Source: Crambe crambe
Taxonomy: Eukaryota > Porifera > Demospongiae > Poecilosclerida > Crambeidae
DNA length: 64,000 bases
Reading direction: 5' to 3'
Assembly (NCBI GenBank): GCA_963924555.1
Contig: OZ004586.1
Location: 6,220,501-6,284,500 of the forward strand
The notes under the pieces are model-generated. The model searched no databases. It was not told the DNA's origin and saw only the letters and a list, made by a program, of their open reading frames with translations. Shown here piece after piece: positions 1-64,000 of the stretch; the first letter of the stretch is position 1, and every line of letters begins with the position of its first letter. The position numbers and the translations under genes were made by a program.

Positions 1-48
1 CACCACTACATGCACACATGCATACACATAATCACAGTCCTCACCTTA

Positions 49-3000
49 TTACAACCACGACCACTTCACTCTAGGGTCTGCTGGTCGCTTGTATCTCCTT
101 GATAGACAGATTTTTGTTAAACTTGTGTTCTGCTGTAGACTTGATAGGATTACATCAACTCCTTCTTCATATGAATCATCATCATGTAGAAATAGTATCT
201 TTAGTGAAATGTTTTTCTCTAGCATATCACTCATTGCCTTAGCTCCTTCCACTCCAATATCATTGCCTCGCATCATTAATACTAACAAGGTGGAGTTTTC
301 AGATAGTGCTGCAGCGATGTGAATGCATCCTTGTGATGTTATTTCACAGTAAGCTATATCAAGGTGTTCTAACACTGCATTAGTTTTAATCACATCACCA
401 ATGGAAGCTGCTCCAATATCTCCTATTGGGTTTGAATATAGTTTTAATTTGGTGATTGACTTATTGACGGCAAGACCTGCTGACAACTGCACAGCTCCCT
501 CACTGGAAATATCACAGTCACTTATACGCAGGTAATTTAAAACAGCATTAGTTTTAATCGCATCACCAATGGAAGCTGCTCCAATATCTCCTATTGGGTT
601 CCAATATAGTTTTAATTTGGTGATTGACTTATTGACGGCAAGACCTGCTGACAACTGCACAGCTCCCTCACTGGAAATATCACAGTCACTTATACACAGG
701 TAATTTAAAACAGCATTAGTTTTAATCGCATCACCAATGGAAGCTGTTCCAATATCTCCTATTGGGTTCGAATATAGTTTTAATTTGGTGATTGACTTAT
801 TGACGGCAAGACCTGCTGACAACTGCACAGCTCCCTCACTGGTGATACCACAAGAATCTAATATTAAAGTCCTTAAGCTCGTCAGTGCATGAGATAAAAG
901 AGTTGAGGAAATTACATCAAGTTTGTTGTCTCTAAAATCCAATTCAATAAACTGCTGGAGTATAGGATGAGGGATGTTTACAAAATGTTCAATGCTATGA
1001 ATGTCACAGTAACTGAAGTCAGCACTTGTTATTTCTCCGTTCCAAGTTACTGCTCTCATCTTCATCAACCCTTTGGAAAACATTTCTATTCCCTCATTTC
1101 CCATATTATATGAATTAGAAAAGTATAATTTCCACTTGCTTTGAGAATGCGCTATCGAATAGCCCACCACGAAGTAATCAAGAGGACTCCATTCATGAGA
1201 TGAGAACACTTGTATTGACTCACGAGATGCCAGCAGATTAGAAACTGCCTCAGTATCACCAGATTCATACATCCAATGATAGACTGCACTTTCGCAATCT
1301 GAGATATGCTCTCGAATCATCTCTGTTGTGAAGGTATTAAACTTGGAGAGACCAAAATAGAATTTCATCACCACGCTCAGGTGACCTACTTTGACATGTT
1401 CTCTTATTAGCTGCTGTTGTGTGTGGAGAGGTAACTGTGTGATGTGGTAGGCAGCTAGAAACTCTTGAAGCGTCAGATGGATGAAGTGGTAGGAGAGCTC
1501 GGCATCCTGTCCACGATAGAGCTCTTTCACCGATTCCATCAATCCTAGAGTCACTCCACTGATATCAGCACTGCTGAATGTCAGCTGTTGCTTCATGATT
1601 CCTTCCCAAGCAAGTTTGCTTAGGGCCAGCAGCTGTTGATGCACATCTGGAGGGAGGTCCTCAAGAGATCCAATCTTCCAGGACTGTTTGCCGTGTGCCT
1701 TATGACCTGAAAAGTGCTGCATCAGCAGTTTACATGTATACACTGTGTAGAGTCGGGTAACGGTGGTTGGGGGGGTTGACTCCATGTCTCGGCTCCACTT
1801 GAATACATCTGTCACTATGTTGGCAGTCACAGGAGTTTGCATGGCTGCCTTCATAGCTGGATAATAGTTCACATAGTCCAAAAATTTGCTACGGATGTCG
1901 GGATGAACCCTCTCATCCCTCAATACTCGACTTAACTCTAAAGTAGGAGTCGTGACAAGTTCGATATGTTGGTCCACTTGGATTGATGTGCTCTCGATGA
2001 TTAACTTTGTGGCCCATGGTCGGCTGGTTATGATTATGGTAGCTTTGGGTAGTTTGCGACCATGTACTAAATCAAGAAATATTGAAGATTCTTCCCTCAT
2101 TCTTTGTTCCAGTTCGTCCCAGGCTTCCAGCCACAGGACCACACCCTCTCCTTGGCTGCTCTCCACTTCCTGTGCTATGGCCCCCTGGAGCTGAGGGTGG
2201 TGGAAGAGGTCAGAGATACTTTTGGCTGACCTCACTCTGTTGTCTCGTAAGGGAAGGAGGACCAGTAGGGTGTGATCATTTAGACGTTGGCCCTGAGACC
2301 ACTTGAAACAGAATTGTTCACTGAATGTGGTCTTGCCCACACCTGGAGCTCCTTCAATCAGAACTAGTCGTGGTTTCGTTTCATGATAATATTTGGACTC
2401 AGTAACATCACCTTCTGTCATAGGGTATTTCTTGTAGATGACATCATCTTTGTCTCCCCTGATCGTACTCTTAGTGAAGCTGTCCATTTTTCTCCGATCA
2501 ATCTCCTCCTTCTCTATCCGTGCCAGTTTGAAAGCAGCGAGGTTCTTGCCCTCCATGGTGGAATAGGTGTCCTTCAGGAAGGCTGCATACTTTGGAATAC
2601 TCGAATATTTGTATTCTTTACCATCGATGGTCATGCATTCGATTTTGTGTTCCTTGAAGAATCCTTTATTGTCAGTGTTCTCCAGGTCCTGCACTAAAGT
2701 GGAGGTGATCTGAGCAGGCAGCAACCATGTGACTATCAAACTGCCGTGTGATACTTTCTTCAAGATGAGGGCAAAGGAGGGGAGGAGGAACTTGCGGATG
2801 ATGTGACCTTTCAACTCTTCTAGTTGCTCCAAAGTGCATGTCTCCCAGTCTAATTTTAGGTGGAGTACAAATTCCTTCAGATCCGCTTCGCTAGGTCTGC
2901 TTTCAACTGCTGGACAATGCTCGGCAAAGTCACACAGTCGAGTATTACGTCGAAAAGTTTCCAGTGAACTAAGATAACTCTTCATATTCTGTTTGAGAGA

Positions 3001-4732
3001 ACGGTCTCCAATGTTACGAATAAGGTTTTCTAAGAGTGTGTAATTCATAAAGTTCCAGTATTTACTCAGCTTGATCCAAATACTATTGATGGTCGACTCT
3101 TTTTCTAGTTCATTCTCAATTTGTTGGAAGAAGTCTTCGTGTTCTTCTTTGCACTTAATCGGCAATGTCATGAGGCGAGCTTTGAATTGATTGACAGTAT
3201 AATCTTTTTCAATTTTATCATATGTCCGAATTGATATGTCATTGAATTCATCTTCAAGGTCTTGTGTTTGCTGTGGAATGATTTTTTGAAGGAGACCTGC
3301 AATATACAAAATAACAGGTATTTAAAGTCTATCATTATTATTGTTATATTGTTCTGATAAGGAAACTCTCCACATTAAAAATGAAAAGGATCATGTGTAT
3401 GAAAAAATAATAAACGCAAAAAGACTTGTCTTCATGATCCCCAAGGCCCCCTTCAAGGATTGTACCTTCTTCGCTGGTGAAGAATGTTGCTGTGGAAAAT
3501 TATCCATCAGGCATAAGGCATAAATAATACACTAAGTAACTGGCTTCTATCGGGAATGAGCTAGTCATAGTTCTACTTCTAGCATACGTAGGCACCTGCC
3601 ACTCTTGCAGCTCATATATGCTTAGTGCATGCATGGCCAGCTACAACTAGCTCTACACACAGACCATCCATGACCACGAATAGTTCCATTTGCCCCAAAA
3701 CACGAAATTTTTACCCCTCGAAAATAACCCGCTATACGGTAATCTATAGCCTTCCATGTATATTCCATACAAGCAAGAAAGATTGAACACACCTTTTGGA
3801 ACTTCTCCTTCCATAGGACCTTCCATGGTAGATGGAGGTGAGGTGGAGTCCATTGGATGTGATGGAGGAGTCACAGGACAACCTACAACACATAATAACT
3901 GATTAGAATTTTTAATTTTTTTACTATCCTCTTCAATAATTACCTTTGAGAGAGATGTTGTGAGTGTTGCTAGTGGCAGTGATGGTGTCCTTGAGGAAAG
4001 GGGAGGTGAGGTTGATTTGGCAAGTGTATTGACCAGCATGGGACAGAGAGAGAGAAGGGAAAGAGAGAGTGTTGTCTAAAGACTCAACCAGCACTACTCC
4101 ATTGTGACTCCAGCAGTATGTGATGGTAGGACTGAAATCTTCAGCACCTGATACAGTGCAGGAAAGGCAGTATTTCTCCTCCACTGAGGGGTTGCCCCCA
4201 GTAATCACCACTTCGATTGGAGGGGCTATATAATATAATATTATGACACATCATTGAACTGTTTATTACTAACAGTACCTGCTAGATATATTTGGTGTTC
4301 TCTGGCTATCTTCATGGCCAGATTCTTGTGTCCCACACAGGGCTTCTTCAGAGCTTCCAATAAACCCTCCCATGAAGGTAAAGGGTCAACCATTTTCAGC
4401 CACTCGGAGAGCATCTCTCTGAAGCAAGCCTTCACGTCAGTGGGATTATCTTTTTTGATGGTCTGCAGTGTTGATTCACTGAGGTCCAACTCCAGTCCTA
4501 GGTCATACCACTCAGTCTTGGCATCCCAAATAACATTGCGCACTTTTGACAGGTTTGCTGGAACCATCTCGACTGTAAGTAGTAAATATTATTTTTATTA
4601 ATTTTCTACTTGGTACGTAAACTTCAACGTTAAAGAACTACTTGACTCACTTCCTGGACCAGGGTTGGTCTCGACGTCCCCAGCACAGTGTAGTAGACAA
4701 CATATAATGGTGATAGAGAAGGCCACAAACAA
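49..4732 (-). CDS. NLR-type gene: 2A-like leader, Death, Ig-like, NACHT, LRR
   Basis: Five exons are read by phase: 4651 upward (leader ending in the 2A-like motif), 4279-4572 (Death), 3944-4225 (Ig-like), 3793-3882 (Pro/Ser/Thr linker) and 49-3296 (NACHT-LRR, TAA stop). Every junction is phase 1. The Death exon shows the helical pattern W-x2-LG, ML-x2-WL and SW-x2-LL-x-ALK. The Ig exon has paired Cys, a Trp and an AGQYTCQ end. The last exon has Walker A GAPGVGKT (about residue 320), a Walker B-like VVLWLEAWDEL, then Leu-rich repeats from about residue 800. Cytosolic NLRs act as innate immune sensors; an Ig domain inside one is unexpected. The leader frame has an in-frame TAA at 4733-4735 just upstream and no ATG after it, so the start is unresolved or broken. 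Domain calls are firm; the joined five-exon gene is inferred from phase alone. Confidence 0.8.
365..870 (-). repeat. three near-identical 168-bp LRR-coding tandem repeats
   Basis: The same block starts at about 451, 619 and 787, a period of exactly 168 bp or 56 codons (two 28-residue LRR units). The copies differ by only a few bases, such as YSNPIGDIG versus YWNPIGDIG. The flanking LRRs are much more divergent, so these three units are a recent expansion within the coding exon. Confidence 0.9.
4655..4681 (-). other. 2A-like StopGo motif GDVETNPGP
   Basis: Read on the minus strand, these nine codons give GDVETNPGP, matching the D-V/I-E-x-N-P-G-P consensus of 2A peptides, at which ribosomes skip one peptide bond. 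About 19 mostly hydrophobic residues precede it, resembling a signal peptide. The frame continues into a GT donor after 4651 in phase 1 and joins the Death exon in frame. 2A-like sequences at the N-termini of NLR-type proteins are known from sea urchin and have been reported in sponge, where they can double as secretion signals. Activity here is inferred. Confidence 0.8.
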
Positions 4733-4792
4733 TTACACACCAAGTCCTTTCAATATCCTCTGTTTACTGCAACCTCCAGGGGCTTGGGTCAT

Positions 4793-5852
4793 ACAGGAAG
4801 TGTCTGTTAAGGGTAAAGAAAGACTCTGGATGTGTCAATAATTGGTAAAGGGTTTTCAACATGGTAAAGGGTGGTCATAAGTACTACTATATAGTACATA
4901 TATACAGTGAACTCCCTCTAATCAGGACCCCTAAAATGGGGTATTTAAAAAAGTCCTTCATAATATAAATTCACCCCTGAAATGAGGCCACCCCTCTAAT
5001 CAGGACACTCCTAAGGTGGCCGAGTCCATTGTATCTCATTTACGAATGTCAATCAATTTCAGGAAACTCTTTCACTGTAAAAAGCTTGCAATATGTTGGA
5101 GTCTCTTGGTCCTTTCACTCGTCTAAAGAACACTCTTTTAAAATGATTAATTTTCTACAATTACGATTGAGATTATAGTATGAAGTTTATACCTTGGAGG
5201 CACGAGGTATACATCACCTATGACTCTATCATCTAAAGTAATCCATGAATCATTAAAATGCCAATATTCTGACTTCCAATGCACTCATAAGAAGAGGGTA
5301 AATGATTCAACATGATCGAACTTTCTACTTAATAGCAGCTTTGAATGGAGATCTGCTCACTTATTGCTCCATTCACCTCACATGAGACTACTTTTCAAAC
5401 CAAGAAGTAAAGTACAACTGTCAGGTGTTTGCCTTAATTGGCACTGAAGCATGTAGAGCATGTTGATACAGGCCATGGTTAGCCAAGCTATTAAGAGCAC
5501 CTTGAAACGACAGTCTAACAGGAAAGCCAAGAGCACCTAGAGAACAACGACAACATGCTCAAGAAAGAACAGAAACAGCAGAGAGAACAATCTATGATTG
5601 CTTGAGTAGACAGCAATTAATTATGAGAGTCATGATGAGCGTGACTAAAGACATGATTTAGCTAGACATCAGGAAGGCTGAGTACAAGCCTTGCATGGAA
5701 GTGAACATTTGAAATTCCAATCAGAGAGCACTTAGCTACAAGAGAATATAAATTTAGAAATCAGTTCAGAGTTGACACCTAACTCTACCCTTCAAACATT
5801 GAGTGTGCACTATTAAGATATTACCTACCTAAGTCGATATAGGCCTAGCTAG
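4793..5852. other. intergenic, repeat remnants
   Basis: No coding exon is seen. Around 4910-5030 there is a repeat-like stretch (phrases such as CTCTAATCAGGAC occur twice) that resembles sequence near 16600-16700. The remainder is AT-rich with nothing recognisable. Confidence 0.4.
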
Positions 5853-8800
5853 CTAACAGTGCCAAGGCATTAGTCTTTTAAAGACAAACTTGTTATGCAC
5901 TTGTCTACTTACATTTAGCTTATAAAAAATGATATCCATTATCAGCAGAGCAAGTAAAATCACATAGTTATGGTATATGAGGGAGGTAGAGTCAGGACAG
6001 GGGTGGGAGCTGAACTGACCTATTAGTGAGAGTAGGAACTCTTCCAGGATTTTATTGGGAGAAATAGAGTGGCATTTCACTGAAGCACGAGAACGGGCAG
6101 CATTGTTCAGGCCCACACTGGCCCTCCACTGCTCCATAGCGACTGGCATGGTTACAGTGTCAGGGAGTACTACCTGTGTAAGAACAAGGCAAGGGGTGAA
6201 TTCATTATTCCACTTGATTCACTTCAGTAGATCACCAACAAGCATCTCTTATTCCCACATCACAAAGCCACAAAATCTCATGGGAAAGTGTTTACCTATT
6301 CTTATCGAGACTAAAAATCCCATCTCACTAGATAAGTATGACACTTACGCTGTCTCACTCCGAGAGGGAGGGATTACTACAACAACTCGATAGGTTAAAT
6401 AATCAGCTAAAGCAGGACTCTCTAGGTAAGACACGACAGTGTTGCTTCGTCTACATGTGTGGGAGGATCTAGGAGCTCGTAATTATGGGTGCGGTTATAA
6501 GCGTGATCACTATGCGCGCGCGTCATGCTGATATTATGAATAATAATAATAACAAGAACCAGTTCAGTATAATTACTGTTTCAAGAACATAAAAGTTTAA
6601 CTTTTTCCAGTAAGGCGATAAACTCAACTCTAGGCAGGAGCATAGTGAATCGAATATCTACAAGAAAGTAGCAAAAAGCATTTTAGTACTGAAAAGGATT
6701 CCCATGTAAATAGCTAGTTGATATTGATAGTCATAGCTATTACTGGCAATTTGTAAAAAGTACAACCCCTTATCATTTTCATACATAATGTAGCTAGCTA
6801 GCTATACTCTCTCTAGCTCTATACAGCTGTCAACCTTCATCACTGGTTCCAAACTCAGTTCCATTGAGTCCAGAGAGGTTGACCTGAGCAAAGTAATCAG
6901 CACAGGGTCCCCCTGTGTCACAGTGGATCCATGCATATGCCCCTGGGGAGTCAAGGGAGTTCTGGAGCTTGAGAGCAGGACAACCAGTCAGAGCTGCATT
7001 CAGCTGATCAAAACGACTGTACATGACATTGCGACCATATTCATGCAGTCCTAGCAAACCACTTGGACCTAAACCTTGACCTGCACACAGGGATCAATTT
7101 GGGTTAATGGTGATTACTGTTTATTTTGCCAATCAAAAAAATAATGCCCACTAGAATATAAGAAATCCATGTAAGGTTAGTCAATGATTTGTAGTGCCAC
7201 AAGAAATAAGTCAGTAGATAGCTATGTATTTATGACCAGATAAGGCCAGTTTAGGTTATAGGTGGTAGCTATTCAAGTTTAGCTAACTCTTTGGACTTAC
7301 TGAGAGTAGTCTCAAGACTGGAGAGTACTCTCAATTCAATGTCTGCTGATTGTGCTATGACAATGGATGAAGCCACATCTGACATGCTGTCTGCAAGGAT
7401 TGGATCACGAACCAAACCCCATCCAAATCTGGTACCAGCCAGTCCATCATTTTTTGAACTGTTAATACCATACATCAGTAGCTATGTGATTGATACACTC
7501 TAGCTAAACCTCTAAATACAGTAGCTACATCAATTAACATGTAAAAGATGATCAAATGCTATAGATACATGAGAGAGGAACTTCCCATGGACCCACAGTA
7601 TCCTTTGTTCAGATATTTAGCTACACTGCATAGCTAGCAAGCTATCTCTCACCTTGAGAATATCATAATGGATTTTGTTCATCACTTGGTCTATGTTGGT
7701 GAACATGGGCCAGTAATACACCATGTCTGTTATGACATGGTCTGGATCCTTCACTAGTGGTTTCTTCTTCGAGCCATCCAGGTTGTTGGGGTAACTGCAA
7801 CCATGCATTGAATTCATGGAATGGATAATATTATCGGGGGTTTACCCTTCAGCTATTTTTAAGAAGGTAGCTTGCTATAATATACTTTGTCAATTTTCAC
7901 CTCAATTGTTTTATACATAAAAACCTATAATTATGATAGCTATAGAGCTATAGCTGAGATTCCACCTTGCAGTGGAGATGCGAGCAATGATGTCAGGGTA
8001 AGAAGCATAGTAAGGGACTTGTGCTAACACATCTACTCTGTCAGGACAATTCACACTGCAACTCTTCAAGATTTTCTCAGTCAATGCTATATACCACAGT
8101 AATATAGATTACCATGGTAGCACCCATGCCTGTTACTATGTGGTAGCCTTCTGTCACAGCATTCTCAGTCTTTAAAGAAGTAAAAACAACAGATAATATG
8201 ATTAGCATTGAAACAAGTAGCTACTGAAAAAAACATAGTAATAAAGAAAAAAGCAGCATAATCTAGTCTGAAACTGCAGCTTCATATGTAGCTATACTTT
8301 CCATTACTGGCAATTTTAAAGCCAGCACACTAGCTAGTACATGTAAGCTTACTATAGAGTGTAGTCTTTGAATGGAAGAAACTAGAGGAGGTAAAGCTGC
8401 ATTAGAGATGGCAGAATGAGATGGAAACTGGTAGGCTGGTCTGTAAAATAAGATATAAATAATAAACTATTGACTAGCTGACTAGCTACGATAATTATAA
8501 GATAGATTTTTTGGTGGATAACTAAAATAAGACAGTGGGAGATGTCACAGCATTCACTCTCTCATCTACTCCTCCCTCCCCTCGAGTGTCAGACCTGTAA
8601 TGGCCAAGGATTGAAGTACAGGGGTCTGCACCAATGCTTGAATTCTGCCAGTACTCAGCGAAAACTATAGGATTGCCACCATATGCTGAGAAATTACAGC
8701 TCAGTGTGTCCTCCTTGGTCTTACAAAGAGGTCCTGAGTAACACTGGTAGCAGGGACGACCTTCATATCCTGTGCAGCTGTGAAAAAAAATAGTTTTGTT

Positions 8801-9324
8801 AATGCAGTTGAAGCTTTGAATATGGCTTAGCCACTGTTTTTTGCAGAAAGTTAGTCCTTTTTTCAGGGGTTAAAAATGTACAGTAAGCTTAATGCTATGG
8901 GAAAAGAACCAAAAAGAGCATCCTTAGTTGGGAGGTTGTCCTTTTCTTGGAGGGCAAACCTTCCACTATATAGCTTCGAACCCAGCCTCTTTTTTCCTTT
9001 CCACTAGCTAGCTGAGTTTCCACTCAGTAGCTACATGATAGCTGCAGTCTTGTGGGATGACAAAGTAAAAACTTCCAGCAGTGGAGTGGCATGCAGATTC
9101 CCGTTCACCTCATTAATATATATTTATAGCTGCTACTTAACAACTTCTAGACTAGCTGAAAGGTTAGTTACGTGGCTAGACCTGTTGAGCACTGGGTCCC
9201 ATACGCCTCCAGGTTGACAGGGATCAGGAGACGGGTACTTTTCACATATCTGCACGCATGTCCCATCGTGGACCACCTCCAAGGCAAGCAACAGCGTTAG
9301 TATTCTTAATCTTATAAACATCAT
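5853..9324 (-). CDS. secreted alliinase / TAA1-type PLP enzyme with EGF-like module
   Basis: Nine exons: 9182-9324, 8595-8777, 8353-8440, 8113-8169, 7966-8075, 7653-7794, 7301-7481, 6835-7080 and 5853-6169; 1,467 nt in total, encoding 488 residues. The N-terminus is a signal peptide. It is followed by a Cys-rich EGF-like segment (GRPCYQCYSGPLC) and an alliinase-like FAEYW. The PLP core has YPNNLDG (compare NPNNPEG), DMVYYWPMF, SSKNDGLAGTRFGWGLV with the expected Schiff-base Lys, and SPGAYAWIHC. The domain order matches plant alliinase, which cleaves Cys sulfoxides, and the related tryptophan-pyruvate aminotransferases; the substrate cannot be read from sequence. The last exon ends in a hydrophobic stretch (VILLALLIMDIIF), so the enzyme may be membrane-anchored. 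The acceptor of exon 5 (37-bp intron) and the exon 8-9 junction are the least certain. Confidence 0.85.
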
Positions 9325-9647
9325 TGGTTCTCCAATTCCAGCTCTAGCCCCTCCCCATTATTTAATGCGCATGCGCCTTGGATCTCGTGCACCATTGGTA
9401 TGTGGTCTGCATGTACTGTTAGAAAAAAAAGCAGCAACAAAAAACAAAAACAAACGATAATAATAAAAATAAAAGAAAACCAACAAGAACAAAAACTATG
9501 AATGGCATTATAAAGTGCATTATGTGATCCAGTGATTATGCACTATGAAAAGTCTTATAATATGAATGTCCACAATCACTTCATATAGCAGTAATAAGTT
9601 ATTAGTATAAAAAATGAGAAAAGAAAGTCTAGAAGTTTTATAATTAC
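9325..9647. other. 323-bp intergenic spacer
   Basis: This lies between the 3' end of the HIF1AN gene and the start codon of the alliinase-like gene, both on the minus strand, and must hold the promoter of the latter. It contains an A-rich stretch at about 9420-9480. No recognisable element was identified. Confidence 0.5.
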
Positions 9648-11688
<2,041 letters not shown>

Positions 11689-11987
11689 TCTGCTCCTGAG
11701 AGATCCGATCCCTACCTTGTAAAGTAGGTGTGTGTTGACCACTCACTCTCTCTTGCCCCCCAAACGCGGGTTCAAAGTTCGCTTGATAATAATTGCCCTT
11801 CGAATGTAGGGACATCCCCACTATTAATATGACGTCACTAATTTTATGCAACGAGCCCCACCCTTGTATCCCTGGATGCGTATATGCACCACTGCCCCGC
11901 CCTTGTTGTTTATACACTTCCCCGCCCATCTTAGCGAGGGTTCTGTCTAGGATAATTTGTGCAACAAGGAACCGAACTGAACCAGAC
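11689..11987. promoter_or_regulatory. divergent promoter region between HIF1AN and the Ig-rich gene
   Basis: Only 299 bp separate the two start codons on opposite strands, so both promoters must overlap or share this interval. A TGACGTCA palindrome (CRE/ATF-type octamer) lies at about 11830-11837. No TATA box was identified with confidence, and the CRE is only a sequence match. Confidence 0.5.
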
Positions 11988-14900
11988 ATGAGCCGCGCGC
12001 TTCTTCTTTGCTGTGCAGTCCTTTTCGTGGTAAGGATAGCTAGTAGCAATTTCATAGCTAACGAAAAACTTAGTTTATATTAGCTGCATAGCCTCCAGCT
12101 AGCGTTGTGAATCATGGCAGCTCTCTAGTATGAAAAGTTACTTTGTCTATGATTAGCTGGAAATGCTAAAGGAAATTGTTGTTTCTTTCTCCACAGGGAT
12201 TGCTATGCGAGCCTGCTATTGCTCAGAATGCCCAAAGTGAGTGAACATTTATAGCTGTATTCAGTTATGCAGAACTTGACATAAAAGTAGTTAAAATGCC
12301 TTGAGTTAGGCCATACCAGTTAGATTTTATGTTGGGTAGGTAGGTCGGTTTGAAAATGATAATGATAATAACTAGGAAAGTTTAGACATGTCAAGACTGA
12401 TGAACAGAATGTGATGGAGGGAATAAATACTGTCATAAATGCACTTTTCTTCATTATTCTATCCTTGGCATGCAATAATATCTAAAGTTTGGCCAAAAGT
12501 ACTGACCTATTGTGAGGTAGTAAAAGCAATTTGAAATTTTCCACAGTAGCTAATCATCATAGTACTTTCAGGCCTCGCTAACAATGCAGAAATTAGGTGT
12601 GCTTTATCTAGAGTATCATTATTAAATGCAATCTTGATTTTAGTGGGTCGGTAGGGCCCGAGCAACATAAAATCGTATTGGTATGGCCTTACTTATGGCA
12701 TCGAATTAAGTCATCCATGCCTTGAGTCACTCATGGCATTGATTTAAGTCAAACATGCCACGAGTATACATGGCACTGAATTAAGTCAATTCTATTCACA
12801 TTAAATGGCAGCTTCTTAAGTCAGAGTAGGTCCCTGGTAATTAGAATAATAGACTGACTTAATTCAGTGCCATTATAACTAAGTGGGCAATTATTTAAGT
12901 ACTCAAAAAACAGTCATCATAATAATAATAAATCGAAAAAATTACAAGCTAGTTGTAGCATGCAACGGAAATAAATTAACATGAACTGTGTGTACACTGT
13001 AAAAATGACAGTGTTTACTGCACACTATTTTGTCCAAATGCACACACAGTTTTGTTTTCTTGCTGAGTGTGTGCATGCTTTTAAAATAAAATAAAAAAAC
13101 TCACTCAGAATGCACATATCAGTAGTCATGTCAAGATGCCAGCACTTGACAATCATGCAGGCAAGGGCTAGGGAGGAGTGAGGTTATAGTAGCTATAACA
13201 ATGACTGCAGCCTATTATTCTGTTTATTTAGCCGCTATTCCAGTGAAGTCCTATTAGCCTATTATGCTGCTATTCCAGTTATGCTAGCATATTAGCCCCA
13301 TGACGTTATAGTTTTCGTTTAGGTTAACTCCTTTCTTGGTCAAACCCTTTGCCCGTTTCTTTGTAATGATTCTTTATGTGACCTGCAAAATGAAAACAGT
13401 GAAACAGTTCATTACAACTTTGTCTGGTGAACCAAATCATGCTTTATTGATACAACATTGGTTCTGGCGAGATATGGCTGTTTTTCTTCTGACTTATTCA
13501 CAATGATCTAGAGATCACCAGCAATTTAGCTAAATTCTTTGCCATGGCTATCTTTTAAAGTGTAGTCATTAATGATAACTGGGTGTGATTGGTGATAGCT
13601 AGGTGGCTGGTCTTTGAGCAGTGCAAAGAGTAAAAGAGAGGGTGATATATCTACGTACACTGTGACTTATGCATGGAGAAAACACCAGGAGATAGGAACA
13701 TTAGTGTGATGAGTAGCTACCCTCATCTGTTTTACTGAGGATAACTGATCGTCACATTCTCCTTGCTTAAATTCTAGGTAAAGGGTTTGATATCTCCAGT
13801 TCTAGAAAGTATGTACGTATAATACTAGGGTTAATACGTAAGTGAACCTTTTGACTGAAAACTATAAGGTCAAGATTATTGTACATTCTCCAGATTCGAT
13901 AACTAAAAACAGTTTCTATCTTCAGAGATATTATACACAGCATTTCATTTCAGTGACCTCGTCATAACCCAAAACCACTCATTCTTCCCGCTTTTCTCTA
14001 GCTATGTCATATTCATCTTCTTCCAAGCAGTCTTGCAAAATTTTATACTTTCATTCACCATGGCTATGTTGCTATATTTTCAAATTATCGATTTTCGACA
14101 GTTTTGAGTGTACTTAAATAATTGCCCATTTATTATCATGGCACTGAATTAAGTTAGTCTATTATTCTAATTACCAGGGACCTACTCTGACTTAAAAAGT
14201 TGCCATTTAATGTGAATACTATATTGGCATGGAATTGATTCAGTGCCATGTACGTATACTTGTGGCATGTTTGACTTAAATCAATGCCATGAGTGACTCA
14301 AGGCATGGATGACTTAATTCGATGCCATAAGTAACTCAAGGCATTTTTACTACTTTCATGTAGGACCGCTGTATTCTTTAAATTTGAGAGTTCCGGGTGC
14401 AATTATAATATGATTTAGTTAACATCTTCGTATTTCAGCTCCCCATAACTCATAGCCTCACAGATGGCTGTAGAGTTATCATTCCAAAATTAAAACAATA
14501 ATTAATCAGAACCTGTCTGAGAAACACATACTTTGCTTGGCAGATTTCATGTGAGTTTGTATAGTGCACAATAAAGAGTTTACATAACTGCAAACTGACT
14601 TATCACCGCTCAAATCTCTATATAGAATGCAATTACTACAGTCTGTAAAGATAGTAGTGGGTTATGAATAGCATAGTAATTCTTATGCATGGTTTGCACC
14701 CACAGCAGACAGTGAGTGATCAAAAATTTAATAGTAACTCTTGTGTAGTAGTCCCTGCGTCCCTTATTATTCTATTCTTTGATTCCTGCTTTATGAAGTC
14801 ATTATTCTTCTTCATTTATGCTTTGACTATCTCCACACCAAAATTTCGTGGCTGTTGGTAATCATAAGCTAAAGCATTGACTTCCCAAGGACCTTGGGAC

Positions 14901-17900
14901 TGTACGTACATCTCACTTACCAAGCTCTGGGCAATTACCAATAATTTAATGAAATTTTTGTTATAGTCGTACACAATTCAAGTGAAGAATGCATGAAAGA
15001 GACACTTTGTGTAGGCTGAATGACTTTCTTTTATGTGGTAACAAGTGCTTATACTCTGTTGTGAAAGACCACTCTTTGCATGTGCACAGGCTATTTAGGA
15101 ATCAAGATGTTGATATTGTGTGACAGAGTCAAATACCATATATGCACCATACACATCTACTTAATTCATAGTTTAAAAATATTTTACTACAAAATAATTA
15201 TAATAAATGAACTGTAGATACAAAATAATTACAGTAATTGTTACATGAATTCCAAACTACAATAATATGGTTGAGCTAAAGGTAAAAAGTGCACTCAAAT
15301 ACTTTGAATGGCTCCCTTCAAGCTATAGTGGGGGGAGTTAATTGGCAAGCGAAATGAACCCCCCCCCCCCCCCCCCCCCCCCCCAGTTATGCTCTCATGT
15401 CGTGGAATGAATGAAGTAGATATGACTTACATGAATGTACCTTAGTATACCCTTTCTTTTCTAGGATACTATGTGATTAACAGCTTTGACATCCAGCTTC
15501 TTCCTGACTCTGCCGAGTTCATCATCTCCTTCAACGACTCTCTCAATATCAGCGATTCCACACCCTGCTTCATGAACAAACTTATTCTAGCAAGTGGCCG
15601 AAATTCCTCAGCTCCACCCACCATGGGCTACAATCCTCGTTTTCCCGGAACATGCACGCAATCTTCTCGCTCTTCCAGAAATGTCACCGCAAGCCTCGAC
15701 CCCCGAGATTTCATATCTGCTCTTGGGTCTGGTATTTTTGCTAGGAATGCGATGACTTACATACGTACTGTCAATGGCATGGAGATGAATTTCCTTCCTT
15801 CTGTGGACGTGGCTCCACTTCAAACTCCTCTCCTTGCTAGACAGCAGAGAGCTAGCGTTGAAGCTCCAAGCATGCTTGGTTTCGATGTTGATTTGAACAC
15901 CAATCTCTTGCTGATGCATTTTGCTGGAGTGATGGAACTCTCCAGTCTGGATATGACAGTATTCACTCTACGTGCTTCACAGGGAAGGAACTTCACCCTC
16001 ACGGCAACTTCTAGACCAATAGGAGTGCTGGCTAATCTAGTCAGGACTGTATGCGTCACGCTCTCAGTTGAAGATGTCGGTAGGATCCAGGATCTGTCCA
16101 TTTGCACAGCAAGGTTCGGTGGGTGTTCTGGTTATTTCACATCACAGCTGATTTCAGACTACAACGGTCGGGAAGTCGAAGACGTTTCCCCATCAAATAG
16201 TTTGGCGGTGAGTTATAAAAATCAGTATGATAATAATACAGTGAATTAATGTGGACTCCCATATTCCAGACATTACTGCAGTATTGAGGGTAGAACCCTT
16301 TTAATCATTACAGTGGAATGCTTGGTATATTCCAAACAGTAACACACTATTGAGGGGAGAACCCTTTTAATCATTACAGTGGAACCCTAATGTGGACTCC
16401 AAAACCTCTATATTCCAGACAGTCTCCAAAACCTCTACATTATTGCAGTATTGAGGGAAGAACCCTTTTAGTGGAACCCTAATGTGGACTCCAAAACCTC
16501 TATATTCTAGACAGTAATGCAGTATGGGGGGAGAACCCTTTTAATTATCACAGTGGAACCCACTCTTGATTGATTTGACTTCCCTGCACAGCGAAACCTT
16601 TAAAAAATAAGTCCTGATCAAGGAGGTGTCCTTAATTCAGGGGGTGAATCACTATACCAGAGGGGATTGATCCCAAAAGAGGTTTTCGTATTTTGGGGTG
16701 TGATCCTGAACATTGTGCCTATAATATAAAGTGTACAGGGGAAACCCCCTCCCTTGGTCCATCAATCCCCTGCATGCTGGAAGGAGAGGAAAGGAAGGGA
16801 GTGTGGTGATGTTGATAAGCATAGTTTAGTAGGAGGTACTGCTTTGATCCTAAAGCTTGCCCTATCTATAATTATGAATAAGCTGGTTCACAACACAATT
16901 ATTTTTATTTCTGTAGGCTTCTAATGTGCGAGTACCATCCTCAGGGAGTAAGTTATATATTATTACACTGAGCTACGTAGCTCCCCCTACTCACTCTATA
17001 GTTTCTGGAATTTAAATAACTTTGTATCGGAATTAGTCACATATAATTTGTATCCTAGAGTAGCCATAGAAACTACTTCAACCCTTGTACATACACACAT
17101 TAGATGAGATTGCAGAATCTCGGTTTTAGCTTCCTTGTATGGAAGCTATGTAGTGACCATTAGTGTTTCCCATAGTCATCTGTACACCCTTTACTTCCAT
17201 AATATGCACCCAGTGTGATGCAGAGATTCAAGAATCTCCTCTGATAGGTCCTACTGAATCTATATCAAATACTTGACTGACCCATACTTGAAACCAACCT
17301 GGACTAATGTGTATCCCACAAAAGCACTTAGAAACAATCCAGCCTGCCCTCACAGCACGTAGGAATTTTGTAGCAATTAATGCACAGTACTGCATGCATA
17401 TACGTATACTACACAATATAAAAGCTGCCTAAATAAGAAGGGGGGTGCACTGGGGTGGGTGGGGGGGGGGGGGGGGGGGGGGACCTGCTAGGCACAACCG
17501 TTATAATGATGTGCCATTATGTTTTGTTTTTTTTCTTTTCTATAGCTCCCGATGTGTATATGCAGGTGGCGGTCACTTACATTGGTTGTAATGTCACATA
17601 CAACCTCACAAGAGACGAGGTCTTCAATGTCCAACCACAGGAGTACATCACTAGGTATCTACAGGCCTACTAGCTAGCTACGTATATGCATAGTGTGGTG
17701 CTCAGTGGCGGATCCAAGATTTTCTAAAGGGTACTTCTTATTAGTGGATGTCCCACTACCACTCCTACAATCACACCCATTTTTATATTTTCATTGCAAA
17801 TGCTGTCAGGGCTGGATCCAGGGGTGGGGTTGAGGCCCCTCCCCCCTTTCCCCTTTGTTCCTAAGCTAAGCCTGTAGATAAAATAATACACTATTATAAC

Positions 17901-20558
17901 TAATGCAATTTGACCATGCCTACTTGCTTAGCCGTATCTATTTTCTGCTCTAAAGTAGCTAGCTAGTATAATTAGAGGAATGTGATCTTGCATGTGTCAC
18001 TTTAAAGATATCTTTTGGAGCACTGGCTTTCATTTTCAAGGTCACACATTAGATAACTCAGTGCATACTAACTGTGATTTCCTTCATGAACACCTGTGAC
18101 CTTGCATGTGTCACTTCAGAGTTTGAGTGTAATAGCTAGCTAGCAATTTTTTGAGATGGTTCACCCTTTGCCTATACTCATGCTGTCATAATAATAATAA
18201 TGCACACAAATATGTGCTAGGGAGATTTGGGGAAAAATTTGGACTTCTTGGATCCAATTTGTGCATTATGAAGCAAAAATGCTAAATGCTGCAGCCTGCA
18301 AGTGAAGCCAACATGGATCCTCCAAATAACTTGCTCTCTTCCCCATTACATGCATAGTATACTGAGGTAGTTTATGTTTAAGTTTATTTCGTCTTGCCTG
18401 CTCATAAGAAAGGAGAAAAAAAACAAGTGAATTATTACGTAGGAATGGCCTAAGATACATCACGTATGTAACTATTATTTTTACATTATGAATTTGCAGG
18501 ATAAGCTGTTTTGGTGAGAGTCCTATGATCACTCTTGACGATTCCGAAGAGATGATCGACCAGAGGTACGTCCGAAGTGGTCCCACATGGACCCACTTGA
18601 GCTTCCCCGGTCCCAATGGTCTCCCAGAAGGGAATTTCGGGTTGTACTCCTGTCAAGCAGGCAGTGCACGTATCCAAAGTTATATCATTTTAAACGGTGA
18701 GTGGTATAAAAATGTTCATTGATTTTACTAGAGGCTGGGTTTCTCATTTCTATTAGTGAAGTGAATCGCTAATAAGCTGCACGCTAAAATCGTAAATAAA
18801 TTCCAATTACTCAGAAGTTGTATGACTCAACTTTCTATAACTTTGCTATTTATAACTATGTGTGTTTATTTGTACCTCTCATTCAGTGAATAGTGTCAAA
18901 AAAAAGTATTACATTTTTTCTTCCCCTACAGAATCTCCTTTCATTGGTTTGCCTGAGGGTTTGAGTTACTCGGCACGTCTGTACGACCCAGTGACCATTC
19001 CCTTCTTCTTCCGGATGTCTCCACATATCAGTCTCATGGACCAATCCATCGAAATAATCTTCTCCACGACAGGATCGTCCCCACCAGACCCCATGTACAG
19101 GAAGCTCTCGCCTTATAGGGGAGAAGTGTATTACGCACAAGCACCCAACAGCATCAACCAGACGTTCACCCTCACAGTCATGAGGACTCCAAGTACAGGA
19201 TCTGCAGCAAGAGTGCAGCAGATTCGAATCAGGATCACTCGTGAGTCATTGCATGTAATCATTCTACCCTGATATGATTCCCATAGATCTTATGTATGTA
19301 CGTATGCTGAGATTCCCATTGGATTCATTTATTGGAGGGACACTCTTTTGATCTAACCTTATATCTATGAACCTTATATCTATGTATGCTGGAATATAAA
19401 ATTCATACCCACCCGACCCCCAGGGCTACGTAGATCCAATAAGTAGGATCACAGGACTAGGGGTATGAACATTGGACCATGTGGAAGGGTGCAGAAGCCA
19501 CCTGAAAAAAATGTGGCATTATGTTATCATTCAAATACTTCTCTTCTTCACACACACACACACATACGTACACACAGCCCCTTCTGTAAGGATCGTGCCA
19601 TCCACCCTAGCTCTCTTGCCAAGCGATACTCGAGTGAATCTACAATGCATCACCAACAACCGTCGTCTTCCAGTCTTTTGGACCATGAACTCCATCCGTG
19701 GAGCAACCATGAGCACCAGTGCCAACTACTCGACCTTAGTTCCCTCTCAGGGCGGCTTCCAGAATGGAGTGAGGTTTTATTGCGGTGTGAGGGATCCCGA
19801 CAATGTGGATGTTAGTCCTGCCAACGTGGAGGCTTCTGCAGCTGCCACTGTCGTCAACATCCAAGGTAAAAATCAAAAGTATATTAAATTTAATTAAACT
19901 ACGATGTCCATAATATGTAACAACGTACGTAGGTGTAGCCGTAACATCTTATACGGTGAAACCTCGAAATAATAATGGGCACATGTGGGGACCCAGACCC
20001 TTTTATCCCTTTCGGAGTGTCATTTATTAGAGGCCGGCTTTCCTCTATAGTCATCATGTCATCATAATTTAGCACAAAATTTTCATTGGTCAAAATTATT
20101 GTGGATTTCGTGATTTTGAAAAATAATACACAGGAATTAATTTTATAATCAATATTTACAAAACCACAAAAATTTTGACCCACAAAAATTCTGTGCTATA
20201 CGGTATTATAATTCTTGTGTAACTAATTGATTAGCGCCTCTGAGTGTTTATGATATGGAGAATAACCGTGTTGAAGACCAGGCTCAAATCGTCCGTCTCA
20301 ATCGCTTCAGTGGCAACGTCTCCCTCCGGTGTCTCGGCCACGCCCCTTCCAATGTCCTGGGTTTGGTGTGGATCTCAGAACAGGATGGAATGCCCCCCAT
20401 GGTCCTTCGACTGGAGGATAACAATAACTACACCATTGTGGAGTACTCGTACAACGAGGCTATTTTGACCATCAATACCTTGATCCAACCTTACAGGGGA
20501 ACCTTGAGGTGCCAATCCTCGTCCTCGGGTAGACAAGCCACCTTCTTTGTCGTAGAAC
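11988..20558 (+). CDS. Ig-domain-rich secreted or receptor protein, 3' end not found
   Basis: Nine exons: 11988-12029, 12197-12236, 15465-16207, 16917-16947, 17546-17654, 18500-18696, 18932-19240, 19578-19865 and 20235-20558; 2,083 nt, about 694 residues, all phases compatible. Exons 1-2 give a strong signal peptide (LLLCCAVLFV then GLLCEPAIA). Exon 3 encodes about 248 residues with the motif MLGFDVDLNTNLLLMHF and a paired SLDPRDF / LSVEDVGRIQDL pattern; similar blocks occur in large invertebrate extracellular proteins, but I cannot name the domain. Exons 5-6 form one split Ig-like domain (W, then FGLYSCQA). Exons 8 and 9 are whole Ig domains with Cys-Trp-Cys cores; exons 7-9 are all phase 1-1. 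The last seen exon ends in phase 1 with a good donor, so more exons must follow. None is credible before the transposon block at 21530. Confidence 0.8.
12308..12683. mobile_element. nested MITE, PIF/Harbinger-like (TTA target duplication)
   Basis: The ends are inverted repeats beginning GGCCATACCA and continuing GATTTTATGTT. The element is flanked by TTA on both sides (GAGTTA before, TTACTTATGG after). Removing it restores the TIR of the surrounding element exactly (GAGTTACTTATGG). A 3-bp TTA/TAA duplication and GG-starting ends fit non-autonomous PIF/Harbinger elements. Confidence 0.75.
12992..13085. repeat. MITE arm related to the palindrome at 52073
   Basis: CACTGTAAAAATGAC followed by TTACTGCACAC and TTTTGTCC closely matches the palindromic unit inside the element at 51899-52330. 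Only one recognisable arm and a partial return arm are present. Confidence 0.5.
14363..15464. other. intron sequence with a poly-C tract
   Basis: The rest of intron 2 of the Ig-rich gene. A C homopolymer of about 26 bp lies at 15359-15384, 80 bp upstream of the exon 3 acceptor. No coding exon is seen. Confidence 0.5.
16248..16600. repeat. degenerate tandem repeat in intron
   Basis: Units containing ATGTGGACTCC, ACCTCTATATTC and GAGAACCCTTTTAAT recur three to four times with variable length, within the intron between 16207 and 16917. The following 16600-16740 resembles repeat sequence near 4910. Confidence 0.75.
17461..17483. repeat. poly-G tract
   Basis: A G homopolymer of about 23 bp preceded by GGGGTGGGT, some 60 bp upstream of the acceptor at 17545. 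The sequence could form a G-quadruplex. Confidence 0.9.
17655..18499. other. 845-bp intron
   Basis: The intron within the split Ig-like domain of the Ig-rich gene. It holds diverged repeats (about 17700-17880) and short AT-rich stretches. Nothing else was identified. Confidence 0.5.
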
Positions 20559-20621
20559 GTAAGTCAGAAAGGGGAGAGAAGGAAGAAAGGAGAGAGAGAT
20601 TAATTAATAATGGCCGAGGCT

Positions 20622-20695
<74 letters not shown>

Positions 20696-21529
20696 GATGG
20701 ATGTGTAGAACATATTTAGTCAGAGAACCAGGGGAGGAGTAGGAAAGGAAGAGGGAGGGGAGAAATGAGGGGAGAGAGGAGCTTGGAGAAAGGAAAAGGT
20801 CATACTTAGAGTCCAAGAAATTTCGTAATTTTAGCCTGCGTGAGAACAAGATGCGTAGGTGATATGAAAGAGGGAGAGTTAAGTGGTCAGCAAGGATGTG
20901 TGTGTATGCTGCATGTAGCTACATTAAGTTATTGGATGAACTTATTATACTGGGGGAATTGAGAGGCCCAGCTGTGGATGAATGAAGTTAAGAAAGAGCA
21001 TGAATATGGAATTACAAGCGAGGGAATGTCATTAAAGGAGAATGAATTGAGTTAAAGCTGAAGGGAGGGGAGGGGAGGTTCGGCATTATTGTTTTTGAGT
21101 GATAAAAGCATGAATAGAAGATGAATACTATTGTAGAGGGATTGGGTGCATGTGGTGGGATGTGATAAAGAATGCAATGTCTATTGGTCATAATTGTAAA
21201 GTCATTAATTATTTTGATAACTCTCTTTTTCACAACTGTAATAACGTGTAATTACACTCAAAAAATTGGGGGTGTGTTTGTTGTCTTATCATTGTTGCTA
21301 TTGTTTTAATTTTTTTTGGGGGGGGGGGTGGAGGGGGAGGAGCAGTCTTTTAAGTTATGAGGCCACTTATATTATGCTCTTTTTTTTTCTTTTCTTTCTA
21401 TTTCCCAACAGTAAATTTATTAATAATAAATTTATTACATACCCCAAAGCTGACATAATATGAATATATATATATATATATTAATGAATAATATATATAT
21501 TGCTTTTATAGCTTATAATATAATATATA
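20559..21529. other. downstream intron or 3' region with (GA)n tract
   Basis: A GA microsatellite of about 60 bp lies at about 20630-20690, and a G-rich run at about 21317-21328. A strong acceptor-like pyrimidine tract ending CCCAACAG occurs at 21403-21411. The phase-1 frame after it gives only about 15 unconvincing residues before a stop, so I do not call it an exon. The tandem transposon block starts directly after an AT-rich stretch here. Confidence 0.5.
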
Positions 21530-22310
21530 CAAGTAAGGGAAAAACATTTAAAAAAAATGAAAGGTGATGTAGGGATGACAAAAAACAGTGTACAAAAAAA
21601 TAAAGAAACAAGGGAAGAAATTGTGGAAAGAAAAAGGTTTGACTTATTATCATCCCTACATCAAGCCTATGAATGGAATTATTGTAGCTAATTGACATCT
21701 ACCATAATAGCTACTGGCATCTGACTATAATATTGAAACCTCCCTAATAGTAGAATATTAGAGGCTCTCCCCTCTTTCAGAGGTGAAAATCTATTAGCAG
21801 TCACTCTTAGCATGCTTTAGGTTGTTGAGACTGTCCTTTCAGTACCCTTTATCAGAGGTTGAATTGTGAGCACCAAGTACATGCAGTGAAATGAGTAGCT
21901 ACATTCAATTGTACCAGTGAATTAAATGAATCATGAATTATGCAATTGTCCATAGTTATGCAGCCTTTTTGGTAATGAAAACAATTTAGTGTGAAAATTG
22001 AATGAATCAATGGGAAGGTGGGATGACTGTACGTATACACTCCATGTAATCAGAGCATAGATAAGACATTATTGTACAGGAAGAGAAGGTGGAGGAAGAG
22101 TAGAAGGTAGGGGAAGAGTATAATAGTCTAAGTGACTATAGCTAGCTACGTACAATAATTCCATTCATAGGCTTGATGTAGGGATGATAATAAGTCAAAC
22201 CTTTTTCTTTCCACAATTTCTTCCCTTGTTTCTTTATTTTTTTGTACACTGTTTTTTGTCATCCCTACATCACCTTTCATTTTTTTAAAATGTTTTTCCC
22301 TTACTTGTTT
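21530..22310. repeat. subterminal inverted repeat at the left end of copy A
   Basis: The first about 170 bp (21530-21700) reappear in reverse complement at about 22150-22310, including CAAGTAAGGG, GATGTAGGGATGA and CATTCATAGGCTTGATG. The two arms bracket about 450 bp. Copy B has the same structure at about 31570-32340. Confidence 0.85.
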
Positions 22311-22435
22311 TCTCTCTTTTTTTAAATTAAATTTTTAGCACTAGCTCCCCTGCTCAAGTCCTTGGTAGCTACATGTCAAAGGGTGGACTAGCTACATATA
22401 TAAGATCATGAAACTTTGAGGAGACATAGCTATTA

Positions 22436-22858
22436 TTATGACAAATTGCTCCTTCCCCACATGCAGCGCATGTGGGGTATGAAATATAAATTTTGTACTT
22501 GGTAACCATGGACAATCGACCACACAGCATGCATTATAAGCATGGTGTGATTGATTGCCCCTCTGTTAAAGAGGAAAGTGGCAATTCGACTGTTTCGCTC
22601 TATTTGGAGCTCTTCAGCATGGTGCAACCAAGTACATAGAACACATTCAGGTTTATAAAATTGTCTCAGTACTCTTCTAATCACTGTCAGAGCAGTCAAG
22701 TTCTCTGCCCTCCGCTTTAATTCATATGTACAAGTTAAAATCAAAATGTTCGCACAATTAAATTTCATTTTTGATAGAATAACTGAATCTGACATAATAA
22801 TGCCTTGCATTTTTGCATGAATAGCCAGCTGCAAACCTTGACATGCATGACCCTCCAT
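22436..22858 (-). CDS. small frame conserved in both Helitron copies, doubtful gene
   Basis: A 140-codon frame downstream of the large Helitron gene. It has no family I recognise and is Cys- and His-bearing. It is repeated at 32468-32890 with two residue changes (R to Q, R to S). The copies are so recent that conservation alone does not prove coding. Confidence 0.2.
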   Translation of the reverse strand: MEGHACQGLQLAIHAKMQGIIMSDSVILSKMKFNCANILILTCTYELKRRAENLTALTVIRRVLRQFYKPECVLCTWLHHAEELQIERNSRIATFLFNRGAINHTMLIMHAVWSIVHGYQVQNLYFIPHMRCMWGRSNLS

Positions 22859-23596
22859 AGGACTAATAGCTATAAAATGAAGTTGGATTTTCTCAGGAAA
22901 CAGTAAGATGTAGCTGCTATGACTGCTTACCCCATATTCTTATAAAATATAATTTTGGAGCCTGAAAAACGTTAAATGCGAAATAAATTTTGCACGAATG
23001 GTTTGATTTTAACTTGTACTGTATGTTACCATACAGTGGCACCAAGTTTTTTAGCTTGTGAGTCTGTGTTAAGTACTGTTGCCTATACAGAGAAAGGATC
23101 AGTGCTCGTTGGGACTTTTACATATATCCATATCCATACATATACAGTTAAGCTGGAAGTGAATGACATCTGGCCTATGTGTTAATGTGCGCCAGTACAC
23201 TATAATGATGCCATTCTTTATGCAACACCACCTTTTTACTTCCAGCTGTGTCCCAACGTTTCAAGTGGCACCCCCCTGCACTGTTGTAATCATTATCCTT
23301 CTCTACAGTACTTCTTCCTTCAATCATATAAATAAGCTGGGAAGTGCCATTGTGGTGTTGCTCCTGGTGCTTATACACAGCAGGCTATACATGATGATGC
23401 TGTATAACAACTGGCATAATTGCCAAGTATACTTTGTGATGTGCAATAAGTAGCACTGACACACAATCATCATAGTGAAGGTATTCAAGTAATTATAAGA
23501 CTGAGCATACGACTTCAAAGTGTTCAGAATGAAATCTTATGTACATTGCCTTTTGTGTGACATCATCACATGTGACATCATCATACATGGTTAGAT

Positions 23597-26500
23597 TTAT
23601 CCGGAGGGGGGATATTTATGCCAATCATTTAAATTTTTAACAAATGAATATATTGGAGTATTTAGCAAATATGCAAAAGCAAACATTTCGATATCAGTAC
23701 CCCAAGTGTTTATTTTGTCCATATTGGTTCTATTCAAGTAGTCATTAACACTTTTATAGCCATAGGTGCCCAAGAACCCAGGAATTCTTTGCAAGTGTTC
23801 TATTATGGCCAAACGTACAGCTACATGATGTCTTTGAGTTCCCGTTACTATGTGGGAAAGACACCGAAACAGACAATTGCCATCTGCTATAATTTTTTGC
23901 ATCTTATCTGGACGTGTCAGAATTACATTGGCACCACCCCGACTTAATCCATTTTTGCAATGATATGGAATATTTAGTACACCACATGCAACTTTTTGCC
24001 ACTCTTCGTCCACTGAATGGAATCTACACTCTGGCCACTCTTCCTGTAATATTATGTTTCCATCTATGTGATTGCTTGTGGGAATGCTGTTACTACTGCT
24101 ATGGTCTGCTTTCTTTTCATCTGGTTCATTGGGTTGAGGTGGGTTTGAATTTATCAAAGGTTCAACAGCAAGAACAACCTCATAATGAGCTTGTGGGTGT
24201 CTTAGATACAGGGAATTTGATGCTAAGTCTGTTTTCACTGTCTTGTCTACGCTGCTAGGTTTGAACCTATCCCAGGTGTCTCTTTGTGTGTCATAAGAGA
24301 ATATGCATGTTTTTAGTAAGTGGGCAAGGGTTAGTAATTCAATATCAGTGCCCCACACACCAGTTTTGTCCATTCCACTGCCCTGTATGTATTCCCCAAC
24401 AGTGGTGTATCTATCTTGAGAACGGCCCCTGATATGTCCTATAATAAGGGGAGCGATATCATGCATGTGCTGAATAATTTTTGTACGTAGCCTCTCATGT
24501 TGGGCTTGTGAACCCGTGATAATATAAGACAGAGATCGAAACATGCAATTTCTGTCTCCAACTATTGTCTTAATTTTATTCTTGTCTGGACAAGTGAGAG
24601 GCAAACTGCCACTACCTGGACTCGCTCCATTGCTTCTCTCAAACTGGAGACCAAGGGAGGCACAAGCATTGCGCTGCCATTGCTCATCGACTGAATGAAA
24701 TTTGAAAGGCCATACCCTTTGTTCCAGCTGAGAGTTGATAGAATTGGCTTTGATAGGGTTGTCAACCCTTCTCTTCTTAGCATTGGGCTCAATTTGTTCA
24801 GAAGTACCAGTAAGCTTGCACTTGGAGCGAGTTCTTGGTGCTGGCACATCATACAGAGGAAGGTCTTTTCTATACATTTCCCTCAGTCTATTGATTTCCA
24901 TGATGCTTTTCCTATTGACCCTGATTGAGTCTTTGTCCAGAGAAATTAGGTGCAACCCAAGAAGCGATTTCACCCTTGAGAGTGCTACGTAAGCCATGCC
25001 ATCAGCAAATACCTTGCTTGATAAGTCTATGATAGCACAATCCAAGGATAAACCTTGGCATTTGTGAATTGTAACTGCATAGGCAAGGATAAGGGGAAAT
25101 TGCTCACGGTAGACAAAGTAATTTTTCATCACCATGAACTTTGTCTTTACCTTTTCAATATCACATGGATCATTGATGTGGTCAAATTGAACAGAGATAC
25201 ATCTTGCTGAGATTGCTATAACTGTGCCAATGGCTCCATTGACCAAACCTGTTTCTATATCAATGTTACGTCTCAGCATGACACGTGCACCAACAGCTAG
25301 TTTCAGCACTGCTTCTAATCCTGCAGTGTTATTGCAGTCTTTGTTTAGTTTCTCTAGCTTCTCAGCTGCTTTCTTGTTCCACTTGCTTTTGCTCTTTGTT
25401 TCATCAACTTCGTCAGTGCACGATATTTTATATATTTCTGAGTCCAGGCTTCCAAGCATTTCATTGTTGACTTGGTCGCACTGCTCTCTGGTGGGGAAAA
25501 GACAGACAGGATTCATGTCTGAGTTCTTAAGATCACGAAAGAGTTCAGTCAGTAACACGTTCTTGGAGTGTGCATAGTGTTTCCTCAGTTGGAGAACCTC
25601 GCCTCACACTGTCCAGCATTTGTGAGAACTCCCTGTCTTTCTTTTGTCTCTCATTGATGGTGAGCTCATCGTATTTGATGGAACTTTTCCATATGTTCAC
25701 TGATGTCGTACAGCCAAGTTTGTGACATAGTGATTTTTTGGATATCATTTCAAACACAGGACTACCGTTAACAGGCTGCAACTGAAGCAAATCACCTACA
25801 AATATAACATTTTTCCCACCGAACCAACTGTGTCCACCAAATAGTTCCTCAAGTCTCAGGTGCATGTATGCAAGGTTGAGACTGGAAACCATGGACACTT
25901 CATCTACAATAATCATTTTGAGACCACGAAGCACGGTCTTCATTATTTTCTGTGAGGCTTTTGAAAGAGACCAGTAACCAGCCTCTTTGCCTTCATGTTC
26001 TATAGGCAATTGAAAGAGCCTATGGATGGTTACTCCACCAACATTGAAGGCAGCCAAACCAGTAGGTGCAGCAACTGCACACGTCAAATCATCAGACGTC
26101 CAAATGCCATCTATGAGCTGTTTCAGAGCTTCAATGAGAAACGATTTGCCAGTTCCTCCGACACCACTTATGAACATGCAAAGTGGTTCGAATTCACAAT
26201 TACATTCGTCAGCTTCATGCTGTATTTGATGAAGGAGGTGGTCCTTTACACGTTCAAAGATCCTCCTCTGATCAGAATTCAACATCATGACTCTTTCTTG
26301 TAAGGTGAGTTTATCAGGCTTTTTGGCGTTCATGTCCAATGCATCCAGCATTGCTGACTTTGCCTGACCTAGCAACTCTGGTTCGTCATGATCTTCCTTG
26401 TTGGTTCCCTCATTATCATTATTTGCCTCTCTTGCATCATTGATTTTCTTCAGAGCCTCCCGTGCTTTCAATATCTTCTGCAATCTAGAGTGATACTCTG

Positions 26501-29500
26501 AGCAGCTCTCATTGGAAGGTAAGAGGCGGTTGAATGCTTCCTCTGGTTTTTCATTCTCCTGGAGCAATTAAGGAAGCCTCATTTCTAAAGGGAACGAAAA
26601 GAAGTACGAGGAAAGTCTTCCCTCTCCTCTTCTTTGTTTGGATCATAGAGCTTGTGATTCACAAGTCTAGGTTTTGTCAGCCTCCTGTAAATCCTATCGC
26701 CATTACGATCCTTGCTGTACCAATCATAATTGGCTACAAAGTCATGCAGGCAGACGTCCTCCAGATCAGCTGGTCTTTTGGGATAGTGGGTATTGAAGAG
26801 GTCATCCTCAAAGATGTCCTCACTCTCTGGATTGTTGTCTGCAATTTCCTGCAACACACTATGGTTTTTCAACCTGCGACTTCTCTTGTGAGGCATCTTG
26901 ACACAGATCCACTTCACAGTGGTCGATTTTTCACATAGGTGATCACCTATTAATAAATCGCTGGCTTCATATAAGCCACATTCTCGAGAGCGGAGGGCTC
27001 TCACACCAAAGCTCCACAAACGACTGTAGACGCTCTTGTTATCACTTACCTCATTCCATACTTCCTGCAAGGTGCTTCTTTCAGCTTTGGTAACATAGGC
27101 AGTGACATAATAGCTGAGAGCCAAGGAGGACTCGGCCACAAACTGTATGTCAATGTTAGCCTTCCACAGCAACAAAAGAAGGGGATTATAATCATTCACC
27201 CTTGTCTCGGACTCTGTCCGTGGGAGCTGATAAATTTTTTGGCGCTTTTTGAGCTTTTCTTCCACACAATGTAGCACTGCATTTTCACAGGGCTCACGAG
27301 GAAAATTGAATTTGCAAGTGGTTGTATAGATAGGGTTGTATAGATAGAACCACACTTGACTCGTCGTCTGCAATAAGCACTGCACTTGTGCATTTGGTAT
27401 CTCGTGACCAGTGAATTCAGTTCAGGATTACTTTCCTTTTCTGGGATGTGGCAAGTAATTCTTTCCTGAATCCAGGCCAGGATTTTGTCTGGATCGTCCT
27501 TACCAATCACAGGTGCATCACGTATCCACAAAAGTACGTGGAAATGGGGAGCACCACGTGCTTGGTACTCTTTTTTCCAAAAGTAATGGTCTACACAGCC
27601 CAAAACCTCACCTTTGATCAACACTTTTTGGAAGAAAGCATGAAATTTGTGCGAAAACTGCCTAGAGACAGAAACAGGGTCCTCTGTGCATAGCTTTCCT
27701 ATATTGTAACTATCAGACACATCATTCAAAGACCTGAGATAGCTTACAATGTCATAAGATTCATACTCGGCACAGCTGAATGTGAGGAAGAGAGTTGGTG
27801 AACCGTATTCGCGTACCATACACCTCAGATCACTCTGCCGCACATACCAATACTGCTTTGTGCCACGGACTGACTGAAGCATAGTGGATAAATTGGATTC
27901 CAGGTGTTCGTCATTTGCTCCCACCTTGTCCAATAAGTTGCCAACGGTCATTGAGTGTGATTTTGAAGATTTCAGTAGGTTGTAAACACCCGCTGAAATT
28001 TCCCTCATTTCTTTCTGCCAAAGCAAGTAAAATATGTAGCGAGGCTCCTTTCTGAATCGAGGGTCTTTATTAAAGTGGCGGGACTTTATATATTCGCTGT
28101 GGGAAATTTTCACACTGCGAGGGTGATACTTTCCAAACTTTCCATCTGGGAAAAGTGTTGGAAAACACATAACATCAAGGAACTTTTGACGATTGTCTAA
28201 AGGTTCCTCCTCAACGTGCAAAAGCTTATACTGTTCTATGTCAGAATCAGTATTCAGCTTGTTGTTCAAATTTCTTATCGTGTAACATTGCAATCCAGAT
28301 ATGTCATTATCTGAAGCTTTCTCAAGCATAGTGCTAGAAGCGTTACTTACTACTTCTACGACTTCCTTGAGTGTTGTGTCTAGAGAACTGTCATCTACGT
28401 CTTTGTAAAGCCAGTTGATTTGTCTGAGCTTCTCTACAGCTCCCTTGATATCTTTGACATTCACAAGGCTGCGCCACACCATTTTGTTGGTGGTAGGCTT
28501 ACCATTGACTATGATATAGAGTTCAGGACTGGCTAGAGATGTAACTGGATGGTTAACCTGATCTAAAGTCTCTAGGGTCTTTCCCAGAGGCAAAGGAAAG
28601 AAGAACATTGTACCCTTGCATGCCTGTAATGAGTTGTATGTGGGTACTTTATTTGTGTAAGTGCCTAACCTAACAACAGTTTGATAACTTTTGGCACGTT
28701 GAATGAACTGCTTACTCAAGCAATCCAAATTTTTCAGCTCTTCTGGAATGGGAATCACCTCTAAACCATTGAGCACACAGCGTGGTGGCATTTTATCATG
28801 TTTCATACTAGATTTACAGTAGTTGCACATGAAATGTGTCTCATCTGCAGCTTGTTTGTTGTCTCTTAGCATGAACTGTTTCAGCGCAGGCCACACAGTG
28901 TCTCCCAATCTATTTGAGAAATTAACTTTGGTTACATTTCTGCGCTGATGTAGCTGCTGACAACTACAGCATGGATTTTGAGGATAGTCCTCAACTGCCT
29001 TTTGATACTCAGCTATTAGCCCAGCATGAGTGATCTGAAGATGCAATTCTAGATCTCTCCTTCTCAGGACTGAGTGTGCTGTTTCAGTAAGCTCATGAGT
29101 TGTTTCCACGTCATTACTCAAAAGAGAGTCAAAATCACCATCTAAATTGTTCATTAGAAAGGCAAAGTCACCAGACTTGAGTGCTTCATCAAGCTTAGAT
29201 ACGCTGCGCAGGCTATTAATAGCTACATACACAGCACGTATTAAAGAACGCAAAATAGGATAATGGGTGGCAGCTGATCTCAAAATCCTAAGTCTGCTTT
29301 TGCATTCTGTACCCATGTAACAAAGCAAGCTGTGCCCTTTAAGTTCTCTAGATTGACCACTTACAGCCTTACTATAATGGTAGTTTGGACAACTACCATC
29401 AATATTGTCCAAAACTCGTGACAGTTCATGAATCGGGTTCTCAAACTCTGACTTAAGATCAAGTATACTGCTCACTTCTGACTCAGTGAGAGGTTTGCAC

Positions 29501-30640
29501 TTTGAACTACATTTCCATGTATGTGCATGTGGGATATCACTACAAACAGTACTCTCAGAAACATTCTCTTCTTGCCTACATATCCCACTTTGGTCTATAG
29601 TCAAAATATCAGGTCTTTTTGCAAAGAGGTATGCAGAATCATAGAAGTAGGGCTCACTGTGAGCCGAGTGCAAACCCTCACCAAAGTCTGCCCTTCCTTT
29701 GATCTTAAGTCCATTTATATATCTGACAGCTTTGAGCAAGGCACCAACATATTGCTTGCGTATCTGTATAGCTTTGCATACTACTCTCTGCGCTGCCAGA
29801 TTAGAAATTGCAGTCTTGCGATTGCCTTTTGAAATCTTATTGCATGCACAGGTATGCTCCTTTTCAAAAGTGTCTATTAGGTTAGACAACAATCCAGTAT
29901 TGCGCATCAGATTTTTCTTTATCTTGTGCACATAAAAGAGTTTAGTCAGTGGCTTTGGTTCTGCTAATTCATACTTCCGTCTCTCATTAGCACAAATGTA
30001 GCCCCTGTTCTTAGCATAGTATTGCCTTGCTCTTTTAATAACAGCTTTTGCCTTCTTTGATTATCCAGCTTGAGCAGCAACTTTCCTTTCAGAGTTGGAT
30101 CTATAGTAGGCATGATTAGCTGCTTTGATTTTGTCACTGTTTTGTTGGTATCTTTTTCTCTTCAGAGAGCAGAGACGGTCTTTATTTTTTTGATAATGAG
30201 CATTCAGTTTAGATTTAATGGAAATTTCATGGTTTTGGTTGTATTCTTTCATTTTATATTTGAGGGCATCCTGATTCTTTTCATAATACTGTTTCGATTT
30301 TAATTTGATGTCATCTTTGTTCTTTTCATAATATTTGTTGAATTCAGATTTCCTAGCATCTTTGTTCTTTTCATAATGTAGTTTAAATTTAGATTTCATG
30401 GCGTCTTTGTTTTTTTTCATAATTTTGCTTAGATCTAGATTTTGCATCTTTGTTCTTTTCATAATTTTGTTTAGACTTAGATTTTATGGGATCTTTGTTC
30501 TTTTCATAATTGTGTTTAGATTTTGATTTCATGGTATCCCTGTGTTTATCATGGTACTGTTTCATTGTGGACTTTTCTGCAGCTTTATTCATTTCATACC
30601 TCTTTTTTCGCTGTGCCCTCTTTTTTTTTGCTGAAGCCAT
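23597..30640 (-). pseudogene. Helitron Rep/helicase-OTU gene, copy A, multiply broken
   Basis: This has the same gene as copy B, but broken. The breaks are a T-run frameshift at about 30410, a stop at 30061-30063, a 14-bp duplication at about 27319-27346, rearranged and lost bases at about 26566-26615, an 11-bp loss at about 25548, and a one-base loss at about 23605 that removes the end of the second OTU domain. The first OTU also has DRNC where copy B has DGNC. The Gln codon that is a stop in copy B is intact here (around 28420). The HUH motif HFHVLLW, Walker A GVGGTGKS and the DEVSM box are present. The copy is non-functional as a single protein. Confidence 0.9.
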
Positions 30641-32467
30641 AGTAATTATTAGTGTAGACAGATGTATAGGTTGTTTTTTTTATTATGTTATTTATCCAAT
30701 ATATATAGAGTAGTAGATAAAATTAATATGCCAATAAAATAATAATTAATAATAATAATATGCTGTATACTGTAGCTGAGTATTACACTACAGCTAGCAT
30801 TAAATATAAGTTTACAGAGCTAGCAATTTGCTGTAGCTAACTATTCAGCTAAGTGATAAGAGCTACAAAGGTAGCTGGTTAACACTAAGTAGTTGGCTAG
30901 CTCAGTATAAAGTTGACTTTTAACCAACTTGAATTTTGGTAAGATTTACCTAGGTATTTAGCTAGCTAGTTAGTTAGCTAGCAAAAATAGCTATAACAAT
31001 AGCTAATAAAAGAATAACAATAACTTATCTCGAGGACTTTGAAGAATAGCAAGTAGCTAGTTTAGCTCAGACGGTATCGATCCGGACGGTAGATTTTAGT
31101 CATGGTAACTGTACGTACGCATGCGCAATCTATTTAAGTTTAATGGCTGATTAGCTGTATAACTGTACTAAGGAAGCGGCTTTTTTTTCTGAGTGAACTA
31201 GAGGCTAAACTGATGGGATGTGGACCTGGTCCGAGTAAAATGGTATAAATTCATATATAGAAGATGGCCAAAGCGCGGCCCAATTTTACTCCAGATCGTG
31301 CCATTATGAAGAATATGATGATGATTAAGAACCTGAAGAATAAGAAATCATGAAAAAAGTGCGCTACTACTGTTTCTCCGTGTTGAGTATTTCAGCCTCC
31401 AAAATTCTCCTGCATGATAAGAATGTGCATAAAAGACAGGGTGAGCAGTTATAGCAGCTACAACTTACTGTTTTCTGAGAAAATCCAACTTCATTTTGTA
31501 TTAGTCCTATGGAGGGTCATAGGTCATCCCTACATAGAGAGCGCTTCCGCGCTCTCTGATATTATAATACAAGTAAGGGAAAAAACATTTAAAAAAAATG
31601 AAAGGTGATGTAGGGATGACAAAAAACAGTGTACAAAAAAATAAAGGAACAAGGGAAGAAATTGTGGAAAGAAAAAGGCTTGACTTATTATCATCCCTAC
31701 ATCAAGCCTATGAATGGAATTATTGTAGCTAATTGACATCTACCATAATAGCTACTGGCATCTGACTATAATATTGAAACCTCCTAATAGAGGCTCTCCT
31801 CTTTCAGAGGTGAAAATCTATTAGCAGTCACTCCACGTTTCAGGTTGTTGAGACTGTCCTTTCAGTACCTTTATCAGAGGTTGAATTGTGAGCACCAAGT
31901 ACATGCAGTGAAATGAGTGTGTACATTCAATTGTACCAGTGAGTTAAATGAATCATGAATTATGCAATTGTCCATAGTTATGCAGCCTTTTTGGTAATGA
32001 AATCAATTTAGTGGAAAAAATTGAATGAATTGATGGGAAGGTGTGATGACTGTACATATACTCCATGTAATCAGAGTATAGATAGGACATTATTGTACAG
32101 GAAGAGAAGGTGGAGGAAGAGTACAAGGTAGGGGAAGAGTATAATTATAGCTTGAATAGTCAAAGTAGCTAGCTAGCTAGCTACAATAATTCCATTCATA
32201 GGCTTGATGTAGGGATGATAATAAGTCAAGCCTTTTTCTTTCCACAATTTCTTCCCTTGTTCCTTTATTTTTTTGTACACTGTTTTTTGTCATCCCTACA
32301 TCACCTTTCATTTTTTTAAAATGTTTTTTCCCTTACTTGTTTTCTCTCTTTTTTTAAATTAAATTTTTAGCATTAGCTCCCCTGCTTAAGTCCTTGGTAG
32401 CTACATGTCAAAGGGTGGACTAGCTACATATATAAGATCATGAAACTTTGAGGAGACATAGCTATTA

Positions 32468-32890
32468 TTATGACAAATTGCTCCTTCCCCACATGCAGCT
32501 CATGTGGGGTATGAAATATAAATTTTGTACTTGGTAACCATGGACAATCGACCACACAGCATGCATTATAAGCATGGTGTGATTGATTGCCCCTCTGTTA
32601 AAGAGGAAAGTGGCAATTCGACTGTTTCGCTCTATTTGGAGCTCTTCAGCATGGTGCAACCAAGTACATAGAACACATTCAGGTTTATAAAATTGTCTCA
32701 GTACTCTTCTAATCACTGTCAGAGCAGTCAAGTTCTCTGCCCTCTGCTTTAATTCATATGTACAAGTTAAAATCAAAATGTTCGCACAATTAAATTTCAT
32801 TTTTGATAGAATAACTGAATCTGACATAATAATGCCTTGCATTTTTGCATGAATAGCCAGCTGCAAACCTTGACATGCATGACCCTCCAT
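32468..32890 (-). CDS. small frame conserved in both Helitron copies, doubtful gene (copy B)
   Basis: The counterpart of the frame at 22436-22858, differing at two residues. It lies about 700 bp past the stop of the large gene. It may simply be open by chance in 3' element sequence. Confidence 0.2.
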   Translation of the reverse strand: MEGHACQGLQLAIHAKMQGIIMSDSVILSKMKFNCANILILTCTYELKQRAENLTALTVIRRVLRQFYKPECVLCTWLHHAEELQIERNSRIATFLFNRGAINHTMLIMHAVWSIVHGYQVQNLYFIPHMSCMWGRSNLS

Positions 32891-33600
32891 AGGACTAATA
32901 GCTATAAAATGAAGTAGTTGGATTTTCTCAGGAAACAGTAAGATGTAGCTGCTATGACTGCTTACCCCGTATTCTTATAAAATATAATTTTGGAGCCTGA
33001 AAGATTAAACACTGAAGAACAGTAAAAATGCATTAGCTATAGCTGTAAACCCGAGTTACTTGATGTGCATGAGCACAAACGTTAAATGCGAAATAAATTT
33101 TGCACGAATGGTTTGATTTTAACTTGTACTGTATGTTACCATACAGTGGCACCAAGTTTTTTAGCCTGTGAGTCTGTGTTAAGTACTGTTGCCTATACAG
33201 AGAAAGGATCAGTGCTCGTTGGGACTTTTACATATATCCATATCCATACATATACAGTTAAACTGGAAGTGAATGACATCTGGCCTATGTGTTAATGTGC
33301 GCCAGTACACTATAATGATGCCATTCTTTATGCAACACCACCTTTTTACTTCCAGCTGTGTCCCAACATTTCAAGTGGCACCCCCCTGCACTGTTGTAAT
33401 CATTATCCTTCTCTACAGTACTTCTTCCTTCAATCATATAAATAAGCTGGGAAGTGCCATTGTGGTGTTGCTCCTGGTGCTTATACACAGCAGGCTATAC
33501 ATGATGATGCTGTATAACAACTGGCATAATTGCCAAGTATACTTTGTGATGTGCAATAAGTAGCACTGACACAATCATCATAGTGAAGGTATTCAAGTAA

Positions 33601-36600
33601 TTATAAGACTGAGCATACGACTTCAAAGTGTTCAGAATGAAATCTTATGTACATTGCCTTTTGTGTGACATCATCACATGTGACATCATCATACATGGTT
33701 AGATTTATCCGGGAGGGGGGATATTTATGCCAATCATTTAAATTTTTAACAAATGAATATATTGGAGTATTTAGCAAATGTGCAAAAGCAAACATTTCGA
33801 TATCAGTACCCCAAGTGTTTATTTTGTCCATATTGGTTCTATTCAAGTAGTCATTAACACTTTTATAGCCATAGGTGCCCAAGAACCCAGGAATTCTTTG
33901 CAAGTGTTCTATTATGGCCAAACGTACAGCTACATGATGTCTTTGAGTTCCCGTTACTATGTGGGAAAGACACCGAAACAGACAATTGCCATCTGCTATA
34001 ATTTTTTGCATCTTATCTGGACGTGTCAGAATTACATTGGCACCACCCCGACTTAATCCATTTTTGCAATGATATGGAATATTTAGTACACCACATGCAA
34101 CTTTTTGCCACTCTTCGTCCACTGAATGGAATCTACACTCTGGCCACTCTTCCTGTAATATTATGTTTCCATCTATGTGATTGCTTGTGGGAATGCTGTT
34201 ACCACTGCTATGGTCTGCTTTCTTTTCATCTGGTTCATTGGATTGAGGTGGGTTTGAATTTATCAAAGGTTCAACAGCAAGAACAACCTCATAATGAGCT
34301 TGTGGGTGTCTTAGATACAGGGAACTTGATGCTAAGTCTGTTTTCACTGTCTTGTCTATGCTGCTAGGTTTGAACCTATCCCAGGTGTCCCTTTGTGTGT
34401 CATAAGAGAATATGCATGTTTTTAGTAAGTGGGCAAGGGTTAGTAATTCTATATCAGTGCCCCACACACCAGTTTTGTCCATTCCACTGCCCTGTATGTA
34501 TTCCCCAACAGTGGTGTATCTATCTTGAGAACGGCCCCTGATATGTCCTATAATAAGGGGAGCGATATCATGCATGTGCTGAATAATTTTTGTACGTAGC
34601 CTCCCATGTTGGGCTTGTGAACCCGTGATAACATAAGACAGAGATCGAAACATGCAATTTCCGTCTCCAACTATTGTCTTAATTTTATTCTTGTCTGGAC
34701 AAGTGAGAGGCAAACTGCCACTACCTGGACTCGCTCCATTGCTTCTCTCAAACTGGAGACCAAGGGAGGCACAAGCATTGCGCTGCCATTGCTCATCGAC
34801 TGAATGAAATTTGAAAGGCCATACCCTTTGTTCCAGCTGAGAGTTGATAGGATTGGCTTTGATAGGGTTGTCAACCCTTCTCTTCTTAGCATTGGGCTCA
34901 ATTTGTTCAGAAGTACCAGTAAGCTTGCACTTGGAGCGAGTTCTTGGTGCTGGCACATCATACAGAGGAAGGTCTTTTCTATACATTTCCCTCAGTCTAT
35001 TGATTTCCATGATGCTTTTCCTATTGACCCTGATTGAGTCTTTGTCCAGAGAAATTAGGTGCAACCCAAGAAGCGATTTCACCCTTGAGAGTGCTACGTA
35101 AGCCATGCCATCAGCAAATACCTTGCTTGATAAGTCTATGATAGCACAATCCAAGGATAAACCTTGGCATTTGTGAATTGTAACTGCATAGGCAAGGATA
35201 AGGGGAAATTGCTCACGGTAGACAAAGTAATTTTTCATCACCATGAACTTTGTTTTTACCTTTTCAATATCACATGGATCATTGATGTGGTCAAATTGAA
35301 CAGAGATACATCTTGCTGAGATTGCTATAACTGTGCCAATGGCTCCATTGACCAAACCTGTTTCTATATCAATGTTACGTCTCAGCATGACACGTGCACC
35401 AACAGCTAGTTTCAGCACTGCTTCTAATCCTGCAGTGTTATTGCAGTCTTTGTTTAGTTTCTCTAGCTTCTCAGCTGCTTTCTTGTTCCACTTGCTTTTG
35501 CTCTTTGTTTCATCAACTTCGTCAGTGCACGATATTTTATATATTTCTGAGTCCAGGCTTCCAAGCATTTCATTGTTGACTTGGTCGCACTGCTCTCTGG
35601 TGGGGAAAAGACAGACAGGATTCATGTCTGAGTTCTTAAGATCACGAAAGAGTTCAGGTACAGAACGGTCAGTAACACGTTCTTGGAGTGTGCATAGTGT
35701 TTCCTCAGTTGGAGAACCTCGCCTCACACTGTCCAGCATTTGTGAGAACTCCCTGTCTTTCTTTTGTCTCTCATTGATGGTGAGCTCATCGTATTTGATG
35801 GAACTTTTCCATATGTTCACTGATGTTGTACAGCCAAGTTTGTGACATAGTGATTTTTTGGATATCATTTCAAACACAGGACTACCGTTAACAGGCTGCA
35901 ACTGAAGCAAATCACCTACAAATATAACATTTTTCCCACCGAACCAACTGTGTCCACCAAATAGTTCCTCAAGTCTCAGGTGCATGTATGCAAGGTTGAG
36001 ACTGGAAACCATGGACACTTCATCTACAATAATCATTTTGAGACCACGAAGCACGGTCTTCATTATTTTCTGTGAGGCTTTTGAAAGAGACCAGTAACCA
36101 GCCTCTTTGCCTTCATGTTCTATAGGCAATTGAAAGAGCCTATGGATGGTTACTCCACCAACATTGAAGGCAGCCAAACCAGTAGGTGCAGCAACTGCAC
36201 ACGTCAAATCATCAGACGTCCAAATGCCATCTATGAGCTGTTTCAGAGCTTCAATGAGAAACGATTTGCCAGTTCCTCCGACACCACTTATGAACATGCA
36301 AAGTGGTTCAAATTCACAATTACATTCGTCAGCTTCATGCTGTACTTGATGAAGGAGGTGGTCCTTTACACGTTCAAAGATCCTCCTCTGATCAGAATTC
36401 AACATCATGACTCTTTCTTGTAAGGTGAGTTTATCAGGCTTTTTGGCGTTCATGTGCAATGCATCCAGCATTGCTGACTTTGCCTGACCTAGCAACTCTG
36501 GTTCGTCATGATCTTCCTTGTTGGTTCCCTCATTATCATTATTTGCCTCTCTTGCATCATTGATTTTCTTCAGAGCCTCCCGTGCTTTCAATATCTTCTG

Positions 36601-39600
36601 CAATCTAGAGTGATACTCTGAGCAGCTCTCATTGGAAGGTAAGAGGCGGTTGAATGCTTCCTCTGGTTTTTCATTCTCCTGGAGCAAGGAAGCCTCATTT
36701 CTAAAGGGAACGAAAAGAAGTACGAGGGAATAATAGAAGTCTTCCCTCTCCTCTTCTTTGTTTGGATCATAGAGCTTGTGATTCACAAGTCTAGGTTTTG
36801 TCAGCCTCCTGTAAATCCTATCGCCATTACGATCCTTGCTGTACCAATCATAATTGGCTACAAAGTCATGCAGGCAGACGTCCTCCAGATCAGCTGGTCT
36901 TTTGGGATAGTGGGTATTGAAGAGGTCATCCTCAAAGATGTCCTCACTCTCTGGATTCTCGTCTGCAATTTCCTGCAACACACTATGGTTTTTCAACCTG
37001 CGACTTCTCTTGTGAGGCATCTTGACACAGATCCACTTCACAGTGGTCGATTTTTCACATAGGTGATCACCTATTAATAAATCGCTGGCTTCATATAAGC
37101 CACATTCTCGAGAGCGGAGGGCTCTCACACCAAAGCTCCACAAACGACTGTAGACACTCTTGTTATCACTTACCTCATTCCATACTTCCTGCAAGGTGCT
37201 TCTTTCAGCTTTGGTAACATAGGCAGTGACATAATAGCTGAGAGCCAAGGAGGACTCGGCCACAAACTGTATGTCAATGTTAGCCTTCCACAGCAACAAA
37301 AGAAGGGGATTATAATCATTCACCCTTGTCTCGGACTCTGTCCGTGGGAGCTGATAAATTTTTTGGCGCTTTTTGAGCTTTTCTTCCACACAATGTAGCA
37401 CTGCATTTTCACAGGGCTCACGAGGAAAATTGAATTTGCAAGTGGTTGTATAGATAGAACCACGCTTGACTCGTCGTCTGCAATAAGCACTGCACTTGTG
37501 CATTTGGTATCTCGTGACCAGTGAATTCAGTTCAGGATTACTTTCCTTTTCTGGGATGTGGCAAGTAATTCTTTCCTGAATCCAGGCCAGGATTTTGTCT
37601 GGATCGTCCTTACCAATCACAGGTGCATCACGTATCCACAAAAGTACGTGGAAATGGGGAGCACCACGTGCTTGGTACTCTTTTTTCCAAAAGTAATGGT
37701 CTACACAGCCCAAAACCTCACCTTTGATCAACACTTTTTGGAAGAAAGCATGAAATTTGTGCGAAAACTGCCTAGAGACAGAAACAGGGTCCTCTGTGCA
37801 TAGCTTTCCTATATTGTAACTATCAGACACATCATTCAAAGACCTGAGATAGCTTACAATGTCATAAGATTCATACTCGGCACAGCTGAATGTGAGGAAG
37901 AGAGTTGGTGAACCGTATTCGCGTACCATACACCTCAGATCACTCTGCCGCACATACCAATACTGCTTTGTGCCACGGACTGACTGAAGCATAGTGGATA
38001 AATTGGATTCCAGGTGTTCGTCATTTGCTCCCACCTTGTCCAATAAGTTGCCAACGGTCATTGAGTGTGATTTTGAAGATTTCAGTATGTTGTAAACACC
38101 TGCTGAAATTTCCCTCATTTCTTTCTGCCAAAGCAAGTAAAATATGTAGCGAGGCTCCTTTCTGAATCGAGGGTCTTTATTAAAGAGGCGGGACTTTATA
38201 TATTCGCTGTGGGAAATTTTCACACTGCGAGGGTGATACTTTCCAAACTTTCCATCTGGGAAAAGTGTTGGAAAACACATAACATCAAGGAACTTTTGAC
38301 GATTGTCTAAAGGTTCCTCCTCAACGTGCAAAAGCTTATACTGTTCTATGTCAGAATCAGTATTCAGCTTGTTGTTCAAATTTCTTATCGTGTAACATTG
38401 CAATCCAGATATGTCATTATCTGAAGCTTTCTCAAGCATAGTGCTAGAAGCGTTACTTACTACTTCTACGACTTCCTTGAGTGTTGTGTCTAGAGAACTG
38501 TCATCTACGTCTTTGTAAAGCCAGTTGATTTATCTGAGCTTCTCTACAGCTCCCTTGATATCTTTGACATTCACAAGGCTGCGCCACACCATTTTGTTGG
38601 TGGTAGGCTTACCATTGACTATGATATAGAGTTCAGGACTGGCTAGAGATGTAACTGGATGGTTAACCTGATCTAAAGTCTCTAGGGTCTTTCCCAGAGG
38701 CAAAGGAAGGAAGAACATTGTACCCTTGCATGCCTGTAATGAGTTGTATGTGGGTACTTTATTTGTGTAAGTGCCTAACCTAACAACAGTTTGATAACTT
38801 TTGGCACGTTGAATGAACTGCTTACTCAAGCAATCCAAATTTTTCAGCTCTTCTGGAATGGGAATCACCTCTAAACCATTGAGCACACAGCGTGGTGGCA
38901 TTTTATCATGTTTCATACTAGATTTACAGTAGTTGCACATGAAATGTGTCTCATCTGCAGCTTGTTTGTTGTCTCTTAGCATGAACTGTTTCAGCGCAGG
39001 CCACACAGTGTCTCCCAATCTATTTGAGAAATTAATTTTGGTTACATTTCTGCGCTGATGTAGCTGCTGACAACTACAGCATGGATTTTGAGGATAGTCC
39101 TCAACTGCCTTTTGATACTCAGCTATTAGCCCAGCATGAGTGATCTGAAGATGCAATTCTAGATCTCTCCTTCTCAGGACTGAGTGTGCTGTTTCAGTAA
39201 GCTCATGAGTTGTTTCCACGTCATTACTCAAAAGAGAGTCAAAATCACCATCTAAATTGTTCATTAGAAAGGCAAAGTCACCAGACTTGAGTGCTTCATC
39301 AAGCTTAGATACGCTGCGCAGGCTATTAATAGCTACATACACAGCACGTATTAAAGAACGCAAAATAGGATAATGGGTGGCAGCTGATCTCAAAATCCTA
39401 AGTCTGCTTTTGCATTCTGTACCCATGTAACAAAGCAAGCTGTGCCCTTTAAGTTCTCTAGATTGACCACTTACAGCCTTACTATAATGGTAGTTTGGAC
39501 AACTACCATCAATATTGTCCAAAACTCGTGACAGTTCATGAATCGGGTTCTCAAACTCTGACTTAAGATCAAGTATACTGCTCACTTCTGACTCAGTGAG

Positions 39601-40755
39601 AGGTTTGCACTTTGAACTACATTTCCATGTATGTGCATGTGGGATATCACTACTAACCTTACTCTCAGAAACATTCTCTTCTTGCCTACATATCCCACTT
39701 TGGTCTATAGTCAAAATATCAGGTCTTTTTGCAAAGAGGTATGCAGAATCATAGAAGTAGGGCTCACTGTGAGCCGAGTGCAAACCCTCACCAAAGTCTG
39801 CCCTTCCTTTGATCTTAAGTCCATTTATATATCTGACAGCTTTGAGCAAGGCACCAACATATTGCTTGCGTATCTGTATAGCTTTGCATACTACTCTCTG
39901 CGCTGCCAGATTAGAAATTGCAGTCTTGCGATTGCCTTTTGAAATCTTATTGCATGCACAGGTATGCTCCTTTTCAAAAGTGTCTATTAGGTTAGACAAC
40001 AATCCAGTATTGCGCATCAGATTTTTCTTTATCTTGTGCACATAAAAGAGTTTAGTCAGTGGCTTTGGTTCTGCTAATTCATACTTCCGTCTCTCATTAG
40101 CACAAATGTAGCCCCTGTTCTTAGCATAGTATTGCCTTGCTCTTTTAATAACAGCTTTTGCCTTCTTTGAATATCCAGCTTGAGCAGCAACTTTCCTTGA
40201 TTCAGAGTTGGATCTATAGTAGGCATGATTAGCTGCTTTGATTTTGTCACTGTTTTGTTGGTATCTTTTTCTCTTCAGAGAGCAGAGACGGTCTTTATTT
40301 TTTTGATAATGAGCATTCAGTTTAGATTTAATGGAAATTTCATGCTTTTGGTTGTATTCTTTGATTTTATATTTGAGGGCATCCTGATTCTTTTCATAAT
40401 ACTGTTTAGATTTTAATTTGATGTCATCTTTGTTCTTTTCATAATATTTGTTGAATTCAGATTTCCTAGCATCTTTGTTCTTTTCATAATGTAGTTTAAA
40501 TTTAGATTTCATGGCGTCTTTGTTTTTTTCATAATTTTGCTTAGATCTAGATTTTGCAGCATCTTTGTTCTTTTCATAATTTTGTTTAGACTTAGATTTT
40601 ATGGCATCTTTGTTCTTTTCATAATTGTGTTTAGATTTTGATTTCATGGTATCCCTGTGTTTATCACGGTACTGTTTCATTGTGGACTTTTCTGCAGCTT
40701 TATTCATTTCATACCTCTTTTTTCGCTGTGCCCTCTTTTTTTTTGCTGAAGCCAT
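33601..40755 (-). pseudogene. Helitron Rep/Pif1 helicase with two OTU domains, one nonsense codon
   Basis: A 2,384-codon reading frame interrupted only by TAA at 38530-38532, where copy A has a Gln codon. The N-terminal part has about ten basic repeats of YEKNKDA-x-KSKSK type (residues about 35-170). A Cys-rich stretch with CNYC and NGLEVIPIPEEL resembles the DUF6570 region of other Helitrons. After the stop come a Helitron-like N domain, the HUH motif HFHVLLW and the tyrosine motif YYVTAYVTK. A Pif1-type helicase follows ([23 protein letters not shown]). Two OTU-type Cys protease domains end the protein: DGNCMF with HYEVV, and DGNCLF with HFEVV. The proteins nick and unwind element DNA for rolling-circle transposition; the OTU role is unknown. 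A downstream ATG at 38437-38439 could start a 1,612-residue protein. Confidence 0.88.
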
Positions 40756-41641
40756 AGTAATTATTAGTGTAGACAGATGTATAGGTTTTTTTTTCTATTA
40801 TGTTATTTATCCAATATATATAGAGTAGTAGATAAAATTAATATGCCAATAAAATAATAATTAATAATAATAATATGCTGTATACTGTAGCTGAGTATTA
40901 CACTACAGCTAGCATTAAATACAAGTTTACAGAGCTAGCAATTTGCTGTAGCTAACTATTCAGCTAAGTGATAAGAGCTACAAAGGTAGCTGGTTAACAC
41001 TAAGTAGTTGGCTAGCTCAGTATAAAGTTGACTTTTAACCAACTTGAATTTTGGTAAGATTTACCTAGGTATTTAGCTAGCTAGTTAGTTAGCTAGCAAA
41101 AATAGCTATAACAATAGCTAATAAAAGAATAACAATAACTTATCTCGAGGACTTTGAAGAATAGCAAGTAGCTAGTTTAGCTCAGACGGTATCGATCCGG
41201 ACGGTAGATTTTAGTCATGGTAACTGTACGTACGCATGCGCAATCTATTTAAGTTTAATGGCTGATTAGCTGTATAACTGTACTAAGGAAGCGGCTTTTT
41301 TTTCTGAGTGAACTAGAGGCTAAACTGATGGGATGTGGACCTGGTCCGAGTAAAATGGTACAAATTCATATATAGAAGATGGCCAAAGCGCGGCCCAATT
41401 TTACTCCAGATCGTGCCATTATGAAGAATATGATGATGATTAAGAACCTGAAGAATAAGAAATCATGAAAAAGTGCGCTACTACTGTTTCTCCGTGTTGA
41501 GTATTTCAGCCTCCAAAATTCTCCTGCATGATAAGAATGTGCATAAGAGACAGGGTGAGCAGTTATAGCAGCTACAACTTACTGTTTTCTGAGAAAATCC
41601 AACTTCATTTTGTATTAGTCCTATGGAGGGTCATAGGTCAT

Positions 41642-41682
41642 CCCTACATAGAGAGCGCTACCGCGCTCTCTGATAATATAAT
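41642..41682. terminator. terminal hairpin of Helitron copy B
   Basis: AGAGAGCGC and GCGCTCTCT flank a short loop, 10 bp after GTCATCCCTACAT. The same hairpin ends copy A (about 31535-31557) and the fragment at 45230. It marks the right end of the element, which is 5' with respect to its gene. Confidence 0.7.
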
Positions 41683-41787
41683 ATAATGTGATATTAATAA
41701 TAATATATAATAAATAATATTGATTTTTGCAGTCATCTATTCAGTCTCCCTGCATGTTCTTTACTAATATTTCTTGTCTATATATAG

Positions 41788-42047
41788 GGTCAAATTTAAA
41801 GAATTGCCTAAATGCTTCAATTGCTGTTATCCTGGGATCAAGTTTTGGTTCAGGGTTTCTTGTAGGGGCTTGTTGCTTCATGAATATCATACTGACTAAA
41901 TTGAGGAAAGCTAAGAAAGAGACTATTAAACAAGCCTCCAGCAATGTAAATCTACAAGGACAACCTGAGCCTATGTATGATGAAATAAATGCATACAATG
42001 AACCCAACAAGTTACAAATTCATGATAATGAAGCTTACAAACTGTAA
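41788..42047 (+). pseudogene. orphan transmembrane / cytoplasmic-tail exon (left-arm copy)
   Basis: A phase-1 acceptor (TATATAG) leads into a hydrophobic TM segment, a basic stop-transfer TKLRKAKK and a tail with PMYDEINAY, then a TAA stop. It is the exact mirror of the terminal exon at 48693-48952. Its own linker exon lies outside the palindrome, so it has no natural partner here. The only upstream plus-strand gene with a dangling phase-1 donor is the Ig-rich gene ending at 20558. Confidence 0.7.
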
Positions 42048-42460
42048 AAAAAACTATTGGATAGCTACAACTCATCAGTTTTTTGTTTTGTTATTCCTAT
42101 AGCCTAAAGCAGACAGTTATAACAATAATATCTCACTAATAATTAATTTTTGTTAACTATGATACTTGATTGTCAAATACTGCATAAAATTAATTCAAAA
42201 ATTATAAACATGAGAAATAATTGTTGCTGGGCCTCCATTCTTTTATACAGCAAAGGAACTGTTCCTGTGTGTTATACGTAATAGTGGAATTAACAGACTG
42301 CATGGGATTAATGGTAGAATTTATACACTAGCTACCTACGTAGTAGTTATAGCTATAGTAGCTTAAGTGATCACCTTCTTACAGGACAAATCCCTTCACC
42401 CATTACTCCTTCTATCCAAGCAATTAAAGTTCATTGCAAGGAATAATCAAGCATACGTAC

Positions 42461-43250
42461 CTGATGAACACGAGCAGGATTCAGATGAATTTGGTAAATG
42501 GGGGTCAGATGAGTTCTGGCGTTGACATTTATCATAAGTTTTCACAATAAATTCAGGACTTTCCACATTACTGGGAATTGCCATTAGGGTTGAAGTTATG
42601 CTTGGATGAAGGACAACAGTTGAAATATTATCATCACCACTCATAACAATAACTGTGTAGTTCTCCAGGTTTTGAATATTATTAGTAGCATCCCATGATA
42701 TATTGAACAGCTTCATACTAGACTGTGAGTCACAGGCAACCATACACACGATGATATTTTCAGGGCAGTTAGGACCACTGGGTCCTAAAGAATAATTAAT
42801 CATTAGCTAGAGAAACAATAAAGTAACATTGTAGTTACATACCTAGGACTTCAAATGAAATTGAATCATTCTTTATATTGTTTTGTGGATCCATAGTCAA
42901 ACAGTGTATAGTCACAGGCCCGGGCATGTTGGCAGTCATTCCCATGAGAGAAGTGCAGTTATAAAAGCCATCTGACTCATTTGTGGTACCTGTTGCAATG
43001 TTGCTTCCCAACAGGAAATCAAAAGAATAATTATCTCTTGTATCATGAGTAAAGTTACCACAACTATCATCAGCATTATATGTTTTCAAAGGTTCCATTG
43101 AATTATTATTTAAGAACCATAATAGATTTCTGCCAACAATAGAGCATGTGAAAGTGACTTCTTCCATAAAGCAAGCTGGATCATTGTGTTTCGAGTATGT
43201 TATGTTGGCAGTTAAGGTTATGGATCTTCCAGCCACTTCATGATCTTTAC
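42461..43250 (-). pseudogene. Ig + FN3 exon pair (left-arm copy)
   Basis: Exon 42843-43250 (408 bp) encodes an Ig-like domain with FTCSIVG, LLWFLNN and a GFYNC end. Exon 42461-42784 (324 bp) encodes an FN3-like domain (LFNISWDA, LENYTVIVM). Both are phase 1-1 with good splice sites. No signal-peptide exon upstream and no same-strand TM exon downstream were found, so as it stands this is a fragment. Confidence 0.7.
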
Positions 43251-43714
43251 CTATTATTATGACAATGATGATAACAACAATGACAACAACAACACCAAAA
43301 ACAATGACAACAATGACAATAGCTATTTAACTGAAAAGTATAATGTGTGACAGATGTGATGCGAGGGTAAACTGAAATGTGATGTGTGATGCAAGATCAC
43401 TGCATGGAATGTATTTAGCTACTCGAGGACAAACTGGAAGGTGAGATAAGGCAGGTCATTCCTTCACAGGCTGCATAATCTGTGCGAAGCATGTCAGGGA
43501 CCTCCCCCCTTGGACCCAGAGGTCCCTAACTACACATACAATGTCTAATTTTAATACCAAAAGTCATTCTACATAAAAGTTATAATAAGGAGGAAAAAAA
43601 AACTACGTTATCATAGTTTTATATAATATTAATTCTTAATTAATATTATAGCTATGAACTCCATATAATACTGTACATAGCTAGCTACTATAACATATGG
43701 AGTTGCATGCCATG

Positions 43715-43823
43715 ACAAGAGCTGAATAGATGACTGCAAGGATGAAGTCGAATGTGGGTACGTCACACTAGTGACTGCACCTGGATTCGACTTCATCCTT
43801 GCAGTCATCTATTCAGCTCTTGT
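43715..43823. repeat. 109-bp perfect-arm hairpin
   Basis: ACAAGAGCTGAATAGATGAC begins a 39-base arm whose inverse ends at 43823. The loop is about 31 bp and contains TACGTCACACTAGTGAC. The mirror copy lies at 46917-47025. Part of the arm, TGCAGTCATCTATTCAG, recurs at 41728-41744 across the outer edge of the palindrome. Confidence 0.9.
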
Positions 43824-43849
43824 TCCAACTCTTTTTTGACCAGTTAACT

Positions 43850-44890
43850 AGTCATCCCTACATCACCTTCATTTATTAGAATAAATGTTTTTTCTTTACT
43901 TGTTTCTTTTATTTTTTTAAAAAATAGAATTCTTTTTGCAGGAGGTCATTAGAGCATCTATTATGAATACCTCATTATAGCTGCTAGTTATGATTATTGT
44001 TCAGTAGGAAGTAGTTAGTGTTTTTTTTCCCTCCTTATTATAACTGTTTTTAATATTAATTGTTATGCTGGTTCATAGAGTGGTAGGGGAAGGAGGCAAG
44101 GTAACTGTAGCTGTTCTTGTTTCATGAAATTCAATTTTCATAGCTCTTGTATTGCAATCCTGGATCACAACCAAGCCTGAATTAAAATCTTCTAACTAGC
44201 TGAGCTCATAGATAAAAGAAGGGAGAAGGGCTAGGGCTAGGGCAGGCTAGGGAGCCTGCTTTCGTTTCTAAATAATGCACAACTCACTGGCAGATTATGA
44301 GCTCGAGTAAGCTTAGGTCTACCATTCAAAATTTACACGCTGTCCTTACAGTTCTAGCATAGTAATAGCTAGCTTAGAGCTGACTATATTATATTCTGCT
44401 CTATCTCTATGGTCGAAATGGCTTTTTGCTTCGAGAGTCATGGCAACGTATACTATCGTTTGTTACGCATGCGCGTTATGTTCAATTTCTTTGTTGTATA
44501 GTCCCTGTACTAAGAGAGCGGCTTTTTTTCTGAGTGAACTAGAGGCTAAACCGATGCCACACTGCACTAGTCGGGGTAAAATGCTACACATTCATATATA
44601 GAACATAGCCATAACGCGGCCCAATTTTTCTCCACATCGTGCCATTATTATGAAGAATATGATGATTAAGAACATGAAGAATAAGAAATCATGAATATGC
44701 ACGCTTTTATTGCTCTTCTGTGTTGAGGGTTTCAGTCTCCAAAATTCTCCTGCATGATAAGAATGTGCATAAAATACAGGGTAAGCAGTCATAGCAGCTA
44801 CAACTTACTATTTTCTGAGTAAATCCAACTGCATTTAGTATTAATCCTATATAGGGTCATAGGTCATCCCTACATAGAGAGCGCTATCGC
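43850..44890. mobile_element. non-autonomous Helitron relative (left arm)
   Basis: Its left end CATCCCTACATCACCTTCAT and ACTTGTTTCTTTTATTTTTT match the inverted subterminal block of the large Helitrons. Its right part (44430-44890) is a diverged version of 41210-41680 and ends with GTCATCCCTACATAGAGAGC and a degraded hairpin. It has no coding capacity. It is mirrored at 45850-46890. Confidence 0.7.
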
Positions 44891-45867
44891 GCATCTAATC
44901 TAACTTATAGTTATATACATCCTATAATAATATAAAATATTATATAATTATAATTGCCATATATATAATGTATATATATTATATTACTATTATATAATTA
45001 TATAATATATATATAATTATAGATGTACTTATCATATATAAATGAATGTATGATTCATAATTCCTTCATTCGGGAGCAGAATGAGCTTGAGATAGAGAAA
45101 GCCAAGGCTCTCACCCAAGTTGAGGTGTGTGCATGCAATTCAGGGTTTCATTCAAAATACCTCAGGAGTGAGACTATTTTGGTTGTCAATGCCACACTGC
45201 ACTAGTCGGGGTAAAATGCTACACATTCATATATCAGAGAGCGCGGTAGCGCTCTCTATGTAGGGATGACCTATGACCCTCCATAGGACTAATACAAAAT
45301 GAAGTTGGATTTTCTCAGAAAACAGTAAGTTGTAGCTGCTATAACTGCTCACCCTGTCTCTTATGCACATTCTTATCATGCAGGAGAATTTTGGAGGCTG
45401 AAATACTCAACACGGAGAAACAGTAGTAGCGCACTTTTTCATGATTTCTTATTCTTCAGGTTCTTAATCATCATCATATTCTTCATAATGGCACGATCTG
45501 GAGTAAAATTGGGCCGCGCTTTGGCCATCTTCTATATATGAATTTGTACCATTTTACTCGGACCAGGTCCACATCCCATCAGTTTAGCCTCTAGTTCACT
45601 CAGAAAAAAAAGCCGCTTATTTTACTATTTACCTTCTTACAAAATATATATATATATTCATATTATATATATAATATATAATATGGCTCCAATATATATT
45701 AAATTACATTAATTATATATTATATAATTATATATTATGTTATTCCATCCCGTTAGTTATAATATACAATATAGTATTATATGATGATATAGCATTGATA
45801 TAATATATAGTTGATATATAGGGATGACCTATGACCCTATATAGGATTAATACTAAATGCAGTTGGA
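44873..45867. other. palindrome spacer: AT-rich DNA, MVP-like piece, Helitron end
   Basis: 44900-45025 is nearly pure A/T. 45023-45124 holds a coding-like stretch (listed separately). 45188-45232 repeats 44555-44602 in direct orientation. 45230-45620 is a right-end Helitron fragment almost identical to 41284-41680 but inverted. 45620-45820 is AT-rich again. A 49-bp direct duplication (GGGATGACCTATGACCCTAT...) spans 45819-45917. Confidence 0.75.
45023..45124 (+). pseudogene. captured exon fragment resembling major vault protein
   Basis: The frame reads ...FIREQ then NELEIEKAKALTQVEV. This aligns with the MVP coiled-coil segment (human [21 protein letters not shown]), with about 11 of 21 positions identical by my reading. 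A GT donor (GAG|GTGTGTGC) ends the homology at 45124. No other MVP exon is near, and the piece lies between Helitron-derived ends, so it is likely a captured fragment. The recalled alignment is the only evidence for the identity. Confidence 0.5.
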
Positions 45868-48800
45868 TAGGGATGACCTATGACCCTATATAGGATTAAT
45901 ACTAAATGCAGTTGGATTTACTCAGAAAATAGTAAGTTGTAGCTGCTATGACTGCTTACCCTGTATTTTATGCACATTCTTATCATGCAGGAGAATTTTG
46001 GAGACTGAAACCCTCAACACAGAAGAGCAATAAAAGCGTGCATATTCATGATTTCTTATTCTTCATGTTCTTAATCATCATATTCTTCATAATAATGGCA
46101 CGATGTGGAGAAAAATTGGGCCGCGTTATGGCTATGTTCTATATATGAATGTGTAGCATTTTACCCCGACTAGTGCAGTGTGGCATCGGTTTAGCCTCTA
46201 GTTCACTCAGAAAAAAAGCCGCTCTCTTAGTACAGGGACTATACAACAAAGAAATTGAACATAACGCGCATGCGTAACAAACGATAGTATACGTTGCCAT
46301 GACTCTCGAAGCAAAAAGCCATTTCGACCATAGAGATAGAGCAGAATATAATATAGTCAGCTCTAAGCTAGCTATTACTATGCTAGAACTGTAAGGACAG
46401 CGTGTAAATTTTGAATGGTAGACCTAAGCTTACTCGAGCTCATAATCTGCCAGTGAGTTGTGCATTATTTAGAAACGAAAGCAGGCTCCCTAGCCTGCCC
46501 TAGCCCTAGCCCTTCTCCCTTCTTTTATCTATGAGCTCAGCTAGTTAGAAGATTTTAATTCAGGCTTGGTTGTGATCCAGGATTGCAATACAAGAGCTAT
46601 GAAAATTGAATTTCATGAAACAAGAACAGCTACAGTTACCTTGCCTCCTTCCCCTACCACTCTATGAACCAGCATAACAATTAATATTAAAAACAGTTAT
46701 AATAAGGAGGGAAAAAAAACACTAACTACTTCCTACTGAACAATAATCATAACTAGCAGCTATAATGAGGTATTCATAATAGATGCTCTAATGACCTCCT
46801 GCAAAAAGAATTCTATTTTTAAAAAAAATAAAAGAAACAAGTAAAGAAAAAACATTTATTCTAATAAATGAAGGTGATGTAGGGATGACTAGTTAACTGG
46901 TCAAAAAAGAGTTGGAACAAGAGCTGAATAGATGACTGCAAGGATGAAGTCGAATCCAGGTGCAGTCACTAGTGTGACGTACCCACATTCGACTTCATCC
47001 TTGCAGTCATCTATTCAGCTCTTGTCATGGCATGCAACTCCATATGTTATAGTAGCTAGCTATGTACAGTATTATATGGAGTTCATAGCTATAATATTAA
47101 TTAAGAATTAATATTATATAAAACTATGATAACGTAGTTTTTTTTTCCTCCTTATTATAACTTTTATGTAGAATGACTTTTGGTATTAAAATTAGACATT
47201 GTATGTGTAGTTAGGGACCTCTGGGTCCAAGGGGGGAGGTCCCTGACATGCTTCGCACAGATTATGCAGCCTGTGAAGGAATGACCTGCCTTATCTCACC
47301 TTCCAGTTTGTCCTCGAGTAGCTAAATACATTCCATGCAGTGATCTTGCATCACACATCACATTTCAGTTTACCCTCGCATCACATCTGTCACACATTAT
47401 ACTTTTCAGTTAAATAGCTATTGTCATTGTTGTCATTGTTTTTGGTGTTGTTGTTGTCATTGTTGTTATCATCATTGTCATAATAATAGGTAAAGATCAT
47501 GAAGTGGCTGGAAGATCCATAACCTTAACTGCCAACATAACATACTCGAAACACAATGATCCAGCTTGCTTTATGGAAGAAGTCACTTTCACATGCTCTA
47601 TTGTTGGCAGAAATCTATTATGGTTCTTAAATAATAATTCAATGGAACCTTTGAAAACATATAATGCTGATGATAGTTGTGGTAACTTTACTCATGATAC
47701 AAGAGATAATTATTCTTTTGATTTCCTGTTGGGAAGCAACATTGCAACAGGTACCACAAATGAGTCAGATGGCTTTTATAACTGCACTTCTCTCATGGGA
47801 ATGACTGCCAACATGCCCGGGCCTGTGACTATACACTGTTTGACTATGGATCCACAAAACAATATAAAGAATGATTCAATTTCATTTGAAGTCCTAGGTA
47901 TGTAACTACAATGTTACTTTATTGTTTCTCTAGCTAATGATTAATTATTCTTTAGGACCCAGTGGTCCTAACTGCCCTGAAAATATCATCGTGTGTATGG
48001 TTGCCTGTGACTCACAGTCTAGTATGAAGCTGTTCAATATATCATGGGATGCTACTAATAATATTCAAAACCTGGAGAACTACACAGTTATTGTTATGAG
48101 TGGTGATGATAATATTTCAACTGTTGTCCTTCATCCAAGCATAACTTCAACCCTAATGGCAATTCCCAGTAATGTGGAAAGTCCTGAATTTATTGTGAAA
48201 ACTTATGATAAATGTCAACGCCAGAACTCATCTGACCCCCATTTACCAAATTCATCTGAATCCTGCTCGTGTTCATCAGGTACGTATGCTTGATTATTCC
48301 TTGCAATGAACTTTAATTGCTTGGATAGAAGGAGTAATGGGTGAAGGGATTTGTCCTGTAAGAAGGTGATCACTTAAGCTACTATAGCTATAACTACTAC
48401 GTAGGTAGCTAGTGTATAAATTCTACCATTAATCCCATGCAGTCTGTTAATTCCACTATTACGTATAACACACAGGAACAGTTCCTTTGCTGTATAAAAG
48501 AATGGAGGCCCAGCAACAATTATTTCTCATGTTTATAATTTTTGAATTAATTTTATGCAGTATTTGACAATCAAGTATCATAGTTAACAAAAATTAATTA
48601 TTAGTGAGATATTATTGTTATAACTGTCTGCTTTAGGCTATAGGAATAACAAAACAAAAAACTGATGAGTTGTAGCTATCCAATAGTTTTTTTTACAGTT
48701 TGTAAGCTTCATTATCATGAATTTGTAACTTGTTGGGTTCATTGTATGCATTTATTTCATCATACATAGGCTCAGGTTGTCCTTGTAGATTTACATTGCT

Positions 48801-48998
48801 GGAGGCTTGTTTAATAGTCTCTTTCTTAGCTTTCCTCAATTTAGTCAGTATGATATTCATGAAGCAACAAGCCCCTACAAGAAACCCTGAACCAAAACTT
48901 GATCCCAGGATAACAGCAATTGAAGCATTTAGGCAATTCTTTAAATTTGACCCTATATATAGACAAGAAATATTAGTAAAGAACATGCAGGGAGACTG
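45868..48998. repeat. right arm of giant palindrome (3,131 bp)
   Basis: The inverse of 41742-44872. Its outer edge is at AGACTG|GGGCATTG, within the intron between the linker and TM exons of the minus-strand receptor. Because the TM exon here joins its own linker exon in phase, this arm is the more likely original. Confidence 0.95.
47490..48279 (+). pseudogene. Ig + FN3 exon pair (right-arm copy)
   Basis: Exons 47490-47897 and 47956-48279 are the mirror of the left-arm pair and identical in protein. They are plus-strand and converge on the minus-strand TM exon at 48693. No leader or TM exon on the same strand is seen. They could be the residue of a second receptor gene arranged tail to tail. 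Confidence 0.7.
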
Positions 48999-51900
48999 GG
49001 GCATTGACTCTACACTCCATTTTTTGCTCACCTTCCATATGACTCATTGGGGGAGGGAGGGAGGGAGGGAGGGGGGACAGGGAGCGTGGGTGACAATATT
49101 CATAACTTATGTACGTATAATTATGAGTCTCCCCTTCCCCACAAACTCTAGCTGAGGTACCTCAACCTACTTCCATATGTTACTAGAACAATGAGCGAGA
49201 TTTCTAGTTCTAGGCTAAGAGTGAGTAGTGCCAATCACTAGCTCACTTGCTTGCTATGTAGTTATAATAATGTTACCTGTATCATGCTGTGGTGTGGCTA
49301 TTGACTGATAAACAGGGTATGATACTGAAGTCACTGTAGGACAACTTGGAGTTGGTTCGATGGTAAAATAAGACCGAGTTGAAGCTTCAGTAAAGATGTG
49401 TTTTTCTGTAAATAAAGTACAGCAAGTAATTACAGTAATTTAGACTCCTCAGCCTTGATATCCCCCCCCCCCCCCTGAATTCCTGATATTGTGTAGTATT
49501 GGTCATGTTTAACATCTGTTCATCTCAGATTCTCATTATAATGCTAATTTTAAGATATATAGTGACCCTCCAACCTCTCCAATCAGAGAATGCACTGCTT
49601 TACAGAACAGCAAAATACTGATAAAGAATTTACGTTGAACAGAAAACATCTCCACCCCCCCTCCCCCCCTGCCCCCCTGAGAAATGAATGAATGAAAGGA
49701 AAAAATGGAAGTGTTTTGAGAAAGGAATGAGAAAAATCAATGGCAGAGTGTTCTACAACCTAGGAAAATGCCATGAAGCATGAACATAGCTATGTGGTTT
49801 GATTTATTTTTAAGCTCCCTAAGTCATATAAATTAGCTGTTACTCCTCCTTCTCCTCTCTCCTCCCCTCCCCTCCCATAGTATAATTTTAGGGGGGAAGT
49901 AGGGTAACATAACCCACAAGCTAACTTTCTTTCTGAATCGCCACAAGGAAAGGAAATGTTGTGTCTGAAGGGTACATGGCTCATGATGGTTAATAATGAT
50001 AGCTATGTTAGCTACAAGATCATAGAGTTCCAGTTGTTTATATCAGCAGTCATCAGAGGATAATCTAATCTTCACTAATCACAGATCGAGGTCAAAAATT
50101 ACTCCAATATTCATGAAATGGAAAGGGACCATGAAAAATCCTTAAACCAATGACTATACCTTTAGGGACTATAATCTTGTCTCAAGTGCTGTTCCATTTC
50201 GTAATGATTTTATATGTGTACACTAGCCTCGTCCCCAGGCCTTCCTCTCTCACTGGTATAGTCTCTCACGAAGAAAAGGTAAAGTATCGCACGGGAGGAA
50301 AAGAAAAAGAAGAAGAAGAAAATAAAGGCCTGGTAAAACTTATCACGTGAGGGTAGGTAGAAAGGACTTAATTGGAGCGTGGGCAGTGTCGACGTAAATG
50401 CTCAGCACTGCCCACACTACACGTCCGCGCGATCGCAGTATACAGTTGATTTCACCATAGATATAAGAGGTTTTACGGGATTGGAAACGCCCAATGAAAA
50501 TGAACTGCACAACCGTGGCGCGTTGACAGATGCGCACGCGCATGCAGCATTAATTATATCATAGATATAAGAGGTTTTACGGGATTGGAAACGCCCAATG
50601 AACTGCACAACCGAGGCGCGTTGACAGATGCGCACGCGCATGCAGCATTAATTATATTAATGGCCGTGAAAGGAGATCAATATTCACTCCTTTCAAGGCA
50701 GTTAAAGTGATGTTCTGCCCCTACAGCTCACAGAATAGTACAAGTAAGCTAAGGGGAAGGTATTGAAGAAGTGAAGAGTCAGAGAGTTGAAGTTGGAGAG
50801 TCTGAGGAAGGAAGTTATTAATTATTCATAACTTTTTTCCTTGTAATTATAACTATGAGTACCTATCATTGCTCATTATACATTAATTTTATGTGATTGA
50901 TTTGAAAGAAAGGCCAGAATGACTTTTGGTATTAAAATTAGACATAAATTCATCATTATTATAGCTAGATAATTTTGCCCCAAAGTTATCCGCCAGTTTC
51001 TGCTCAGTTCTCCCTCATCAGCATTATTGCAATACTTCCAGCTTTTGGCTGTTGGATTTTGACACCATCCACCTCAAGAATTCGGCTCAGTCAGCTGTCC
51101 TGTGGACCCTATGGATATTAGGGGGGAAATATAGTAAGCTTGCCATCTCCATAGGATGACTATTGTATAGAAAACGAATGCACCAATTCCATTTACTGTT
51201 CTATCCTTTCCCTGAAATAACTAATACAGTTGCAATATTGTTAATCTATTTCTTGGGAGAGGGATTACAGTTTTAACACCACTTGCAAATGCTAGAGACA
51301 ATATATGTCAGCTAATACAAAAACTAACATTACTATTCCATGTAGCTAAAGTTTACATGCCTTTTGATCAGAAAATGGGCAACAGCAATTGATTCTATCA
51401 AGCGTGAGAGGGATTATAGTCCCATTAACCACTACAGTAGTATTTGTAGGATTAAACTTGAAAATCTGAGCTAAAATTTATTTCATACAGTAAATCTATG
51501 CCCTAGTGTATTATAGTATCATTGGCATAAGTCTTACCTCACGGATCTTGTCAGAACAGCAACTTTGACAAAAGTGCTATGTCATTCAGCTGTCAACGCG
51601 CCTCGGTTGTTAGTTGCTAACGAGAGCACGTGATCCGTTTCCAATCCCGTAAACCTCTTATATCTATGATTATATTAATCGTTGTGAAAAGAGATCAATA
51701 TTCACTCCTTTCAAGGCAGTTAAAGTGATATTCTGCCCCTACAACTCACAGAATAGTACAAGTAAGCTAAGGGGAAGGTATTGAAAAAGTGAAGAGTCAG
51801 AGAGTTGAAGTTGGAGAGTCTGAGGAAGGAAGTTATTAATTATTCATAACTTTTTTTCCTTGTAATTATAACTATGAGTACCTATCATTGCTCATTATTA

Positions 51901-54900
51901 GGGACTGGCACATTATGCTTTTTTGCTTCCCTATTATTCTATTCTTTAATTCCAGCTGTATAAAGTCATTATTCTTTTTTTACTGACCTATTATTCTTTA
52001 ATTATGCTCATAGCTGATGTCATATGTATTGAAGACTATGTAAATAGCTATTGGTCAAACTAGGCTAGCTATCACTGTAAAAACAAAAGTGCTTACTGCA
52101 CACCATTTTGTCCCAATACACACACTATTTTTGTTTTTGGTGTGTGTATTGGGACAATTTAGTGTGCAGTAGCTACACACTTTCATTTTTACAGTGTATA
52201 TAGTATAGGCACACATGATAAAAACATCCATGGAGTTCACTTTCCATAGCCTATTATGCCAGCATTATGCTTCCTGCTTTGATAGACCTATTATTCCCAA
52301 AACTATGCTGGCAGAATGTGCCAGTCCCTACTCATTATACATTAATTTTATGTGATTGATTTGAAAGAAAGGTCAGAATGACTTTTGGTATTAAAATTAG
52401 ACATAAATTCATTATTATTATAGCTAGATAATTTTGCCCCAAAGTTATCCACCAGTTTCTGCTCAGTTCTCCCTCATCAGCATTATTGCAATACTTCCAG
52501 CTTTTGGCTGTTGGGTTTTGACACCATCCACCTTAAGAATTCGGTTCAGTCAGCTGTCCTGTGGACCCTATGGATATTAGGGGGGAAATATAGTAAGCTT
52601 GCCATCTCCATAGGATGACTATTGTATAGAAAACGAATCCACCAATTCCATTTACTGTTCTATCCTTTCCCTGAAATAACTAATACAGTTAATCTATTTC
52701 TTGGGAGAGGGATTACAGTTTTAACACCACTTGCAAATGCTAGAGACAATATATGTCAGCTAATACAAAAACTAACATTACTATTCCATGTAGCTAAAGT
52801 TTACATGCCTTTTGATCAGAAAATGGGCAACAGCAATTGATTCCATTAACCACTACAGTAGTATTTGTAGGAATAAACTTGAAAATCTGAGCTAAAATTT
52901 ATTTCATACAGTAAATCTATGACCTAGTGTATTATAGTATCATTGGCATAAGTCTTACCTCACGGATCTTGTCAGAACAGCAACTTTGACAAAAGTGCTA
53001 TGTCATTCAGCTGTCAACGCGCCTAGCGCCTCGGTTGTTAGTTGCTAACGAGAGCACGTGATCCGTTTCCAATCCCGTAGACCTCTTATATCTATGATTT
53101 CACCAGTATAGTATCTACCATAGATATATACTAGACTACGTACACAGGATTGGAAACAGGGCATGCGCGCGTAGAATTTATAGACCATCCGTCTAGGTAC
53201 CTGGCGAACAGAGAAATCTTACACAAAATAAGAACGAGGGTGAAAGGCAAGGTATTTAGCGCAGCAATAATTATGATTATAAGTGAAAAGGCTCAATGAC
53301 CTATAGCTGTAGTAGTTTATCATGTCAGTTTAGTCTATTTACTGTTGCTATGGAAGAAAAACGTGGAAACAGGTGACTGAAAAGTTTTGTGGCACTCCTA
53401 CTACTAAAATAGAAGTCTAGCTGCCTTACTTTTGGTATAAAATGAAAGATACTAGTTGACCATATGTACACAAGTAGTTTTAATTTTGTGCAGGGCTGGA
53501 GATGGCATGCCATTTGCCATTGATGGTGTAAGAAGCCATTTCACTATGTTGTTCTTATGTGAGGAGATGAGATACCTTCTTGTATCAGGGGCAGGAAAGG
53601 ATACACTGGGGCAGCTTTACTCTTCATCTTGATCCCCCAAAACAAGTATATCACAATAAATATCTCGATGAATTGGATGTTCGGTAGTGCACTATCAGTA
53701 CTTGTTATTATCATTTTCTTATTATAACATGAAAGAAAATATGTGTAAAGTGACAGTATTAGTTGCTACATTATAGTATCCTTCTTTACTATAGCTTTTC
53801 TTGACAGCCAGCCATGGGTAATCTGAAGAAACAGTAACATCGACATGATTTTTTTTACAGGCACCTTTAAAAAGTACATATGTACATATAAATGATCACT
53901 ACCTAACAGATTAGTGGGGAAAAAGAGACTATACTTTTAACATCCAAGCTCCAGAGGTCCACAAAGTCGAACTACCATTGTTACTCGCAATTATACCCTC
54001 TAACACTTGAGAAACCAGCTTTTTTAAGAACTATGCTTGTTTAGCACTACTAGCCCACTCTTTGCATTCTTTGAACTTACCAATTGGCTATAGTTTAGCA
54101 GAAATTTGGCACACTACTTCTCCTCCCCTGTTTGTTTGGGGCAATTTAGCACGAACAGCTGCCTACACGGAATATTGTCGTTATGGACGCACGTGACCTG
54201 TTTCCAATCCTGTGTACGTAGTCGAGCTAGTCTAGGATTTCACTTCCCTTGGAACTTCCGTGAATATATCCGTGGGGCGCGGCTCGTGAGAGAGAGGCGC
54301 TATCTCCACGCTCTTTGCACAAGAGCTAGTTCAGAACAAGAGTTTCAAGTTGCTGCAAAGAGCGTAAAGATAGCTTCACTCTAGCACCTGCCACGCCCCA
54401 CGAAAAAACCACGGAAGTTCCAAGTGAAGTGAAATCTACTGTACCATATGTCCAGTCCGGTCAACTACTACACAGTCGGATCCATCTCATGGCAGAGTTT
54501 AGAGATAGATAGGGCCGAGGCTATGTCTAGAGAATGCAATTCGTGCTACAGTCCAGTCCTGGTAGAGCTTTACTACAGTGCAGATATTGTCTAACCATAG
54601 GTTACTCACTAGCGTAGCTAGCAACTTCCAGAGCAGAATCACTGAGGCAGAGTTTAGAGATAGATAGGGCCGAGGCTATGTCTAGAGAATGCAATTCCTG
54701 CTACAGTCCAGTCCTGGTAGAGCTTTACTACAGCCTAACCATAGGTTACTCACTAGCGTAGCTAGCAACTTCCAGAGCAGAATCACTGAGCTAAACTGAC
54801 CTTCATGGAGTGATTTTCAGCAGCATCTACTTCCCGCGCCATGCGCGCCTAGTTCTAATTCGTGGGGGATTTTTGACGTCACAATTTATTGTCATGCTGC

Positions 54901-56920
54901 AGTTTGCACTACGCCCACTATACTAGCAATTGATTTGCTTGTATCCTCACGTGATAAGTTTTACCAGGCCTTCCTCTCTCTCTTATTTTTTCTTCTTCTT
55001 CTTCCTCTTTTCCTCCCGTGCGATACTTCACCTTTTCTTCGTGAGAGATCTATACTATATCAGTGAGAGAGGAAGGCCTGGGGACGAGGCTATGTGTACA
55101 CCACTTATCAGCTTAGCTTTGCTTATGATTATAATTATAGCTAGCTACATCAGTAGCAATGTTTCCATCTTTAATTATGTGATGTCATTATAATTGCATG
55201 ATTAATAATACTTTTTTTGGGGTATTGCTAAAATTCTGTGATTGAAAAGTAACTCAAGTTATACCCCAATTTCTGCAAAAATCCCCCAATTAATTTAATT
55301 TTTATTTGATTTGGGACTCTTAGTCATCATAACTACCTTTTCCTAATTATTAGTAAACACAGAGTTCCAGTCATCTTACCTTGATGTAAGTTCAAATGAA
55401 ATGTTGTCACAGGAGTAAGCCCAAAACAGTTGCTAGCCATCAAGTCAATTGTAATATCAGTAACATTTGGTAACAGAGTAATAGTAGCCCTTGCTTCAGT
55501 TGTATTAATAGCAACAGCATTAATTTCCAGCAGATAAGCATCCACAGTATTACCACGATAGGTGTTATCCATGAATGGTTCATTCCAATACAACTGAACC
55601 AGACGTTGTGATAAAGTTTCATTGATCCTTAAACTCAGGTTACTTATGTGTGTCAGACGACCTATACAGTAAGAGAGCATTGTAGTAGCAATCATATTAA
55701 TTCCTCCATTATAATTATATTCATGATTGTGTAGGCGACATGATTTGTATATTGCAAATTGTTAGCTATCTCAGATTGGATATGCTTCAAAAAAGGTACA
55801 ATTTATGATAGCACTACGTAAGTTTGACTAGTAGCTAATAATAGCTATAGCTAATTCATCTCTGAGTTTTGTGATATCTGACTGTACTATAAGGCCAGTG
55901 TTAATAACATTTGTGTTTCAGCTCAGGATTTTTCCTCACAACCATGCAGGCAGGTGGTAGTTATCTCAAAAACATCCATTTTCTAGCCATGAAATCATCA
56001 TTGAATATATATAGCTGTATAATTGGGGCGAGCCTGAGCGAGCCCCACACTATAGCGAGTTGGCTCTAGAATTCGCATTATATATATATATATCTCGTAC
56101 GTGCATTTATCTAGTAATAATAATTAATGGTGTTTGGAGTAGTGCAATGTGGGCAGTTGACCTGAAACATAAATATTATTAATACTGGCCTAATAGTTGG
56201 CACAATTCTCCAAAATCCATCCAAAGATAATCCATTCCCTTACTGTAGATTACAAACTTCAGACCACTGAGAAATAAACAAAAAATTATGCCCAAAAAGT
56301 ACCCACAAAATAAAAGCTGACTATACGTAACAATAATAATATATATAATAATATAGGTGCTCTAGCTATAAACCTGCTATTAGCAAATACTGAGATGTCG
56401 CTCTGTCTCCTGAGCAGGTAAAGAGTGCTTCATGAAATTCAGATGAAGCAGTAACTTCAGCTGTGGATGTCATTATGTTGGAATTTCTGGATGTATAAGT
56501 TAGCTGTACTGTAGTGCTCAATCCTGGCCATGATATTTCACGCCTGGAGTTTAGGGATGATAAAAATTTTAAGTATGTCGACTCTTTGGGATTTTTAGAG
56601 CGAGGAGTTATTCGCCACTCCAACAGGGTTGCATCAACAGTGCACTCAAACACAACTCTCTCGTCAGGGCAATATGTTGTACTATCCCTGTGTCTTGTCA
56701 GTCTTGCTGCTGCATGTGTATTAGACACAATATTGCATTAATGACTATACCAACTTCATACACTAGCCCTAGCTCTAGATCTATTGCATCTATTATAAGT
56801 AATAGCCTTTATCATACTAGGACACTGCCTATCACTTTCAGGTGCATAATCACCTAGCAAAGGCTCCAAGCCTTGCATTAAAACTGCAAGTACGCATAAA
56901 ATATTCATCATCATCATCAT
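48693..56920 (-). CDS. Ig-FN3-TM cell-surface receptor-like gene
   Basis: Exon 1 starts at 56920 (four ATGs in a row; a hydrophobic signal NILCVLAVLM) and ends at about 56857 or 56839. Exon 2 (56374-56709) is an Ig-like domain (YCPDERVVFEC, LLEW, ALFTCSGD). Exon 3 (55380-55661) is FN3-like (RLVQLYWNEPF, ASNCFGLTP). Exon 4 (49277-49405) is a Ser/Thr/Pro stalk. Exon 5 (48693-48952) is the TM helix, the basic TKLRKAKK and a tail with YDEI and a second Tyr. Exons 2-4 are phase 1-1, typical of shuffled extracellular modules. YDEI fits a YxxI signalling motif, which is inference. The intron between exons 3 and 4 is 5.97 kb and full of repeats. Ligand and function are unknown. Confidence 0.75.
49406..50213. 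other. intron with homopolymer and low-complexity tracts
   Basis: The first part of the receptor's large intron. It has a C run at about 49461-49474 and C-rich stretches at about 49650-49680. No exon or TE end was recognised. Confidence 0.4.
50214..50353. repeat. left member of a distant inverted repeat pair
   Basis: GTGTACACTAGCCTCGTCCC through TGGTAAAACTTATCACGTGA is the inverse, with small differences, of 54946-55101. The pair encloses about 4.6 kb of nested repeats. Confidence 0.85.
51899..52330. mobile_element. hAT-like MITE with 8-bp target duplication
   Basis: The terminal inverted repeat is TAGGGACTGGCACATT. The target duplication CTCATTAT lies at 51891-51898 and 52331-52338. The sister copy of the host element (near 50870) has a single CTCATTAT and no insertion, so it is the empty site. 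An 8-bp duplication and TAGGG ends fit hAT-type elements. Confidence 0.85.
52073..52196. repeat. palindromic unit nested in the hAT-like MITE
   Basis: CACTGTAAAAA...CTGCACACCATTTTGTCCC is followed by its imperfect inverse ending ACAGTG, about 124 bp in all. A related arm lies at 12992. Confidence 0.75.
53130..54235. mobile_element. foldback element, TIR ACTACGTACACAGGATTGG
   Basis: GACTACGTACACAGGATTGG near 53140 is inverted at about 54190-54225 and followed on both sides by AAACAGG. The GGATTGGAAACA core links it to the neighbouring family with GGGATTGGAAACG. The interior has no transposase frame. Confidence 0.7.
54236..54440. mobile_element. about 200-bp foldback element
   Basis: GATTTCACTT...GGAACTTCCGTG at the left is inverted as CACGGAAGTTCC...GTGAAATC at the right. 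The inner part also pairs partly (GGGGCGCGG with CCACGCCCC). Confidence 0.6.
54493..54790. repeat. two-copy tandem repeat of about 150 bp
   Basis: GCAGAGTTTAGAGATAGATA begins each copy (about 54493 and 54650), and AGAGCAGAATCACTGAG ends each. The second copy lacks about 12 bp. Confidence 0.85.
54946..55101. repeat. right member of the distant inverted repeat pair
   Basis: The inverse of 50214-50353, with an expanded TTC/CTT tract. Confidence 0.85.
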
Positions 56921-58882
56921 AGTTTTTGGCCAAGTGATGAAGGTCTATATTTTTTTGCTTATAAATATACTCCGAGTCATATCAGTATTCAGCTGAGCCT
57001 GACCATCCAACCAATCGGAAAACTTGTAGTGTTTGATGACTCGACTTTTGTTTTAAAAATCATTGGGAATATCTATTATTGAAACACTCTGTAAATGTAT
57101 ATGATCCCAACATTCCAGCCAAGTGGTTTAGGTTGAGTTCTGATAGATGAATATAAACTGTATCTTCCATGTCCAATAGATTCCGAATTGTTTCTTTGGC
57201 TTCACTGGCTGCAGTTCAGTAACACCTTCTCTCTGTTGGAATGGAGGTCCTTAGGGACTGAACACAATCTTTTCTATCATATTCCTTAGGGACTGAACAC
57301 AATCTTTTCTATCATAATAGCTATACTAGCTACTGATTTATCACTGTCAGCAACTGACTCGGAAAAGAAGGTGAGATGAGATGACTGTCATCTTCATATG
57401 TTTGATCATGCTCACTGAGACTAAAAAGGACACCTGATCTTTATGTCGACCCCAGCCAACAATCCATACATTTATATGTACATCGGGTAGTTTCAGATCA
57501 TAATGCAGTAATGGACACATTATGTATACATATATATAGAGGGGATTAATTGTTGGCTGGATATACAGAATAAAGATTGATCCCATTTCCATCCTTCATT
57601 CTTTTTCTTTACTTTTTTGAGCAATGGGTCATCCCTACATTTTTTTCCCATTCCATGGAATTGTTTTTCCTATAGAGAACTGACTGACTTTAATAATAAT
57701 GTAGTTATCTACATGTATTATTCTGTAATTACTAATTAGACCTACAGAACTTACAATTATCACCATTGTATCATGTGATTCCTGCTTTGTGTGCCTCATT
57801 ATAACTTTTTGGATTTGAAGTATATAAGTTAATCTATTCTAATCGTGGACTGTAAGACCTAACAATACACAGGTCAGTCTGCCTGATATGACTATAAATT
57901 ATATGCTCTTCTCAAGAAAGTTCTTAAGCAATGTTTCTGAAATGCATGATTAACTAAGTTGGAATATAATTATTGGGTATTGGTAACACTGTTGAGAATC
58001 AGACTTGATGATATTATAGTTTTCAGCTTGCTCTGGAACTACAACACTTTCTGGTCTAATAAGACTTCCATACTCAATTTCTTTCCAATTAGCTAATGCA
58101 GTGGGTTAGTGGAAATAGCAAACAGCAGTAGAAGAAGAAAACCTTTTCATAGCTTACCAAACAAATGAATAACGCTGCTAGCAGAAATTGTCCCAATAGA
58201 CCCAGATGGAATGGGAAGCTGAAAGATACCATAGCAGCAAAGCAGCAAAGAGGTTGTTATAGACCCGACCCATTGCAACCATTTCTATTGGAGAGAGAAG
58301 TGTGTTTACTTGTACAAGATGCTTCATAGTCATTATTATGCCCAAATAGTAGCGACCAATGACTAACTAAGAATCAGTGGCATCTGCAAAATTATCCATG
58401 ATCCAGATGGTTATTACAGCAACAGAACACAGTTCCACAAATCTCATTTCACCTAAACTACGTACTAGCTACCTGTGTATAAACAAATCTAAAATTGAGT
58501 GGAGCTCTTTCACATCAACTTGTCTGCAGGAGAAGTTGAGAGCCAGACCTACCATGGTATCATAATATTGAAGTTTTTAAAAATTCATTCAAGAGTTCTC
58601 TTCTTGTGCCTGACCCTGGGCCAGTGTCAGTACCCGTGCAGGGTCGCTGCTAGCAGATTTTGCGCGCCGCCCAAAGCAATTTCGAGCATGCGCAGAAGTT
58701 GTCATTACACTTCAGCACCGGATGCACTATAATTATATCCCCTGCTATGAATAGCTGTAACCCCTTACATTCATTGTGGGTAATTTCCTTGATACATCCT
58801 GTGAATTTTATTGGTGGCAGGTATATATGCCACAGGTGGGAGCGATAAACACTTCCACTAATTCTAATGCCAAAGTTGGTGA
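56921..58882. other. intergenic
   Basis: This lies between two divergent genes, the minus-strand receptor and the plus-strand secreted protein. A duplicated segment TTAGGGACTGAACACAATC occurs at about 57250 and 57286. A GCGC-containing stretch occurs near 58660. No coding exon is convincing. Confidence 0.4.
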
Positions 58883-59342
58883 ATGATGGAAGTGAAATTG
58901 CTTCTTACCTTGTTTATGCTGTCAACACCAACATTTTCAGTTAAATATGGTGATAACAGATCAGATCAAGATAGCTTCTTGAAGGGAGACTGTTCTATTC
59001 AAAGTTGCATGAATGGCACAGTGGCTGCAGCACTTGATGAAAGTAGTTCAACTGTTATAACTTTTGTTGCAAGGTCTGAATATGATGCTACTACAGCAAG
59101 TTTAGTTTTGAAGCTTGAGCATGAATATGAAAACTCTGCCTTGAAACAAATACTTTCTTTTGATGTAAAACTGTTGAGTATGGATGGAGGAGTTAATCAG
59201 AAATGTAGGTTTAACTTACGTACGTATTCGGTAGCTAGCTACGTAGTGTTGTACTGCAGTTTTTCCTGTAACATAAAAAGCTGGACACATTGAATATGTG
59301 TTATAAATCCATAAAGGAGTTTCTATGGATTAACTTTGCATT

Positions 59343-59376
<34 letters not shown>

Positions 59377-60166
59377 GAGAGAACTGCAATAATTCAATAG
59401 ATTTATTTGATGACTTTTTTTATAAAAACATTTAATGCAGTTGCAGGATGGGTAGCCAACCCTGGCAGCTCTCTTAGCCACTACATAGCTAGCTATATGT
59501 TATATAAGCATTCCATGTTATCTAAGTGAAGCCTGTGTGTACTAAAGTTGCTATAGCTAATAGGCAGCCTTCCTCTCCACGCAATACGTGCAATATGGGC
59601 TCATAATATATTGCATGCCTATATTGAACAATCAGATTAACAATAAGCTAAAGTGTAGAGAGAATGAGGTGGCACTGAAAAAAAGTGTATCAATATGGAG
59701 ACCCACTCACATACATGAAGCTATAGCTACATCTACACACACTGCATGCTCGGATATGTATTTTTGTGCATTGTGTACTGTGATATTTTCTGAGATATTA
59801 ACTTTATAGTTTTCATAATTTCCATTTCACTAATTGTTCCCACTTGAAGTTAAATGTTTCAGTGCATGCACATTAATCAGTATTTCCAGCTGCGCTGCTG
59901 TTTGAATTAATTTTATGCTACCATTATTGTCTTCTGTGTCAGCTGAAATGGTAGGTCGGGCAGTGTTGCAAGTCATCCTTTCAGCTAGCTGCTCACATTC
60001 ACCATGTGTGGTTATAGCTACATGCAATGGGAATCTTTATAATAAATTGAATTCCGGTGCACACTGGTATTATAACAACTGGCTATTGCTCCCCACGGAT
60101 ATACAGATCCATGATGTGCAATTTAGGGAGTCTATAATATGGACTGGACTTGTTGATTTTACTTAA
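58883..60166 (+). CDS. small predicted secreted protein, two exons, family unknown
   Basis: Exon 1 (58883-59204) starts ATGATGGAAGTG and encodes a clear signal peptide (LLLTLFMLSTPTFS), followed by a Cys-containing domain (CSIQSCMNGTVAAALDES; strand-like LVLKLEHEYE). It ends in phase 1 at AAAT|GTAGGT. Exon 2 (59943-60166) is entered after TGTGTCAG in phase 1 and has four Cys within about 20 residues (CSHSPC, ATC) and an aromatic stretch HWYYNNW. It ends at TAA. The total is about 181 residues. The Cys and Trp pattern hints at an Ig-like fold, but I do not recognise a family. The 738-bp intron carries a 32-bp poly-G tract. Confidence 0.55.
59344..59375. repeat. 32-bp poly-G tract
   Basis: A pure G run followed by AGAGAGA, in the intron of the small secreted gene. 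It is a strong G-quadruplex candidate. Confidence 0.9.
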
Positions 60167-60659
60167 CTAGCTAGCTATAGCTACCTGCCAGCAAATTTCA
60201 AGAAGAGCCATTATTTATGTATTAGATTGAGATAGACATCAGTTGTTAACCTTTCCATCCTTTTGGCTGTCCTGCTTGAGTTGTAATTATCTCGAGGGTG
60301 TCCCCTGCTTGTTTGCAATTAGCATTGATACTTTTAGCTACATTATATATTATTTCAAACCCCAAGGGGATGCACAATGCATTATGTTTTAAGTTTAATT
60401 GAGTGACATAATTATATTCCCATGTGCATGTCTAGACATAGCAAATGGAATTTAGAAATCAAAGTAGCCAATATTCATACATCAGTGTGTGAATATCATT
60501 CCACAGTACGTACATGTTTCTATCATATTCATGAATCTGCCTGGTGATGAGCAATGATCCTGCTCTATATGCGTTCCACATGACTGACATGCATGTTAAA
60601 TCCATATTATACGTAGGCGGTAGGATTGCAAACATGCAGTTATTAATCCCCTGTTTATA
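60167..60659. other. intergenic, no feature seen
   Basis: AT-rich sequence downstream of the secreted-protein gene. Nothing recognisable apart from scattered TAGCTAGCT motifs. Confidence 0.4.
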
Positions 60660-60919
60660 TACACAGCGAAAAATCTACAACTTGTAACAGGTCTGGACTG
60701 CCCCACGTACCAGTTATGACCTGTACACAGGTCTGTAACGGGTCAGAAAAATCTACAAGTCTGTAACAGGTCCGTATTTTTGGACTGTATCAGACCTGCT
60801 GCCCCACCAACTGCCTACAGATCAAAAATTAGTACTTCCGGTGCCTAGGGTTTACAGATTTTTGTTCTGTTACATACCTGTTACAGATTGCTTACAAGTT
60901 GTAGATTTTTCGCTGTGTA
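60660..60919. mobile_element. 260-bp MITE, TIR TACACAGCGAAAAATCTAC
   Basis: The left end TACACAGCGAAAAATCTAC + AACTTGTAA is the inverse of the right end. Flanking TA on both sides suggests a TA target duplication, as in Tc1/mariner-type elements. Confidence 0.8.
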
Positions 60920-61060
60920 TAATATGTGCAAGGGACATCATTGTATCAGAAATAAACAAACAAATTAGGCCCCCGAAGGAGGTTGCTATGACACAGCTTT
61001 AACATCTTACAAGTAAGTACCCTTGGGTCATAGTGATACCTAGCTGACTATATCAAACTA

Positions 61061-61411
61061 TTATACTCTTGGCAATGCACCATCATCCCTGTTCATGATT
61101 GCTTTCTGGCTTCTTATGAACCAAGATTCAAAAAAACATCTCTGATGTGTTAGATTTTTCTTTGCTACCACTTTAGCATTTTCCCAATTAATTTTGTGTT
61201 CATGTTTGATGCTATGCTCTGCAACTGCAGAAATGTTATCATCTAACAAATACAAGGCTCTCTTATGTTCTTTCACTCTGTGTTCCAATGTTCGTCCTGT
61301 TTGTCCCACGTATACACTATCACAATCCTCACATGGAATGCTATAAACCTCCCCTTTCTTCTTGTTGTCCTGAATAAATCCTTTGGATGGACCAATAACT
61401 CTCTTAGTGTT
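61061..61411 (-). pseudogene. GIY-YIG endonuclease fragment of a Penelope-like retroelement
   Basis: The frame reads VYSIPCEDCDSVYVGQTGRT then HRVKEHKRAL, ending in NRDDGALPRV and a stop. This is the GIY-YIG-type core with its CxxC knuckle, as found at the C-terminus of Penelope-like reverse transcriptases. The frame is closed by a stop at 61412-61414. The upstream residues appear in another frame (KTLRELLV), so the piece is 5'-truncated and frameshifted. Confidence 0.7.
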
Positions 61412-61463
61412 TTATGAGGTTTGAAACGTGTTCTGATGTTCAACGATGCTAATACTCTCTTAA

Positions 61464-61946
61464 GGTGACTATTAAAAACGGGTACTAATTTTAGCGAATT
61501 TTAGCGATTTGTTAATAATCGTTAATATTTTGTACCCGCTAATGAAACATTACAAACCATTTACAAATAACTATGAATATCATTACAAATAACTATGAAT
61601 ATTATTACAAATAACAAACAGAATTTTCACAACATGGCAAGCTTGGCTAGTGTTTCTCTTCTCTGTACTGTACTTTCTCTGCATCATTGATCTTGCTCTT
61701 CTTCTTCTTCATCTGTATCAGAGTCTAAGCCTTCAAGAACTTCATCAGTTGCTTCCCATCTTCAGGCTCCTTGTAGAGCTTGGTAACAATCTCCTCATAC
61801 TTCACCAGGGCTTTCTTGTATTGTAGCTCTCCATGTGTATTGTGGTTCACACATTCTTTTATTCACAAAAATCGCTAAATTTAGTACCCATTAAATACAA
61901 AGAAATGCAAAATCGCTAAATTTTGACCCCGTTAATAATAGTCACT
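61464..61946. mobile_element. 483-bp MITE flanked by TTAA
   Basis: The left end GGTGACTATTA + AACGGG pairs with the right end TTAATAATAGTCAC. TTTAGCGA blocks lie inside both ends. TTAA flanks both sides (61460-61463 and 61947-61950), as for piggyBac-type insertions. The interior has no transposase. Confidence 0.65.
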
Positions 61947-61950
61947 TTAA

Positions 61951-63350
61951 GGTATGTAAAGAAAATATGTGCAAGGGTTATAGTCAGCTTGTCCTTCTCT
62001 GTCTGTCTGTCTGTTACAATAGGAATGATATGGGGATCCCCTAGTTTCAGGGACCCCCATCCCCATATCACTATAGATACATATAGGGCTGAGGGGTCCC
62101 CATATAACTAGGCCCCATGGGCTCTTAATCACTAGGGACATGGGAATGAGCATAGTGACTTAGATACCCTCAAATTATTGTTGTTATTTTCGTTGCTGTT
62201 GTTATAATTACAACAATACATAATTCATGTACTACGTAGCTAGATACTAAGTTTCAGAAGAATGATAGTCAATGTCCAAATCAAATGTAGTTGCTTGGTA
62301 GCTACTGTATCTATTCTCATGGCAAATACGTAGGTGTATCTTCTTGGCCACTCCACTCTGGCATTATTATACATTTAAAGAAGAGCTTCGTCCTCACCGT
62401 TGTCATGCAATGTATATAGCTATGGTAATAGCTACTCTGATCATATCTAGCATTGTAGAATTGATCAGCTGCTCAGCTTCATTCTGCATCGCTAGCCTTG
62501 GTCTCCAAGATGACCAGAATCAAAAAATATTTGCGTAAACCGTGCTTTGTTCACCCTAGCAAATTCAAGAAGTCAAGTATAGCTAGTCCTTGATAGCAGA
62601 GTAGGAACACTGAGAAGCCATTAGTACAAACATAGTTACAAACCAGGTGGATCTACACACTATTTTTAAGAGGCTATGTGCGCGCATGATCTATGAGTAT
62701 GTGGCCCTATCACTAGGGAAGCCCCTAACCACTAGTACTTTATGGACCCCATGGGGGCCCTATTTCACTAGTGATGTGGAAATGGGGGTCCCTAGAACTA
62801 GGGGGTCCCTATATTACTCATACACTGGAGCCAGCGGCTCTTAGCTACTACACTTCAACTTCAGTCTCAATGATGTCTAGACGATGCTCTTGAGTGTTTA
62901 ATTTGAGCAGATTTTTGGAAAAAGGCTTTATTACAGAAAGAAGGGCACGATTCCTGTAGATTCCAGTAGTCTCGCGTAGCTGAAGGAAAGGGTCTGGGAA
63001 CATGCAATACTGGTGCTAGGAGTGTGAGCTGATGTAAGATGACGTCATCCGACTGTGCGCATGTGCACCAACGTAACCTGATCCAGATCAGAGTCAACAA
63101 AAGCTTGAAATCTATAGGGCTCCTTCCCCTGGAGTCATCTTGGCTGGAGCTGTCTTGTGAAGAAGACTATTTAGCTATACTGTGCTCCAGCAGCTACACC
63201 TCCAGCTCCTACAACTCCTTTTCATCTGTGTGTCTCTTCGGCAGTCATAGCCTAAGTTCTGAGCAGCAGAAGTAGCTGCTTGCTAGAGACTCCATTTTGA
63301 TCGATCAAGGCTTTGTCTTCCTATGCTTCATGACCTTATGGAATTTATTA
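61951..63350. other. intergenic with related repeat blocks
   Basis: Two related blocks rich in GGGACCCCCAT and ACTAGGG lie at about 62030-62150 and 62690-62820. The frame at 63039-63275 (plus) is Ser-rich and has no family I recognise, so it is not called as a gene. Confidence 0.4.
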
Positions 63351-63354
63351 ACCA

Positions 63355-63790
63355 CCTGTTCTTTACCAAAAGTGGACACTGGACCAGGTCCACTTTTTTG
63401 GACAAAATTGGACTAGGTCCACTTTTGGCAAGGAAGGTCCACTTTTGACAGAAAACCCTGGTCCATTTTTAATGCCAAAATTGGACCAGGGGTCCAGTCC
63501 ACTTTTGGCATGACAGTTCATGCCACCCCAAAGGGGAAAAAGTGAACCCAGTCTAGCTAGAGTTTCACTGCCAAAATCTCAGCAGGTCCATTTTTGGCAA
63601 GGGAAAAGTGGACCCGGTCCAGAAAATCTTGGCTGCATGTACCCCACCCTCCTGGTCCAGTTTCACTACCATGAGCTCGACAGTCCATTTTTGGCAAGGG
63701 AAAATAGTGGATCCAGTCCAGTTTTTCACTGCCAAAATCTTGGCAGGTCTGGGGAAAAAGTGGACCTGATTCTCAGCAGGAAAAGTGCAT
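63355..63790. repeat. palindromic minisatellite built on GGTCCACTTTTGGC
   Basis: GGACCAGGTCCACTTTT, GGTCCACTTTTGGCAAGG, TGGACCCGGTCCAG and relatives recur about a dozen times in both orientations at irregular spacing. Units such as GGACCAGGTCC are themselves palindromes. Confidence 0.85.
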
Positions 63791-64000
63791 GGATTACCCC
63801 ATCCTCCTCCCAATAGTAATAAGCATATAATCATATGCTAAGTCTATTGAAGTTTGTTAAGTTATCTTTTTCCTTTTGTACTTAGGACGGTATAACTGCA
63901 TGCTATAAAATAAAACTTATGTATACGCTAGCTAGGACATGACCACAGATATGTTATTTGGAATATTAGCTAGCACACGGAACCACTGATCACATCCATC

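Follow-up and report, generated by a model that had tools for sequence, protein, structure and literature searches.

The window, a 64,000-nucleotide stretch of the genome of the sponge Crambe crambe, carries on its minus strand a predicted gene that is a member of a mostly tandem Death-Ig-NACHT-LRR family and whose leader exon, ending in a putative StopGo (2A-like) core, is interrupted by a TAA. Comparison with its relatives marks this TAA as a nonsense change confined to the one copy, whose predicted NACHT body is intact. We think it probable that intact copies have an AUG in exon 1, a StopGo leader and then the receptor, and that in the window copy the change of a Tyr codon to TAA would end translation before the hydrophobic segment and core of the leader.

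A StopGo-type leader on a predicted NLR gene

The leader is exon 2 of the gene (positions 4651..4803, minus strand), in phase 1 on both sides. It runs from 4803, where the acceptor just upstream reads ttaacag|AC (ttaacag|ACACTTCC), to the donor GGAA|gtgagt, and its minus-strand frame reads LFVAFSITIICCLLHCAGDVETNPGPG, ending in CCLLHCAGDVETNPGPG. The core octapeptide, in frame and of the form D[V/I]ExNPGP, is DVETNPGP (4655..4678, minus strand), and a hydrophobic segment and then AG lie directly before it; compared by eye with the motifs in the part of PMC12846837 cited here, LLHCAG ahead of the core is a Leu-rich stretch ending in (A/S/C)G, of the known viral kind. The TAA (4733..4735, minus strand) is codon 67 of the predicted protein. 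An in-frame ATG (4790..4792, minus strand) precedes it by 19 codons, and from the TAA on to the donor at 4651 the frame has no further ATG. On re-reading of the frame, motif, TAA and ATG lie where the preliminary description had put them, and its observation that no in-frame ATG follows the TAA holds within the leader exon.

That description also saw a StopGo-type leader spliced in phase to a Death exon of an NLR-type gene, and the predicted gene model bears this out. The donor after 4651 leads, in phase, to an acceptor before 4572 (cag|TCGAG), a predicted junction that fits a Death-domain exon (4279..4572, minus strand; PF00531 at 4280-4570, 25.3 bits, cut-off 22.6). There follow on the same strand an Ig-domain exon (3944..4225; PF13895, 29.9 bits, cut-off 27), two linker exons identified by frame and splice sites and each with a counterpart in the paralog L021 (3793..3882 and, only 24 nt long, 3466..3489), and a NACHT-LRR exon that contains the stop codon and no internal stops (49..3296; on 49-3297, PF05729 with 46.9 bits, cut-off 26.7, and PF13516 with 92.9 bits, cut-off 23.4). 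The gene thus modelled has 7 exons and 1,406 codons plus stop, every junction is GT-AG and in phase 1, and the single predicted frame shared by Death, Ig, NACHT and LRR contains exactly one internal stop, at codon 67; L021, on the same exon plan, is unbroken at 1,344 residues. With NACHT and LRR domains and an N-terminal Death-fold domain, the window gene has the features looked for in an NLR, and a five-member profile that includes its Death exon matches PIDD and FADD chains.

The Ig domain between Death and NACHT (3944-4225 in the window, and in relatives) is unusual for a soluble NLR and would be of interest if some product enters the secretory pathway. Elsewhere in the window, a minus-strand open frame at 10620-10964 resembles, by eye, part of a JmjC/FIH-type hydroxylase.

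A conserved upstream exon and the likely start

The leader is preceded, at a distance of 1.2 kb, by a conserved first exon (6020..6149, minus strand). It reads MPVAMEQWRASVG... from 6149 to 6020, opens with an ordinary AUG (6147-6149), encodes MPVAMEQWRASVGLNNAARSRASVKCHSISPNKILEEFLLSLI and ends at the donor ATAG|gtcagt in phase 1, and comparison of upstream DNA shows it as a block (~6150-6010) common to relatives whose remaining upstream sequence is little alike. A genome search with an exon-1 query mixed from residues of several copies returned 27 matches, 25 of which have a leader on their own strand 0.5-4.3 kb further downstream. Among the 31 leaders in the genome, 25 are paired with an exon 1, two more (on C3) have an EQWRASVG motif, and for four (L015, L020, L035, L038) no exon 1 was found within 6 kb. 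The exon-1 donor and the leader acceptor are both in phase 1; a pyrimidine tract and an AG lie just upstream of the leader in relatives, and by a simple in-script score the best leader acceptor is in phase 1 in 27/31, the exceptions (L034, L036, L037, L038) being distant or degenerate leaders. Exon 1 has a dN/dS of 0.20 (22 codons, 15 sequences, Nei-Gojobori). For two orphan exon-1 copies, at C9:6214246 (L059, C9:6210300-6214700) and C10:4911189 (L060, C10:4907300-4911700), the surrounding 4.4 kb shows neither a leader nor a Death exon; L059 lies ~6 kb beyond the low end of the window.

On the evidence of conservation and phase, which define the predicted exon 1, the conserved AUG at 6147-6149 is the likely start. 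The preliminary description had left a choice between a non-AUG start, passage through the stop and a lost start, a puzzle that arose because exon 1 had been missed. Its proposed comparison of start codons across leaders, run here on loci of the same genome, speaks against the ATG at 4790 and for the exon-1 ATG. The former, which we read as an internal Met, lacks a counterpart in several relatives (L016, L024, L026, L028, L029-L032), open leaders among them, and was rejected as a start on that account; the latter is retained in 17/17 readable copies, a count that leaves out L014, whose first ATG lay outside the stretch read. Nor does a lost start in the window allele find support: the likely AUG is intact and what went is the Tyr codon. 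Initiation at a non-AUG codon 3' of the TAA, where the frame is open and has TTG and GTG, was set aside with the discovery of an upstream exon that has an AUG: relatives read through from that exon, and the residues just ahead of the TAA position are also conserved, which leaves this reading hardly credible.

A stop specific to one copy

A search of the 143-Mb genome with the leader gave 31 matches, window included. At the position of the window TAA, TAC (Tyr) stands in 18 of the 30 relatives and TTC, TTT, TTG or TTA in nine; TGT stands in L038 and AAC in L035, while L037, a degenerate leader, does not keep register, and L032 and L034-L038 are not strictly alignable at this codon. Because none of the 30 relatives has a stop there and 18 have TAC, the TAA is copy-specific, and the defect suspected in the preliminary description proves to be a Tyr codon turned into TAA. 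The leader of L037 has a stop at another position. All leaders except L033 and L037 match the core pattern (29/31), a proportion biased upward by a set picked for similarity to the leader.

L033 (C9:8150756-8157324) has a second broken leader, in which one base is missing from an A-run within the StopGo core and the frame is shifted. Its NACHT stretch is open, with private changes of 102 silent versus 46 replacement; an error in the length of the A-run is possible.

Over the 2.1-kb N-terminal-NACHT stretch, 19 copies, the window's included, contain 0 stops, 12 other loci being too poorly covered for this count. The window copy has four private single-base codon changes there, two silent and two replacement. 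In a gene otherwise so sound, the TAA looks recent, or an error. The TAA may be a mistake of sequencing or assembly, or belong to just one of two alleles, for the call rests on one base in one assembly and all 18 closely aligning relatives have TAC; the window copy is, however, a distinct locus with its own flanks, on a contig other than that of the main cluster, and we regard this explanation as improbable. Where the fate of the allele is concerned, we infer from the same data a chance not far short of even that it is null, its body intact only since the mutation is recent. The four private NACHT-stretch changes would mean that little time has passed, and many paralogs could cover for the loss; against this, the predicted coding sequence has no further decay.

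Products expected from intact and interrupted copies

How such a gene would be spliced in vivo, and what its core and hydrophobic segment would do as a StopGo site and a membrane signal, we infer from the sequence as follows. Intact copies would start at the AUG in exon 1 and yield ~92 residues ending in the hydrophobic segment and StopGo core, where the ribosome would most likely skip the Gly-Pro bond. Skipping would release a small peptide with the hydrophobic segment near its C-terminus, which might behave like a tail-anchored protein, and a separate soluble receptor starting with Pro. If skipping fails, the hydrophobic segment could act as a signal-anchor and bring the fused receptor to the membrane, as sea-urchin work leads us to suppose.

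The preliminary description had taken the leader for a secretion signal as well as a self-releasing peptide. A membrane signal is a role that the hydrophobic segment could serve, but not as an N-terminal signal peptide: by hydropathy computed on the paralog L021, the most hydrophobic 19-residue stretch begins at residue 63 of the predicted protein, and with exon 1 counted the gene model puts ~62 residues ahead of it. Since the stretch begins this far in and basic residues (SKQRILKG) precede it, a signal-anchor would be expected when the product is unskipped.

In the window copy, translation from the normal start would end after 66 residues, and because the TAA precedes both hydrophobic segment and core, no receptor would be expected from this mRNA by the normal route. 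The simplest remaining route would omit the symmetric leader exon. Exon 2 being in phase 1 on both sides, exon 1 joined directly to the Death exon leaves one open frame, a predicted 1,355-aa receptor without core, hydrophobic segment or any other part of the leader, for which the TAA would be harmless or even favoured. That the gene is expressed in this leaderless form is possible, though we would bet against it: the window NACHT body is intact, and L033 also combines a broken leader with an intact NACHT stretch, yet a merely recent mutation predicts an intact body equally well.

Far less probable is a receptor made by readthrough of the TAA or by reinitiation at an ATG soon after the start of the Death exon (IEMVPAN, in the context gagATGG). 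Passage through the stop, as entertained in the preliminary description, finds no support in the RNA, where no stable or otherwise unusual structure that might favour readthrough was found 3' of the TAA (z -0.05). Ribosomes usually reinitiate poorly once they have read a frame of 66 codons, and in the other type of Death exon, found for example in L021, this ATG is absent. We return to the reading in which intact copies use the StopGo leader and the window copy is cut short ahead of it; so read, the window copy would offer, by natural loss of its leader, a way to learn what that leader does.

Relation to known 2A systems

StopGo leaders on NLRs are already published for the sea urchin Strongylocentrotus purpuratus, where reporters showed that an SpNLR2A leader does both the signal and the 2A job (Roulston et al. 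2016, PMC4981915). In the part of that report cited here, a first count gives 85/241 NLRs with such leaders, and the 26-aa N-terminal form occurs in 14/87 NCBI entries. As in the sponge leaders, a 2A/StopGo core there follows immediately on a hydrophobic stretch, towards the N-terminus of NLR proteins and in many family members, and the window leader too is predicted to be fused in frame to an NLR. The two differ in position, the sea-urchin leaders tested, as far as the cited part goes, being 26-residue N-terminal sequences, whereas here a predicted coding exon precedes the leader, the leader is not at the extreme N-terminus and its hydrophobic segment lies at about residue 63. Further differences are that the exon of the sponge leader is in phase 1 at both ends, that an Ig domain is present in the receptor, and that a similar StopGo exon also precedes Death-type exons of other gene families. 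The sponge case is set apart by its upstream exon, by a hydrophobic segment that lies internally and by the modular association with Death exons.

The viral L-rich upstream motifs 2 and 6, as given in the cited part of PMC12846837, share with the window leader the core D[V/I]ExNPGP and a Leu-rich stretch ending in (A/S/C)G, here LLHCAG. Their free position is associated there with S and is T here, and the putative core described here, read from sequence, is cellular and lies at an exon end beside a splice donor. The same part of that paper describes cellular genes as using StopGo only rarely and names the sea-urchin leaders as a likely case where partial separation matters. A non-exhaustive search of the open PMC literature found no report of StopGo/2A in sponge genes; the one joint match to NPGP and Amphimedon was PMC9925728.

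The window stop is an ordinary mutation in one copy; more notable are the family of leaders and the way in which it has spread to positions before Death domains. 2A sequences reportedly occur also in APE-type non-LTR retrotransposons, in work by Odon from 2013. Both cases concern animal genomes with 2A cores, but what was scored in the flanks here is Death, Ig, NACHT, LRR and Roc-like.

Death exons behind the leader and the origin of the leader

A same-strand match to the window Death exon lies downstream of the leader in 30/30 relatives (tblastn E up to 1e-4), that of L029 covering 40 of 96 residues only. One type of Death exon, 70-100% like the window's, is found at L019, L024 and L028-L033, and a second, 30-45% like it, in the remaining 22 relatives. 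Because both types occur among the closest leaders, the comparison points to exon shuffling behind the leader. For the type in L021, Pfam gave no Death match at E 0.001, the likeness being by tblastn only (37.5%), and a protein-database search with words from L021 residues 1-200 gave 335 candidates, none at E 0.001, in a database that may lack such animals.

A NACHT family search in which the best candidates were scored gave at least 103 matches. Among 40 NACHT matches listed in another comparison, 25 are at least 77% identical to the window's. A leader lies within 6 kb upstream in 22 of these 25; the other three are 11.6, 13.8 and 25.4 kb from a leader, the last with an internal stop. The remaining 15 matches include two fragments of the damaged L037 locus; close to the 13 that are left (37-71%) no StopGo site was seen by eye among the matches listed, which cover late contigs incompletely. 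StopGo sites near close NACHTs, and none seen near distant ones, suggest that the leader was gained within the NACHT subfamily of the window gene.

StopGo cores across the genome

Searched with a DNA pattern for D[V/I/M]ExNPGP, the 143-Mb genome gives 208 exact matches (91 + 117), and the reversed-pattern control gives 0; with up to one mismatch the figures are 238 and 4. The free position is Thr in 97/208 cores, and the other large group comprises 105 of the 208. The cores are clustered, on many contigs. The scarcity of near-misses fits selection on the core and counts against its being a relic, kept by copying and not by use, with no skipping. Many copies are indeed near-identical tandem duplicates, as a relic would predict. 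On the other side stand silent variation within the core, three upstream sites (leucine-rich, A/S/C and G) that are all of the viral StopGo kind in the cited part of PMC12846837, and a leader dN/dS below 1 (Nei-Gojobori): 0.30 among the 21 sequences of the main group, 0.25 for that group against L029-L031, and 0.41 over all pairs of 25, which include L032 out of register by a gap, with L033-L038 left out as degenerate or unalignable without gaps. A relic thus appears unlikely, about as much so as an error in the TAA call.

Outside the 31 leaders we sampled 20 of 179 further sites, spread over clusters, with some from one cluster. In 20/20 the donor with the best score is in phase 1 and 1-28 nt beyond the NPGP codons, although that of L039 is poor, and 0/20 have, by eye, an in-frame stop within 30 codons before the core. 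With a profile of five Death exons (A3), a Death-type exon was found on the same strand within the 1.7 kb read downstream in 13/20 at E below 1e-4; three of those 13 were themselves rows of A3, which makes 10/17 independent. One further match (L079) has E 0.028, and no opposite-strand Death-type match below E 0.1 was found with A3 at the 20 sites. Pfam alone finds Death at E below 0.05 in 7/16 loci, one of them above cut-off. A second Death-like profile, A2, had no match in a PDB search, and Pfam gave a single weak Death match (E 0.11) among its 5 members; hhalign relates A2 to A3 with 95.5% probability. The Death search scored the best 150 of 965 candidates.

No Death exon was found in the stretch read at 6/20 sites (L061, L062, L064, L068, L069, L070), and other downstream parts are NACHT (L078), Ig (L061) and a Roc GTPase-like part (L077). 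At L077 (C11:7079650-7081350) the StopGo exon is followed by a Death-like exon and the part that resembles a Roc GTPase (Pfam Roc, 34.8 bits, cut-off 27), and the leader would on this account not be confined to NLRs.

We tentatively propose, at somewhat less than even odds, that the StopGo exon, with its phase-1 end just after NPGP, is a shuffled front end for Death receptors, serving as many as about 200 genes from many families. Every such mRNA would be the source of both a Death receptor and a separate small peptide that seeks the membrane, with some leakage in which the two stay fused and bound to the membrane; single copies, that of the window among them, would drop the switch by nonsense and survive by exon skipping. 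If true, 208 cores, the sampled ones at phase-1 exon ends and often before Death domains, would make recoding routine in the building of receptors of innate immunity and link it with exon shuffling. Three large StopGo arrays belong to other families (C9:306738-572049, C10:4096529-4514431 and C8:604279-1089206), each on a single strand among the matches listed.
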